NCBI GenBank assembly: GCA_002715505.1
Contig: PAZF01000017.1
Span: 1-64,000 of the forward strand
Origin: Candidatus Pelagibacterales bacterium
GTDB lineage: Bacteria; Pseudomonadota; Alphaproteobacteria; TMED109
Reading direction: 5' to 3'
Length of the DNA stretch: 64,000 nt
Position numbers and translations under genes: made by a program. Under the pieces are notes generated by a model that worked only from the letters and a program-made list of their open reading frames with translations, was not told the origin of the DNA and did not search any database. Positions 1 to 64,000 of this stretch are shown here, one piece after another (position 1 is the stretch's first letter; every line of letters begins with the position of its first letter).

Positions 1-1
1 A

Positions 2-1453
2 GTTTTTAGTGATCAAGAATATGCAGAAGATATTAGACTTAAGTATAGATTTCTTGATTTAAGAAGAAAAAAAATTCATGAAAATATTATTTTAAGATCA
101 AAGGTAATTTCATTTATTAGAGATAAAATGATAAAAATAGGTTTTTTAGAATTCCAGACTCCTATTCTGACCGCTTCAAGCCCTGAGGGAGCAAGGGATT
201 TTTTAGTTCCCAGCAGAGTACATCCAGGAAAGTTTTATGCATTACCACAGGCTCCTCAACAATTTAAACAAATGGTTATGATTTCAGGTTTTGATAAATA
301 TTTTCAAATAGCTCCTTGCTTTAGAGATGAAGATGCTAGAGCAGATAGAAGTCCTGGAGAGTTTTATCAATTAGATATTGAAATGGCATTTGTCAATCAG
401 GAAGACATATTTAGTTTGTTAGAAAAAGTAATAGAAAAAACTTTTACTAAGTTTTCTAAAAAACCAATTTCTCAAGTTCCCTTTCCAAGAATTCCTTATG
501 CGGAAGCATTAGACAAGTACGGAACAGATAAACCAGACCTTAGAAACCCTTTAAAGATACAAGAATACACAGAATTCTTTAAAAGTGATAAAGTTAACCT
601 AAATATTTTTAAGAAAATTATCGAACAGGAAGGAATAGTCAAAGTTATAGTAGCACCTTTAGGAAATGAAAAACCTAGATCTTTTTTTGACAAACTTAAT
701 GATTGGGCAAGAGATGAGGGGGCTTCAGGATTAGGATATATGACCTTTAAAGATGAAGGACAAGGACTCATAGGAAAAGGACCGATTGCAAAAAATATTG
801 AAATAAAAATGCAAAAAAAATTAATTTTAGATTTAAAAATTAAAGAAGATGATGCAGTTTTTTTTATTTGTGACAAGAAAAAGGAAGCTATTAAATTTAG
901 TGGTAAAGTAAGAATTAAATTAGCAGAAGCTCTAAATTTAATTAATGAAGAAAAATTCATGTTTTGTTGGATTGTAGATTTTCCAATGTATGAAATTGAT
1001 GAAAATACAAAAAGGATAAATTTCAGTCATAATCCTTTTTCTATGCCACAAGGAGGCTTAGATAGTCTTGAGACAAAAGATCCATTAGAAATTAAAGCAT
1101 TTCAGTATGATATAGTCTGCAATGGGGTAGAACTTTCTTCAGGAGCTATTAGAAATCATAATCCAGAAATTATGAAAAAAGCTTTTGATATTGCAGGTTA
1201 TACCGAAGATGTAATAAAAAAAGAATTTCCGTCTCTTTATTATGCATTTCAATTTGGAGCTCCTCCTCACGGTGGTATAGCTCCGGGACTAGATAGAATT
1301 GTGATGCTAATAGCTGGTGAGCAAAATATAAGGGATATTACTATGTTTCCTATGAACCAAAAAGCTGAAGATCTTCTAATGGGAGCGCCTAGTGATGTTA
1401 AAGAAGAACAACTTAAAGAACTTAATATTAAACTTTTAGAAGATGAAGAATAA
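2..1453 (+). CDS. aspS: aspartyl-tRNA synthetase, 5'-truncated by window edge
   Basis: Frame is open from base 2 ([22 protein letters not shown]...), upstream of the listed ORF start at 128; class II aaRS motifs incl. [22 protein letters not shown] and [11 protein letters not shown]. Confidence 0.97.
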
Positions 1454-1464
1454 CTTTCTAATAT

Positions 1465-2475
1465 TTAGTCGCTGACTTTTATCAATAGTTTACCAAAGTT
1501 TTTACCCTTCATAAGACCTATAAATGCTTCTGGAGCTTTATCTAAGCCATTTACGATATCTTCTTTCCATATTAACTGTCCTTTGCTTAACCAAGATGCC
1601 ATTCTTTTCCTAGCTATTGGATATCTTTGTTCAAATCTAAAAACCAAAAATCCTTCAACGGAAGCTTGATTTGTAAGAACGGCTCTTTGTACTCGCATAC
1701 CTGCCTCCATCTCTGTCAGGTTATATTGTGATATAACTCCACAAACTCCAATTCTACCAAATGGTGCAATATTAGAAATAACATCGTCGGAAATTTTACC
1801 TCCAACATTATCAAAGTAAATATTTACTCCATCAGGACAATATTCTTTTACCTTTTTATAAACATTATCTTTTTTATAATTAATAACTTCATCAAAATTT
1901 AAAATTTTCTTAATATATTTACACTTTTCTTCTGTCCCAGCAATTCCAATAACATTACAACCAGCAATTTTAGCTAACTGACCTACTAATTGACCAACTG
2001 CTCCTGATGCTGCAGAAACTACTACATTATCACCAGGAATAGGTTTACAAACTTCAAAAAGTCCAAAATATGCTGTCATTCCAGGCATACCTAAAACTCC
2101 AACAGCTGTTTGTATTGGAGCAAGATTTGTATCTATTTTTCTAATATTATTTGTACTTATTTTTGCATACTCTTGCCATCCTAGCGTAAATCCTTCAACT
2201 ATATCCCCTTGTTTATATTTAGGGCAATTGCTGAATACAACCTTCCCAACTGCTCCTCCTGTAATAACATCACCTAATTGAAGAGGAAGTGCATAGCTTT
2301 TAGCTTCACTCATTCTTCCTCTCATGTATGGGTCCAATGAAAGCCAAAGTATTTTTACAATCACTTCACCATAATTTATTGTTTCGATTGTCTCATTGAC
2401 TATTTCAAAATCATTTATGCTAGGAAATCCTACAGGTCTATTTTTTAAAACTATTTTTTGATTTGTATACTTCAT
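1465..2475 (-). CDS. NADP-dependent oxidoreductase, MDR superfamily (CurA / prostaglandin reductase-like)
   Basis: LDPYMRGRM, AASGAVGQLVGQLAKIAGC and YFDNVGG motifs. Confidence 0.9.
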   Translation of the reverse strand: MKYTNQKIVLKNRPVGFPSINDFEIVNETIETINYGEVIVKILWLSLDPYMRGRMSEAKSYALPLQLGDVITGGAVGKVVFSNCPKYKQGDIVEGFTLGWQEYAKISTNNIRKIDTNLAPIQTAVGVLGMPGMTAYFGLFEVCKPIPGDNVVVSAASGAVGQLVGQLAKIAGCNVIGIAGTEEKCKYIKKILNFDEVINYKKDNVYKKVKEYCPDGVNIYFDNVGGKISDDVISNIAPFGRIGVCGVISQYNLTEMEAGMRVQRAVLTNQASVEGFLVFRFEQRYPIARKRMASWLSKGQLIWKEDIVNGLDKAPEAFIGLMKGKNFGKLLIKVSD

Positions 2476-2476
2476 A

Positions 2477-3268
2477 TTATCTCCTTGAAATTAAATTTTC
2501 CATTGGACTCGTAGCATGACCATAATTCTTTTTTTTCATTCTTTCTGCCAAAAAGCATTGTCTTCCAGCAATTACTGCGTTTTTGAATGATTTTGCCATT
2601 AATATAGGAAATTTAGCTTCTGCTATTGCTGAGTTTACTAAAACTGCTTCACATCCAAGTTCCATCGCCAATGAGGCATCTGAGGCTGTTCCTAAACCTG
2701 CATCTAAAATTACAGGAAGTTTTGCTTGTTCAATTATTAATTGTATATTTAACGGATTTAATATGCCAAGACCAGATCCAATTGGTGCTCCCAAGGGCAT
2801 AATAGCAGAGCACCCAGTTTCTTCTAAGATTTTACAAAGGACTGGGTCATCGTTACAATACGCCAAAACTTTAAATCCATCAGCTACTAGTTTTTCTGAG
2901 GCGTTTATAGTTTCAATCATATTAGGATATAAGGTTTTTTCATCTGATAATACTTCCAATTTTACCATATCCCAGCCTCCGAGCTCTTTAGCTAGTCTTA
3001 GAGTTCTAAGAGCTTCTTTTGCGTTAAAACATCCTGCTGTATTAGGCAAAAAAGTATATTTTTTAGGATTAATATAATCAGTAAGCTTAGGTTTATTTTT
3101 ATCAGTTAAGTTAACTCTTCTAATGGCTACAGTTACAATTTCAGCGCCACTTGCCTCAAGGGCTTGCTTATTTATTTGATAGTTGGAAAATTTACCAGTT
3201 CCAATAATTAATCTGGAAGTAAATTTACCATTTGCTATCTTGACTTTGCTATCTGAATACTCATTCAC
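2477..3268 (-). CDS. thiG: thiazole synthase ThiG
   Basis: SRLIIGTGKFSNY, VTVAIRRVN, AIMPLGAPIGSGLGI and VILDAGLGTASDA motifs; adjacent to thiS. Confidence 0.96.
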   Translation of the reverse strand: MNEYSDSKVKIANGKFTSRLIIGTGKFSNYQINKQALEASGAEIVTVAIRRVNLTDKNKPKLTDYINPKKYTFLPNTAGCFNAKEALRTLRLAKELGGWDMVKLEVLSDEKTLYPNMIETINASEKLVADGFKVLAYCNDDPVLCKILEETGCSAIMPLGAPIGSGLGILNPLNIQLIIEQAKLPVILDAGLGTASDASLAMELGCEAVLVNSAIAEAKFPILMAKSFKNAVIAGRQCFLAERMKKKNYGHATSPMENLISRR

Positions 3269-3269
3269 T

Positions 3270-3485
3270 CTATCCTCCTCCTATAAACTGAACAATTTCT
3301 ATTTTGTCATTGTTTTGTAAAAATGTATTTTTATATTGAGACTTAGGTATAACACTACAGTTTATTTCAATAGCTATTCCATTATTACTTATTTTAAGAT
3401 CTTTCAAAAGAGTTTGTAGGTTATTTTGTTTATCAAAAGTTTTTTTCTTTCCATTAATAAATACTTGTATTTTATTTTGCGTCAT
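3270..3485 (-). CDS. thiS: sulfur carrier protein ThiS
   Basis: 71 aa ubiquitin-like protein ending in VQFIGGG; next to thiG. Confidence 0.92.
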   Translation of the reverse strand: MTQNKIQVFINGKKKTFDKQNNLQTLLKDLKISNNGIAIEINCSVIPKSQYKNTFLQNNDKIEIVQFIGGG

Positions 3486-3515
3486 TTTTATTATAATATA
3501 AGAAAATTTAGTAAA

Positions 3516-3977
3516 ATGACTAATAAAAAAATTTTAATTATAAATGGTCCTAATTTAAATTTATTAGGAAAGAGAGAGTCTAAAATATATGGACTCAATA
3601 GTTTAAAAGACTTAGAGAGGAATATGAAAGCCTATTCTAAAAAAAAAAAAGCTAAAGTTTCTTTTTTTCAATCTAATTCGGAAGGAGAAATTATAGATTT
3701 CATACAAAAAAATATTGAAAAATATTCAGCAATAATCATAAACGCTGGAGCATACTCTCATACCTCATTAGCTATTTGTGACTGTTTACGTATTTTTCAA
3801 GGCTTGATATATGAAGTACACATTAGTAATATCTATAATAGAGAAAAGTATAGAAGATATTCTTATTTATCTGATATAAGTAGTGTAGTAATATGTGGTT
3901 TAGGGTTTTTAGGATATGAAGTTGCAATAGATTTAGCTCTAGTTAACCATAAATCAATAAAGGATGGGTATGTTTAA
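3516..3977 (+). CDS. aroQ: 3-dehydroquinate dehydratase, type II
   Basis: ILIINGPNLNLLGKRE, INAGAYSHTSLAI, EVHISNIYNREKYR; start placed at ATG 3516. Confidence 0.95.
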   Translation: MTNKKILIINGPNLNLLGKRESKIYGLNSLKDLERNMKAYSKKKKAKVSFFQSNSEGEIIDFIQKNIEKYSAIIINAGAYSHTSLAICDCLRIFQGLIYEVHISNIYNREKYRRYSYLSDISSVVICGLGFLGYEVAIDLALVNHKSIKDGYV

Positions 3978-4422
3978 GTTTAAAATTGATAAAAAAGCAA
4001 TAGAATTACTCTGTGAAGTAATGAAAAAAAATAGTTTGACAGAGATAGAAGTAAAGAATGGAAGTAGGTGTATAAAATTATCAAAAAATTATAACAATAA
4101 TACATTTGTTAATACTGTCAAAGAAAGCTCTTCTCTAAACGAGGAAAAAAATAGTAAGAGTATTGATAAGAAAAAATCTTTGAGCTTAGAAAATACTGTT
4201 AAGGCTCCTATGTTAGGGACTTTATATCATTCTCCTTCTCCTAATGCTAAGCCATTTATAAAAGTAGGATCTAAGATTAAGGCCGGTGATGTAATATTTA
4301 TAATAGAAGCAATGAAGACAATGAACCAGGTTAAAAGTGATAAAGCTGGTGTTGTTAAAAAAATACTTGTAAAAAATGCTATGCCTGTAGAATTTGATCA
4401 AGACCTAATCGTAGTTGAATAA
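3970..4422 (+). CDS. accB: acetyl-CoA carboxylase biotin carboxyl carrier protein
   Basis: VKAPMLGTLYHSPSP and biotinyl motif IIEAMKTMNQV; followed by accC. Confidence 0.95.
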   Translation: MFKFKIDKKAIELLCEVMKKNSLTEIEVKNGSRCIKLSKNYNNNTFVNTVKESSSLNEEKNSKSIDKKKSLSLENTVKAPMLGTLYHSPSPNAKPFIKVGSKIKAGDVIFIIEAMKTMNQVKSDKAGVVKKILVKNAMPVEFDQDLIVVE

Positions 4423-5763
4423 ATGTTTAAAAAAATCCTAGTGGCTAATAGAGGTGAAATTGCCGTTAGAATAATAAGAGCTTGTACAGAACTAGGAATA
4501 AAGAGTGTTGCAATTCATTCTAAAGCTGATGAAGATGCAATGCATGTTAAAATGGCGGATGAGAGTATCTGTATTGGCGGTAATTTATCTAAAGATAGCT
4601 ATCTAAATATTCCGGCAATAATAACAGCAGCAGAGCTTACAGCTGCAGAAGCTATTCATCCAGGCTATGGATTTTTATCTGAAAATGCAAGATTTGTAAG
4701 TATTTTAGAAGATCATGATATTACCTTTATAGGGCCAAAGTCAGAACATATAGAAATAATGGGAGATAAAATTAAAGCTAGAGAAACTATTTCAAAAACT
4801 GGTATCCCTTTAGTTCCTGGATCAAAAGGAGACATATCAAATTTAAATGTTTTAAAGAAGACTGCTTTAGAAATAGGTTATCCTATAATAATTAAAGCTG
4901 CCGCCGGAGGAGGAGGAAAAGGAATGAAGGTAGTGCAGGATGAAAGTTCTCTCTTAGAACAATATGAGTTAGCTAAGGCAGAAGCTAAAGCGAACTTTGG
5001 AAATGATCAGGTTTACATTGAAAAGTTTTTAGAAAACCCTAAACATATAGAATTTCAAATTTTTGCAGATAAATACGGCAATGTCATTCATCTTGGCGAA
5101 AGAGATTGTTCTATGCAAAGGAGGCATCAAAAAATAATAGAAGAGGCTCCAGCTTTGAACATTAATTCAACTGCAAAGAAAAAGGTTTTAAAAGCTATCA
5201 CTACTGCTATGAAAAAAATAAAGTATATAGGAGCCGGCACTGTAGAAATGCTATATGAAAAAGATAAATTCTACTTCATAGAAATGAATACCAGGTTGCA
5301 GGTAGAACACCCTATAACAGAAATGATTACAGGTTTTGATATAGTTGCTGAACAAATAAAAGTAGCTAGTGGAATAAAGTTAGAAATTAAACAAGAAGAT
5401 ATAACCTTTAGAGGACATGCGATAGAATGCAGAATTAATGCTGAAAATTCTAAATCATTTCAGCCTTCACCAGGTTTAATATCTGCGTATCATACTCCTG
5501 GAGGTCCAGGAGTGAGAATAGACTCTGCGGCATTTGATCAGTATAGAGTATTACCATATTATGATAGTTTGATAGGAAAACTCATAGTACATGCTAATAA
5601 CAGAGAATTAGCAATTTCGAAGATGCTTAGAGCTTTAAACGAATTTATTATAGAAGGAATTGATACAACTTTAGATTTACATAAAGAAATTATTTCTTCT
5701 AAGGAATTTAAAGCTTATAATTATGATATTAAATGGCTAGAAGAATACCTTGCTAAAAAATAA
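4423..5763 (+). CDS. accC: acetyl-CoA carboxylase biotin carboxylase subunit
   Basis: ILVANRGEIAVRIIRA, AAAGGGGKGMKVV, EMNTRLQVEHPITE. Confidence 0.98.
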   Translation: MFKKILVANRGEIAVRIIRACTELGIKSVAIHSKADEDAMHVKMADESICIGGNLSKDSYLNIPAIITAAELTAAEAIHPGYGFLSENARFVSILEDHDITFIGPKSEHIEIMGDKIKARETISKTGIPLVPGSKGDISNLNVLKKTALEIGYPIIIKAAAGGGGKGMKVVQDESSLLEQYELAKAEAKANFGNDQVYIEKFLENPKHIEFQIFADKYGNVIHLGERDCSMQRRHQKIIEEAPALNINSTAKKKVLKAITTAMKKIKYIGAGTVEMLYEKDKFYFIEMNTRLQVEHPITEMITGFDIVAEQIKVASGIKLEIKQEDITFRGHAIECRINAENSKSFQPSPGLISAYHTPGGPGVRIDSAAFDQYRVLPYYDSLIGKLIVHANNRELAISKMLRALNEFIIEGIDTTLDLHKEIISSKEFKAYNYDIKWLEEYLAKK

Positions 5764-6430
5764 ACTTAATTTCCCTAATTACAGAATTCCTTTAGATACG
5801 GTATTACAAGCTTATAAAGATGGCCTGTTTCCTATGGCAGAAACTGCTGAAAGCAATGAGATATATTGGGTTGAACCAAAAAAGAGAGGAGTGTTTTTTT
5901 TTGATAAAATTAGAGTTCCTAAAAAATTAAAAAAAATAGCAAAAAGTAATCCTTTCGAAATATCAGTTGACTTGCAATTTAATGAAGTAATCGAAAACTG
6001 TTCAAAACTTACCTCAACAAGGAAAGATACTTGGATAAATAATACAATTAAATTAATTTATTTAGAACTATTTGAAAAAGGATTTGCCCATAGTGTAGAG
6101 TGCTATTTGGATAAGAAGTTAGTTGGAGGTCTATATGGTGTTTCTATCGGAGGAGTTTTTTTTGGAGAAAGCATGTTCAGCTTTGTAAGTAATGCTTCTA
6201 AATTTGCCTTATTTCACTTAATAGAGAGATTAAAGGTTGGTAAATACGATTTTATAGATACTCAGTTTATTAATGATCATTTATCACAATTTGGAGCAAT
6301 AGAAATCACCAATAATAGTTTCAAGCGTTTACTTGCAAGTAGTCTTAGAAAAAATAGTAATTTTTATAAATACAACCCAAAAGGATTTATTTCCAATAAA
6401 CTATTTCCTTTAAATAATAAAATAATTTAA
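5750..6430 (+). CDS. aat: leucyl/phenylalanyl-tRNA--protein transferase
   Basis: YKDGLFPMAE, FAHSVECY, GGLYGVSIGGVFFGESMFS; TTG start overlapping accC. Confidence 0.94.
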   Translation: MLKNKLNFPNYRIPLDTVLQAYKDGLFPMAETAESNEIYWVEPKKRGVFFFDKIRVPKKLKKIAKSNPFEISVDLQFNEVIENCSKLTSTRKDTWINNTIKLIYLELFEKGFAHSVECYLDKKLVGGLYGVSIGGVFFGESMFSFVSNASKFALFHLIERLKVGKYDFIDTQFINDHLSQFGAIEITNNSFKRLLASSLRKNSNFYKYNPKGFISNKLFPLNNKII

Positions 6431-6431
6431 C

Positions 6432-6779
6432 TTATTTTTTTTTACACTCTAATAACCATATATCGTTTATAGGATGTTCTAAACTATTTATGCTTGGGCT
6501 TGATGAAAACATCCAACCCTTAAAAATATTTTCATTTTTTTTTAAATCTTTAATTATAATATAGGCATAATTCTCAATTTCCATATTAATAGGATTTTGA
6601 TAGCAGTATTTTACATTAATAGATAATTTAGAAAAATTAACTGTCTTATTTATAGGGGTATTTAAAATAAAAGATCTTCCTGTTGTTCTGTCTATTGCTC
6701 TAAGTTTAGCTGTTAATTCTGCAAAAGCATTTTTAAATAAAAAACAAATAATTAAAGAAAAAAAAACTTTTTTAAACAT
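6432..6779 (-). CDS. DUF2155 domain secreted protein
   Basis: Signal peptide; AIDRTTGRS, FKGWMFSSSPSINSLEHPINDIWLLEC; typical neighbour of aat in alphaproteobacteria. Confidence 0.85.
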   Translation of the reverse strand: MFKKVFFSLIICFLFKNAFAELTAKLRAIDRTTGRSFILNTPINKTVNFSKLSINVKYCYQNPINMEIENYAYIIIKDLKKNENIFKGWMFSSSPSINSLEHPINDIWLLECKKK

Positions 6780-6999
6780 CTTTTATGGTATTTTTCATAT
6801 TTTTTACTATATCTTGTATAACTTTTTTAAATTGATTTTCATCAACTCCAATTAAAACCGCCTCGTCAAATATATCTTTAAGCATTTCGGTTAGCTCATC
6901 TAAATTACCATTAATTACCTTGATTTTTTCCTTACATGATATTGTATTTTTATTTTTATCAACCCAATATTTAGGGATTAATTTATTGTTATTTCTCAT
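6772..6999 (-). CDS. small conserved hypothetical protein (start likely the internal ATG at 6999)
   Basis: Compact ORF between DUF2155 and NDUFA12 genes; KYWVDKNKNTISCKEKIKVINGNLDELTEML. Confidence 0.7.
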   Translation of the reverse strand: MRNNNKLIPKYWVDKNKNTISCKEKIKVINGNLDELTEMLKDIFDEAVLIGVDENQFKKVIQDIVKNMKNTIKDV

Positions 7000-7000
7000 T

Positions 7001-7351
7001 TTAATTTGGTGTCCAATATTTATTTTTTTTTTGTACTGATTTTTTTGATTCACTTATTTTTCTTACTGGATGGTATGCTTGATTTGTTCCGGTTAGATTT
7101 TGTTTTCTATCTTTTTCCCAGATATACTTTTGATCCTTATCAAAGACGTTTACATCCTCACTGGTTAGCCATAATTGCCACTTGACTGGAATGGCAGTAG
7201 GATCTTTTATTTTATTATAGACTACCCATTTTTTTTTAATTTTTTTTTTAGAAATATAATAGCGATTTCCTAAGCTATCTATACCAACTTCTTTTCCAAA
7301 AAAAATGGTATATAAAATTGTACCTAAATTATTAACTAGTAATATATTCAT
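7001..7351 (-). CDS. NADH:ubiquinone oxidoreductase NDUFA12 family subunit
   Basis: GNRYYISKK, WVVYNK..DPTAIPVKWQLWL; NDUFA12/B17.2 family pattern. Confidence 0.88.
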   Translation of the reverse strand: MNILLVNNLGTILYTIFFGKEVGIDSLGNRYYISKKKIKKKWVVYNKIKDPTAIPVKWQLWLTSEDVNVFDKDQKYIWEKDRKQNLTGTNQAYHPVRKISESKKSVQKKNKYWTPN

Positions 7352-7356
7352 TTTGA

Positions 7357-8067
7357 CTATATTTTCTTAATAATCTCTTCTAGCTTTTTCATATCATAAG
7401 CACCTGGATAAAGTTTTTTATTAATAATAAAAGTTGGAGTCCCTCTTACATTCAATCCTTTAGCAAACTCAATATTATCTTCTATTATCTTGGCTGTTTT
7501 TTCAGAGTTCATATCTTTTTTAAATTTCTTCAAATCTAAATTTAAACTATCAGCTAAATCAATTAGATATTCATTACTTATTTTTTTTTTACTATCCAAC
7601 AAAGCTGTGTGATAACTGAAATAAGCATTTTGTCTATGAGCCGCGATTGCTGCTTTTGCTGCAGAATAAGAAGTCTCTGATAATATAGGGAAGTCTATAA
7701 AAACAACTTTTATATTTTTATATTTTTTTAAAAGCTTATTAATAATAATCAGTGTTTTTTTACAATAACTACAATTATAATCTATAAACTCTGTTATAAT
7801 AATGCTTCCAGAAATATTCCCTGTATGTGGAAAGTTTTCATATTTTTTATTTTTATAATAAGCTTCTATGTGAGACCTTTGTTTTTCCTCAAATTTAGCT
7901 TCCTGATTACTTCTATATTTTTCTAGAGATTCTATTAATATTTCAGGATTTTCAAGCAAGTATTTTTTTATTATTTTTTCTATTTCAGCTTGGGATGTAA
8001 TATTATCTATGGCTTGAACATTAATTACCATAAAATAAAAAATTAAAAATTTAATAAAAAATTTCAT
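7357..8067 (-). CDS. DsbA-family thioredoxin-fold protein (DsbG/Com1-like)
   Basis: Signal peptide; ITEFIDYNCSYCKKTL active site; RGTPTFIINKKLYPGA. Confidence 0.9.
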   Translation of the reverse strand: MKFFIKFLIFYFMVINVQAIDNITSQAEIEKIIKKYLLENPEILIESLEKYRSNQEAKFEEKQRSHIEAYYKNKKYENFPHTGNISGSIIITEFIDYNCSYCKKTLIIINKLLKKYKNIKVVFIDFPILSETSYSAAKAAIAAHRQNAYFSYHTALLDSKKKISNEYLIDLADSLNLDLKKFKKDMNSEKTAKIIEDNIEFAKGLNVRGTPTFIINKKLYPGAYDMKKLEEIIKKI

Positions 8068-8092
8068 ACCTTAATTAATATAATAGTTTAAT

Positions 8093-9445
8093 TCAATTTA
8101 CAATATTTAGAATATCATTTGCTCTTATGCTTTCAGGGCTATTAGTTTTGGTGTTTTTTACTACTCTCTCAGCAAAATACTTGCTTCTATTAAAGTCTCT
8201 CCTTATTAAAAACTCTTCGGCTGCAGATAAATCAGCCAGATTTTTCTCATTTAATTTATTGTGTGCAATACCCTTTAAATGCCAAGCTAGTATATTATTA
8301 GGTTCTAAAAATATAGTTTTTTCTAATAGATTTTTTGCATTTGTATAAGATGAAGAACTATTTCTTCTTTCTAAAAGCATATTTGCAAGCGCTATCATAA
8401 TTAATGGAGCAGGCTTTTCAATCACACTAAGAGATTTTTTATATGCATTTATGGCATTTTCTATCTTTCCATTTTCTGCATATATTTGCCCTTTTAACTC
8501 TAAAAAGTAGGGGTCACTGGGGTAATCCTTTAATAGTGAGTTTATAGATAAAATAGCTTCTTCATACATAGGAATTCTAAAATATGCTATAGCTCTAGCA
8601 TACCTCTGATGGATACTATTATCTTTATTGACAAGTAAAGTTTTTCCAGGAGGGTCTGTAAATGCATTTATCTTTGATTGTAACCTTTTATAAAGAATTT
8701 TATCTTTATTAGGCTCTACAATTTTGTCAGATAATTTATGTTTTCTTATAAACTTTAATCTTTCTCTAGATAGTGGATGGGTTCTAAGAAAAGGGTCTTG
8801 TCTACTTGATATCAGTAACTCTTGACCAGCAAGTTGTTCTAGTATAATGCCTAAGGCTCCAGGATCTCTATTAGCTTTCTTAAGATATTTTATACCTAAA
8901 GCATCAGCAGCAAACTCATTTGCTCTACTAAATGCAAAAAACCTTCTTCTTGATATATCAGGTCCAATAGCCAATATACCTTTTGCAATTTCCGCAGAGT
9001 CATTTCTGGAAATAGTCTGACTTTTTGCTCCTACTAGTAATACACCAATTCCTAAAAGACTGGTAAAAAATTGATTATTAGATAAATTTTTTATTTTTTC
9101 TTTAATTTTCAAAATATGACCCGCAGATATATGTCCAGCTTCATGAGCTATGACTCCAATTACTCCACTAGCACTCCCAGCTTTAGTTATAAGGCCAGTA
9201 TTAATAAACATATTATTGCCATCAATTACAAAAGCATTTATTTTCTGATCAGCAATAATATGTATTTTTATTTGCTTAGCATCCATATTAGCTGCTTTAA
9301 ATATGGGTTCAGCCCAACTATCTATAGCAAACTCTAACTCAGTATCCCTTATATAATTTGCGGAAAGAATATTCTTTTCTAAAAAGAAATAAGCAATAAA
9401 AGAAAAAAGCAATAAAAGCTTAAATTTTTTATAAAAATATATCAT
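8093..9445 (-). CDS. M48 family metalloprotease with TPR domain (BepA-like)
   Basis: GVIAHEAGHISAGH zinc site; RANEFAADALG; C-terminal TPRs; start placed at internal ATG 9445. Confidence 0.9.
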   Translation of the reverse strand: MIYFYKKFKLLLLFSFIAYFFLEKNILSANYIRDTELEFAIDSWAEPIFKAANMDAKQIKIHIIADQKINAFVIDGNNMFINTGLITKAGSASGVIGVIAHEAGHISAGHILKIKEKIKNLSNNQFFTSLLGIGVLLVGAKSQTISRNDSAEIAKGILAIGPDISRRRFFAFSRANEFAADALGIKYLKKANRDPGALGIILEQLAGQELLISSRQDPFLRTHPLSRERLKFIRKHKLSDKIVEPNKDKILYKRLQSKINAFTDPPGKTLLVNKDNSIHQRYARAIAYFRIPMYEEAILSINSLLKDYPSDPYFLELKGQIYAENGKIENAINAYKKSLSVIEKPAPLIMIALANMLLERRNSSSSYTNAKNLLEKTIFLEPNNILAWHLKGIAHNKLNEKNLADLSAAEEFLIRRDFNRSKYFAERVVKNTKTNSPESIRANDILNIVN

Positions 9446-9454
9446 ACTTACATT

Positions 9455-10613
9455 TTGGAGGATATCACAATTTCTGAAAACAAAGACAAAATAAAACCTT
9501 TTTATGCTATAAAAATTTTTGAAAAAGGTAAAGAAATAGATCCAACAGGTAAAAAAACTATTCATTTATCTTTAGGCGAACCTTCGGTCTCGTTACCAAA
9601 AAAGCTTTTAGATCACGTAGGAAAAAAGCTATTAAAAAAAAAAAATTGGTTACACAGAGTCTATAGGTCTATTAGAACTACGAAAAGAAATAGTTAAACA
9701 TTATTCTATAAGATACAATATTAACATTAATGTAAATCAAGTGGCTATAACTTCTGGAGCATCTGCTTCTATTTTGCTTTCACTAATGTCTCTATTTAAA
9801 AAAGGCGATACTATTGCAATAGTATCACCTGGTTATCCATGTTATTTAAATATATTAAAATCTTTAAACTACAAAGTTTTTAATATACAAACCACAATAG
9901 AAAAAGGATTTAATATAGATTTAAATCAGATAGCGAGTCTGCCATACAAGGTTAAGGGATTAATTCTAGCAAGCCCAGCGAATCCTACTGGTGCTACAAT
10001 AGAATCTTCTAAACTAAAAGAAATAAATAATATTTGCTTAAAAAAAAATATTACTCTTATTTCAGATGAAATTTATCAAGGTATTAATTATCATAAAAAC
10101 TCCAAAGAACAGAGCCTTCTATCTCTCAATTCCAATGGCGTAATAATAAATAGCTTTTCAAAATATTTTTTAATGACAGGATGGCGTTTAGGCTGGATTA
10201 TAAGTAACAGAAAGCATATAGAGAAAATTAGCAGGATAGCGATGAATATTTATCTAAGCCCTTCGTCTATATCACAGTATACTGCATTAGAAACTTTCAA
10301 ATATTATGATTATTTTGACAATGTGGTAAATGGTTACTCTCAAAAAAGAAATTACCTAAAAAATAGGTTAAAAGAAATAGGACTTAATAACTTTTTTATT
10401 CCTAATGGTGCTTTTTATTTTTATATTAATATTTCAAAATTTACTAAAAATTCTTACAAATTTTGCGAGGAAATGGTAAATGATCTAAATATTACCACAG
10501 CCCCTGGAATCGATTTTGATAGCAAAAACGGAAATGCGTATATCAGGATATCATTTGCTGGAAAAAAAAATGACTTAGTAACTGCTTTAAATAAAATAGA
10601 AAAATGGTTATGA
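9455..10613 (+). pseudogene. class I/II pyridoxal-phosphate aminotransferase split by a -1 frameshift in an A12 run (9634-9645)
   Basis: ORF 9455-9697 and ORF 9741-10613 join if one A is skipped: ...GKKLLKKKIGYTESIGLLELRKEIVKHYS...; PLP-site SFSKYFLMTGWRLGW intact. Confidence 0.88.
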
Positions 10614-12623
10614 CTATTTTTTCCACCATCCTTTTTTAGCTTCTTTTATACTTTTAGAGTCTGCTGCTTTATTTTTTGTTGAAGCAACATTTTCGCTTTT
10701 CTTTTTTAAAGATACTCTTCTCTTAGTTTTGGATGTAATAGGGTTTTTTTTTCGAGTATTTACTGATTTTTTCTTTTTTAAAATGCTTTTTTCTTCACTA
10801 GATTTTTCTTCTTCAGTTAAATTTTGATTTGATTTTGCTAAAGGTGCTTTCTTTAATTTTTTTTCTTTTTCTAAAATAATTTCTTTCTTATTTATTTTTT
10901 TTCTAGCAGCCTTTATAGTTTTTATATTTTTAGTTTTATTTAATATTTCCTTTTTTTCTTCGCTAGTTTCTAATGTATCTTTTTCTATTATAGAAAATTT
11001 ATTTTCTTGCAAACTTTTATTAACTACTATCTTGAGAGTGTGATTATTAAGTGCTTGATCACCATTAATTAACTTATGCTTATGATTGAGAAGATATTCT
11101 GCAAGTCTGGAATTTAGTTCGAGTGTAATATCTTTTTTAGTATTACTTTTAATTAATAAATCTAAGTTTCTTATAATTTGCAAGCTTTGAGATTCTATTG
11201 ATCTAACTATTCCTAATCCATCACAGGCTTTACAAACTTTAAAGTTTAGTTCAAAAAGGCTTGGTCGCATTCTTTGCCTTGACATTTCTAAAAGACCAAA
11301 AGGAGAAATACGTCCTATTTGTATTTTAGCTCTATCATTTTTTACAGAACTTTTTAATACATTTTCAACCAAAAAGTTATTCTTTCTAATATTCATATCA
11401 ATAAAATCTATGACTATTAGGCCACCTAAATCTCTAAGTTTTAATTGCCTAGCTATTTCTTTTGCTGCCTCTAAGTTAGTTTTTACGGCCGTAGGTTCAA
11501 TATCTCTTTCTGTTGTGGATCTACCAGAATTTACATCAATAGAAACTAAAGCTTCAGTAGGTGAAATAACAATTGATCCTCCAGATTTCAGTTGTACTTC
11601 AGGTTTAAATACATAATCAATTTGTTTTTCTACATTGTAAAAGTTAAAAATTGGAAGTTTTTCTTTAAATTTTTTTATCAATTTAACTTTGCTTGGCATT
11701 AAGGTTTTCATAAAAGATTTTCCAATTTTGTAAGCATTCTCTCCTTCAATTACCACTTCAGAGAGATCATTAGAAAAGTAGTCCCTAATAACTCTTTTAA
11801 TAATATGATTTTCTTGATGAACTAATACAGGTGCTATTGACTTTAAAGTCTTATTTTTAATTTCTATCCATAATTTGGATAAATTTTCATAATCTCTTTT
11901 TATTTCTGATTTAGTTTTTAAAGAACCAGCTGTTCTAAGTATTACAGACATTTCTTTTGGAACTTTAATAGAATTTAAGGTGTCTTTCATTTTTTTTCTA
12001 GTTTTAAATGGTATTTTTTTGCTAATACCACCAGAATTTGCAGAATTTGGCATCAAGACACAGTATCTTCCTGCTAGTGACAAAAATGTTGTTAAAGCGG
12101 CCCCTTTATTTCCTCTTTCTTCTTTCGTAACTTGTATTAACAATATTTGTCTTCTTTTAATAACTTCCTGTATTTTATATTTGGAATATAGTTTACTACG
12201 TCTAATACTAGCCTGTTTAAGGTTCAAACCTTCATTAAACGAGATTTCTTCTTCTTCACTCTTAGCAGTTACAGATATAGACTTCTTATCATTCTGCAAA
12301 TTGGAACTATCATCTTTATTGTTACTAGAATTATTTTCTTTTAAAGTGCTTTCAATCAGTTTCTCTTTATCAGAAATGGGAATCTGAAAGTAATCAGGAT
12401 GTATTTCATTAAAAGGTAAAAATCCATGCCTATCATTACCGTAATCTACAAAAGCTGCTCTTAAAGAGGGTTCTACTCTTGATACTTTAGCTAGATAAAT
12501 ATTTCCTTTATATTGTTCTTTTGTAGTACTTTCAAAATCTAATTCCTCTATTGTATTTTCTGATAAAACTAAAACTCTGGTTTCCTCTGAATGAACAGCA
12601 TCTACTAAAATGCTTTTTTTCAT
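10614..12623 (-). CDS. rne: ribonuclease E/G
   Basis: S1 domain GNIYLAKVSRVEPSLRAAFVDYGNDRHGFLPF; DVNSGRSTTERDIEPTAVKTNLEAAKEIARQLKLRDLGGLIVIDFIDM; CKACDGLG; Lys-rich tail. Confidence 0.96.
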   Translation of the reverse strand: MKKSILVDAVHSEETRVLVLSENTIEELDFESTTKEQYKGNIYLAKVSRVEPSLRAAFVDYGNDRHGFLPFNEIHPDYFQIPISDKEKLIESTLKENNSSNNKDDSSNLQNDKKSISVTAKSEEEEISFNEGLNLKQASIRRSKLYSKYKIQEVIKRRQILLIQVTKEERGNKGAALTTFLSLAGRYCVLMPNSANSGGISKKIPFKTRKKMKDTLNSIKVPKEMSVILRTAGSLKTKSEIKRDYENLSKLWIEIKNKTLKSIAPVLVHQENHIIKRVIRDYFSNDLSEVVIEGENAYKIGKSFMKTLMPSKVKLIKKFKEKLPIFNFYNVEKQIDYVFKPEVQLKSGGSIVISPTEALVSIDVNSGRSTTERDIEPTAVKTNLEAAKEIARQLKLRDLGGLIVIDFIDMNIRKNNFLVENVLKSSVKNDRAKIQIGRISPFGLLEMSRQRMRPSLFELNFKVCKACDGLGIVRSIESQSLQIIRNLDLLIKSNTKKDITLELNSRLAEYLLNHKHKLINGDQALNNHTLKIVVNKSLQENKFSIIEKDTLETSEEKKEILNKTKNIKTIKAARKKINKKEIILEKEKKLKKAPLAKSNQNLTEEEKSSEEKSILKKKKSVNTRKKNPITSKTKRRVSLKKKSENVASTKNKAADSKSIKEAKKGWWKK

Positions 12624-12675
12624 TTTTTATTAAACTCCAATGTAATAAATTCATAATTTTATAATATTTTTAATT

Positions 12676-12702
12676 TAAAATTGATAAAACATATCAATTT
12701 TA
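12676..12702. promoter_or_regulatory. perfect inverted repeat TAAAATTGATA-AAACA-TATCAATTTTA in the rne/amiC divergent intergenic
   Basis: 11-bp perfect stem and 5-nt loop read directly from the sequence. Confidence 0.6.
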
Positions 12703-12768
12703 TTTATTGTGACATTATACTAAATAAAAACTATTTACAAAACATAATATATATTATTATTAATCTTA

Positions 12769-13890
12769 ATGAAAAACCTAAGTAAATATTTATTTTTTTT
12801 TCTGATATTTATTATTTTTACCAATGCATTATCTAAACAAAATACTATTAAAAATATAAGGATTTCTGATAAGCCTGATAATACTACTACTAGAATAGTT
12901 TTTGATCTCACTAAAAAGACTGCTTATTCAGTTTTTATTTTAGATAACCAACCTAGATTAGTAGTTGACCTAGAAGCATCATCTTATAAGAAATTTGAAG
13001 AATTTAAAAGTAATATCATAAAAAATATAAGAATAAATAATAATGGCAAAGGTGTTATTAGATTAGTATTTGATTTAAAAAAAGTCGCCTTCATTGAGAG
13101 AAATTTTTATTTAAGTAAAAATAATAAAAATGTTTTTAGATTAGTAATAGACCTTAGAAGTCAAAAAAAAGTTAAAGGAAATATTAAAACCAAAATAAAA
13201 GCAAAAAAACCTTTTACTATCACTATAGACGCTGGTCATGGAGGTCTTGACCCTGGAGCCGTGAGGTATAAGTATAAGGAAAAAGATATAACTTTATTAG
13301 CAGCAAAAGAATTAAGATTACTTTTAGATAACAAAGGATACAAAGTGTATCTTACGAGAAATAAAGATACATTTATTTCTTTAAGGAAAAGAAGGAAGAT
13401 TGCAAAGAAGTACAATAGTGATTTATTTATATCTTTACACGTAGATAGTGTTAAGAAAAAAGCTACCAGAGGAACATCTATTTATACATTATCTGATAAA
13501 GCCTCTGATAAAGTTACTGCAATGCTGGCTGAAAGAGAAAATAAAGTGGATTTAATAGCTGGTATAGACAGTACAAAAGTAGACAATGAAGTATTTTCTA
13601 TTCTTTTAGATTTGCAAAGAAGAGACACTAAAAATGCCTCTTCATCATTCGCAGAAATATATGTAGGGAAAATAAGAGAGCATGGATATAGAGCTTTAAA
13701 AAGACCTCATAGGCATGCTGGTTTTGCAGTTCTAAAATCGCCTGATATCCCCTCTGTTTTAATAGAGTTAGGTTTTTTATCTAATCCCAAGGATGCAAAA
13801 TATTTAAGTAATAAAAAATCTAGAGCTAGAGTTTTAAAGGCTCTCTCAGAGGCAATAGATCTTTATGCTAAAAGCAGGTCTAATATTTAG
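12769..13890 (+). CDS. amiC: N-acetylmuramoyl-L-alanine amidase with AMIN domain
   Basis: AMIN-like N-terminus; TITIDAGHGGLDPGAV, FISLHVDS, PSVLIELGFLSNPKDA. Confidence 0.95.
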   Translation: MKNLSKYLFFFLIFIIFTNALSKQNTIKNIRISDKPDNTTTRIVFDLTKKTAYSVFILDNQPRLVVDLEASSYKKFEEFKSNIIKNIRINNNGKGVIRLVFDLKKVAFIERNFYLSKNNKNVFRLVIDLRSQKKVKGNIKTKIKAKKPFTITIDAGHGGLDPGAVRYKYKEKDITLLAAKELRLLLDNKGYKVYLTRNKDTFISLRKRRKIAKKYNSDLFISLHVDSVKKKATRGTSIYTLSDKASDKVTAMLAERENKVDLIAGIDSTKVDNEVFSILLDLQRRDTKNASSSFAEIYVGKIREHGYRALKRPHRHAGFAVLKSPDIPSVLIELGFLSNPKDAKYLSNKKSRARVLKALSEAIDLYAKSRSNI

Positions 13891-15011
13891 TCAGGTGAGG
13901 TACCTAGTGCAGGACCACCTACTTCAGAATTATCAGAGTCAATTTCCGTTTTTGGGCTAAAGTTAATATTTTCTATTTCTTCGAATACTGCTCTATAAGT
14001 ATCATAATCTCTAGAATTCTTATGATTTGCTTCAAGTAACATTTTCTTTGCAACAGAATTAAATGGACAACCTCTTTTTTCCATTCCATTTATTTTATGC
14101 ATCCAATTTCCTGCAATATCAATTTTACATGAACTAGAATTACTTACTATTTCTGACATAGTTAATGTTCTAGTATTAACTCCTAGTCCACTAAGTATAT
14201 TAACGCTAAGCAAATAATTTAGATTAGGTATTTCATATAAATTACCATCAATATCTAAAACTAAGGTTCCTATTGATGACTTTACCTGCTTATATGTCTT
14301 GGGTAGTATAAAAAATAAAAGCTTATTTTGAGCATCTAGTATTTTTCCTCCTAGCAATGAAAAACTTAATAATCTAGCTTCAGCTATATCCGTGGTTGCT
14401 ACAGTATTATTATCACCAAAAAAAACTTTTTTTACCTCTTCAGATAGCAATTCCATTATAACATTCTGTTGAGTTGCAAAATCATTCATTAAAATATTTA
14501 TTCCATCATATAAGTTGATAGGTTTGGGAGTAACTTGATTTTTTATAAAATTTAAAATAATTTCATTATTATTTTTTGAAGCTAACGTAAATGCTTTTAG
14601 CATATCTTCATATGGAAGTTCATAAGCACCTAAGAGGGTATCTCCAAAAAAAACTACTTCGGAGCAATCACTTAGAACTAATTTTATTTTAGAAGTAAAC
14701 TTTTTAAAAATTTCTAAGTCATTTTGATTGAGAGTAGAAAAACTGAGTATATCCATCCTCATTTCTCTAGAGTCTTTAAGCTGCTCAGAATAATGTTTAA
14801 TTTCTAATTGCTTTAAATCGGCTCTAGATAGTCTAGGTCCTTCTTCATTTGATCCCTGCTTAAAAGGCGTGAGTTCTTTTTTAATAAAGTCTAAAACCTG
14901 CTTATTAGAGTTTATTCTACATTTTTTTTTTGTTTCTTGAGAAAAAGAATAACTTGAGCTAAATACAACAAAAAGTGTAATTAATATAAAATATTTAATA
15001 AATTTTATCAT
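13887..15011 (-). CDS. secreted hypothetical protein, ~374 aa
   Basis: Signal peptide MIKFIKYFILITLFVVFSSSYSFSQ; no family recognised; start placed at internal ATG 15011. Confidence 0.8.
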   Translation of the reverse strand: MIKFIKYFILITLFVVFSSSYSFSQETKKKCRINSNKQVLDFIKKELTPFKQGSNEEGPRLSRADLKQLEIKHYSEQLKDSREMRMDILSFSTLNQNDLEIFKKFTSKIKLVLSDCSEVVFFGDTLLGAYELPYEDMLKAFTLASKNNNEIILNFIKNQVTPKPINLYDGINILMNDFATQQNVIMELLSEEVKKVFFGDNNTVATTDIAEARLLSFSLLGGKILDAQNKLLFFILPKTYKQVKSSIGTLVLDIDGNLYEIPNLNYLLSVNILSGLGVNTRTLTMSEIVSNSSSCKIDIAGNWMHKINGMEKRGCPFNSVAKKMLLEANHKNSRDYDTYRAVFEEIENINFSPKTEIDSDNSEVGGPALGTSPD

Positions 15012-15039
15012 TTTAGTGTGAAAGTAGCATAACAATTTA

Positions 15040-15324
15040 TTATTTCAATATCTCAATTTTTTTTATAAATTTTCCAGTTTTTATACTATAAATATTAATT
15101 AATAACTTTTTAGTATTTTCAAAAGATAAATAGATTTTTTCATCGTATAGCTTATAATCCAAAAAATTCATTTTATAAGGCTTATTAATAGTAATTGCAT
15201 CTATACTATTGGAACTAGATAAATTTTTAAATTTAAAGTATAAGGCAATACCTAATGATATGACTCCAAAAAATATTATGAAACCCATGAAAATAACAAT
15301 AAATTTAAGTAATTTAATATTCAT
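15040..15324 (-). CDS. small single-pass membrane protein (position resembles DUF6476 proteins near rluD)
   Basis: N-terminal TM helix then short periplasmic domain; neighbour of rluD/rpoH. Confidence 0.65.
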   Translation of the reverse strand: MNIKLLKFIVIFMGFIIFFGVISLGIALYFKFKNLSSSNSIDAITINKPYKMNFLDYKLYDEKIYLSFENTKKLLINIYSIKTGKFIKKIEILK

Positions 15325-15419
15325 TTTTTTATTTTATAATTATTAACAATTTTATAATAATTTTTTATAGAAAAAAACTTTTATTAATATTTAAATTATT
15401 TGTTAAAACTAAAATAAAA

Positions 15420-16157
15420 ATGAATTTTAATAAAAATAATCACAATTTAATTGTAGTATACGAAGATGAATTTTTAATAGTAGTAAATAAGCAGGCAGGA
15501 ATACTTACGCATGCCAAATCTTTGAAGAATGATTTTAGTTTAATTAACTTATTATTAGATAATAATATTACACTTTGTAAAGGTGAAAATATATTGAGAC
15601 CAGGAGTAGTTCACAGATTAGATAAGGAAACTTCTGGACTTATAGTTTTTGCAAAAACGGATAAAGCTTATTTGTCTTTAAAACAACAATTTTATCAAAG
15701 AAAAGTTGAAAAGTACTATCATGCAGTAGTCTGGAGCACCCCAAATCCTATTGCCGGAACTATTAATATACCAATAGCAAGCCACTTAGGTAAAAAAAAA
15801 ATTAATTATTCTAAAAATTCTAAAGAAGCAATTACTTTATACGAGACAAAAAAAACTCATTTAAAAAAATTTTCATTAATAGAATGCAGAATTTTAACAG
15901 GAAGAACACATCAAATAAGAGTACATATGCTTTCCAAGGGTTGTCCTTTAATAGGCGACAAATTATATTCTAAAGGAAGAAATTTATCAAAAGACATGTC
16001 TGAAAAAGTAAAAAAAATAGTAGGCAATTTTGATAGACACGCATTACATGCTACAACTATAATATTTACTCATCCAATTAATAACAACTTACTAAAGTTA
16101 AAGGCAGAAAAGCCAAGTGATTTTTTAAAATTAGAACAAGTTTTATTTGAGCATTAA
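15420..16157 (+). CDS. rluD: RluA-family 23S rRNA pseudouridine synthase
   Basis: RPGVVHRLDKETSGLIVFAKT; LTGRTHQIRVHM. Confidence 0.93.
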   Translation: MNFNKNNHNLIVVYEDEFLIVVNKQAGILTHAKSLKNDFSLINLLLDNNITLCKGENILRPGVVHRLDKETSGLIVFAKTDKAYLSLKQQFYQRKVEKYYHAVVWSTPNPIAGTINIPIASHLGKKKINYSKNSKEAITLYETKKTHLKKFSLIECRILTGRTHQIRVHMLSKGCPLIGDKLYSKGRNLSKDMSEKVKKIVGNFDRHALHATTIIFTHPINNNLLKLKAEKPSDFLKLEQVLFEH

Positions 16158-16181
16158 GAAAATATTTGTTACTCTTAAGTT

Positions 16182-17084
16182 ATGTCAAAAATAACTCTGC
16201 CTAGCATTTCTTCTCAGGGTAGTTTAGCAAAGTATTTGCAAGATATCAGAAAGTTTCCAATGCTTAAGTTGGAAGAAGAATATACTTTGGCGAAATCCTG
16301 GCAGGAAAAAAAAGATATAAATGCTGCTCACAAATTAGTTACATCTCATTTGAGATTAGTAGCTAAAATTGCTTTGAAATACAGAGGATACGGACTACCA
16401 ATACCTGATCTTATATCAGAGGGAAATGTTGGATTAATGCAAGCAGTAAAAAGATTTGATCCAGATAAGGGCTTTAGATTAGCTACATATGCTATGTGGT
16501 GGATAAAAGCAGCCATACAAGAATATATACTTCATTCTTGGTCGCTCGTAAAAATAGGTACAACAGCAGCGCAAAAAAAGCTTTTTTTTAATTTAAGAAA
16601 AATAAAAAATGAACTTAAACTTATTCATGATGGAAGTTTAAAACCCGATGAAATAAAGTCAATTTCTGAAAAACTAGAAGTTGCGGAAAAAGAAGTAGTA
16701 GATATGAATAATAGAATGGCTGGGCCAGATCATTCTTTAAATGCTCCTTTAAAACGTGACAGTAGTTCAGAGTGGCAAGATTGGTTAGTAGATGGTGCAA
16801 CCAGTCAGGAAGAAACACTGGAAGAAAGTCAAGAATACAAATTTAGAAAAACAATTTTAATGAATGCGTTATCAGTATTGAATGATAGAGAAAAATATAT
16901 ATTCAATGCACGAAGGCTACAGGAAAAGCAGTCTACATTAGACGAATTAAGTAAAAAGTTTGATATTAGTAGAGAAAGAATAAGACAAATAGAAGTAAAA
17001 GCTTTTGAAAAAGTACAAAGTTCAATAAAACAACTTATGAAAGATAAAAATCAAATAAAGTTTATAGAAAGAACAAAAAACTAG
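16182..17084 (+). CDS. rpoH: RNA polymerase sigma factor RpoH (sigma-32)
   Basis: LVTSHLRLVAKIALKYRGYGLPIPDLISEGNVGLMQAVKRFDPDKGFRLATYAMWWIKAAIQEYIL; SLNAPL..SSEWQDWLVD. Confidence 0.96.
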   Translation: MSKITLPSISSQGSLAKYLQDIRKFPMLKLEEEYTLAKSWQEKKDINAAHKLVTSHLRLVAKIALKYRGYGLPIPDLISEGNVGLMQAVKRFDPDKGFRLATYAMWWIKAAIQEYILHSWSLVKIGTTAAQKKLFFNLRKIKNELKLIHDGSLKPDEIKSISEKLEVAEKEVVDMNNRMAGPDHSLNAPLKRDSSSEWQDWLVDGATSQEETLEESQEYKFRKTILMNALSVLNDREKYIFNARRLQEKQSTLDELSKKFDISRERIRQIEVKAFEKVQSSIKQLMKDKNQIKFIERTKN

Positions 17085-18370
17085 TTATTGAAAGGATCTT
17101 TAAATAAAATTGTATCTTCCCTGTCAGGACTTGTTGATAACATTGCAACAGGAACTCCAACAAATTCTTCTATAAAAGAAATATATGTTTTAGCATTTTT
17201 TGGAAGATCAGAAAATTTTCTTGTTCCTTTAGTCTCTTGATTCCATCCATCTAATTCAATATAGTTTGTAATAATTTGACTAGTATCTTCTATTTCTAAA
17301 GGTAAATATTTATAAGTTTCGCCTTTATACGAGTATGAGATACAAACTTTAATTTTCTCAAAACTGTCTAAGACATCTAATTTTGTCAATGCTAAGCCTT
17401 TTAGTCCAGCAATATTAACAGACTGCTTTAATAAAACTAAGTCTAACCAACCACAACGTCTTTTTCTACCAGTCACAGTACCAAATTCCTTTCCAAGCAA
17501 ACCAAGTTTTTCACCAATTTCATTGCTTTGCTCCGTAGGAAAAGGTCCTTCACCAACCCTAGTTAAATATGACTTGGTTATTCCTAGATTAAAGCAGTTT
17601 TCTATTAACCCAATTCCTGTTCCAATTGATGCTTGAGCAGATACAGTATTTGATGATGTTACAAAAGGATAAGTACCATGGTCTATATCCAATAAAGCTC
17701 CTTGAGCACCTTCAAATAGAATATTTTTATTTTCTTTTTGAAGTTTAAATAATTCGTCCCAAACATTTTTTACAAAAGGTTTAATAAAATCTGAATAACT
17801 ATCAATTTCACTAATAATTGTATTTTTATTTAACTCTTCAATTCCAAGTCCTTTTCTAATTGGATTGTGGTGAGATAACGCATTTTCTATTTTGTCGCTT
17901 AATTTTTTTTTATTAAATAAGTCACAAACTCTCAAGGCTCTTCTTCCTACATGGTCCTCATAGGCCGGGCCAATACCTCTGCCAGTAGTTCCGATTTTTA
18001 TACCATTTAATTCACTTTCTCTAGCTTTGTCCAACTCTTGATGATAAGACATAATTAATGGTGCACTTTGAGATATTGCTAGAATACTGTTATCAATTTT
18101 AATATTTTTTTCTTCTAATGTTTTAATTTCGTTTTGTAAGGCTTTTAAATCCAACACAACACCATTGCCAATAAATGATTTTTTTCCTCTTATCACTCCT
18201 GATGGGAGAAGACTTAGTTTATAGGTTTGTCCTTCAACAACTAGCGTATGCCCAGCATTATGACCTCCTTGAAATCTTACAACAGCATCAGCTTTATATG
18301 ATAGCCAATCTACTATTTTTCCTTTTCCTTCATCACCCCATTGAGATCCTATAACGATAACATTACTCAT
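17081..18370 (-). CDS. purA: adenylosuccinate synthase
   Basis: IGSQWGDEGKGKIVDWL, GGHNAGHT, GTTGRGIGPAYEDH, GRKRRCGWLD. Confidence 0.98.
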   Translation of the reverse strand: MSNVIVIGSQWGDEGKGKIVDWLSYKADAVVRFQGGHNAGHTLVVEGQTYKLSLLPSGVIRGKKSFIGNGVVLDLKALQNEIKTLEEKNIKIDNSILAISQSAPLIMSYHQELDKARESELNGIKIGTTGRGIGPAYEDHVGRRALRVCDLFNKKKLSDKIENALSHHNPIRKGLGIEELNKNTIISEIDSYSDFIKPFVKNVWDELFKLQKENKNILFEGAQGALLDIDHGTYPFVTSSNTVSAQASIGTGIGLIENCFNLGITKSYLTRVGEGPFPTEQSNEIGEKLGLLGKEFGTVTGRKRRCGWLDLVLLKQSVNIAGLKGLALTKLDVLDSFEKIKVCISYSYKGETYKYLPLEIEDTSQIITNYIELDGWNQETKGTRKFSDLPKNAKTYISFIEEFVGVPVAMLSTSPDREDTILFKDPFNN

Positions 18371-18374
18371 TTAT

Positions 18375-19349
18375 TTAAAATTTACCTTTCCTATTAATAT
18401 ATTTAAAAGCACTACAAATATTATTTGTAATCAATGTAATTCCAATTCCTAACTCTTTGTTTTCCAGAATATAATCTCCGCCAATTGCAATTACACTAGA
18501 GTCATTCTTATTATATATTTTAAAACCTATATTTTGATAATTTAAAAAATTATTACCTTCAGAAATATCTACTGTGATTGAAATATCGGAGTTATTTTTT
18601 TTTAGATAATTTAAAGATTTAAAGAAATTTTCTAAAATAATATTAATTTTTGATGGGAATGAAGACTTTTTAAAATTTTTTTTTGCCTCATCTAAGGTAC
18701 CAGAACATTCAATTATACTTTTTAAATAATTATATTTTTTATTAGTGATAATACTACTGTCCTTATTCTCTATAGCTTCTCTTATCATTTTCCCTTCAGT
18801 TTTTTTAAAATCAATAATTTTTTCTAAATATCTCATTAAAGAGGGGACAGAAAAATCTATAGTAGTATTTTTCATTTTCAAGCTTTTTATGATACTGTTA
18901 GCTAACTTTATTATTTCTAATAATCCTTTGTTATGAGAAGCGCCAATAAGTTCTGCTCCAATTTGTTTAAACTGTCTATCTGATTGATATAAGTTTTTGA
19001 TATTTCTCAAAACTTCTCCAGAATACATAAGTCTTAAAGGTCTTTTAATATGGTTTAACTTTGTTGAAGCTAATTTAGCAATTTGAGGTGTTATATCAGA
19101 TCTTATGACTAAAATTTTTTTCGTATCAGGTTCTATTAAAATAAATGGTTCGTGAATAGTATCTTTAGTATATAAACTATTAATATTAGGACTTTGATAC
19201 TCAATTATTGGAGTTTTTACTAATGCATAATTTTTTTTAATTAAAATATCAAGTATTTTTCTGGATATTAACTCTTCTTTTTGAGCTTCGTTTGGAAGTA
19301 ATACTTTAAATCCTTCTGGTAATATTTGATTATTTATATATTTATTCAT
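18375..19349 (-). CDS. hisZ: ATP phosphoribosyltransferase regulatory subunit (HisS-like)
   Basis: LPEGFKVLLPNEAQKEELISRKILDIL; IRSDITPQIAKLAS; short HisRS-like without anticodon domain; purA-hisZ-serA-serC context. Confidence 0.88.
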   Translation of the reverse strand: MNKYINNQILPEGFKVLLPNEAQKEELISRKILDILIKKNYALVKTPIIEYQSPNINSLYTKDTIHEPFILIEPDTKKILVIRSDITPQIAKLASTKLNHIKRPLRLMYSGEVLRNIKNLYQSDRQFKQIGAELIGASHNKGLLEIIKLANSIIKSLKMKNTTIDFSVPSLMRYLEKIIDFKKTEGKMIREAIENKDSSIITNKKYNYLKSIIECSGTLDEAKKNFKKSSFPSKINIILENFFKSLNYLKKNNSDISITVDISEGNNFLNYQNIGFKIYNKNDSSVIAIGGDYILENKELGIGITLITNNICSAFKYINRKGKF

Positions 19350-19353
19350 TAGT

Positions 19354-20925
19354 TTAAAAAGATAGTTTTTTTATTTTCTTTACATTAGATATTTTTTCTA
19401 ATCTTTTTACTAATTCTGTTTCTATTTTACCATCTATTTCAATAAGAGATACAGCCTCTCCAGATCCTGTTCTACCCAAATTAAAAGTAGCTATATTAAC
19501 ATTAGCATTTCCTAATTCTGTTCCCAAAGATCCAATAAATCCTGGTTTGTCATTATTAGATGTATAAAGCATTGTTTTAGAAATTTCTGCCTCTATTCGC
19601 ATTCCATTTATAGAAATTATTCTTGAGCATCCTGCAAACAATGCACCAGCATAATTTAACACCTCTTTTTCAGTAATAATTTTTATAGAAATTTCAGACT
19701 CATGGCTTTCAGTTTGTTCTTGAAATGAATTTACAATCTCAATATTTTTATTTTTAGCTACAACTTCAGCATTAATTAAGTTAACACTCTCCATCTTAAT
19801 TGAAAGAATACTAGAGATTAAGGTTGATGTAAGAGGCTTGGTATTTATTTTTGACACAGACCCTTTAAAAGTAACATTTATTTTTTTAATATTACTTTCT
19901 AAAATTTGCCCCCCAAACTTTCCTAGATTTTGACATAAGCCCAAATAAGGTTTAAGTAATGGAGCTTCTTCTATACTTATTGGAGAAACATTAATGGAAT
20001 TTACTATAACATCATTTAATAAATAGTCTGAAATTTGTTGTGCAATTTGTATTGCTACATTTTCCTGTGCTTCTTTTGTTGATGCTCCTAGGTGTGGAGT
20101 TAATATTATATTTTTAGCTTTGAATAAATTTTTATTTTTAGGAGGTTCTTCATCAAATACATCTAGTGCAGCTCCAGCCACATGGTTTTCTTCTAGCAAT
20201 TTAAGCAAATCCTCTTCTACAATTAAACCTCCTCTTGCACAATTTATAATTCTGACTCCTTTTTTGCATTTCAGCATAGTGTCTTTATTTAGTATACCTT
20301 TTGTTTCACTCGTTAGAGGAGTGTGTAGAGTAATAAAATCAGCTAAATCATAGATATCATTTAGCTCAACTTTTTTGGCACCAATTTTCTTAAGTTGTTC
20401 TTCAGAAACAAAAGGATCATAAACTAAAACATTCATCTTTAATCCAATACTTCTTTCTGCTACCAAGGATCCAATATTACCACAACCAATCATTCCTAAT
20501 ACTTTGCCAAATAGCTCTGTCCCCATAAACTTTGATTTTTCCCATTTTCCTAATTTGGTTGATTGATCTGCTTGTGATATATTTCTAGCTAATGACATCA
20601 TTAAGCTTATAGTATGTTCTGCTGTAGTTATAGAGTTTCCATAAGGAGTATTCATTACTACTATACCATTATCTGTAGCCGAATTAATATCTATATTATC
20701 AACGCCTATTCCGGCCCTTCCAAGCACCTTTAAATTTTTACCTGAATTAATAATTTTTTGCGTTATTTTCGTAGCAGATCTTACTACTATAGCATGATAA
20801 TTATTTGCTATATCAATAATTTCACTTTCATCCAACCCTACTTTAATATCACAAGAAATTTTATTGGCACTGAAAATCTTTTCTGCCTCTGAGCTAAGCT
20901 TATCTGCAATCAAAACTTTACTCAT
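19354..20925 (-). CDS. serA: D-3-phosphoglycerate dehydrogenase
   Basis: VLGRAGIGVDNIDI, GMIGCGNIGSLVAER, INCARGGLIVEEDL, C-terminal ACT domain. Confidence 0.97.
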   Translation of the reverse strand: MSKVLIADKLSSEAEKIFSANKISCDIKVGLDESEIIDIANNYHAIVVRSATKITQKIINSGKNLKVLGRAGIGVDNIDINSATDNGIVVMNTPYGNSITTAEHTISLMMSLARNISQADQSTKLGKWEKSKFMGTELFGKVLGMIGCGNIGSLVAERSIGLKMNVLVYDPFVSEEQLKKIGAKKVELNDIYDLADFITLHTPLTSETKGILNKDTMLKCKKGVRIINCARGGLIVEEDLLKLLEENHVAGAALDVFDEEPPKNKNLFKAKNIILTPHLGASTKEAQENVAIQIAQQISDYLLNDVIVNSINVSPISIEEAPLLKPYLGLCQNLGKFGGQILESNIKKINVTFKGSVSKINTKPLTSTLISSILSIKMESVNLINAEVVAKNKNIEIVNSFQEQTESHESEISIKIITEKEVLNYAGALFAGCSRIISINGMRIEAEISKTMLYTSNNDKPGFIGSLGTELGNANVNIATFNLGRTGSGEAVSLIEIDGKIETELVKRLEKISNVKKIKKLSF

Positions 20926-20928
20926 TTT

Positions 20929-22089
20929 CTATACATCTTTTTTAATAAATTCATAATAACCCCATTCAAGCCAATCTAGTAAAATTTCTATATCTTTGCA
21001 ATTAATAGTAGACCCACCCCATATTCTTATTCCTAAAGGTGCATCTCTATATGATCCTATATCACACGCTATATTGTTTTTTTCAAAATAACTTAATAAT
21101 TGTGACATCTTATCTTTAAGAGTTTCCGAATCCATTAATTTTAATATTGAGGGTTTTATTTTAAGACATATAGAAGTACATGATCTTATTTCTTTTTTCA
21201 CAGCTAAAAATTCTAGCCAGGAAGAGTTTTCTATTTTACTTTCAACCATAGAAAGATTTTTTTTACTTATTTCAATCGTTTTATTTAAACCTCCAATTTT
21301 TTTAACCCATTGCAGTGAGTCTAAAACGTCTTCTACACATAACATTGAAGGTGTATTTATAGTATTTCCAGTAAAAAGTTTTTTGTTAACTTTAGATTTA
21401 CTCATTAATTGAAATATTTTTGGTATAGGCCTATCTATACTAAAACTTTCCAATCTTTCAATCACTTTTGGACTAAGTATTATAATGCCATGCTGTGCTT
21501 CACCTCCAAGTACTTTTTGCCATGAAAAAGTTGTAGCATCCAATTTACTCCAAGGCAACCTCATAGAAAAAACAGCAGAAGTGGCATCGCATATTGTTAA
21601 ACCTTCTCTATCATCCATAATCCAATTAGCATTAGGGACACATACACCCGAAGTAGTGCCGTTCCACGTAAAAACAACATCATTTTTAAAGTCAACCTCA
21701 TCTAGATTTGTAATTTTCCCATAGTCTGCTTTAAGTACTCTGGTATTTTTAATTTTAAGTTGATTCACTATGTCTTTAACCCAATCATTTCCAAAACTTT
21801 CCCATGCTAGCACATCAACTGGTTTTTCTCCTAGCAAGTTCCAAAGCAACATTTCAATTGCTCCAGTATCAGATGCAGGAACTATTGCTATGGAATAATT
21901 TATGGGTACTTCCAATATTTCCCTAATTAATAAAATTACTTTATTAATCCTTTCTAAAGCTAATTTAGATCTGTGTGATCTTCCTAATATGGCGTCAGAT
22001 AGTACTGATAAACTCCAACCGGGTCTTTTAGGACAAGGTCCTGAAGAAAATAAAGAATTATTAGGTTTTACTTTAGGTTTGTCAATCAT
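20929..22089 (-). CDS. serC: phosphoserine transaminase
   Basis: FSSGPCPKRPGWS; WQKVLGGEAQHG; adjacent to serA. Confidence 0.95.
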   Translation of the reverse strand: MIDKPKVKPNNSLFSSGPCPKRPGWSLSVLSDAILGRSHRSKLALERINKVILLIREILEVPINYSIAIVPASDTGAIEMLLWNLLGEKPVDVLAWESFGNDWVKDIVNQLKIKNTRVLKADYGKITNLDEVDFKNDVVFTWNGTTSGVCVPNANWIMDDREGLTICDATSAVFSMRLPWSKLDATTFSWQKVLGGEAQHGIIILSPKVIERLESFSIDRPIPKIFQLMSKSKVNKKLFTGNTINTPSMLCVEDVLDSLQWVKKIGGLNKTIEISKKNLSMVESKIENSSWLEFLAVKKEIRSCTSICLKIKPSILKLMDSETLKDKMSQLLSYFEKNNIACDIGSYRDAPLGIRIWGGSTINCKDIEILLDWLEWGYYEFIKKDV

Positions 22090-22171
22090 GATTAAATTTT
22101 AATGATAAATAAATAATAAAGTTATAGAATAACTATCTTAAATTCATCGGTCAAATAATTAGTTAAATTAA

Positions 22172-22957
22172 TTATAAAAAATGATTTAGAGGATTATGTC
22201 CATTTCCTATGGTATGACCTCTTTTAATTCCCTTTATAACATATTTTCTGGCATTATTTATACTATCATATAGATTAAATCCTTTAAATAAATAGCATGC
22301 TATTGCCGATGCTAAAGTACATCCAGTGCCGTGTGTATTTAAGGTTTTTATTTTAGAAGATACAAATTTATAAATCTTTTTTCCTGCAAGTAGCATGTCA
22401 ATTATTTCATTGCTTTCAAGATGTCCTCCTTTTAAAAGGATATTTTTAATATTCATACTATCAAATTTTTTTAAATTAAATTCCATATCCTCTGAGTTTT
22501 TAATTTTAACATTTAGTATTTTTTCTGTCTCTGGAATATTAGGGGTAATCAAAAAGCTCTTTGGAAATAATTCTTTTTTTAAGGTTTCTATAGAATTAAT
22601 ATCCAATAAACTGTGTCCACCTTTTGCAACCATAACTGGATCAAGAATGATAGGTATTTCGGGATAATATTTTTTTAAACAAAAGCTTACTACTTCTATA
22701 ATACTAGCATTAGAAAGCATACCAATTTTTATAATAGAGGTGTTTAAATCCTTGCTTATAGACTTAAGTTGTGCCTCAATCATTTTATTAGGTATATTGA
22801 TAACACTATCTACTCCCATAGTATTTTGCGCAGTAATCGCAGTTATTACAGTAGAAGCGTAAATCTTATGAGCTGAAAAGGTTTTTAAGTCTGCTTGAAT
22901 ACCTGCTCCAGCACTTGAGTCGGACCCCGCTATAATTAAAGACGAAGGGTTGATCAT
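22172..22957 (-). CDS. thiD: hydroxymethylpyrimidine/phosphomethylpyrimidine kinase
   Basis: IAGSDSSAGAGIQADLKTF; NTHGTGCTLASAIA. Confidence 0.96.
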   Translation of the reverse strand: MINPSSLIIAGSDSSAGAGIQADLKTFSAHKIYASTVITAITAQNTMGVDSVINIPNKMIEAQLKSISKDLNTSIIKIGMLSNASIIEVVSFCLKKYYPEIPIILDPVMVAKGGHSLLDINSIETLKKELFPKSFLITPNIPETEKILNVKIKNSEDMEFNLKKFDSMNIKNILLKGGHLESNEIIDMLLAGKKIYKFVSSKIKTLNTHGTGCTLASAIACYLFKGFNLYDSINNARKYVIKGIKRGHTIGNGHNPLNHFL

Positions 22958-24318
22958 ATATTTATATCTTTAAGAGCTTTTTTAGTTTTTTCTAATACTT
23001 TATTAGCAACTATTTTATTTTTTGATTCTACCATAATTCTAATTTTATTTTCTGTACCTGATTTTCTTACTAATAGCCTTCCATTTGATTTAAGAGACTT
23101 GCTCAATTTGAGTATTTCATCTTTAGAATTTTTTAAGATTATTTCTGCAGAAGTATTTTTTTTAACGTTAAAATTATCATTTAATTGAGGATAGGGTTTG
23201 TAAAAATTGGACAAAAAAGACAGTTTTTTTCCTCTTTCTTTTAAGGTGTGTAAAACTTCAAGCGATGCTAGTAATCCATCACCTGAAGAACACAAACTAC
23301 TGAGAATTATATGTCCAGAAGGTTCACCACCAAGTATCAAATTCCTTTTTTTCATTTCTTTAATAATATTTCTATCCCCCACATCAACTCTTACAAAGTT
23401 TATATTTTTTTTTTTAAAATATTCATGCAATGCAGAGTTAGTCATTGATGTTCCCACTACCGTATTATTTTTTAAAATTTTTTTGTTTTTCCAATTAGTT
23501 GCTATTATACCTAATATCATATCTCCATTTACTATATTACCATTTTCATCAATTAAGACACATCTGTCAGCATCTCCATCTAAAGCTATTCCTAAATCAG
23601 CCTTAGTTTTTTTAACTACTGATATCAGTTTTCTCAAATTAGTAGAGCCACCGTTTTTATTAACATTTGTTCCATCGGGAGTTATATTTATTGGTATAAC
23701 TTCAGCACCAAGCTCCCATAGTATTGTAGGACCCACTTTGTAAGCGGCACCGTTAGCACAATCAAGCACAATTTTTAAACCATCTAATCTTAAAGAATAG
23801 GGCATTCTTGATTTCAAGTATTCAATATATCTTCCGCCTGCATCGTCAATTCTTTTAGCTCTTCCTAAATCTTCAGACTTTACTAATTTGAGTTTTTGGT
23901 CATCTATCAGTTTTTCTAATTCTATTTCTTGATCATCTGAAAGTTTAGTTCCGTCTGGACAAAAAATTTTAATTCCATTATCAACATACTCATTATGAGA
24001 GGCTGATATCATTACACCTACATCGCAACGCATTGATGATACAAGGGATGCTACACCTGGTGTGGGGAGAGGACCTGTAAGATAAACATTCATTCCCATG
24101 CTTAAAAACCCTGAGGTAAGAGCAGGCTCAATTGTATAATTTGAAAGTCTTGTATCCTTTCCTATCAATACGTGATGCTTATGTTTTCCCCTTTTGAAAA
24201 GTTTTGCTGAAGCCATACCTATCTTAAGTGCTAAGTTCGCATTCATTTTAGAAGAATTGGCTCTTCCTCTTATTCCATCTGTTCCAAAATATTTTTTAAA
24301 ATAATTATTTTTATTCAA
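22954..24318 (-). CDS. glmM: phosphoglucosamine mutase
   Basis: YFGTDGIRGRAN, MISASHNEYVDNGIK, ALDGDADRC. Confidence 0.97.
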   Translation of the reverse strand: MNKNNYFKKYFGTDGIRGRANSSKMNANLALKIGMASAKLFKRGKHKHHVLIGKDTRLSNYTIEPALTSGFLSMGMNVYLTGPLPTPGVASLVSSMRCDVGVMISASHNEYVDNGIKIFCPDGTKLSDDQEIELEKLIDDQKLKLVKSEDLGRAKRIDDAGGRYIEYLKSRMPYSLRLDGLKIVLDCANGAAYKVGPTILWELGAEVIPINITPDGTNVNKNGGSTNLRKLISVVKKTKADLGIALDGDADRCVLIDENGNIVNGDMILGIIATNWKNKKILKNNTVVGTSMTNSALHEYFKKKNINFVRVDVGDRNIIKEMKKRNLILGGEPSGHIILSSLCSSGDGLLASLEVLHTLKERGKKLSFLSNFYKPYPQLNDNFNVKKNTSAEIILKNSKDEILKLSKSLKSNGRLLVRKSGTENKIRIMVESKNKIVANKVLEKTKKALKDINI

Positions 24319-25382
24319 TTGTTAGCCTTTTTAAATATATTAATAGCTTCTTTTGTAGCTTTTACATCATGTACTCTTATAAAACTAGATCCTTTAAGAA
24401 AAGAGTCTAAAGCTAAAGAAATTGAACACGGTAATCTGTCTTCTTTTTCATTTTTAATAAATCTTCCAATAAAACTCTTTCTAGATAAGCCTATCAAAAC
24501 TGGTAATCCTAAATCAAGAAAAATTGATAAATATTTCAAGATTTGAAAATTATGATTGTCATTTTTACCAAAACCTATTCCAGGATCTATTATTATTTTA
24601 GACGTATTAATTTTTATTTCTTTCATTATATTTATTTTTTCTAAAAAAAAATCATATATTTCTGAAATAACATTCTGATACTTAGGGTTTATTTGCATAT
24701 CAGCCGGCGTTTTAACAGAATGCATGAGAACATAATAACAATTATATTTCTTTATCACATTTAAAGAATTTTTATCATAATTTAAACCAGATACATCATT
24801 AATAATTTTTACTCCTTCATCTAAAACTTTTTGCATAGTTAAAGAGTTTCTTGTGTCACAAGATACATTAATATTGTTTTTACAAAGTTCTTGTACTACA
24901 GGGAATACTCTATCAAGTTCTTCTTTTGGCGGTATTGCCAAGGATCCAGGTCTTGTAGACTCACCGCCAACATCAATAATATCTGCTCCTTCTTTTATTA
25001 ATTTATAAGCCTGGTCTATTGCCTTAGAGGTATTAAAGTATTTTCCTCCATCATAAAAGCTATCTTTTGTAATATTAAGTATACCCATAATTTTAGGTTG
25101 GTTTCCCCTAAACAAGCTTGGTATTTCTTCTCTGGTTTGATGAATTTTACTAATTCTTTCTCGTAAATTAGAATATTTAAGAGATACCTTTTTTAATAAA
25201 TTATCATTACTTAATTTTATTACTTCTGATAATTTTATATTATTGTTTTTGTCTAAAACATATAATTCTATATAATCATAGCCTAAATCAGAATTATATT
25301 TTAGCTTATTTTTACTTTTATATTTTAGATCATTTTTGATTACTTTTATATTGCTAGGCAATAAAAAGTAATTATTGAACAT
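24315..25382 (-). CDS. folP: dihydropteroate synthase
   Basis: IMGILNITKDSFYDGGKY; GADIIDVGGESTRPGS; DPGIGFGK. Confidence 0.95.
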   Translation of the reverse strand: MFNNYFLLPSNIKVIKNDLKYKSKNKLKYNSDLGYDYIELYVLDKNNNIKLSEVIKLSNDNLLKKVSLKYSNLRERISKIHQTREEIPSLFRGNQPKIMGILNITKDSFYDGGKYFNTSKAIDQAYKLIKEGADIIDVGGESTRPGSLAIPPKEELDRVFPVVQELCKNNINVSCDTRNSLTMQKVLDEGVKIINDVSGLNYDKNSLNVIKKYNCYYVLMHSVKTPADMQINPKYQNVISEIYDFFLEKINIMKEIKINTSKIIIDPGIGFGKNDNHNFQILKYLSIFLDLGLPVLIGLSRKSFIGRFIKNEKEDRLPCSISLALDSFLKGSSFIRVHDVKATKEAINIFKKANN

Positions 25383-25391
25383 AAGTAAGAG

Positions 25392-27320
25392 TTAAGAAAT
25401 ATTTTTTGCTGTTAAGGGAACTGATCCTAAAGGCTTCTGTTTGCTTTTTGTTTTGTTTATTTGCTTTTCAGTGCTTTCTTTAAATTTGTCATCATCATCT
25501 TTAGGTCTTTTAGGCTTTTTGCCCTTTAATAAAAGATTAATATCGTCAGCCGTAAGCGTTTCGTATTCAAGCAACCCTTTGGCTATAATGTGAAGATCTT
25601 TAATATTAGCGGAAATAATTTTTCTTGCGTTAGTTTCTCCGTTAACTACTAGTCTTTTAATTTCTAAATCAATCATTTTTGCAGTTTCATCAGAGATATT
25701 TGTTTGTTGAGAAACAGAGTGTCCAAGAAAAACTTCTTCTTGATTACTTTCATATCTTAAAGGTCCCAATTTATCAGAGAAACCAAATTCTTTAACCATT
25801 CTTCTGGCTAAATTAGTAGCTTGTTGTATATCATTTCCAGCACCAGTAGTAATATTATCTTTTCCATAAATAATTTCTTCTGCAATTCTTCCTCCAAATA
25901 AAGAAGCTAGCTGGGCGTTTAACTCATTAAACGTATGAGCAAGCTTATCTCTTTCGGGCAACCACATAGTAACTCCTAAAGCCCTACCTCTAGGTATTAT
26001 AGTTACTTTATGAAGGGGTTCATGACCTTTAGCATTCAGCATTACCAGGGCGTGGCCTGCTTCATGATATGCAGTTTTTTCTTTTTCTTCCTCTGTCATA
26101 ATCATAGATTTTCTTTCAGAGCCCATCATTACTTTATCTTTAGACTCTTCAAATTCTGCCATAGAAACATTTTTTTTACCTTTTCTGGCTGCTAATAAAG
26201 CGGCTTCATTTACTATATTAGCTAAGTCTGCTCCTGAAAAACCAGGTGTGCCTCTTGCTATAACACGAGCTTTGACATCAGGTGCTAGCGGAACTTTTTT
26301 CATATGAACTTTTAAAATTTTTTCTCTACCTAAAATATCTGGATTAGGAACTACTACTTGACGATCAAACCTTCCAGGCCTAAGAAGAGCAGGGTCCAGA
26401 ACATCAGGCCTATTAGTAGCAGCAATTAAAATAACTCCTTCATTTGTTTCAAAACCATCCATTTCTACAAGAAGCTGATTTAGTGTTTGTTCTCTTTCAT
26501 CATTTCCCCCGCCTAAACCAGCACCTCTATGTCTTCCTACAGCATCAATTTCATCTACAAATATAATACAAGGAGCATTTTTTTTACCTTGTTCGAACAT
26601 ATCTCTTACTCTAGAGGCACCAACTCCTACAAACATTTCTACAAAATCGGACCCTGATATAGTAAAAAAAGGAACTTTTGCTTCACCTGCAACTGCCCTT
26701 GCTATAAGTGTTTTACCTGTACCAGGAGGACCTACCAATAAAACACCTTTTGGTATTTTTCCACCCAATCTTTGAAACTTTATCGGATTTTTAAGATATT
26801 CGACAACCTCTTCTAACTCTTCTTTAGCTTCATCTACTCCTGCTACGTCTTTAAAAGTTACTCTACCTTGTTTTTCTGTTAAAAGCTTGGCTTTAGATTT
26901 TCCAAATCCTAAGGCTCCTCCTCTTCCACCCTGCATTTGCCTCATAAAAAAAATCCAAATTCCAATAAATAAGAGCATAGGTAACCAATTTAAAAATAGT
27001 CCTAAAAGTGGCGAAACTGGCTCTTCTTCTGGTGCAGCATTAATGACTATATTGTGGGAGGATAACTTCTCAATTAATGTTGGATCATTAGGTGGAGTAT
27101 AGGTTTTAAATTTAGAGCCATCATCAAGATGTCCTATTATGTTCCTACCAACCATTGAAACATCATTAATTTTATCAGTTTCTACTAGTTTTAAAAATTC
27201 GGAATATGGAATTTGAGAGGGTTTTACAGTTTTTTTGCCGCCTTCAAACATATTAAAAAGTAAAACTAAAACTAATGCTACGATTACCCAAACTGCAAAG
27301 TTTTTTCCAGAATTATTCAA
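25392..27320 (-). CDS. ftsH: ATP-dependent zinc metalloprotease FtsH
   Basis: [29 protein letters not shown]; two TM helices. Confidence 0.99.
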
Positions 27321-27338
27321 AAATGTCTCCTTTAATCA

Positions 27339-28697
27339 TTAAAAATTACCTAAAGTATTACAATAATCAATACTTTTTAAATTAACAACGCTTTTTAATT
27401 TTATACTATTATATATATTTAAATGGGGTATGTAGATATAACCTTCAAGTGTTTTAATTACAGGAAGTGTTTTTCTAATCTCGAAGTTAATTTTTTTTAT
27501 ATTTTTTTTATTTAAATTATAAAATCCTTGGAAATCAATATTTTCTAATTCCTTGCCTAAAGGCGTTATGAAAAAAACCATTTTTTTTGATGTATTTGAA
27601 ATTGAAAATTTTTTATCCCACAAAATACTCTCTCCTTCTTTTAAAATAAATTCAAGATTTTTTATTTGATTAAACTCTCTAGTAATTGATATGGTTCCCG
27701 ACTGATTCTCTAACAAACACCCACCAACTGATATTTTAGTGTTTGATTTTTTTAAAATAAATTTTTTTAAATTATTTAACTTACTGCTTCTCAGAGGATA
27801 AAGATTATTGCCAATGTCCATAATTGCTTTATTTAAAATTCTTAATACCAAAAAATCAGGTAATTTTGAAAGATTATCTCTTTCTATTAAAATATAGCCT
27901 TCTTCTTTAAATATAACTTTTTTATCAAAAAAATTTATAGTGTGATAGTCAAAATATTTTCTTAACTTACAGAACAATCGCGAGGACTTTAATAGTTTAG
28001 ATTTTAAATCCTTGTTTTTTTCTAAATACATTCTAATTTGTGTTCTGAGGTATTTATAATTTTTATTACTAGGGTCTTCAAAAAATTTTATATTATTAAA
28101 TTTAGCATAATTATAAATATCTTTTTTAGAAATTCTTAAAAGAGGTCTCACCAAATTTATATCAAAAAGCTTTCTATTGGGGATCATGGGACACAATCCA
28201 TCAATTCTGCTTTTTTTAAAGACTCTCATAATAAAAGTTTCTACTAAATCATCTGCGTGGTGACCTAATAATAATATTTCAATATTTTCTTTTTTACAAA
28301 AATTAGAAATTGCTAAATATCTAGCTTTTCTAGCTTCTTCTAAAATATTTTTTTTTGGGGGATTTTCCCATTTTAGTATTTTATGTTTCCATCCAAGCTT
28401 TTTACTAATATCTTTAACATAGTTTACTTCAATTAAAGACTTTTGTCGTATATTGTGATTATATGAAATAATATATAATCTTTTATTATTTTTTTTGGCC
28501 CAAGCATTACTCAGATGCAATAGAGTCATGCTGTCAACTCCAGCCGAGACAGCAACTGCAATAGTATTTTTATTTTTTATAAAACTTAGTGGTTCTAAAA
28601 AATTTGAAAAATTTTCAAGATTTAAAGATTTATTAGGTTTAGCATTTAGCACTAATTTTATATTCTTTTGCTCTATTTTTAATTCTCTTCGAAGCAT
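27339..28697 (-). CDS. tilS: tRNA(Ile)-lysidine synthase (N-terminal start uncertain)
   Basis: AVAVSAGVDSMTLLHL PP-loop; LLGHHADDLVETFIMR. Confidence 0.93.
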   Translation of the reverse strand: MLRRELKIEQKNIKLVLNAKPNKSLNLENFSNFLEPLSFIKNKNTIAVAVSAGVDSMTLLHLSNAWAKKNNKRLYIISYNHNIRQKSLIEVNYVKDISKKLGWKHKILKWENPPKKNILEEARKARYLAISNFCKKENIEILLLGHHADDLVETFIMRVFKKSRIDGLCPMIPNRKLFDINLVRPLLRISKKDIYNYAKFNNIKFFEDPSNKNYKYLRTQIRMYLEKNKDLKSKLLKSSRLFCKLRKYFDYHTINFFDKKVIFKEEGYILIERDNLSKLPDFLVLRILNKAIMDIGNNLYPLRSSKLNNLKKFILKKSNTKISVGGCLLENQSGTISITREFNQIKNLEFILKEGESILWDKKFSISNTSKKMVFFITPLGKELENIDFQGFYNLNKKNIKKINFEIRKTLPVIKTLEGYIYIPHLNIYNSIKLKSVVNLKSIDYCNTLGNF

Positions 28698-29643
28698 TTG
28701 GAAATTCTAGTTCTAATTTAGAAAAAGCAGCACAGGCATCTTCATTTTTTCCTAGATTAACAAAAGTCAAAGCTAGTTTGAATACTTGGTCTATAGCTTT
28801 ATTGCCTTTAGGAAATTTTTTATACCCTTTTGCAAAACTTATAGCAGCTTTTTGAAATTGTTTTTGAACATAAAAAGTTTCTCCTAACCAATAGTAAGCA
28901 TTAGATGCAAGTGGATCATCTGGGTTCTCTCCTAAAAAAATATTAAAATATTTTTCTGCTTCTGAAAAATTTTCTTGAATTAACATGTTATATGCAAGTT
29001 TATAAATATCAGAAGGATTTTTAGATAACTCTTCTAATTGACTTTCAGAAATAGAACTTTCTTTTTGAGAAATAAGATTGTCTGGTTCTTTAATATTATC
29101 TTTGCTATCATTTTGACTCATATTATTATCATCATTTGTTTCTTTAACGGGCTCTTCTGATTCATTATTTTTTATAACACCTAAAACTTTCATGCTTGGA
29201 TTTTTTTCCATATTAGGATCTTCAGATGTAATGGTTTCAGAATTTTTTTCTTTTTCAAATACATTTACGCTTTCTTCTTGCAACGTATCTGGCTGCCTTG
29301 TATTTTTAGAATTATTAACAGATTTTATATCTTTTAAATCATTAGATATATTTTTTAACTCATAGAAAACTTCGTCTATCTTTCCATTCAAGGCTCTTAA
29401 TTCTTCTTCCAAGTCAATTAGTCTTTTTTCATGAGAGGCTATAGTATTAGTGGAGGAAACCAAAGTATTTGAATTTTCAACACTAATGCTGTCTTTTTGA
29501 AGTTTTTCAAGGTCTTTCTCCATTTTATTAATTTTTTCTATTACGGTGTTTAGGTACTCTTCAGCGTATACTATGCTTAATTTCGGCTTACTAAAAAACA
29601 CAAAAAATACTAAACTATAAAATAGTAAATTCTTTATTGGCAA
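28639..29643 (-). CDS. cpoB: Tol-Pal system coordinator CpoB/YbgF
   Basis: Signal peptide, coiled coil, C-terminal TPRs (AYYWLGETFYVQKQFQKAAISFAKGYKKFP); next to pal. Confidence 0.9.
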   Translation of the reverse strand: MPIKNLLFYSLVFFVFFSKPKLSIVYAEEYLNTVIEKINKMEKDLEKLQKDSISVENSNTLVSSTNTIASHEKRLIDLEEELRALNGKIDEVFYELKNISNDLKDIKSVNNSKNTRQPDTLQEESVNVFEKEKNSETITSEDPNMEKNPSMKVLGVIKNNESEEPVKETNDDNNMSQNDSKDNIKEPDNLISQKESSISESQLEELSKNPSDIYKLAYNMLIQENFSEAEKYFNIFLGENPDDPLASNAYYWLGETFYVQKQFQKAAISFAKGYKKFPKGNKAIDQVFKLALTFVNLGKNEDACAAFSKLELEFPNASKRIKNRAKEYKISAKC

Positions 29644-29653
29644 GAACCATCTC

Positions 29654-30211
29654 CTATTGGTTGATTACTGTTATAGCAGTTCTATTTTGAGCCCAGGATG
29701 CTTCATTTTCGTTAAGAGATTGCGGCTTTTCTTTTCCATAAGATATTACAGAAATTCTACTTTCTTCTACTCCCAACGAAACTAAAAAACTCTTTACTGA
29801 AAAAGCTCTTCTTTCTCCTAAAGCTAGATTATATTCTCTGGTACCTCTTTGGTCACAATGTCCTTCTATCCTGACTGTTAAATCTTTATTATTTAAAAGA
29901 AATCTTGCCTGTCTTTTTAAAGTTTCAACGCCCTCATTTTTAAACCTAGACTCATCATAATCAAAGAAAACCCGGTCTCCCACCTCTATGAGTTCTTCAA
30001 TTAAGATTTCTTCCATTGATTTTTTATTTTCACTTGCATTATCAGACACTTTAATTTCAGAGCTATCATCTTGATTTTTTATTGTAGTATCTTCACTATT
30101 GTTATCCGATGTCACATCAGCACCAGTAATGGGAATATTTTTTGTATTCTCTGTGCAAGAAGCTAATACTATAACTAATATCAAATATAAATACTTTTTA
30201 ATTAAAAACAT
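29654..30211 (-). CDS. pal: peptidoglycan-associated lipoprotein Pal
   Basis: Lipobox LASC; FDYDESRF, RIEGHCDQRGTREYNLALGERRAFSV. Confidence 0.96.
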   Translation of the reverse strand: MFLIKKYLYLILVIVLASCTENTKNIPITGADVTSDNNSEDTTIKNQDDSSEIKVSDNASENKKSMEEILIEELIEVGDRVFFDYDESRFKNEGVETLKRQARFLLNNKDLTVRIEGHCDQRGTREYNLALGERRAFSVKSFLVSLGVEESRISVISYGKEKPQSLNENEASWAQNRTAITVINQ

Positions 30212-30241
30212 ATTTTTATTTTACACAAAATATAAAAAAAA

Positions 30242-31561
30242 TTAATACTTAATTGAAGGTCCCCAATCAGGATCAGATGCTTGGTAGGGTGTAACTAATT
30301 CTTTTTCAAGATTACCTGTGATGTCAATAGTAAATAACTTAGATTTATTTTGATTATTTTGGTCTTTAACTATTTTATAAAATGCTAAGGTTCTTCCATT
30401 AGGAGACCAAGTAGGACCATCCGCAAGGTATCCTTCAGAAATTAGTCTTTCACCTTTACCATTAGCTTTAATCAATCCAATATAAAATTTTTTTTTATAA
30501 GATTTGGTGAATGCTATGTAATCTCCTCTTGGAGACCAAACGGGCGTTGCATAATTACCTTTGCCATAAGTAATTCTTTCAGCTTTCTTAAAATTATTCA
30601 CAACTTTTTTAATGTAAAGGTTTTGTTTTCCAGCTCTATCAGAACTAAAAACTATTTTTTTTCCATTAGGAGAAAAATATGGTGATGTATTTATATATTT
30701 ATTATTGGTTACTTGAAAATTTTTATTTTTTTCTAAATCTTGTATAAATATATTTGATTGACCTCTACTTGTAAGAGAAAAAATAATTTTTTTTCCATTA
30801 GGTGAAAATCTTGGAGCGAAACTCATACCCAAATAGTTGCCCAGTATTTTAGTATTTTTAGATTTAAGATTCATAAGGTAAACACTAGCTTTATTATTTT
30901 TATATTGTAAAAAAACTATATTTTTTCCATCTGGTGAAAATCTTGGAGTTAAAACTAAATCTTTTCCATCAGTTAATATTTTGTGATTATTTCCATCATA
31001 ATCCATTATTGCTAATTTTCTGGATTTTTCTGCTCCATCACCTTCTTCTGCTACATATACTACTTTTGTATCAAAATAGCCTTTTTCTCCCGTAATATTT
31101 TCATAAATTATATTTGAAATTATATGAGAAGAAGTTCTCCAATCAGACTCTGAAATGCCAGAGATATTTTTATTTACTACTAATTTTTCCTGATAAATAT
31201 CCCATAACTTAAAATTTATTTTAAGTAATCTGTTATTTATAAATATCTCTCCGCTAATAAGAAAATTAGCATCTATCAGCCTCCAATCACTAAACAATGG
31301 TTGCAAAAATACTTCATTTTCTGATTGTAAAAATGATTTTTCTGAGAGAATCTTAAAAAGACCTGTATTTCTTAGATTATTAGAAATAATTGTATTTATT
31401 TTCAATGAATAATCTTCTTCTGTAGCATCTTGTGAGTTAAATTTGACAACCGCTATTGGTAAAGGCTCTATTTTGCCTTCAGTTACATCTATTTCCAATC
31501 CGCTTAGAGGATTTACATAAATGTTAATTATATAAAATATCAATAACAGTATTTTTTTCAT
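30242..31561 (-). CDS. tolB: Tol-Pal system beta propeller protein TolB
   Basis: Repeated FSPNGKKI/FSSDR propeller motifs; upstream of pal. Confidence 0.96.
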   Translation of the reverse strand: MKKILLLIFYIINIYVNPLSGLEIDVTEGKIEPLPIAVVKFNSQDATEEDYSLKINTIISNNLRNTGLFKILSEKSFLQSENEVFLQPLFSDWRLIDANFLISGEIFINNRLLKINFKLWDIYQEKLVVNKNISGISESDWRTSSHIISNIIYENITGEKGYFDTKVVYVAEEGDGAEKSRKLAIMDYDGNNHKILTDGKDLVLTPRFSPDGKNIVFLQYKNNKASVYLMNLKSKNTKILGNYLGMSFAPRFSPNGKKIIFSLTSRGQSNIFIQDLEKNKNFQVTNNKYINTSPYFSPNGKKIVFSSDRAGKQNLYIKKVVNNFKKAERITYGKGNYATPVWSPRGDYIAFTKSYKKKFYIGLIKANGKGERLISEGYLADGPTWSPNGRTLAFYKIVKDQNNQNKSKLFTIDITGNLEKELVTPYQASDPDWGPSIKY

Positions 31562-32310
31562 TGGTTTGCTTCAAAAGGCATAAAATTAATATTTATTTTT
31601 TTCCATATATTATATCTATGTTTTTCTAATCCTTCAAATGGAGAAGATTTTTTTATAGCTCTTATAGCAGAATCTAAATAAGGGCGCAAAAATTTATCGT
31701 CTCTTATTTTTCTATTTGTGCTACTCGGAATGTTAATACTGGTTACATTTCCATAGGGATCTAAAGTAATACTTATTTTAATAGTTAGGTTTTCTATGTT
31801 TTTAATTCCCGGAGGTCTTGTCCAATTATTGTTTATTTGCGTCATTAGAATATTAACTATGGTATTTAGTTCCTTTTTATTTGTATTAATACTTTGAGTA
31901 TCAATATTTTTTTTAGATAAATTTTCAATTTTTTTATTAATATTATTTTCATCTTCAGTATTCTGCAGTATGTCTTTTTCTGCCAAGTTTTTTAACATGT
32001 CATCAAATCTATTATTATTTATTTTCTTTAAAGTTTTCTTTTCAGCATCTTTCTTTTTTTTTGTTATTGTAGGTTTTTTATCTAAATTTTTTTTAACAGA
32101 TTTTTTGTTTTGTTTTTTTTTAGGTTTATTTTTTTTTTCTTTTAGACTTTTATTTGTTTTCGACGTTGTTTCTTTCTTTACTTTCTTGTTTTCTACATAA
32201 GATACATTTATAACCCTGTTATACTTGGTTTTGTTATCAAATTTTTCAACATTAAAAAAAGTAATAAGTAATAAGTGAAAAAATAAAGAAAAAATTAAAA
32301 ACTTAATCAA
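31558..32310 (-). CDS. tolA: TolA-like protein
   Basis: N-terminal TM, Lys-rich helical linker, TonB-C-like domain; between tolR and tolB. Confidence 0.88.
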   Translation of the reverse strand: MIKFLIFSLFFHLLLITFFNVEKFDNKTKYNRVINVSYVENKKVKKETTSKTNKSLKEKKNKPKKKQNKKSVKKNLDKKPTITKKKKDAEKKTLKKINNNRFDDMLKNLAEKDILQNTEDENNINKKIENLSKKNIDTQSINTNKKELNTIVNILMTQINNNWTRPPGIKNIENLTIKISITLDPYGNVTSINIPSSTNRKIRDDKFLRPYLDSAIRAIKKSSPFEGLEKHRYNIWKKININFMPFEANQ

Positions 32311-32316
32311 AGTTTC

Positions 32317-32739
32317 TCAGTTCTTAGGGTTAGTCATCAGACTAATATTAGTAATTTCAGAGTCTATTATTTGCTTCATTACTTGCATAAGTAGGTCATA
32401 GGATACTACTTTGTCAGCTTTTAAAAATATTCTGATTTTTGGATTAGCTCTTTTCATTGCTAGTAGTTTGGGAGTTAAATCATTATAATTAATTTTTTTA
32501 TCTGATAAAAAAACTTGTTTATTTTTATTTATACTTATTACAAGAGGTTCATCACTTTCGGGTATATTCGGAGTATTAACATCAGGTAATTCTAATTCTA
32601 CTCCTGTTTTCATAAGTGGTGCTGTAATCATAAAAATAATTAACAAAACTAGCATTACATCAACAAAAGGCGTGACATTTATTTCAGACATGGGTTTTCT
32701 TCTATTGTTAAAATTATATCTTAAGTGATGCCTTTTCAT
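32317..32739 (-). CDS. tolR: TolR / ExbD family protein
   Basis: MSEINVTPFVDVMLVLLIIFMITAPL. Confidence 0.95.
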   Translation of the reverse strand: MKRHHLRYNFNNRRKPMSEINVTPFVDVMLVLLIIFMITAPLMKTGVELELPDVNTPNIPESDEPLVISINKNKQVFLSDKKINYNDLTPKLLAMKRANPKIRIFLKADKVVSYDLLMQVMKQIIDSEITNISLMTNPKN

Positions 32740-33440
32740 TTTTTTGCTATTTGCCTTGCCAAAATAGTTGTAAAGTCATTAATAAAAATTTCTAATTTAC
32801 TACTATAATTATTAGTATCTCCTGAAATCTTATTATAAAAAATTACAGCAGGAATTGCAGCTAAAAGGCCAAGCGCAGTTGCTAGGAGAGCTTCTGCAAT
32901 ACCTGGGGCAACTATTGCAAGTGAAGTATTCTTAGCTGTAGCAATTGATTGAAAACTATTCATAATTCCCCAAACAGTTCCAAACAGTCCTATAAAAGGA
33001 GCAGATGAGCCTGTAGTGGCTAAGAAATTTGTATTTTTTTCAATGGCTTCCATCTCCTTGTTAAGCGTAGACCCCATGGTTCTTTCCAAGCGTCTTTCTA
33101 AAGTTTGAACATCAATATTATTAATACTCTTATTTTTTGTGGCTAACTCCCATTCTTTAATTCCCGCAAAGAAAACTGCCTCATAAGGGTGAGAAGGACT
33201 ATTGCCTATTGCGTCTTTTATTTGATCTATTTTAATTCCTGACCAAAAATTATTTTCAAAATTCAAGGCCTCTTTTTTCAAGCTTTTAATTTTAGTAAGT
33301 TTTTCAAATATTATAGCCCAGCAAAATATTGATAACATTAGTAATAGCAGCATTACTATTCTTACAACTAAGTCAGCTTGTAAAATTAATCCCCAAATAC
33401 TTATATCTATATTATCTGTCACGGAAATAGTTTCATTCAT
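32736..33440 (-). CDS. tolQ: TolQ proton channel
   Basis: GSSAPFIGLFGTVWGIMNSF; GIAEALLATALGLLAAIPAV. Confidence 0.96.
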   Translation of the reverse strand: MNETISVTDNIDISIWGLILQADLVVRIVMLLLLMLSIFCWAIIFEKLTKIKSLKKEALNFENNFWSGIKIDQIKDAIGNSPSHPYEAVFFAGIKEWELATKNKSINNIDVQTLERRLERTMGSTLNKEMEAIEKNTNFLATTGSSAPFIGLFGTVWGIMNSFQSIATAKNTSLAIVAPGIAEALLATALGLLAAIPAVIFYNKISGDTNNYSSKLEIFINDFTTILARQIAKK

Positions 33441-33859
33441 AATGTCTCCTTTCCTGTCATTTTTAAAGTATAATATATTTTATCATTCATCCTACAGATT
33501 TTTCCATTATTATTTATACAGCAGACTGTTGCTAATATCTTTGCAATAATATTTTTATTTTTATAAATTAATTGTTTAAAAATTACTTTAGCTTTATTTA
33601 AATCTTGAACAATAGTTTTAATAACCAGCAAGTCATCTAAGCAAGCAAAATTGATGTAATCAATTTGTAATGATTTAACAACAAAAACTATTCCATACTT
33701 ATCTTTTATTTTTTTTTGCTCTAAATTATTCTTTCTAAGGAATTCAGTTCTGCTTCTTTCAGCAAAATTTAAATATTTAGAATGGTACACGATTCCACCT
33801 GAGTCTGTATCCTCATAATAAACCCTAACTTTTAATCTATGTTGCTTTTTAAAATACAT
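33437..33859 (-). CDS. ybgC: acyl-CoA thioesterase YbgC
   Basis: VRVYYEDTDSGGIVYHSKYLNFAERSRTEFLR. Confidence 0.95.
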   Translation of the reverse strand: MYFKKQHRLKVRVYYEDTDSGGIVYHSKYLNFAERSRTEFLRKNNLEQKKIKDKYGIVFVVKSLQIDYINFACLDDLLVIKTIVQDLNKAKVIFKQLIYKNKNIIAKILATVCCINNNGKICRMNDKIYYTLKMTGKETL

Positions 33860-33863
33860 AAAT

Positions 33864-34337
33864 TTAATTTTGAAATTTAGATATCCAATATAAAGCTAAA
33901 AGAGAGGCTTCAGCGATTCCATCATTAGTTTTTTTTTCCCAAACCTCATTATTTCCAAATTTTAATCTAGCCATATCTAAACTGTCTTGTTTTGAGGCTC
34001 CGATTCCTAGATATTTTTTCCATACTACTGGTGCTACATAATCAACTCTTTTTGCTAATAAATAAGCTAAGGATTCTAACGCTCCAAAGCTCCTCCCAAA
34101 TTGAAAGCTAGAGGTCACGCCCTGTCTTGGCATTGCATGAACTTTTTCTATAATTGAAACATCTATTTCAAAAACCTTTATTGACTCATATATTTTTTTG
34201 ATATCAATTATTTTCTTTCCATACATGCTTATAGTAGGCATTTTGAGAAAAAATATTATTTGAGGTAATTTATTATTTTTTGTTTCCAGTATAGATATAC
34301 CACCTGTAGATCCTGGATCTAATCCCATTATGATCAT
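33864..34337 (-). CDS. RuvC-like (phage-type) Holliday junction resolvase fold protein
   Basis: MGLDPGSTGGISIL, IIEKVHAMPRQGVTSSFQFGRSFGALE, VVWKKYLG, NDGIAEASLLALYW; RNase H-fold acidic residues apparently present. Confidence 0.85.
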   Translation of the reverse strand: MIIMGLDPGSTGGISILETKNNKLPQIIFFLKMPTISMYGKKIIDIKKIYESIKVFEIDVSIIEKVHAMPRQGVTSSFQFGRSFGALESLAYLLAKRVDYVAPVVWKKYLGIGASKQDSLDMARLKFGNNEVWEKKTNDGIAEASLLALYWISKFQN

Positions 34338-34364
34338 TCTTTTCCTGCTATTCTATTTATATTT

Positions 34365-35117
34365 TTAATCATTTTGAAATTTTTTTAAATTATCCTCAGA
34401 TATATTTATATTAGTATAGACGGATTGTATATCATCATTTTCTTCTAATGAATCTATTATATTAAATATTTTTTTAGCATCATCTAAGTCTATTTCAATC
34501 AAGTTGATAGGGTTCCAAACCAGTTTAGCTTTAACAGGATCAATGTACTTTTTTTCAAGCAAGTTCCTAAGACTGCCAAAGTCATCTGGTTTACATAATA
34601 CTTTAAAAATATTTTCTTCCTCTAAAATATCTATTGCTCCATTTTCTATTGCAAAGTTTATAACTTCGTCTTTACTATCCAAATTGTTATTAAAAGAGAT
34701 TTCTCCTACTTGTTCAAAATTAAAGGATACGGAGCCTGTTTCTCCAAGATTTCCTCCATTTTTGGTTAAAATAGATCTGACTTCTGAAGCAGTTCTATTT
34801 TTATTATCAGTAAGTGTTTCAATTATAATAGCGATACCTTTATTTCCAAACCCTTCATACCTCATTTCCAAATAATTATTAGAGGAGTCTTGTGAACTTG
34901 CCTTAAGCAATGCTTTTTTAATTTTATCATTAGGCATATTTTCGCTTCTAGCATTTATTATTGCATTTCTAAGTCTAGGATTTTGTTTAGGATCAGATAA
35001 TCCAGTTTTTGCTGCAACTGTTATTTCTCTAGCAAGTTTTGCAAAAATTTTAGCTCTTTTAGCATCTTGAGCTCCTTTTCTGTACATTATATTTTTAAAC
35101 TGTGAATGCCCGGCCAT
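34365..35117 (-). CDS. yebC: YebC/PmpR family protein
   Basis: MAGHSQFKNIMYRKGAQDAKRAKIFAKLAREI; RNAIINARSENMPNDKIKKA. Confidence 0.97.
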   Translation of the reverse strand: MAGHSQFKNIMYRKGAQDAKRAKIFAKLAREITVAAKTGLSDPKQNPRLRNAIINARSENMPNDKIKKALLKASSQDSSNNYLEMRYEGFGNKGIAIIIETLTDNKNRTASEVRSILTKNGGNLGETGSVSFNFEQVGEISFNNNLDSKDEVINFAIENGAIDILEEENIFKVLCKPDDFGSLRNLLEKKYIDPVKAKLVWNPINLIEIDLDDAKKIFNIIDSLEENDDIQSVYTNINISEDNLKKFQND

Positions 35118-35120
35118 TAT

Positions 35121-35954
35121 TTATTCCTTTTTGAAAAAATTATCTTTAGGTATCTTATTTTCAAGAACTGTGCCTATTATTATTTGTTCTGCAAGAGATG
35201 ATAATCCATCATTTTTTTTCACTTTTATTAATGCACCACATAGAGTCGCATTATTTTTTGATGCGTAGATTTTTTTAAAACTATTTTTAACTTCAAATTT
35301 CTCAATCCAATTGTTTTTATTTCCTCCTATTACAGAATCGTAGTCACCACACATACCAGTATCAGTTTGAAATGCTGTACCATTTGGTAAAACTCTTAGG
35401 TCAGAGGTAGGTACATGAGTATGAGTTCCTAGTACCGCAGTTACTTTTCCATCTAGCATGTAAGCGAATGCTTGCTTTTCTGAAGCAACTTCTCCATGTA
35501 AATCTATAAATATTGCATCACAATCTTTTTTAAGTTTTATATTTTCCAATAATTTTTTAATTTCAAAAAAAGCATTATCTGCTTTTTGCATAAAAAGATT
35601 ACATAAAATATTTATTACTATAATTTTATTACCTAATTTGTCTTTGAAAACACCTAACCCACTTCCTGGATTTTTTTTTGGATAATTTAACGGTCTTAAA
35701 AGTCTATTTTGTTTAGCTATATAGGGTATTATTTTTTCCTGATCCCATATATGATTTCCAGAACTAATGACATCAATTCCTAGATCAAATAACTTTTCAC
35801 ATAAACCAGGTGTGATGCCGTACCCATCAGCCAGATTTTCTCCGTTTGCAATCACAAAGCTAACGTTGTACTTATTTAAAATATTAGCCAGATTTTTTTC
35901 AAGAAATGGTAATATATTTTCGCCTACTAAATCTCCTAAAAAAAGTACGTTCAT
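35121..35954 (-). CDS. YmdB-family metallophosphoesterase
   Basis: VLFLGDLVGENI, FVIANGENLADGYGIT, ISSGNHIWDQ, LGTHTHVPTSDLRVLPNGTAFQTDTGMCG. Confidence 0.93.
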   Translation of the reverse strand: MNVLFLGDLVGENILPFLEKNLANILNKYNVSFVIANGENLADGYGITPGLCEKLFDLGIDVISSGNHIWDQEKIIPYIAKQNRLLRPLNYPKKNPGSGLGVFKDKLGNKIIVINILCNLFMQKADNAFFEIKKLLENIKLKKDCDAIFIDLHGEVASEKQAFAYMLDGKVTAVLGTHTHVPTSDLRVLPNGTAFQTDTGMCGDYDSVIGGNKNNWIEKFEVKNSFKKIYASKNNATLCGALIKVKKNDGLSSLAEQIIIGTVLENKIPKDNFFKKE

Positions 35955-36532
35955 TAAATTTTTACTTCTATTATTTTTACAAAAGCATCAGTCACTATTG
36001 CATTAAGTTTTAAGTCATGTTTCTCAAAAGGTAAAGCGCTAAAGCTTAATTCATTATAATTGTAACCTACGTAGATTTTAGATTTATTATTATAATAATA
36101 TTTGTCATAAAAGCCTTTTCCATAACCAACCCTATTTCCATAACAATCTAATGCCAAAGCAGGAGTAATAATGATATCTGGTGTAATAGTTTTTAACTTT
36201 TGACTAGGTGAATAAAACTTGTATCTGGAATAGTATAGTTTATCCTTTGGTCCCCATTGCTTAAATAACATTTTATTATCAATAATTATTGGTAAAGCTA
36301 CTGAGATTTTTTTTTTCATTAGATAGGTAATTAGGGGTCTAGTATCTATTTCCGAATTTATAGGCCAGTAGCAACCTACAGATTTTAAAAGGTTTACATT
36401 GAAATACTGTATAAAGTTTTTCATTACACTAAATGATCTGTAATATTTATAGATTCCCAGTAATTTTCTTATTCTGATACTTTGTTTTCTAATTTGACTC
36501 TTAGTTTGGAAATTATTTTTCTCTTTTAACAT
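35954..36532 (-). CDS. 5-formyltetrahydrofolate cyclo-ligase
   Basis: CYWPINSEIDTRPL, IITPALALDCYGNRVGYGKGFYDKYY. Confidence 0.92.
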   Translation of the reverse strand: MLKEKNNFQTKSQIRKQSIRIRKLLGIYKYYRSFSVMKNFIQYFNVNLLKSVGCYWPINSEIDTRPLITYLMKKKISVALPIIIDNKMLFKQWGPKDKLYYSRYKFYSPSQKLKTITPDIIITPALALDCYGNRVGYGKGFYDKYYYNNKSKIYVGYNYNELSFSALPFEKHDLKLNAIVTDAFVKIIEVKI

Positions 36533-36797
36533 TAATCGTGCTAACTACTGATTCTATTTTATTTGCAGTTTGTTTAATTATTTCTTCCATTTTATCTTGA
36601 TTTTCATCAAATTTATCAAGTAAAACTAATGTTGCTAATAGAATCATACGAGCTTCTCCCAATTGTCCTATTTTATTCGCTAATAGTTTTACTTCATTAT
36701 CAATTTTAGATGATAATAATTTTATCCTTTCTTCTTCTCCATCTTTGCATGATATTCTGTAGGTCCTACTATTTATTATTATGTCTACATCAGCCAA
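36513..36797 (-). CDS. zapA: cell division protein ZapA
   Basis: INSRTYRISCKDGEEERIKLLSSKIDNEV; adjacent to fau-type gene. Confidence 0.9.
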   Translation of the reverse strand: MADVDIIINSRTYRISCKDGEEERIKLLSSKIDNEVKLLANKIGQLGEARMILLATLVLLDKFDENQDKMEEIIKQTANKIESVVSTINVKREK

Positions 36798-36798
36798 T

Positions 36799-37026
36799 TT
36801 ATTTTCTCTTATTCATACTATCAGAATTTATTTTTTCAATTTCAATAATGATCTGATTAATCAATTCAATAGTTTCAATTTTAATATTTTTATTTTTCTT
36901 AATTTGATCTTCTAATTTATTTATAATAGCTAAATTTTCATTAGCTTCTTTGACTAAATCACTGTTTCTCATTAAAATTTCCAATGAGTCATCAATTTTT
37001 TTTAGATATTTTGCTATCTTGCTCAT
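36799..37026 (-). CDS. small coiled-coil protein (possible DUF4164-type zapA neighbour)
   Basis: 75 aa predominantly helical ORF abutting zapA. Confidence 0.6.
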   Translation of the reverse strand: MSKIAKYLKKIDDSLEILMRNSDLVKEANENLAIINKLEDQIKKNKNIKIETIELINQIIIEIEKINSDSMNKRK

Positions 37027-37099
37027 ATTATTATAGAAAAATTATTTTTTATCTAATAATAAATATAATTGTTTAAGTTATAAAAATAAATAATTATTC

Positions 37100-37128
37100 T
37101 TGTGACTTTTAAACAAAGAAACTATAAG
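37100..37128 (+). promoter_or_regulatory. candidate sigma-70 promoter of tkt-gap-pgk operon
   Basis: TTGTGA - 17 bp - TATAAG, ending 29 bp upstream of tkt ATG in the only sizeable intergenic nearby. Confidence 0.45.
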
Positions 37129-37157
37129 TATTAATATCAGAAATTTTATCAAAAATT

Positions 37158-39143
37158 ATGAAGTTTACAGAGAAAGATAAAAAAAAATATTCTTTGATGG
37201 CTAATGCTATAAGATTTTTATCTATAGATGCTGTAGAAAAAGCGAAGTCAGGGCATCCTGGAATGCCAATGGGAATGGCTGAAGTAGCAACTATTTTATT
37301 TGCATTACATCTAAATTTTTATTCAAAAGATCCCAAATGGAAAAATAGGGATAGATTTATACTATCAGCTGGACACGGTTCCATGCTTATTTATTCTATT
37401 TTATATCTTTTAGGATATGAAGGGATAACATTAAATGATATAAAGAATTTTAGAAAAATTGGTTACCCTACAGCCGGTCATCCTGAAGTAAATGAAATAC
37501 CAGGAATAGAAACTACGACAGGACCTTTAGGACAAGGCTTAGCAAATGCAGTAGGTATCGCAATATCTGAAAAGATCATTAGAAATAAGCTAGGTAAGGA
37601 TAGTTTCAATCATTTTACATATGTATTAGTAGGAGATGGATGTATAATGGAAGGTATTAGTCATGAGGCCGCTTCTTTAGCAGGTCACTTATCTTTATCA
37701 AATTTGATCGTGCTTTACGATGACAATGAAATTTCAATAGATGGCCCAACTTCTCTAACAATGTCTGATAAAACACTAGAAAGGTTTTCATCCTATGGCT
37801 GGCACACTGAAAACATTGATGGATACGATTTAGATGCTATTAATTCTGCCATAGAAAATGCAAAAAAAGATAATCGTCCATCAATAATAAGTTGCAAAAC
37901 TCTTATAGGATATGGATCACCCAATAAACAGGGTACTGCCGGAAGTCATGGATCACCGTTAGGAGAAAAAGAAGTTAAGTTAGTAAGGGAGTCAATGAAT
38001 TGGAACTACCAACCTTTTGAAATTCCTGAAGATATTATTGAATTTTGGAGAATATCAGGTTTAAGGAATAAAGAGGTATATGAAAGTTGGATTATTAAGA
38101 ATGAGAATAAATTAAAGGATTTTCAAATTAGCAAAGATGATTTTATAGAAAAAGTTATAAATGCAAGAAAAAAAAGTAGTAAATTCTTTGCTGAAAATAA
38201 GTCAGAAATGGCAACAAGAAAGTCTAGTGAAATTGTAATATCGCATCTTATGAATAATAATCTAAACCTACTAGGTGGATCAGCAGACCTCACAGGTTCA
38301 AACAATACCTACGTAAAACAAATGAAAGTCCTAGACAAAAAGAATTTTACAGGAAATTATATTCATTGGGGTGTAAGAGAACATTGCATGGCAGCGGCCA
38401 TGAATGGGATTTCCCTGCATGGATTTTTCGTTCCATATGGTGGAACTTTCTTAGTTTTTAGTGATTATTGTAGGCCTGCTTTAAGATTAGCCGCATTGAT
38501 GAAACAAAAAGTAGTTTTTGTATTTACTCATGACTCTATTGGTTTAGGAGAAGATGGTCCTACACACCAACCAGTTGAACATTTATCTTCTTTGAGAGTG
38601 ATTCCTAATCTAAATATTTTTAGACCAGCTGACTCTATAGAAACCTCAGAATGTTGGGAGTTGGCTTTGTTAAGTGATAGCCGTCCGTCTGTTATTGCAT
38701 TATCTAGACAAAACCTGCCTCTTCTAAGGTGTAAAAATGATAATTTTGAAATAAATTTAAGTAAAAAAGGAGCGTATATTTTAATTGATAAAGAGAACCC
38801 GCATGTTACTATTATTGCCTCAGGATCTGAAGTTGCTTTAGCAAAAAAAGTTAGTGAAGAATTAGTTAATAAACAAATACATATTAGAGTAGTTTCTATG
38901 CCATCTATGGAATTATTTGACCAACAAAATCACAATTATAAATCATTAATTTTAGATAAAACTAAGAATATTTTTTTAGAGGCAGGATCAATGCAGTCAT
39001 GGAATAAATGGATGAGAAATGATGACGTTTTTATAGGGTTAGATGATTTTGGAGCATCTGGTCCAGGAGAAGATGTATATAAACACTTTAAAATATCTAT
39101 AGAAAGAATTAAAGAAGAAATAGCTAAAATTATTAAAAAATAA
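37158..39143 (+). CDS. tkt: transketolase
   Basis: SGHPGMPMGMAEVA, VGDGCIMEGISHEAASLAGH, GLGEDGPTHQPVEHL. Confidence 0.98.
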   Translation: MKFTEKDKKKYSLMANAIRFLSIDAVEKAKSGHPGMPMGMAEVATILFALHLNFYSKDPKWKNRDRFILSAGHGSMLIYSILYLLGYEGITLNDIKNFRKIGYPTAGHPEVNEIPGIETTTGPLGQGLANAVGIAISEKIIRNKLGKDSFNHFTYVLVGDGCIMEGISHEAASLAGHLSLSNLIVLYDDNEISIDGPTSLTMSDKTLERFSSYGWHTENIDGYDLDAINSAIENAKKDNRPSIISCKTLIGYGSPNKQGTAGSHGSPLGEKEVKLVRESMNWNYQPFEIPEDIIEFWRISGLRNKEVYESWIIKNENKLKDFQISKDDFIEKVINARKKSSKFFAENKSEMATRKSSEIVISHLMNNNLNLLGGSADLTGSNNTYVKQMKVLDKKNFTGNYIHWGVREHCMAAAMNGISLHGFFVPYGGTFLVFSDYCRPALRLAALMKQKVVFVFTHDSIGLGEDGPTHQPVEHLSSLRVIPNLNIFRPADSIETSECWELALLSDSRPSVIALSRQNLPLLRCKNDNFEINLSKKGAYILIDKENPHVTIIASGSEVALAKKVSEELVNKQIHIRVVSMPSMELFDQQNHNYKSLILDKTKNIFLEAGSMQSWNKWMRNDDVFIGLDDFGASGPGEDVYKHFKISIERIKEEIAKIIKK

Positions 39144-39166
39144 AATGATAAAAGCAGGAGTTAAAA

Positions 39167-40171
39167 ATGATTAATGTTGGAATTAATGGGTTTGGAAGAA
39201 TTGGAAGACTAGTTTTGAGAGCTTCTTTAGAAAAACTTGATAAAAAAATTAGAGTAGTTGCAATTAATGATATTGGAAATATAAATCAAAATGTTCACCT
39301 TTTTAAATATGACACTGTACATGGAAAGATAAGTCATAAGACAGAAATCAAAGATAATAATATGCTAGTTGATGGCAATCAAATTTCTTTCTTTGATAAT
39401 AGAGCTCCTGAAGAAATTCCTTGGAACAAAAATGATGTAGATATAGTTTTGGAATGTACAGGACTTTTTACGAATGCAGAAAAAGCAAAAGGGCATTTAA
39501 ATAACAATGTTAAAAAAGTATTAATTTCGGCTCCATCTAGTAATGCTGACATAACGGTAGTTCATGGAGTGAATGATAAATCCATTAAAGAAAATCATAA
39601 TATTGTTTCTAATGCATCATGCACGACAAATTGCTTAGCTCCTGTTGCTAAAGTTATAAATGAGAAATTTATAATTAATGCAGGTTTTATGACAACTGTT
39701 CACTCATTTACATCAGATCAAAAAATTCTAGACTCTATTCACTCAGATCTTAGAAGAGCAAGAACAGCAGGAAGCTCAATGATACCTACATCAACTGGTG
39801 CTGCAAAAGCTGTAGGGCTAGTTTTACCAGAACTAAATGGAAAGTTAGACGGAACTGCAGTAAGAATTCCAACTCCTAATGTTTCTATGATTGATTTTAC
39901 CTTTCAGTCTCAGAAAAAATTATCGATAGATTCTATAAATAATGTGATATACGAAAGTTCACTTAATGAATTTAAAAATATAATTGAGTATAATACAGAA
40001 CCACTAGTTTCTATAGATTTCAATCATAACCCAGCTAGTTCAATATTTGACGCAACTCAAACACAAGTCGTAGGAGATAACTTTGGAAGAATATTAGCTT
40101 GGTATGACAATGAGTGGGGTTTCTCAAATAGAATGATAGACGTTTGCAGTAGGCTTGGAAATTATCTATGA
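39167..40171 (+). CDS. gap: type I glyceraldehyde-3-phosphate dehydrogenase
   Basis: INGFGRIGRLVLRA; SNASCTTNCLAPVAK; WYDNEWGFSNRM. Confidence 0.98.
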   Translation: MINVGINGFGRIGRLVLRASLEKLDKKIRVVAINDIGNINQNVHLFKYDTVHGKISHKTEIKDNNMLVDGNQISFFDNRAPEEIPWNKNDVDIVLECTGLFTNAEKAKGHLNNNVKKVLISAPSSNADITVVHGVNDKSIKENHNIVSNASCTTNCLAPVAKVINEKFIINAGFMTTVHSFTSDQKILDSIHSDLRRARTAGSSMIPTSTGAAKAVGLVLPELNGKLDGTAVRIPTPNVSMIDFTFQSQKKLSIDSINNVIYESSLNEFKNIIEYNTEPLVSIDFNHNPASSIFDATQTQVVGDNFGRILAWYDNEWGFSNRMIDVCSRLGNYL

Positions 40172-41364
40172 ATCTCAAAACCCTAGATAATTTAGATCTC
40201 AAAGGAAAAAGAGTTTTACTTAGATGTGATTTAAACGTTCCATTTGATTTGGAAGGAAAAGTTTTAGATAGTACAAAAATAGAAAGACACAAACTTACTA
40301 TAGATGAATTAATACATAAGCAAGCTAAAATAATAATAATTTCTCATTTAGGGCGACCAAAAGGAAGCTATCAAGAAAACTTATCTTTGAAAAAGGTATT
40401 AAAAGTTTTTGCCAATAAAATAAAAGTTTCTCAAGTAACAGTTATGCCTTTTTGCAAACCTGATATTCTTAAAAAAGTTATTAATGACGTTAGTGGAGGT
40501 ACTATCACTTTTATGGAAAATATTAGATTTCACCCTGAGGAAGAAAAAAATGACGAGAAATTTGCAAAAGAATTAGCTGAATGTGCTGATTATTTTGTTA
40601 ATGATTCATTTTCAGTTTCTCATAGAAAGCATGTTTCTACCTATGGATTATCAAAATTTTTACCTACAGTGGTGGGAAGATATCTAGAATTAGAAATAAG
40701 GATGTTAGATAAAATATTTAACAATATGAACAAGCCAGTTATGGCAGTTATAGGAGGATCAAAAATTTCAACTAAGATAATTTTATTAAATAATTTATTA
40801 AAAAAAGTTGATAAATTAGTAATAGGTGGAGCAATGGCAAATACTTTTTTAGCTGCAAAAAATTTTAGTGTTGGAAATTCTTTGATAGAGAAAGATAAAG
40901 TTTATATAGCAAAAGATATATTGCTCAAAGCAAAACAAGAAAATTGTGACTTAATTCTTCCTCAAGATGTTATTGTAGCAAAAGGTATCAATGAGGTAGA
41001 CGGTATAAAAAATGTAGGAGTTGATGAAATTGAGGAAGGTTTTTCAGTTTTTGATATAGGAGAAAAATCCATTGAAAAAATTAGCAATGAGATGGCCTCT
41101 TGTAAAACTGTTTTTTGGAATGGACCTTTAGGATTATATGAACAAGAACCTTTTGATAATTCTACCAATGTGATAGGTAGAACAGCAGCAATCTTAACAA
41201 AAGGTAATATTATTACTTCTGTAGTAGGAGGTGGAGATACAGTTGCTGCTTTAAATAAAAAAAACTTAACAGGTGGTTTTTCTTTTGTGTCAATAGCCGG
41301 AGGAGCACTAGTTGAATGGTTAGAGGGAAAAACTCTTCCTGGATTGGAGTTTTTATCAAATTAA
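40168..41364 (+). CDS. pgk: phosphoglycerate kinase
   Basis: GKRVLLRCDLNVPFD, ISHLGRPKG, FWNGPLGLYE, VVGGGDTVAAL. Confidence 0.98.
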   Translation: MNLKTLDNLDLKGKRVLLRCDLNVPFDLEGKVLDSTKIERHKLTIDELIHKQAKIIIISHLGRPKGSYQENLSLKKVLKVFANKIKVSQVTVMPFCKPDILKKVINDVSGGTITFMENIRFHPEEEKNDEKFAKELAECADYFVNDSFSVSHRKHVSTYGLSKFLPTVVGRYLELEIRMLDKIFNNMNKPVMAVIGGSKISTKIILLNNLLKKVDKLVIGGAMANTFLAAKNFSVGNSLIEKDKVYIAKDILLKAKQENCDLILPQDVIVAKGINEVDGIKNVGVDEIEEGFSVFDIGEKSIEKISNEMASCKTVFWNGPLGLYEQEPFDNSTNVIGRTAAILTKGNIITSVVGGGDTVAALNKKNLTGGFSFVSIAGGALVEWLEGKTLPGLEFLSN

Positions 41365-41382
41365 TAACTTAGGAGATAAGAA

Positions 41383-42297
41383 ATGGTTTATACAAGTAAA
41401 GTTATGAAAATTTTAAATAACTATGAAAATACAAATGCAGGAATTAAAGCAAACTTAGGAAGAATATTAACACATGGTTCTTTAGGAGGTACAGGAAGGT
41501 TGCTAATACTTCCAGTAGACCAGGGTCATGAGCACGGACCAGATAAGTCTTTTTTTGTAAATCCCGAAGCATATGACCCTGATTACCATTATCAACTTGC
41601 TATAGAAGCAAAATTAAGTGCATATGCAGCACCCTATGGTTTTCTAGAATCAGGAGCAGAACGTTTTGCTGGTCAAATACCTACTATTTTAAAGATGAAT
41701 AGTTCTAATGGATTAAATGACCAAAAATATCAATCAGTAAACGGAAGTGTAAAAGATGCATTAAGGCTTGGTTGTAGCGCTGTAGGTTTTACTATATACC
41801 CTGGATCAGAATATCAATACGATATGATAGAGGAATTTAAAGAAATTTCACAGGAGGCATCGGAGTTTGGACTTCCATCAGTTTTATGGTCTTATCCCAG
41901 AGGAGGAAAAATATCAAAAGAAGGTGAGACCTCTCTAGATATAATTGGTTATGCAGCACACATAGCCGCACAACTTGGTGCACACATTATAAAAGTAAAA
42001 CCACCTAGTACAAATGTAGAAAATAAAGATATAAAAAATATTTTTAATAATAAAAAAATCGATTTTAACTTATTATCAAGTAGAATATCACATATTAAAA
42101 AGTGCGCTTTTAATAATAAAAGAATTGTGGTTTTTTCAGGAGGTAACTCAAAAAATACTAATGACCTTTTAGACGAAATTAAGCAAATAAAATTAGGTGG
42201 AGGAAACGGTTCTATTATAGGAAGAAATACTTTTCAGAGACCAAGAGAGGAGGCTCTAAATTTATTAAGAGAAATAATTTCAATTTATAAAAGTTAA
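41383..42297 (+). CDS. class I fructose-bisphosphate aldolase (DhnA/FbaB type)
   Basis: LLILPVDQGHEHGP, VLWSYPRGG, HIIKVKPPS, VVFSGGNS. Confidence 0.93.
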   Translation: MVYTSKVMKILNNYENTNAGIKANLGRILTHGSLGGTGRLLILPVDQGHEHGPDKSFFVNPEAYDPDYHYQLAIEAKLSAYAAPYGFLESGAERFAGQIPTILKMNSSNGLNDQKYQSVNGSVKDALRLGCSAVGFTIYPGSEYQYDMIEEFKEISQEASEFGLPSVLWSYPRGGKISKEGETSLDIIGYAAHIAAQLGAHIIKVKPPSTNVENKDIKNIFNNKKIDFNLLSSRISHIKKCAFNNKRIVVFSGGNSKNTNDLLDEIKQIKLGGGNGSIIGRNTFQRPREEALNLLREIISIYKS

Positions 42298-42315
42298 AGA
42301 TAAAGGAAAAATAAA

Positions 42316-42951
42316 ATTAAAAAGTTAAAAAAACCGGAAATTTATTTGATATCACCAAACAATATTGAATTTAAAAGTTTTGCAAATGACTTTCAAAATA
42401 TTGTTGCTTTAAAAATTTTAAAAGTTTTTCAACTAAGAGTCAAAACGGCTAGCGACGAAACTTTAATTAATTTGATTAACTTCATATTTCCTTTATGTAA
42501 AAAAAATAATATTAAATTTATAATAAATGATAGGCCAGATATTGCAAAAATTTTTGATTTAGATGGAGTTCATGTAGGAAAAGAAGATCCTGGTATTGGC
42601 TATTGTAGAAAATTATTAGGGAAAAATAAAATAGTTGGAATTAGTTGTTATAGTTCAAATTTCCTAGCTAATAATGCTCAAATTTTCGGAGCAAGTTATA
42701 TTGCTTTTGGATCTTTTTTTAAAACAAAAACTAAAGAAAAAACTAATAAAGTTTTTAGACCAAACATTATTGCTTGGAATAAAGTTAAAAAAATCCCTTC
42801 TGTTGCAATAGGAGGAATTAATTATAGAAATTTTTTTAGATTAAGAAATTTAGGTTTGGACTATGTAGCAGTATCCTCAACAATATGGAAATCAAAATTA
42901 AGGCCTGATTTATCATTAAAAAAAATTAAAAACTTAATTGACAATTTTTAG
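42316..42951 (+). CDS. thiE: thiamine phosphate synthase; start uncertain (ATT 42316 or TTG 42346)
   Basis: KPEIYLISP start region, NDRPDIAKIFDLDGVHVGKED, YIAFGSFFKTKTK, VAIGGI. Confidence 0.85.
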   Translation: MKKLKKPEIYLISPNNIEFKSFANDFQNIVALKILKVFQLRVKTASDETLINLINFIFPLCKKNNIKFIINDRPDIAKIFDLDGVHVGKEDPGIGYCRKLLGKNKIVGISCYSSNFLANNAQIFGASYIAFGSFFKTKTKEKTNKVFRPNIIAWNKVKKIPSVAIGGINYRNFFRLRNLGLDYVAVSSTIWKSKLRPDLSLKKIKNLIDNF

Positions 42952-42981
42952 TTAAACATTGATTATCTAAATATTTAACTT

Positions 42982-43548
42982 ATGAAAATAAATGGTAACA
43001 GCTTAAAACCCGGAATGATAATAAGCCACAAAGGCTCAAACTGGAAAGTAGTGTCTGCACAATCTGTTAAACCTGGAAAAGGGGGTGCATTTGCGCAAGT
43101 TGAGCTCAAAAATTTAAAAGATAATTCTAAACTAAATGAAAGATTTAGAGCTAGCGAAGATGTTGATAGGTTATATGTAGAAAGTAAAGAATTTCAATTT
43201 TCTTATAAAGATGATAAAGATTTTTATTTTATGGATACAGCTAATTATGAGCAAATAAATCTTAATATAGATATAGTAGGAGAGTTAGAGAGCTTTTTAC
43301 AAGATAATATGTTAGTTTCAATAGAATTTGTAGATGATAAACCAGTATCCTTAAAATTACCGGAACATATTAAAGAGAAAGTAGTTGAAACTGAAGCTGT
43401 GATTAAAGGCCAAACAGTTTCATCTTCATTTAAGCCTGCAATTTTATCTAATGGTTTTAAAGTTATGGTGCCCGGTCATATAGAAAATAACACTTTTATA
43501 ATTATTTCAACAACTACATTCACTTACGTAGAAAAAGCTAAAAGCTAG
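42982..43548 (+). CDS. efp: elongation factor P
   Basis: MKINGNSLKPGMII; KPGKGGAFAQVELKNL; C-terminal OB domains. Confidence 0.97.
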   Translation: MKINGNSLKPGMIISHKGSNWKVVSAQSVKPGKGGAFAQVELKNLKDNSKLNERFRASEDVDRLYVESKEFQFSYKDDKDFYFMDTANYEQINLNIDIVGELESFLQDNMLVSIEFVDDKPVSLKLPEHIKEKVVETEAVIKGQTVSSSFKPAILSNGFKVMVPGHIENNTFIIISTTTFTYVEKAKS

Positions 43549-43549
43549 G

Positions 43550-44302
43550 ATGTTATCATCTTCCAACATCCAAGTTATGAGTAACGCAATATTAAAAGCT
43601 TCAAAGAATTTGAGAAGAGATTTTGGTGAGTTAGAAAAGCTTCAAAATTCTAGAACCGATGTAAAAAAGTTTGTAGAAAATTCATTTTTTAATACAAAAA
43701 ATGCTATTTTCGACGAATTAAAGAACGCTAGACCAGATTGGACTTTTTATTTTCAGAGATATGACGATGCTTTAGAAAAAAAACAAGATGATAAATTTTG
43801 TTTAATAAAACCTATTTCTGGTATTGCTAACTTTTCAAAAGGAATAAGTTACTTTGCTTCTTCAGCAATATATTATAATAATTTTATACCAGAAGCTGTG
43901 GTAATTTATGATCCAATTAAAGATGAATTATTTTATTCAGAAAAAGGAAGAGGAGCCTTTGTAAATAATTCAAGAATAAGATTTTCCTCAACAAAGAATT
44001 TAGCAGAAGCCATATTTGTATTTGATAAAAGGGATCTATTTCTAAAGGTTATAGATAAAAATTTTTTCAATAAAATAAAATCAGAAATAAGAATATTTGG
44101 TTGTAGTTGTCTAGATATAGCAAATTTAGCATCAGGAAGAATAGATTGTTATATTAGTGAAAATAAGTTGGATCAAATTTTAGAACCAGGGTTTTTATTA
44201 ATACAAGAAGCAGGAGGTATTATTTATCAAAATAAAGCTATAAAAGATATTACTTTTTATTCAAATAATCATATTAGTGATATATTGGAAAATAAATTAT
44301 GA
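43550..44302 (+). CDS. suhB: inositol monophosphatase family protein
   Basis: Position after efp; PISGIANFSKGISYFASSAIYY corresponds to the D-x-DGT-x-NF region but is degenerate; CLDIANLASGRIDCYI, EAGGII. Confidence 0.85.
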   Translation: MLSSSNIQVMSNAILKASKNLRRDFGELEKLQNSRTDVKKFVENSFFNTKNAIFDELKNARPDWTFYFQRYDDALEKKQDDKFCLIKPISGIANFSKGISYFASSAIYYNNFIPEAVVIYDPIKDELFYSEKGRGAFVNNSRIRFSSTKNLAEAIFVFDKRDLFLKVIDKNFFNKIKSEIRIFGCSCLDIANLASGRIDCYISENKLDQILEPGFLLIQEAGGIIYQNKAIKDITFYSNNHISDILENKL

Positions 44303-44853
44303 GTTTAAGTAAAAAATATTTATTAATTCTAATATCTTTTTTAATGGGAGTTTGCACCACCAGCCTTTGTCAAGAATCTTATTTGATAGAAAAAAAAATT
44401 ATTAAAGAAAATAAAGATATAAAAGAAAAAAATAATAAAAGTTATAAAAAACCTGTTAAAAAAAAAGAAAGCCAAACAAAAGCTATAAGTAACAACAAAA
44501 AGAGCAAAAAACTAGAATCCTTTAAAGATAATGTTATATTAAGAGAACAAAATGAGCTCCGTATTATTTATAAACCCAATCAATCTAATTTAAATCAAAA
44601 AGAAGTATTAAAAATAATAGAATTAACAAACAAACTTAATAAGGAAAGTTTGGTAACTTTAAAATCCTATGCTTCTAAAGCAAAAGTACAAGGAAGCAGT
44701 GAAGCAAGAAGATTATCTTTGAGCAGAGCCTTAGAAGTAAGAAGTCTTTTTATTGAAAACGGATTTACAGCTACTAATATAATAGTTAAGGCGCTAGGCA
44801 CAGATAAAAATAAAGAAGATTTTACTGATATACTAATAATTCTCATAAATTAG
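44299..44853 (+). CDS. OmpA-C-like periplasmic protein
   Basis: Signal/TM N-terminus, Lys-rich linker, LKSYASKAKVQGSSEARRLSLSRALEVRSLFIENG OmpA-like signature. Confidence 0.75.
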   Translation: MSLSKKYLLILISFLMGVCTTSLCQESYLIEKKIIKENKDIKEKNNKSYKKPVKKKESQTKAISNNKKSKKLESFKDNVILREQNELRIIYKPNQSNLNQKEVLKIIELTNKLNKESLVTLKSYASKAKVQGSSEARRLSLSRALEVRSLFIENGFTATNIIVKALGTDKNKEDFTDILIILIN

Positions 44854-44907
44854 CATTACGTATATAAAAAACTATTTATAAACTCAAACTTATAGTATTA
44901 TGCTATA

Positions 44908-45954
44908 ATGCTTTATAATAAGTATATTATTAGGATATTAATATTTATATTTTTTCTTATATTAATTACTATTATAAATTTTTCTTATTTAAAGACAGTT
45001 TTTTTCTTTAATAAAGAACTAAATTCAGGGATACTAATTATATTTTTCCTCGGGATTGGTCTGACTTTAAAGCATATTATTTACATAAGAAAAGAACATA
45101 AATGGCTTGCTAGCTTTTTTTCTCAAAATGTAACTTCTTCTAACTATACTCCTATTTTATTAAAAGATGTTAAGGATGAAATAAAAATTGAAAATGACTT
45201 TAGTATAGAGGATAAAAAGGCAAAAATACTTTTTGAGAAAATAGTTTCTAAAATGGACTTTGATAAGGAAGTAAATAGATATCTTATAGTAGTTTTAGTG
45301 TTTTTAGGCTTATTGGGAACTTTTTGGGGCCTTTTGCTAACGATAGACTCCGTAGGGAAAACTATAGGTGAGCTAAGTATAGAAGAGGACAATATTCTTT
45401 TAACTTTTTTAAGTTTAAAAGAGTCTTTAAAAGCCCCACTCGCAGGCATGGGAACAGCCTTCGCAACATCGCTTTTTGGTTTGGCAGCATCATTGAGTTT
45501 AGGATTTATCGACTTACAATATACTAAAGTACAAAACGACTTTCTTATTTATATAGAAGAAGTATTTTTCAATCTAAAAAAGAAAAGTAATTTTAATATA
45601 GGAAATAAATCAGAGGCGGGCGAAGAATATTTATTAGCGCTCTTATCACAAACAGCGGAAGGGGTCACTAATTTACAAAAACATCTAGAGAAAAGTGAAC
45701 ATTCTAGAAGAGAGCTAGAAGACTTAATTTCGAATGCTGTTAATACAATTACAAAAATAAATGATGAAATAAATATTAGAAATAATCAATTTCAAAAAGG
45801 AGAAATGGTAAGTCTCGATCATCTAAGAAATATAGATAATAATATTGAAGTATTTAAAAACCAGATTAAAGGTGAGAATATAGCCCAATTAGAAGAATTA
45901 TCTTCACAAATAACATTGCTGGCAAAAACAATATCATTAATAAAAAATAAATGA
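44908..45954 (+). CDS. MotA/TolQ/ExbB proton channel family protein
   Basis: FLGLLGTFWGLLLTIDSV and LAGMGTAFATSLFGLAASLSLGF channel helices. Confidence 0.88.
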   Translation: MLYNKYIIRILIFIFFLILITIINFSYLKTVFFFNKELNSGILIIFFLGIGLTLKHIIYIRKEHKWLASFFSQNVTSSNYTPILLKDVKDEIKIENDFSIEDKKAKILFEKIVSKMDFDKEVNRYLIVVLVFLGLLGTFWGLLLTIDSVGKTIGELSIEEDNILLTFLSLKESLKAPLAGMGTAFATSLFGLAASLSLGFIDLQYTKVQNDFLIYIEEVFFNLKKKSNFNIGNKSEAGEEYLLALLSQTAEGVTNLQKHLEKSEHSRRELEDLISNAVNTITKINDEINIRNNQFQKGEMVSLDHLRNIDNNIEVFKNQIKGENIAQLEELSSQITLLAKTISLIKNK

Positions 45955-47009
45955 GAAGAAAACAAATATCTCAAGTAAATATATGGCCAGGATTTGTTGA
46001 TGCAATAACCACTTTATTATTAGTTTTTGTATTTTTATTAGCTATTTTTATGATATCTCAAACATTTTTAACACAGTCTATTTCAGGCAAAAATGCAGCT
46101 CTGCAAAGTTTAAGAGATCAGTTACAAAAACTAGATAGTGATTTGGAAGAAAATATGGGAAAAAATAAAAAACTATCAGAACTAATTGCAACATTAAATC
46201 AACAAATTGAGATTTTAAACTTAGAAAAGAATAATCTTGAGTCTAATTTATCAGAAAAAGAGAACTTAAATAAAAAATATCAATTAAATACTAAGGAGTT
46301 GGAAAAAAAGATCGCTAATTTATTTGATGAGTTAGGGATAGAAAAATTAAATCTTAAGACTGAAAAACAAGAATCAAAAAAACTAAATTATAAAATTGCA
46401 GATCTTAATGAAACAATAGAAAAACTAAATATTAAGTTATCCGAAGTTCAACAAGCGTTGTCAATTTCAGTTGATGATATAAACATTAAAGAAGTTGAGA
46501 TAGATAATTTAAAATTGAAGCTTGATGTTGCTCTCAAAGAGAAAATTGGAGAATTATCTGAATATAGATCAGAATTTTTTGGAAAATTAAAAGAAATTTT
46601 AAAAAATCAAAAAGAAATAAATATAGTGGGAGATAGATTTGTATTACAGTCAGAAATTCTGTTTAAATCTGGATCAGCCACAATAGGAACAAAAGGAAAA
46701 GCCAAATTAGCTGAAGTAACCACTTTATTAAAGTCAATTACAAAAAAAATTCCAAATAAAATAGATTGGATAATTCAAGTAGAAGGACATACTGATAACA
46801 TCCCTATATCTAATGATGAGTTCCCTTCGAATTGGGAACTTTCTGTAGCTAGAGCTATTGCGGTATCTAAAATAATGATAGATAATGGTGTCGAGCCTAA
46901 AAGAATTAATGTAGCAGGTTATGGAGAGTTTAGGCCATTAGTAGAAAATAGCAGCCTAGAAAATAGGAATAAAAATAGAAGAATTGAATTAAAGCTGACT
47001 CAACCATAA
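45951..47009 (+). CDS. MotB/OmpA-like peptidoglycan-binding protein with long coiled coil
   Basis: N-terminal TM with acidic residue (GFVDAITTLLLVFVFLLAIF), ~150 aa coiled coil, OmpA domain VEGHTDNIPI...NWELSVARAIAV...NRRIEL. Confidence 0.9.
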   Translation: MRRKQISQVNIWPGFVDAITTLLLVFVFLLAIFMISQTFLTQSISGKNAALQSLRDQLQKLDSDLEENMGKNKKLSELIATLNQQIEILNLEKNNLESNLSEKENLNKKYQLNTKELEKKIANLFDELGIEKLNLKTEKQESKKLNYKIADLNETIEKLNIKLSEVQQALSISVDDINIKEVEIDNLKLKLDVALKEKIGELSEYRSEFFGKLKEILKNQKEINIVGDRFVLQSEILFKSGSATIGTKGKAKLAEVTTLLKSITKKIPNKIDWIIQVEGHTDNIPISNDEFPSNWELSVARAIAVSKIMIDNGVEPKRINVAGYGEFRPLVENSSLENRNKNRRIELKLTQP

Positions 47010-47024
47010 TGAAAGCCTTACAAA

Positions 47025-47246
47025 ATGAATAAAAATAAAATAAAAATAAGCTTTGAAGAAGCTTTAAAAGATTTAGAGGAAATAGTAGAGGATCTAAATA
47101 GTGATGATTTAGATCTAGAGAAAGCTATTACTGCTTATGAAAAAGGTATGGAACTTAAAAAAATATGTGAAACAAGGCTCAAGGAAGCAAAACTTAGAAT
47201 AGAGACTATTAAAGATGAAAAAATAGAAATAAATAAAGATGACTAA
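47025..47246 (+). CDS. xseB: exodeoxyribonuclease VII small subunit
   Basis: SFEEALKDLEEIVEDLNSDDLDLEKAITAYEKGMEL. Confidence 0.95.
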   Translation: MNKNKIKISFEEALKDLEEIVEDLNSDDLDLEKAITAYEKGMELKKICETRLKEAKLRIETIKDEKIEINKDD

Positions 47247-47263
47247 GGGTAATGTATTTCTAA

Positions 47264-48169
47264 ATGAAAGAAAAAAAAAAAATTGATTTAAATTTAAAGA
47301 TAAATAAGCAAAAAAGGCTTATAGAAAAAGAATTAAAAAAAACGCTTGTAAATATTTCTGCTCCAAAAGACTTAAAAAGTGTCATGTCATACGCAGTTTT
47401 AAATGGAGGAAAAAGAATTAGACCTTTTATTGTTTCAGAAGTTTCTAAATTATACAAAGTTAATTACTCTACATACAAGTATCCTTCCATGGCTATTGAA
47501 ATGGCACATTGTTTTTCTTTAATTTATGATGACCTTCCTTGTATGGATGATGATGATCTAAGAAGAGGAAAACCATCGGTCCATATAAAATTTAATGAAG
47601 CTAATGCTCTATTAGGTGGTGCATCGCTCTTAATCTTTGCTTATAATACACTTTCAAGTAAAAAATTCATAATAGATAAAAAAAAAAAACTATTACTTTT
47701 GGAAAGTTTTTCTAACTCTATAGGACATGAGGGTATGTTAGCTGGACAGTTCCTTGATTTGGAAGCTGAAAATCCAAAGTTTAAGATTAATTTAAAAAAA
47801 CTTAGTGAAATTCAAGAGAAGAAAACTGCTTTATTAATTGCATTTTGTTGTTATGTGGGAGGAATTTTAGGAAATGCTACAAAAAAAGAATTGGCAATAT
47901 TATTTGACTTTGGTCTTATTTTAGGAAAGATATTTCAGATTACTGATGATCTTTTGGATAAAGAAGGTAATCAAAAACTCACAGGAAAAAAAATTAATAA
48001 AGATGAAACTCTTAACAAGGCTACTATTATTAGGGTAAAAGGAATTAACTTTGCTAAAAAAGAGTTAAAGAAAAATTCTTCTGATGCAAAAAATAAATTA
48101 TCTTATCTCAATAAAAATACTGAGGTTTTGAGTCAATTAATAGATTATATATGCTCTAGAACAAGCTAA
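47264..48169 (+). CDS. ispA: polyprenyl (farnesyl) diphosphate synthase
   Basis: GGKRIRPF, SLIYDDLPCMDDDDLRRGKPSVH, QITDDLLD. Confidence 0.96.
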   Translation: MKEKKKIDLNLKINKQKRLIEKELKKTLVNISAPKDLKSVMSYAVLNGGKRIRPFIVSEVSKLYKVNYSTYKYPSMAIEMAHCFSLIYDDLPCMDDDDLRRGKPSVHIKFNEANALLGGASLLIFAYNTLSSKKFIIDKKKKLLLLESFSNSIGHEGMLAGQFLDLEAENPKFKINLKKLSEIQEKKTALLIAFCCYVGGILGNATKKELAILFDFGLILGKIFQITDDLLDKEGNQKLTGKKINKDETLNKATIIRVKGINFAKKELKKNSSDAKNKLSYLNKNTEVLSQLIDYICSRTS

Positions 48170-48903
48170 TGAAAGAAAAGTTTCGTCTAGATAACCTGTT
48201 GGTATTAAACAAACATGCAGAAAACGTAAATAAGGCAAAGGCTTTAGTAATGTCAGGAAAGGTCTTAGTTAATGATATGAAAATAGATAAGCCAGGAACA
48301 AAATTTACTAATGATGTAATTATCAGAATTATTAAAAAGTCTCACAATTGGGTGTCTAGAGGAGGAATTAAACTTGAACATGCTATCAATAAACTTAATA
48401 TAAAAATTGAAAATAGAATATGTGCGGATTTAGGGTCTTCCACAGGAGGGTTTACAGAGGTTTTATTAAGCAAAAAAGCAAGACAAGTATATAGCGTTGA
48501 TGTAGGTAAAGGATTATTAGATTGGAGAGTTTTGACCAATAAAAAAGTAACCCTAATAGAAAATACGAATGTTAGAAAATTAGCTCTAGAAGATATATCT
48601 TCAGAAATAAGTTTTATCACTTGTGATTTATCATTTATAAGTTTAACTAAAGGATTGGAAAAAATCATAGTCACCAAGAATAAAAACATATCAATATTAG
48701 CATTAATTAAACCTCAATTTGAATTGTCTAAAGATATGATTGGTAAAAAGGGTGTAGTAACAAATAAAGACTATAGAAAAACTGCTATAACTAAAATTAT
48801 ATCTTGGTTTGAGATTAATGGATGGATTAAAAAAGATATTATTGCAAGCCCTATAACAGGAATGGCTGGAAATAAAGAATATTTTATTTATTGTGTAAAA
48901 TAA
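48169..48903 (+). CDS. tlyA: TlyA family rRNA methyltransferase
   Basis: S4-like N-terminus; KSHNWVSRGGIKLEHAI; CADLGSSTGGFTEVLL; ITCDLSFISL. Confidence 0.95.
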   Translation: MKEKFRLDNLLVLNKHAENVNKAKALVMSGKVLVNDMKIDKPGTKFTNDVIIRIIKKSHNWVSRGGIKLEHAINKLNIKIENRICADLGSSTGGFTEVLLSKKARQVYSVDVGKGLLDWRVLTNKKVTLIENTNVRKLALEDISSEISFITCDLSFISLTKGLEKIIVTKNKNISILALIKPQFELSKDMIGKKGVVTNKDYRKTAITKIISWFEINGWIKKDIIASPITGMAGNKEYFIYCVK

Positions 48904-49481
48904 TACTCTTTATTTGGTTGCATATTAGTTCCTGAAGCAATTCTATTAGTCATATTGAAAAATGCACAAACTTCTATAATTTCTAATATGTGGTGCTCAG
49001 TAAAATTAACTTTCCTAAGTTTATTTCTATCAGATTCATCTATCAAATGACTAGTTAATGTAAGCTTCTCAGCAAAATTTAACATCTCTTTATGCTTTTT
49101 ACTTAATTCAGCAATCTTATAATTTATAAGTATTTTTTTCGAAAGTATTTTATCATTCATTAGTTTTCCTAGATTGTATGAATGGGAAACACAACAATAC
49201 AAACATCTATTCAGAGAGGATACTACTACAGCAATCATTTCCTTTTCCACTTTTTTTAGAAAGTTTTCTTCCTGCATTAATCTATTATAAAAAATATTAA
49301 ATGCATCAAATTTCCTTTTATCAATAGTATTTGTTTTTAAAATATTTGGAACTAACCCAAGTTTTTCTTCACATATTATAAGATATTCTTTTATATCTTT
49401 ATTTACACCATTAATATTTATAGGGATCTTTAAAGACCATAATTTTTCAGTATTTTTTTTTATATTAATTTTTTTTTTCAT
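48888..49481 (-). CDS. peroxidase-related / AhpD-like protein
   Basis: [16 protein letters not shown] CxxC-H motif with AhpD-like helical pattern. Confidence 0.82.
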
Positions 49482-50553
49482 TTCTATTTAAGGCATAATT
49501 TCTTAATAAGTGGTCCGCAAGAACTAATGCTACCATTGCTTCTGCAACCGGAACGCACCTAATACCTACACATGGGTCATGTCTTCCTTTAGTTCTAATT
49601 TTAGTGTTATTTAAATCTGTTGTTATAGTTTTTTGGAATTTAAGAATTGATGAGGTAGGCTTGACAGCTAGTCTACAAACTAAGTCTTGACCAGAAGATA
49701 TACCTCCTAAAACTCCTCCTGAATTATTTGATAGAAATTTAACTTTTCCTTTTTTATCTACAATAATTTCATCGGAGTTTTGTTCCCCGGTCATTGAAAC
49801 TACACTAAATCCTGCTCCTATTTCTACTCCTTTTACAGCATTAATGCCCATGAGGGCTGATGCTAAGTCTGCATCTAACTTTCCATATATAGGCTCTCCT
49901 AAGCCTGTTGGCATACCATTTACATTAACTTCAATAAGAGCTCCACAGGAACTACCCGATTTTCTAATTTTAGTTAAATAATTTTTCCAATCCTCTATTA
50001 CTGAAGGATCAGGGCAGAAAAAATCATTGCTGGCAATAAAATCACTATTCCATTTTTTTCTATTTATTTTTTTTTTTCCTATTTGAATAACTGCTCCTTT
50101 GATACTTATTTTTGAACCTAGAATTAATCTTGCTATAGCCCCAGCTGCTACTCGCATAGCAGTTTCTCTTGCACTTGATCTTCCACCTCCTCTGTAATCT
50201 CTTACGCCATATTTTTTAAAATATGTATAGTCAGCATGAGCAGGTCTAAACTTATTTTTAATATCGTCATAGTCCTTTGATTTTTTATCCATATTTTTAA
50301 TAACTAGGCCTATAGGAGTTCCTGTTGATCTTCCTTCAAATAGTCCTGAAACAATTTTAATTTTATCTTTTTCTTTTCTTTGTGTTACAAACTTTGAGTT
50401 GCCTGGTTTTCTCTGATTTAAATATTTTTGAATAAAGGCTTCCTTTATTTCAATATTTGGAGGCACTCCATCCAACACTGCTCCTATTTGCTCTCCATGA
50501 CTTTCCCCCCATGTTGTTAAACTCAATATTTTTCCAAAGGTGTTACTAGACAT
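49465..50553 (-). CDS. aroC: chorismate synthase
   Basis: [59 protein letters not shown]. Confidence 0.98.
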
Positions 50554-51360
50554 TTATACTTTACTTATATCTGGAGCGTTTACATTCTTCATACCAATTA
50601 CATTATATCCTGCATCTACATGTAAAATTTCTCCCGTAGTTCCGCTGCTTAGATCGGATAATAAATACACTCCTGCTCCGCCTACATCATCTAATGTAAT
50701 GTTTCTCTCTAATGGGGAGTTGTATTGATTCCATTTTAAAATATATCTGAAATCAGAAATTCCTGATGCTGCTAAAGTTCTGACCGGTCCTGCCGATATT
50801 GCATTAACTCTCATGTTCTTTTTTCCTAAATCAACTGCTAAATACTTAACACTGGTTTCTAATGCAGCCTTTGCTATTCCCATAACATTATAATGAGGTA
50901 TAACTTTTTCTGCTCCAAAGTAAGATAGTGTTAATAAGCTTGCATTTTCATTTAAATAAGGAAGAGCGTTCTTAATTAGCGAAGTAAAAGAATAGCAAGA
51001 AATTTCCATAGTTTTTAGAAAATTTTCTTTAGATGTTTGAACATAGTCACCATTTAATTCGTCCTTGTCTGAGAATGCAACTGCATGAACTATAAAGTCA
51101 AGCTTTCCAAAATTATCTGATAGTGTTTTAAAAAACAACGGAGATCCTTTATAATCTTGTACATCAAATTGATAAGTAAAATTAGAGTTTACTTTTTTAG
51201 CAAGTGGAATAATTCTTTTTTTTAAAGCATCACTTTGATATGTAAAAGCTAGTGATCCTCCACTGTTAAATGCACTATTTGCGATACCCCAAGCTAAAGA
51301 TCTTTCATTGGCAACTCCTACTATTAAGCCTCTTTTGTTATTTAGTAAATTGCTTTTCAT
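50554..51360 (-). CDS. fabI: enoyl-ACP reductase (FabI)
   Basis: GLIVGVANERSLAWGIA; YFGAEKVIPHYNVMGIAKAALE; VNAISAGPVRTLAA. Confidence 0.96.
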   Translation of the reverse strand: MKSNLLNNKRGLIVGVANERSLAWGIANSAFNSGGSLAFTYQSDALKKRIIPLAKKVNSNFTYQFDVQDYKGSPLFFKTLSDNFGKLDFIVHAVAFSDKDELNGDYVQTSKENFLKTMEISCYSFTSLIKNALPYLNENASLLTLSYFGAEKVIPHYNVMGIAKAALETSVKYLAVDLGKKNMRVNAISAGPVRTLAASGISDFRYILKWNQYNSPLERNITLDDVGGAGVYLLSDLSSGTTGEILHVDAGYNVIGMKNVNAPDISKV

Positions 51361-51452
51361 TTAGTTTAATTTTTAATTTAATTTTGAATATACATAATTT
51401 TTATCATTTTTTACAATACAAATATAGTTATTATTTTTATAATATTAAAATT

Positions 51453-52154
51453 ATGAAAGCTTTATTTTTTGATATTTTTGGAACATTAGTAGACTGGAGA
51501 ACAAGTTTAATTAGTGAAATTAAAAAAAATAAAATTATTAAAGAGAATGATTTGTATATAGAAAAATTTGTAATTAATTGGAGATTAGAATACCAGCCTA
51601 TTTTAAATGAAGTAAATAAAAAAAAAATTCCTTGGATGCTATTAGATGAATTGCATTTTATCTCCTTGAACCATGTGTTAAAAAAAATGAAAATTAATCA
51701 TTTAAGTGAAAATCAAAAAAGAGAACTAATATATTGTTGGCATAAACTTAGACCTTGGAGTGATAGTGTGAATGGATTGATTTCACTAAATGAAAAATTT
51801 ATTACTAGCAGTTTATCAAATGGAAGTATTGCCTTACAAAAAAATTTAGTGAAACACGCAAATTTAAAATTTAACTTTTTGATTTCTGCAGAGAATTTTA
51901 AAAAATATAAGCCTGATTTATCTGTTTACCTTAGGGCAGCAACTACTTTGGGATTTAAACCTCAAGAGTGTGGATTGGTAGCTTCTCATAAAAACGATTT
52001 ATTAGCAGCCTCTAAAGTAGGATTTAATACGATTTTTATTAAAAGAGAAAAAGAATATGGTAATTTTTTCTATAAATTTCCCAAAACTTCTTATGAGCCA
52101 AATATCTCTATAAGTTCATTAGATAATTTAATAGATATAATATTTAAAAAATAA
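51453..52154 (+). CDS. haloacid dehalogenase type II (HAD superfamily)
   Basis: MKALFFDIFGTLVDWR; FITSSLSNGS; KKYKPDLSVYLRAA; start placed at ATG 51453. Confidence 0.9.
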   Translation: MKALFFDIFGTLVDWRTSLISEIKKNKIIKENDLYIEKFVINWRLEYQPILNEVNKKKIPWMLLDELHFISLNHVLKKMKINHLSENQKRELIYCWHKLRPWSDSVNGLISLNEKFITSSLSNGSIALQKNLVKHANLKFNFLISAENFKKYKPDLSVYLRAATTLGFKPQECGLVASHKNDLLAASKVGFNTIFIKREKEYGNFFYKFPKTSYEPNISISSLDNLIDIIFKK

Positions 52155-52186
52155 TTAAATAATTTTTATATAATTTAGCTTTTTAA

Positions 52187-52648
52187 TTAAGAGTATAACA
52201 AGCTTAATGTCTCAGCAACTAAAGCAAGCTTATTACTACCTTGTATTTCAATAGTTACTTTACTGTTTAGCATTATTCCTCCTTTATAGTCTTTTACATT
52301 CTGCACTAAAATATTTGCTCTAATATTACTATTACAAATTACAGGAGAAATAAATCTTATTTTTTCTGTTCCATAATTTAAAATTAATTTAAGATTTTTA
52401 CATTCCCAAATTTCATTAACAAACTTTGGAATTAATGATAAAGAATAGTAACCATGTGCAATAGTTTTTTTAAAAGGACTTTCTTTTCTTGTTCTTTTTT
52501 CGTCAACGTGGATCCATTGGAAATCATCAGTTGCTGAAGCAAATTGATTTATTTCTTTTTGTGTTACTAATTTCCATTTACTAACACCTAAAGATGTTCC
52601 TATTAGTTTTTTGAAATCTTCAGGGCTATCTATTATTTTTTTCGACAC
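52187..52648 (-). CDS. MaoC family dehydratase
   Basis: FASATDDFQWIHVDEKRTRKESPFKKTIAHGYYSLSL. Confidence 0.93.
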   Translation of the reverse strand: MSKKIIDSPEDFKKLIGTSLGVSKWKLVTQKEINQFASATDDFQWIHVDEKRTRKESPFKKTIAHGYYSLSLIPKFVNEIWECKNLKLILNYGTEKIRFISPVICNSNIRANILVQNVKDYKGGIMLNSKVTIEIQGSNKLALVAETLSLLYS

Positions 52649-52692
52649 AAAATAAGATTAACATTTAAAAAAAAAAATGCTATTTAATTACT

Positions 52693-53055
52693 ATGATCGA
52701 TAAAAATAGTTTAGCTTACAGAGTAACTAGAAACGGAGAAACAGAACCTCCATTTTCTGGAGAATATAATAACAATAAAAAAAAAGGAACTTACTTTTGT
52801 ATTAATTGTAATAGTCCTTTATTTTCATCCAAACAAAAATTTGACTCAAGGTCAGGGTGGCCTTCATTTTTTGATGCTATAGATAAAAAATTGGTCAAAG
52901 AAATAGAGGATAATAGTTATGGAATGAAAAGAATTGAAGTAAAATGTGCTAAATGTGACTCACATTTAGGACATGTTTTTCCTGACGGACCAAAACCCAC
53001 GGGGTTGAGATATTGTATCAACTCTGTATCCTTAAAGTTTAAAGAGAATACTTAA
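52693..53055 (+). CDS. msrB: peptide-methionine (R)-S-oxide reductase
   Basis: [52 protein letters not shown]; CxxC pairs. Confidence 0.96.
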
Positions 53056-53062
53056 TTTATCT

Positions 53063-53818
53063 TTATTTGTAACTAAAGAGCTTGTGGTTTATTAACCATT
53101 TTAGCCATTTTTTTTCAATAGATAATCCAGAATCATAATGACAAACAGAACTTTCAAAAATAGTGGATAATATAGCACTATATTCTGGCTTCTGATTTTT
53201 ATAAAGACTTAGCATTTTAGAATTATAAAATATAAAAGTGTTAGTAAATGTTTGATCCCAAAAAGTTTTTGTTTCACCTATTTTGTTAAAATTATCTATT
53301 GTATTGTTAAATAATTTCAAATTTATACATTGATCATAGTTTAATTCTTTATCAATTAAAAATGCTTTTAACGCATTATTATATCCAATTAATCTTGTTA
53401 ACCTTTGAGTAGTTCCTAAAAAAGGCATAATGCCATTTTTAGTTTCGTTAAGTTTAAGTATAGTACTCTTTTCAGCTTTAATAAAGTTGCATAATAAGGC
53501 TATCTCCATAGCTGGACCCATTACTTCACCTTTAATTTCAGAGGTAAATAAAATTTTACTTTCTTGTAAAATTTTAGAAACTGAATGAAGCGTATTTAAG
53601 GTATTATCTAAATCAATATTACCCTTTCCAACGATCATACTTTCTAATAGTAGTTTAGTTTTAAAGTTTCCAATAATTCTTAACTTTTTAAAGTTACTTT
53701 CATTTTCTATTTTCTGTAATAAACTTAGAAGATTTTTAAAACTATTAAAATCAAATTCTTCACCAATAATTTCAAGAGCAGAATTTTTTTCAGAAAATTC
53801 AAATGTTACTGGTATCAC
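53063..53818 (-). CDS. enoyl-CoA hydratase-only FadJ-like protein (3-hydroxyacyl-CoA dehydrogenase domain absent)
   Basis: GPAMEIALLCN, LNETKNGIMPFLGTTQRLTRLIG crotonase-like; C-terminus AILSTIFESS...SGLSIEKKWLKWL matches FadJ linker; ORF ends at 251 aa. Confidence 0.75.
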   Translation of the reverse strand: MIPVTFEFSEKNSALEIIGEEFDFNSFKNLLSLLQKIENESNFKKLRIIGNFKTKLLLESMIVGKGNIDLDNTLNTLHSVSKILQESKILFTSEIKGEVMGPAMEIALLCNFIKAEKSTILKLNETKNGIMPFLGTTQRLTRLIGYNNALKAFLIDKELNYDQCINLKLFNNTIDNFNKIGETKTFWDQTFTNTFIFYNSKMLSLYKNQKPEYSAILSTIFESSVCHYDSGLSIEKKWLKWLINHKLFSYK

Positions 53819-53819
53819 A

Positions 53820-55028
53820 CTAAACTCTTTCTATAATTGTAGCTGTTCCCATGCCTGCACCTACACATAATGTTATTAATCCTGTGCAGAGCTCTCTTCT
53901 TTCAAGTTCATCTAAAAGGGTCCCCAATAACATTGCTCCTGTTGCACCTAATGGATGACCCATAGCAATAGCGCCACCATTTACATTAACAACGTCTTCA
54001 TTAATTTTCATTGCATCAATAAACCTTAAAACGACTGCAGCAAAAGCTTCATTAACTTCAAATAAATCAATATCATTAGCATCCATATTTGCTCTTTTAA
54101 GAACTTTTTTTGTTGCATACTCAGGACCGGTTAACATTATTGTTGGTTCTGTTCCTACAGAAGAAAAGGCTTTAATTTTTGCTCTGGGCTTTAAATTTAA
54201 TTTTTTTCCTATTTCTTCATTGCCTATTAAAACAGCTGCTGCTCCGTCAACTATGCCAGATGAATTTCCAGCATGATGTACGTGATTTATTTTTTTATTT
54301 TTAGGATATTTCATAAGAGCTATATCATCTAGGCCTGTATCTTTTCCTATATTTTCAAAAGAAGGTTTAAGTGATCCTAAGGTTTGCATAGTTGTACCTT
54401 TTCTAATTAATTCGTCGTGACTTAGCATTAAATCACCATTTTGATCATGAATATCAAAAACACTATTTTTAAAATATTCTTTACTCCAAGCATTGCTGGC
54501 TTTTTTCTGAGAGTTTACTGCATAAAAATCAACATCATCTCTATTATAATTATATTCTGTAGCTAACAAATCAGCGGATATTCCTTGAGGAATAAAATAG
54601 GTTTTAAAAGCAACAGATGGATCAGTCATCCAAGCTCCTCCTGCACTTCCCAATGGAACTCTGGACATAGACTCCACTCCTCCACCAATTGTTAAATCAG
54701 ATTGTCCGCTAATAACTTGTGCTGCAGCTATGTTACATGCTTCTAGACCTGAAGCACAAAATCTATCAACTTGAGTTCCAGGCACTGACTGGTCATAATC
54801 AGCGTCTAATACTGCTATTCTTGCTATATCTGATCCTTGTTCAAAAACGGGATGCACACAACCTAATACAACATCATCCAAAAAACTAGTTTTTAAAGAG
54901 TTTCTATCCTTAATTTTTCTGAGAGTTTTTGAGGCAAGTTTAATTGGAGATATTTGATGTAAAGAGCCACTTCTTTTTCCTATTCCTCTAGGTGTTCTAA
55001 TAGCATCATAAATATAAGCATCATTCAT
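53820..55028 (-). CDS. acetyl-CoA C-acyltransferase (thiolase)
   Basis: YDAIRTPRG, QVDRFCASGLEACNIAAAQV, NVNGGAIAMGHPLGATGA, CVGAGMGTA. Confidence 0.96.
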   Translation of the reverse strand: MNDAYIYDAIRTPRGIGKRSGSLHQISPIKLASKTLRKIKDRNSLKTSFLDDVVLGCVHPVFEQGSDIARIAVLDADYDQSVPGTQVDRFCASGLEACNIAAAQVISGQSDLTIGGGVESMSRVPLGSAGGAWMTDPSVAFKTYFIPQGISADLLATEYNYNRDDVDFYAVNSQKKASNAWSKEYFKNSVFDIHDQNGDLMLSHDELIRKGTTMQTLGSLKPSFENIGKDTGLDDIALMKYPKNKKINHVHHAGNSSGIVDGAAAVLIGNEEIGKKLNLKPRAKIKAFSSVGTEPTIMLTGPEYATKKVLKRANMDANDIDLFEVNEAFAAVVLRFIDAMKINEDVVNVNGGAIAMGHPLGATGAMLLGTLLDELERRELCTGLITLCVGAGMGTATIIERV

Positions 55029-55037
55029 AAATATCTC

Positions 55038-56174
55038 CTATAATTTTCTACTTATTATTTCCTTCATTATTTCGTTGGTTCCACCATAAATTCTTTGCAC
55101 TCTCGAATCTAAAAAAGCTTTGGCAATTGGATACTCTTGCATATAGCCATAGCCACCAAATAATTGCAGGCATTCATCCATCACTTTAAATTGTAAATCT
55201 GTACACCATAATTTTGCAATAGCTCCATCTTCGGCTGAGAAGTTATTTTGAATATGTTCTCCTATGCACTTATCAATATAAGTTCTGGCAACAGTAATTT
55301 CAGCTTTTAGTTTTGCTAAGATAAATTTAGTATTTTGAAAATCTATTATTTTCTTATCAAAAGCTTTCCTGTCTTTAGTATAAGAAATTGTCCAATTTAA
55401 AGCTGATTCTGCAGCTGAAATTGCAGTAACAGCTATAGAAAGTCTTTCTTGGGGAAGTTCATCCATAAGCTGAAAAAATCCGTGTCCTGAATTACCAAGT
55501 ATATTATCTAAAGGCAATTCAATATCTTCAAAGTATAGTTCTGAGGTATCTTGAGCTTTCATTCCTATTTTTTTAAGGTTTCTTCCTCTTTTAAATCCCT
55601 TTCTATAATCTTCACATAATATAATCGAAATTCCTTTAGCTTTTTTTTTCAAATCTGTTTTTGCTATAACTAAAATTAAATTAGCGTTTTGACCATTAGT
55701 TATAAAAGTCTTTGATCCGCTTAAAATTATCTTATTTTCTTTTATTATTGCTTTAGTTCTTATATTTTGCAGATCTGATCCTGTATTTGGTTCAGTCATA
55801 GCTATCGCTGTAATCATTTCACCTTTTACCATTTTAGGAAGATAAGAATTTTTTTGCTTTTCTGAACTATAATTAACTATATATGGTGCTACTATGTCAG
55901 AATGTACAGCAAATCCAGGGCCTGTAGCTCCTACTTTAGCAAGTTCTTCAATTATAATTACATTAAATCTGAAATCACCACCTATTCCCCCATATTTTTT
56001 AGGAACATTGGGACAGAGCAATCCAACTTCTCCTGCTTTTAACCATAAATCTTTGGGCACTATACCATTTTGCTCCCATTTTTCATGAAATGGGCGTATT
56101 TCTTTTTCAATAAATTTAGATGCAGTTTCCCTAAAGAAGTTTTGTTCTTCAGTAAATATATTTCTTTCAAACAT
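55038..56174 (-). CDS. acyl-CoA dehydrogenase
   Basis: AIAMTEPNTGSDLQNIRT, KTFITNGQNANL, LQLFGGYGYMQEYPIAKAFLDSRVQRIYGGTNEIM. Confidence 0.97.
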   Translation of the reverse strand: MFERNIFTEEQNFFRETASKFIEKEIRPFHEKWEQNGIVPKDLWLKAGEVGLLCPNVPKKYGGIGGDFRFNVIIIEELAKVGATGPGFAVHSDIVAPYIVNYSSEKQKNSYLPKMVKGEMITAIAMTEPNTGSDLQNIRTKAIIKENKIILSGSKTFITNGQNANLILVIAKTDLKKKAKGISIILCEDYRKGFKRGRNLKKIGMKAQDTSELYFEDIELPLDNILGNSGHGFFQLMDELPQERLSIAVTAISAAESALNWTISYTKDRKAFDKKIIDFQNTKFILAKLKAEITVARTYIDKCIGEHIQNNFSAEDGAIAKLWCTDLQFKVMDECLQLFGGYGYMQEYPIAKAFLDSRVQRIYGGTNEIMKEIISRKL

Positions 56175-56218
56175 TTTTTAAATTTTATATTAAATAATTG
56201 TTTTGTAAAATGTAATCA

Positions 56219-57004
56219 TTACTTTATAAATTGTTTATAAAGCTTTCTCATTCCAATAATCCATTTATCTGTATCATCTGCTTTAATTTTAATATATTTT
56301 TTTACTATTTCATGAGGAGTTATTAAAAATTTTCCTAAAACCATTTGGTCTAAGGCTATTACAGCAACTTGATTTGCTTCTAACATTCCATTAATTCCTG
56401 CTACTCCACCCTTTTCTATTTTTGCAGTCATAGGAGTATTCACGCCTTGAGGACAAAGAACACTTACTCCTATTCCAAGATCACCATACGTTATTGATAA
56501 CCATTCTGCGAAACCTACTGTAGCGTGTTTAGTTGTTGAATAAGTAGCAGATCCAACTTGAGATAATAAACCAGCTGCTGAAGCTGTTATTAAAAACCAT
56601 CCATTCTTTTTTAAGAGCATTTTTTTAATAGAGTTCCTTACTATATTGGTATGTTGTAAAACATTTGTTTTCCAAATATTATTCCAATGTTCAACTGTAG
56701 CTAAGCCATCATCATCTCTTGCTATCCCAGCATTGCTACATATTAAGTCAATTGTATTATATTTTTTTATGATTTCTTCAAATACTTCTTTTATTTCCTT
56801 GTCCTCTCCAACATCGCATTTATAAAAGTCAACGTTATCTTGGTCACGCCTTAAAATATCAATATTTATAATTTTTTTTGCTTTTCTCTTTTTTAATTCT
56901 TCAATAATTGCTAAACCTATACCGCTGGATCCTCCCGTAACTACACAAATTGAATTAAGAGGATTAAATCCTTTTTTATTAGCATAAGTTTTATTTTCAA
57001 TCAT
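56219..57004 (-). CDS. SDR family oxidoreductase
   Basis: VVTGGSSGIGLAI, CSNAGIA, YSTTKHA. Confidence 0.93.
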   Translation of the reverse strand: MIENKTYANKKGFNPLNSICVVTGGSSGIGLAIIEELKKRKAKKIINIDILRRDQDNVDFYKCDVGEDKEIKEVFEEIIKKYNTIDLICSNAGIARDDDGLATVEHWNNIWKTNVLQHTNIVRNSIKKMLLKKNGWFLITASAAGLLSQVGSATYSTTKHATVGFAEWLSITYGDLGIGVSVLCPQGVNTPMTAKIEKGGVAGINGMLEANQVAVIALDQMVLGKFLITPHEIVKKYIKIKADDTDKWIIGMRKLYKQFIK

Positions 57005-57055
57005 GAGATTTTCTTTTAAAATATTTTTTTATGGAATATAGTATATTGATAAAAA

Positions 57056-58138
57056 ATGTTAATAGATAGAAAAAGTTACAGAACCATATGGCACGATAAA
57101 GTTTTAGAAAAAGTTCAAATAATTGATCAAACTAAACTACCATTTTCTTTAGAAATAATTTCTCTTGAATGCCTTGACGATGTTTTAGAGGCAATAAACA
57201 GTATGCAGGTAAGAGGAGCACCTTTAATTGGAGCAACAGCAGCTTTTGGTATTTATCTGGCTTATAGGGAGCTTAAGGATAAAACTAAAATAGCTGAAGC
57301 TGCAGCTAAAATTAAAAACACCAGGCCAACTGCAGTAAATCTTTTTTGGGCAGTTGATAAAATGATGGGAAAAATTAATCACAGCATAGATAAAAATATT
57401 ATGCAAAAAACTTTATTAGAAGAAGCTGAAAAAATTTGTGAATCTGATGTAGATGCATGTAAAAAAATAGGAATAAATGGTTTTGAATTAATTAAAAAAA
57501 TTCATGATAATAAAAAAAATACGGTAAATATTTTAACTCATTGCAATGCCGGTTGGTTGGCAACAATAGACTGGGGTACAGCTACTGCTCCTATTTATTT
57601 AGCAAAAAAAAATAATATTGATATTCATGTATGGGTTGACGAAACTAGACCAAGGAATCAAGGTGCTTCTCTTACAAGCTATGAATTAAATCACGAACAA
57701 GTCGATAATACTATAATTACTGACAATTCAGCAGGACTACTAATGCAAAGAAATCAGATTGATTTATGTATTGTCGGAGCTGATAGGGTTACTTATACTG
57801 GACATGTTGCAAACAAAATAGGGACTTTTTTAAAAGCAGTGATTGCAAAAGAATTTAGAATTCCTTTTTATGTAGCAATACCAATAAGTACCATAGATTG
57901 GAATACAAGGAACTATAATGATATTGCAATAGAGGAGAGAAGTGATAATGAACTAAGAAAAATTACTGGTTTAGATAATGAAAATAGAATTAAAACCTTA
58001 GATATTTACCCGAAAAATAGTAAGGTATACAATCCAGCTTTTGACATTACTCCTAAAGAATTCGTTCAGTCTTTGATAACAAATAAAGGCATTATAAAAC
58101 CTAATGAAGATGATATAGCAAAGCTGAAAGATGATTGA
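57056..58138 (+). CDS. mtnA: S-methyl-5-thioribose-1-phosphate isomerase
   Basis: MQVRGAPLIGATAAFG, ILTHCNAGWLATIDWGTA, VWVDETRPRNQGASLTSYEL, VGADRVTYTGHVANKIGT. Confidence 0.96.
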   Translation: MLIDRKSYRTIWHDKVLEKVQIIDQTKLPFSLEIISLECLDDVLEAINSMQVRGAPLIGATAAFGIYLAYRELKDKTKIAEAAAKIKNTRPTAVNLFWAVDKMMGKINHSIDKNIMQKTLLEEAEKICESDVDACKKIGINGFELIKKIHDNKKNTVNILTHCNAGWLATIDWGTATAPIYLAKKNNIDIHVWVDETRPRNQGASLTSYELNHEQVDNTIITDNSAGLLMQRNQIDLCIVGADRVTYTGHVANKIGTFLKAVIAKEFRIPFYVAIPISTIDWNTRNYNDIAIEERSDNELRKITGLDNENRIKTLDIYPKNSKVYNPAFDITPKEFVQSLITNKGIIKPNEDDIAKLKDD

Positions 58139-58772
58139 TTTAAAAAAAAAGAAAATTATAAAATATTCTAAATTATTAGTAAAAAATGGTTTATCTCCAC
58201 TTAGGTCTGGAAATATATCAATAAGACATAAAATTAAAAATATAGATGGATTTTTTATTTCACCTTCTGGAAAGAAAAATGACCAGATAAAAATAAATGA
58301 TATCGTTTTTGTTTCAATGTCAGGAAAAATATATGAAAATAAAAAACCTTCTTCTGAGTGGGGCTTTCATTTAGATCTTTATAAGCATACTAATTGTAAT
58401 GCTGTTGTTCATGCTCATTCAAAATTTGCTGTTATAAGCTCTTGCTTATATAAACAAATACCAGCATTTCATTATATGGTTGCTCTAACAAATTCTAAAT
58501 CAATTAAAGTAGCAAGATACGCTTTATTCGGCTCTAAAAGCCTTTCTAAAAATATTATAAAAGCTATTGGTACATCAAAAACTTGTTTAATTTCAAACCA
58601 TGGTCAAATTAGTATAGGGAATTCTATAGAAAACGCTTTTGAATTAGCTGAAGAAGTAGAGTTGCTTTGTGACTATTATTATCATTGCCGATTACAAAAA
58701 ATACCTAAAAATATTAGTAATAAGGAAATGGATAAAGTTCTGAATAAAATTCTTAATTACAAATCAGACTAG
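58131..58772 (+). CDS. class II aldolase/adducin family protein (possible methylthioribulose/deoxyribulose-phosphate aldolase)
   Basis: LSPLRSGNISIRH, FISPSGKKNDQI, VVHAHSKFAVISS, ISNHGQISIG; overlaps end of mtnA. Confidence 0.88.
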   Translation: MIDLKKKKIIKYSKLLVKNGLSPLRSGNISIRHKIKNIDGFFISPSGKKNDQIKINDIVFVSMSGKIYENKKPSSEWGFHLDLYKHTNCNAVVHAHSKFAVISSCLYKQIPAFHYMVALTNSKSIKVARYALFGSKSLSKNIIKAIGTSKTCLISNHGQISIGNSIENAFELAEEVELLCDYYYHCRLQKIPKNISNKEMDKVLNKILNYKSD

Positions 58773-58776
58773 TTTT

Positions 58777-58851
58777 TGGTGCTCCAAGGCAGAATTGAAC
58801 TGCCATTTCGCCCTTACCAAGGGCGTGTAATAACCATTATACGATTGGAGC
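58777..58851 (-). tRNA. tRNA-Thr(GGT), CCA encoded
   Basis: Reverse complement GCTCCAA...CGCCC-TTGGTAA-GGGCG...GGCAGTTCAATTCTGCC-TTGGAGC-A-CCA folds as cloverleaf; anticodon GGT. Confidence 0.95.
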
Positions 58852-58969
58852 TTTTGCGTAATATATCAAATAATTTGTAATTATAAATAATTAATTATTT
58901 TTTCGATAAAACTGGTGAACTAAAAAAAAAAAAGTAGCGTAAAAAATGTAGTAAAAATAAGGAGCTATA

Positions 58970-59206
58970 ATGAAAAATTTTCTATTAATTTTAAGCATGT
59001 TAATTTTAACTACAAAATCTTTTGCGTGTGATCATTTTGATTTTAAAAATGAAAAAAATATTCAAAATCTAATGGGTAAAAAATCAAAGTTTTATGACGC
59101 CTACAGGCAAGGTAAGTGCGTTCTAGAAAATGCTCTAGAGCCATTGTCTGCCGAGCAAAAAAAAATAATAGCTAATTTAATAGCTAAAACATATACTGAC
59201 AAATAA
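58970..59206 (+). CDS. small secreted hypothetical protein, 78 aa
   Basis: Signal peptide MKNFLLILSMLILTTKSFA|C; upstream aaggagc SD. Confidence 0.65.
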   Translation: MKNFLLILSMLILTTKSFACDHFDFKNEKNIQNLMGKKSKFYDAYRQGKCVLENALEPLSAEQKKIIANLIAKTYTDK

Positions 59207-59343
59207 ATTCTGTAGAAACTGATATAATTTAAGATCAATGTATATGGCTCTTAATCTTAACTACTGATAATTCACTACTTATTATTTATTTTAAATTATA
59301 AAATTAAATATTTTTTTAAAACATAATATACATAAAAATAATA

Positions 59344-59787
59344 TTATGTGAATTCAATAAGATTTACTGTTTTCTCTTTAACATCAATTAAAATAATTTT
59401 CTTTGAATTATAAACTTTTGTATATTCTAATAATTGTCTTCTAGTGGATATATTTTGTATCGAAGCAGACTTGCCAGTTTTAACCTCTGCTATATAAAAT
59501 TCATTATCCTTTTTAACTAGATAATCAGGCCTTATAAAATAGTATTGTGGTACATTATTATTTAACAAGCTACCTTTTAAAGTTATTTGTTGATCAATAA
59601 TTTGATATCCATGATTTTTTAACAAATTAATTGCTTTTTTTTCTCCTAATTTTCCTCTTAATTTAATATAAAAAAATAATAAAATTTTATATATTTTTCT
59701 TAGAAACCAACCAAATATTAAGATTATTGTTACTAAAACTATAAGCTTAATATTATTATTTTCTAACAAATTTAAGATATTATTCAT
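59344..59787 (-). CDS. membrane-anchored PD-(D/E)XK nuclease-like protein
   Basis: N-terminal TM helix; GEKKAINLLKNHGYQII ... IRPDYLVKKDNEFYIAEVKTG (PD...ExK pattern). Confidence 0.72.
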   Translation of the reverse strand: MNNILNLLENNNIKLIVLVTIILIFGWFLRKIYKILLFFYIKLRGKLGEKKAINLLKNHGYQIIDQQITLKGSLLNNNVPQYYFIRPDYLVKKDNEFYIAEVKTGKSASIQNISTRRQLLEYTKVYNSKKIILIDVKEKTVNLIEFT

Positions 59788-59847
59788 AAAAATATTTCTG
59801 TATTATAATTAAAATATTGAATAAGTTAAAATTTAAATAGGTTTGTC

Positions 59848-60678
59848 ATAAAAATATCAGTAGTAATTCCAACTTTTAACAGAGTGCAATTTATTGAAAA
59901 TACAATAAAATCAGTTCTGGAACAAAGTTATAAAGTAGATGAAATAATAGTAGTAGATAATAATTCTACGGACAATACATGTGAATTAGTAAAAAACAAA
60001 TTTCCTAACGTTAGGTTATTAAGAGAAAATCAACAGGGTGTAAGTTATGCTAGAAACACAGGGATTAATAATGCTAAGAATAATTGGATAGCTTTTTTAG
60101 ACTCAGACGACCAATGGTTAAGAAACAAAATAGAACTTCAAGTAAATAAGGTTAAAAGTCATAATTATAATTCTTTATTTGTGCACACAGATGAAATCTG
60201 GATAAAAAATGGAAAAAAAATTAATCAAAAAAAAAAACATATGAAGCTAGAAGGGTATATTTATAAAGAGTGTTTAAATATGTGTATTATATCTCCATCA
60301 AGTGTTTTAGTTAATAGACATTTATTCAATGAATACGGTATGTTTAGACCTTGGTTAAAAGTTTGTGAAGATTACGAACTTTGGTTAAGATTTACAAGCA
60401 AAGTTCCTATTTACTTAGTAAATGTGCCATGTGTAGTAAAGTATGGAGGACATCCTGGGCAACTTTCGAAAAAGCACTGGGGTATAGATAGATTTAGAGT
60501 AAGAGCTCTAGAAAAACTAATTCTAAGATTTAACTTAAATAAAATACAAACAAAAGATACAACAAATGCCTTAATTTCAAAAATTAAAGTTATAATATCG
60601 GGTGCAGAAAAAAGAAAAAACAAAAAAATTATGAAAATATATAATTTTAAAAAAAATTATTGGAAAGATAAAATTTAA
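59848..60678 (+). CDS. family 2 glycosyltransferase; apparent non-AUG (ATA) start
   Basis: IKISVVIPTFNRVQFIENTIKSVLEQSYKVDEIIVVDNNSTDNT; AFLDSDDQWL; only ATA/ATT in frame before the b1 strand. Confidence 0.85.
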   Translation: MKISVVIPTFNRVQFIENTIKSVLEQSYKVDEIIVVDNNSTDNTCELVKNKFPNVRLLRENQQGVSYARNTGINNAKNNWIAFLDSDDQWLRNKIELQVNKVKSHNYNSLFVHTDEIWIKNGKKINQKKKHMKLEGYIYKECLNMCIISPSSVLVNRHLFNEYGMFRPWLKVCEDYELWLRFTSKVPIYLVNVPCVVKYGGHPGQLSKKHWGIDRFRVRALEKLILRFNLNKIQTKDTTNALISKIKVIISGAEKRKNKKIMKIYNFKKNYWKDKI

Positions 60679-60684
60679 ACCTAC

Positions 60685-61515
60685 ATGAATAAAAAAAATT
60701 TAAGATTTATTATAGCTTTAAGTGTAGAAGCAAAAAGTATTATAGAGTTATATAAATTAAAAGAAATAAATTTACCTCCAAATATATTTAAAATTTATAA
60801 AAATATAGACTTAAATATTTGGCTAATTATATCAGGAATAGGAAATGTTAATTCAGCAGCTGCCACAATTTATTTATATAAAAGCAGCCCTAAGAATAAA
60901 AAAAATATTTGGATTAATGTAGGAATGGCAGGAAGTAAAAATTTTGATGTTGGATCTATTTTTAATATTAAGAAAGTGAGTTACAAGAATACATTAAAAG
61001 AAGAAAGCTTTTACTTAAGTACTTTAGTTAATACAAAAATACCAATAAATGAAATTGTGAGTGTAGATACTCCAGAATATAATTTTAAAAAGAAAAAATC
61101 TATATATGAAATGGAGGGTTATGGTTTTATAAAAACAGTAGAGAGGTTTTGTAGCAGGGAGCTAATTATTATTATTAAAATAATTTCTGACAATGAAAAA
61201 ATACCACCCATTAACTTTATTAAAACTACTAAACATTTTATGAAATCTAATATCAAGGCTTTAGAGGAATTAATAAATGATTATATAAAAATATCATCAA
61301 GCATAAAAAATAAAAGAAAGTATAATATTAACATCATAAATAAAAAATTTCATATAACTTATTCTAGTAAAGTTATTATAGAGGATCTAGCTTTTAAGTT
61401 TGAAAAAATTTATTCTAGAAAAGAACTTGAAATAATTTTATCGGAAGCTAAAACTTTAAAGGATTTTATTAGAGAGGTTAAAAAAAAAATTAACTCTTAT
61501 GTACTAAAAATATAA
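60685..61515 (+). CDS. nucleoside phosphorylase/nucleosidase superfamily-like protein
   Basis: FIIALSVEAKSI, IISGIGNVNSAAATIYL, NVGMAG, YEMEGYGFIKTVE (DMEG-like motif). Confidence 0.75.
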   Translation: MNKKNLRFIIALSVEAKSIIELYKLKEINLPPNIFKIYKNIDLNIWLIISGIGNVNSAAATIYLYKSSPKNKKNIWINVGMAGSKNFDVGSIFNIKKVSYKNTLKEESFYLSTLVNTKIPINEIVSVDTPEYNFKKKKSIYEMEGYGFIKTVERFCSRELIIIIKIISDNEKIPPINFIKTTKHFMKSNIKALEELINDYIKISSSIKNKRKYNINIINKKFHITYSSKVIIEDLAFKFEKIYSRKELEIILSEAKTLKDFIREVKKKINSYVLKI

Positions 61516-62504
61516 TGAAAAAAGTAATTTATATAGAAAAAAGCATTAAAAACTTAGCTAGAGTAAAAGCAATAATTAGAAGGTTTAGAGATCCTTCAAT
61601 AATTTATATTAATAGATACACAGAAGTCTTTAATAAAAAAAATCAAAACTTTCCTCTGCAGAAAAAAAATCCAGCAGTAATTTTAGCAAAAAAACAGGGA
61701 AATTTTTTGTTAAAAACACCCGAAAGCTATACAATAGGAAGAAAAAATAACTATTATTTTTCTTACATGTATAATTGTATTTTTGATTGTAGATATTGTT
61801 TTTTACAAGGTTTATATAATTCTTCAAATTTTGTTATTTTTATCAATTATGAAGATTATTTTAATGAAATAGGTTTGCTAGACTCAAGTCACATTGCTAA
61901 TGATACTACTATTTTTTCTGGTTATGATTGTGACTCGTTAGCATATGACAGTATTAGTAATTTTTCTGAGTCAGTTCTAAAAAGTTTTAATAAATTTAAA
62001 AAAATTGAGCTAGAAATTAGAACTAAAAGCACTTATGTTAAGCCATTCATGAGAAAAAGCATGCAGAATATTATTTTGGCGTTTAGTTTTACGCCAGAAA
62101 GATTTTCATCAAAATATGAGTTAGGTGTAGCTAGTAATAAAAAGAGGGTCAAGGTACTACAAAATTTAATAAATAAAGGATGGAAGGTAGGAATTAGATT
62201 TGATCCATTTGTAATTTATGAAGGTTGGGAGAAAGATTACTTAAATTTATTTGAATTAATATTTAGCAAAATACCAACTGAACAAATGCATTCTGTAACC
62301 TATGGAAATATAAGATTTCCCAAAAATATTTTTTCCAAAATTAAAAAGTACTATGCAGAAGAAAAGCTTTTTTTTAAATTTTCTAAGTATAAAAGTAATA
62401 TTTATGATGAAGATAACGGAGAATTAATAAATAATTTTTGCTCACGTTACTTAATTAATTATGTAGATAAAAATAAAATATATTGCAATATTCATGAAAG
62501 ATAG
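61515..62504 (+). CDS. SPL (spore photoproduct lyase)-family radical SAM protein
   Basis: NCIFDCRYCFLQGLY (CX3CX2C), LEIRTKSTYV, AFSFTPERFSSKYELGVASNKKRVKVLQNLINKGWKVGIRFDPF. Confidence 0.85.
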   Translation: MKKVIYIEKSIKNLARVKAIIRRFRDPSIIYINRYTEVFNKKNQNFPLQKKNPAVILAKKQGNFLLKTPESYTIGRKNNYYFSYMYNCIFDCRYCFLQGLYNSSNFVIFINYEDYFNEIGLLDSSHIANDTTIFSGYDCDSLAYDSISNFSESVLKSFNKFKKIELEIRTKSTYVKPFMRKSMQNIILAFSFTPERFSSKYELGVASNKKRVKVLQNLINKGWKVGIRFDPFVIYEGWEKDYLNLFELIFSKIPTEQMHSVTYGNIRFPKNIFSKIKKYYAEEKLFFKFSKYKSNIYDEDNGELINNFCSRYLINYVDKNKIYCNIHER

Positions 62505-63195
62505 AATGAAAAAATATTTAATTACTGGAACCTCCAAAGGAATAGGAAAATCCATTGCGTTAAAACTAATTAAAAATAAATGTCTAGTTTTAGGAATTTC
62601 TAGAAAACATAGTATAAAGGCTAAAAACTATATTCCATTCTCTCAAGATATATCGGATTTAGAAGGTTTTACTAAAACTTTAGAATATATCAAAAATAAA
62701 CACCCGGATATTCAAGGTGTTATAAGTAATGCAGGTGAAGGTGTTTTTAATAAATTAGAAAATTTTTCTGATATTCAAATCAGTAATTATTTTAACTTAA
62801 ATCTTTTATCACATATTTTGTTAGCAAAAAAAATGATATCAAATTTAAAAAAATCTAGAAAAGGTATATTTATTTTTATAGGATCTGAAGCGACTAAAAT
62901 AGGAGGTATTCAGGGAACACTTTACTGTTCTGCTAAACATGGTCTGCTAGGGTTTTTTAAATCGTTTAAAGCGGAGGCGAACAAAGCCTCTGTTAGAGCA
63001 ACAATCATCAATCCTGGCATGGTTAGAACAAGCTTTTTTAAAAACCTTAAATTTTCACCTGGGAGTGATAGGGAAAATGCCATTGAGGCAGAAGATATAG
63101 CTGAATTAGTGTATTTTTTGTGTAATTCTAGTAAATATATAAATTATTCTGATATCAATATTGACCCTTTGAAAAAAGTAATAATTAAAAAATGA
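62494..63195 (+). CDS. SDR family oxidoreductase
   Basis: YLITGTSKGIGKSIA, ISNAGEG, YCSAKHGLLGF; likely start ATG 62506. Confidence 0.92.
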   Translation: MKDRMKKYLITGTSKGIGKSIALKLIKNKCLVLGISRKHSIKAKNYIPFSQDISDLEGFTKTLEYIKNKHPDIQGVISNAGEGVFNKLENFSDIQISNYFNLNLLSHILLAKKMISNLKKSRKGIFIFIGSEATKIGGIQGTLYCSAKHGLLGFFKSFKAEANKASVRATIINPGMVRTSFFKNLKFSPGSDRENAIEAEDIAELVYFLCNSSKYINYSDINIDPLKKVIIKK

Positions 63196-63276
63196 TATAT
63201 GCTTGGCATAGTATTTGCTTCATTAAAATATGTAATTAGAGCGTTAATATTTTGACATTAGAAAGGATGTGATATA

Positions 63277-64000
63277 ATGGCTAATGTTGCTATGGATGAA
63301 AATCAAAATAATACTGAAGCTGTAGAACAATTTGAAGGCCTAACTGGTGTACAAAAATGTGCTATTTTGATGTTGTTGATAGGAGAAGATGAAGCAGCTA
63401 ATATAATGACAAATTTAAGTCCTGAAGAAGTCAAATCATTGGGTTCATCAATGTATGAAGTTCAAGACATAGATCAAGAAACTGTAAATTTGGTACTAGA
63501 TGAATTTTTACAAATAATAAAAGCTAATACTGCACTAGGTTTTGGTGCTTCAGACTATATATCTACAGTAATGTCAAAGGCGTTAGGAAATGAAAAAGCT
63601 CAATCAGTATTATCTAAAATTACTCCACAAGACGCAAATAACCCTATAGATATTCTACAGTGGATGGATGCAAAATCAATATCTGATCTTATTTCAGACG
63701 AGCACCCTCAAATAATAGCTGTTATTTTATCTTATTTAGAGTCTGCAGTTGCATCTGATGTTTTAAGCCAACTAGACCCCAAATTACAACCAGATATTAT
63801 ATATAGACTTTCTACTATTGAAAATATACAGCCAGAGGCTTTAAAAGAGCTTGAAAAAGTAATGGAAAAGAAATTTAATTCTAATGCTTCTTTAAGAGCA
63901 ACACAAGCAGGAGGAATACGCTCGGCTGCAAATGTAATGAACTATTTAAAATCAAATGTAGAGTCTAATATCATGAAAGAACTAACTAAAAAAAATAAAG
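63277..64000 (+). CDS. fliG: flagellar motor switch protein FliG, 3'-truncated by window edge
   Basis: TGVQKCAILMLLIGEDEAANIMTNLSPEEVKSLGSSMYEV; HPQIIAVILSYLES; frame open to window end; SD gaaagga. Confidence 0.93.
   Translation, partial: MANVAMDENQNNTEAVEQFEGLTGVQKCAILMLLIGEDEAANIMTNLSPEEVKSLGSSMYEVQDIDQETVNLVLDEFLQIIKANTALGFGASDYISTVMSKALGNEKAQSVLSKITPQDANNPIDILQWMDAKSISDLISDEHPQIIAVILSYLESAVASDVLSQLDPKLQPDIIYRLSTIENIQPEALKELEKVMEKKFNSNASLRATQAGGIRSAANVMNYLKSNVESNIMKELTKKNK

Follow-up and report, generated by a model that had tools for sequence, protein, structure and literature searches.

The window, i.e. the whole stretch of 64,000 nucleotides that was analysed, carries at positions 59848–63195 of the plus strand four packed genes for a family 2 glycosyltransferase (GT2), an MTAN-type nucleosidase, a radical SAM enzyme resembling spore photoproduct lyase (SPL) and an SDR oxidoreductase. 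The question raised by this locus is whether the four genes belong together and what kind of chemistry they could serve. The GT2 gene (59848–60678, +) ends 6 bp before the ATG of the nucleosidase gene (60685–61515, +), and the stop codon of the latter overlaps the start of the SPL-like gene (61515–62504, +) by one nucleotide (TAATG) at 61515. For the SDR gene (62494–63195, +), the ATG at 62494 gives an 11-nt overlap with the end of the SPL-like gene and the alternative start at ATG 62506 a gap of 1 bp. The four same-strand genes, their spacing and their family assignments, as given in an earlier note on this DNA, were all borne out by the open reading frames and by profile and fold searches. 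Promoter and terminator scans produced nothing informative.

The GT2 (PF00535, E 6e-35) has kept its catalytic motifs, and against TIGR04283 it scored 70.7 bits (1.3e-19), under the cut-off of 182. No ATG, GTG or TTG is present ahead of its first conserved strand. The likely start is ATA at 59848, which follows TAGG at a distance of a few bases; the GTG at 59884 is less fitting because the conserved strand V-V-I-P-T-F-N-R would be lost. Also the GT2 ortholog of locus L012 lacks ATG, GTG and TTG before the conserved first strand. Among 11 genomes tested the ortholog was confined to those bearing the cassette, and no non-cassette GT2 in the 11 reached E 1e-30. The SDR (PF00106, E 8e-33) shows the features of the classical SDRs (TGxxxGIG and the S-Y-K catalytic residues), with TG-x-S-x-GIG and S131, Y144 and K148 kept also in the Fusobacterium and gut homologues. 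With the cassette profile the window SDR scored 336 bits, any other SDR of the 11 genomes at most about 126 bits.

The nucleosidase, called PNP-like in the earlier note, gave no Pfam match at E 0.1, being too diverged for PF01048, and in NCBIfam only weak nucleosidase matches (1e-5); for PRK05634 it scored 25.4 bits against a cut-off of 129 and so did not reach the family score. Profile and fold searches nevertheless group it with MTAN, and the best PDB folds for its AF2 model (pLDDT 87) are MTAN and futalosine hydrolase. In an alignment of 19 rows, E15, M143-E144, K165 and S168-D169 are invariant, which we take to correspond to E12, M173-E174, R193 (Lys here) and S196-D197 of E. coli MTAN. 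Equivalents of the catalytic Glu12, Met173-Glu174 and Ser196-Asp197 are present also in a Fusobacterium fusion protein described below, and they lapse in one gut locus (L076) alone. Most homologues have a C-terminal extension of about 80 residues, which is missing from family f24. From these residues and the modelled fold, the protein is predicted to cleave adenine nucleosides.

The SPL-like protein matched PF20903 (5.5e-15) and TIGR04070 (4.3e-19), the latter with 68.7 bits, far under the equivalog cut-off of 400. The cysteines of its CX3CX2C motif, C88, C92 and C95, are invariant in the clade. The structure prediction and comparison with SPL proposed in the earlier note were carried out: the top six Foldseek matches of the AF2 model (pLDDT 87.5) were all SPL (TM 0.80, best E 2e-16), but the hydrogen-donor cysteine of SPL, Cys140(Gt)/Cys141(Bs), aligns to Tyr137, which is invariant across the clade. 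Phe96 takes the place of the relay tyrosine Tyr98(Gt)/Tyr99(Bs) in the window protein and its alphaproteobacterial homologues; those from Fusobacterium and the gut have Tyr there. Of the other SPL(Gt) residues, Ser142 aligns to Cys139, Asp143 to Asp140, Lys174 to Lys171 and Tyr96 to Tyr94; around the key loop HMMER and MAFFT agree in an alignment free of gaps, with the caveat of a low identity, about 16%. In SPL the cysteine is the hydrogen donor and a tyrosine relay regenerates SAM (PMC3742179, PMC5368176), and clostridial SPL has its cysteine at a different position, C74 (PMC5368176). No invariant counterpart of the latter was found in the clade of the window, in which the three cluster cysteines are the only invariant ones. 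The enzyme has thus retained the cluster and SAM-side residues without the Cys hydrogen donor of SPL and, lacking the Cys/Tyr relay, should use SAM as a substrate. Repair of DNA photoproducts is, judged from the sequence, unlikely because Tyr137 replaces the hydrogen-donor cysteine.

Alphaproteobacterial loci were collected by searching with the SPL protein, many of the genomes being fragmentary. The order GT2–nucleosidase–SPL–SDR is repeated in many of these loci at about 30–70% protein identity, and in nearly all of them the nucleosidase gene adjoins the SPL gene. The four-gene order with overlapping or nearly touching reading frames was found in the window's own family, in SAR116, and in single-cell and Paracoccaceae/Rhodobacteraceae-labelled genomes. 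The flanks vary: fliG follows the cassette only in the own family, in loci with enough contig, while a Liv-type ABC transporter is found in L017–L022 and an FMO-like gene in L024. When nine loci are compared pair by pair, the identities of the four proteins rise and fall together (Mantel r 0.84–0.93, p ≤ 0.0004), with a contribution from shared vertical descent that is not removed. The SPL gene is rare (11 of 385 genomes of the class at 1e-10, some of the matches remote), and orthologs of the GT2 and the SDR were absent from all four SPL-less own-family genomes tested. The four genes are one co-inherited unit. The earlier note had considered its proposal refutable by a lack of co-conservation in other genomes; the neighbourhood analysis found the genes co-conserved in order.

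The unit also has reduced and altered forms. The SDR is missing from the f24 genomes, and the f9 genomes have a methyltransferase-like gene, the nucleosidase and the SPL gene without an ortholog of either the GT2 or the SDR. In the f9 loci L051 (2955–4274, +), L053 and L054, a 173-aa gene and the methyltransferase-like gene precede the nucleosidase–SPL pair, replacing the GT2. In locus L050 of genome G278 (6512–9563, −), a carbamoyltransferase and a TPR protein are situated between the nucleosidase and the SPL gene, which suggests a variant with a carbamoylated product.

The core of the cassette is the pair of nucleosidase and SPL-like enzyme. Four genomes of the phylum Omnitrophota have SPL proteins of the same clade (422–441 bits); in three of them the nucleosidase gene is directly upstream of the SPL gene and in the fourth the pair is split across contig ends. 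These loci include neither GT2 nor SDR. In Fusobacterium vincentii (NZ_CP084075.1, L075) the nucleosidase and the SPL-like enzyme form one reading frame of 624 aa, followed by a cassette-type SDR; the 2.1-Mb 'plasmid' of this record is probably a chromosome. One gut contig (MT835770.1, L077) has nucleosidase, SPL and SDR in order, and another (MT835514.1, L076) an SDR, a shortened nucleosidase-like reading frame and SPL; both are faecal contigs labelled 'Bacteriophage sp.' that look bacterial. The truncated frame in L076 (9493–9984, +) keeps the C-terminal extension and lacks the catalytic Glu; the extension may have a role by itself. In the SPL tree (18 clade rows) the alphaproteobacterial, Omnitrophota-phylum, Fusobacterium and gut sequences form one clade with support 100/98. 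A viral origin was rejected, as IMG/VR, scanned with two alignments, yielded remote SPL-type matches only and no cassette, the neighbours of these matches being examined at two loci. Also in plasmid and phage collections the only close matches were the Fusobacterium record and the two phage-labelled faecal contigs, the rest being remote members of the SPL family.

A wider survey covered 72 loci, mostly SPL-like genes in Omnitrophota-phylum genomes. The gene directly upstream of the SPL-like gene encoded a GT2 in 22 loci, a nucleosidase or phosphorylase in 17 and an aldo/keto reductase (AKR) in six; the remaining upstream genes were unidentified or the contig ended. The 22 upstream GT2s belong to the cassette subfamily (231–336 bits). 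In the SPL tree the GT2-linked genes are placed in two separate Omnitrophota groups and in the marine cassettes, and the nucleosidase-linked genes in the cassette clade, a Dependentiae pair and Omnitrophota groups. The partner in the two Dependentiae loci (L026 and L133) is a true MTAP. Upstream genes and tree together indicate a recurrent association of SPL-like enzymes with the cleavage of adenine nucleosides, with reduction and with glycosylation. In L131, L136 and similar Omnitrophota loci a ferredoxin-domain protein, possibly the electron donor, is encoded right before the nucleosidase–SPL pair; HpnH was considered for this upstream gene of about 360 aa and rejected in favour of the ferredoxin-domain assignment. 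L136 has two more radical SAM genes upstream. The SPL-like genes of Desulfobacterales (L027–L033) occur in a different conserved set with SAICAR synthetase, a ParB_N protein and SNase and were therefore left aside.

The host itself has a separate MTAP on contig C19, and at 57056–58772 (+) of the window the MtnA gene shares eight bases with that of a FucA-like class II aldolase, a conserved pair that also precedes the cassette in L012, L014 and L015. Together the three look like a DHAP-shunt route for MTA and 5'-dAdo. Because the host has these three enzymes, ordinary MTA/5'-dAdo salvage looks covered outside the cassette, and a housekeeping role for the cassette nucleosidase is disfavoured by the separate MTAP. 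Between the aldolase region and the cassette there is a small NERD-like/UPF0102-like reading frame (59344–59787, −), kept in L012 and L014, and Rfam places a tRNA gene at 58780–58851 (−). Squalene-hopene cyclase (TIGR01507) was found neither in the host genome (G000, 97.6% complete) nor in 15 of the 18 cassette or SPL-like genomes tested; with no hopene cyclase, a hopanoid substrate in the host is excluded. That a streamlined genome of 1.7 Mb retains the cassette suggests a useful product.

The reading we favour, held with somewhat less than even confidence and argued from the gene set as a whole, is that of a biosynthetic cassette in which the SPL-like enzyme adenosylates an acceptor, the nucleosidase depurinates the adduct, and the SDR and GT2 finish the product. 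The SPL-like enzyme would spend one SAM per turnover and join the 5'-deoxyadenosyl radical to an unsaturated acceptor, after which the nucleosidase would hydrolyse adenine off the adduct to leave a 5-deoxyribosyl hemiacetal. This could be reduced or oxidised by the SDR, perhaps by the AKR in some Omnitrophota, and the product would be glycosylated by the GT2. Such chemistry would match that of HpnH–HpnG–(reductase)–HpnI in the hopanoids, with another radical SAM family. The conserved order and linkage, the Fusobacterium fusion with its SDR, the single SPL clade, the upstream partners in the 72 loci and the invariant MTAN residues speak for adenosylation. Counted against it are the absence of GT2 and SDR in f9 and in the cassette-clade loci of Omnitrophota and of the SDR in f24, the nucleosidase-like frame of L076 without catalytic Glu, and the MTAP partner in Dependentiae, which favours simple removal of 5'-dAdo there.

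A role of the nucleosidase in clearing 5'-dAdo is only slightly less likely. The SPL-like enzyme would then abstract hydrogen from a sugar, lipid or nucleoside and release 5'-dAdo, the nucleosidase would destroy this inhibitor or make 5-deoxyribose of it, and SDR and GT2 would tailor the product, an account that we regard as a serious possibility, short of probable. 5'-dAdo inhibits radical SAM enzymes and needs removal (PMC8102628), and without the SAM-regenerating Cys–Tyr relay (PMC3742179) SAM would be consumed at each turnover and much 5'-dAdo formed; the pairing of the SPL-like gene with a genuine MTAP, an enzyme for MTA and 5'-dAdo, in Dependentiae agrees with this. However, MTAP, MtnA and class II aldolase are present in the host anyway, and the recurring reductase and GT2 are not explained by clearance alone. 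To our knowledge, radical SAM enzymes do not usually come with a dedicated, fused nucleosidase, either. Adenosylation is favoured because of this host background and because a reductase and a GT2 fit an exposed ribose. Improbable, by comparison, is a nucleosidase acting first and passing the sugar or base of a modified nucleoside to the other three enzymes, in nucleoside catabolism or for a nucleoside-derived product: the nucleosidase gene precedes the SPL gene and SPL itself works on nucleobases (PMC3742179), but reaction order can hardly be read from gene order, and the linked genes that were scanned showed no transporter, kinase or deaminase for nucleosides.

Two further suggestions of the earlier note fared worse. 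Surface-glycan synthesis beside fliG found no support as such and, like a flagellar gene set, is quite improbable: a GT2 and an SDR are what one would expect of a glycan cluster, and fliG is next to the cassette in own-family loci with enough contig, but elsewhere the neighbours are others (Liv ABC transporter, FMO-like gene and more), and the nucleosidase–SPL pair is without the GT2 in f9, Omnitrophota and Fusobacterium. Modified-base handling, in the form of a non-spore SPL repairing DNA photoproducts, is disfavoured to the point of being very improbable. It would agree with the SPL fold (TM 0.80) and with several relatives that appear marine from their record titles, whereas the essential hydrogen-donor Cys has become Tyr137, the relay Tyr98(Gt) Phe96, no other invariant Cys is present, the linked partners are sugar and nucleoside enzymes, and Fusobacterium and human-faecal records contain homologues. 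The note's main proposal, a pathway of its own, and no recognised system, for a product derived from a nucleoside or a sugar, gains support from the co-conservation and the nucleosidase–SPL fusion of Fusobacterium.

The cassette thus points to an undescribed pathway for a sugar-derived molecule, not to DNA repair. Carried further, the favoured adenosylation would make it a new, independently evolved radical SAM adenosylation–depurination pathway on the SPL fold, with the nucleosidase fused on in one lineage, distributed across marine Alphaproteobacteria, Omnitrophota, Fusobacterium and gut bacteria and yielding a 5-deoxyribose-derived (glyco)conjugate not described before; this fuller claim is put forward tentatively, as possible but less likely than not. 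SPL is the reference chemistry for its family, and here a whole branch without the hydrogen-donor Cys is linked with a nucleosidase, with reductases and with a single GT2 subfamily. Since the Fusobacterium fusion is a single protein of a cultivable species, its product is assayable and the function of non-spore SPL-like proteins testable. No paper joining SPL with a nucleosidase or glycosyltransferase was found among titles and abstracts of mainly open-access literature.

Of the known systems, spore photoproduct lyase (SplB; PDB 4FHC, 4RH0) has the fold, the CX3CX2C motif and the residues Tyr96(Gt) and Lys174(Gt) in common with the cassette enzyme, which differs in having Tyr137 for the hydrogen-donor Cys, Phe96 for Tyr98(Gt), other partner genes and a sub-cut-off score. 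MTAN and futalosine hydrolase share the fold and the counterparts of E12, ME174 and SD197 with the cassette nucleosidase, but the latter has Lys for Arg193, the C-terminal extension and the fusion or linkage to an SPL-like enzyme, and lies beyond the reach of PF01048. Radical SAM adenosylation followed by depurination occurs in the aminofutalosine pathway (MqnE/MqnB) and in that of arsenosugars (ArsS and a nucleosidase), the latter also with a TIGR04283 GT2; these radical SAM enzymes are of different families, and no ArsM-like or menaquinone gene was seen beside the cassette. In the hopanoid pathway HpnH adds the 5'-deoxyadenosyl radical, HpnG, a putative phosphorylase, removes adenine and HpnI glycosylates (PMC12583986), so that a radical SAM enzyme, an adenine-removing enzyme and a glycosyltransferase are likewise combined, whereas the radical SAM enzyme of the cassette belongs to the SPL family and its host is without hopene cyclase. 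With these adenosylation–depurination systems the cassette shares the linkage of a radical SAM gene to a gene of an adenine nucleosidase or phosphorylase.
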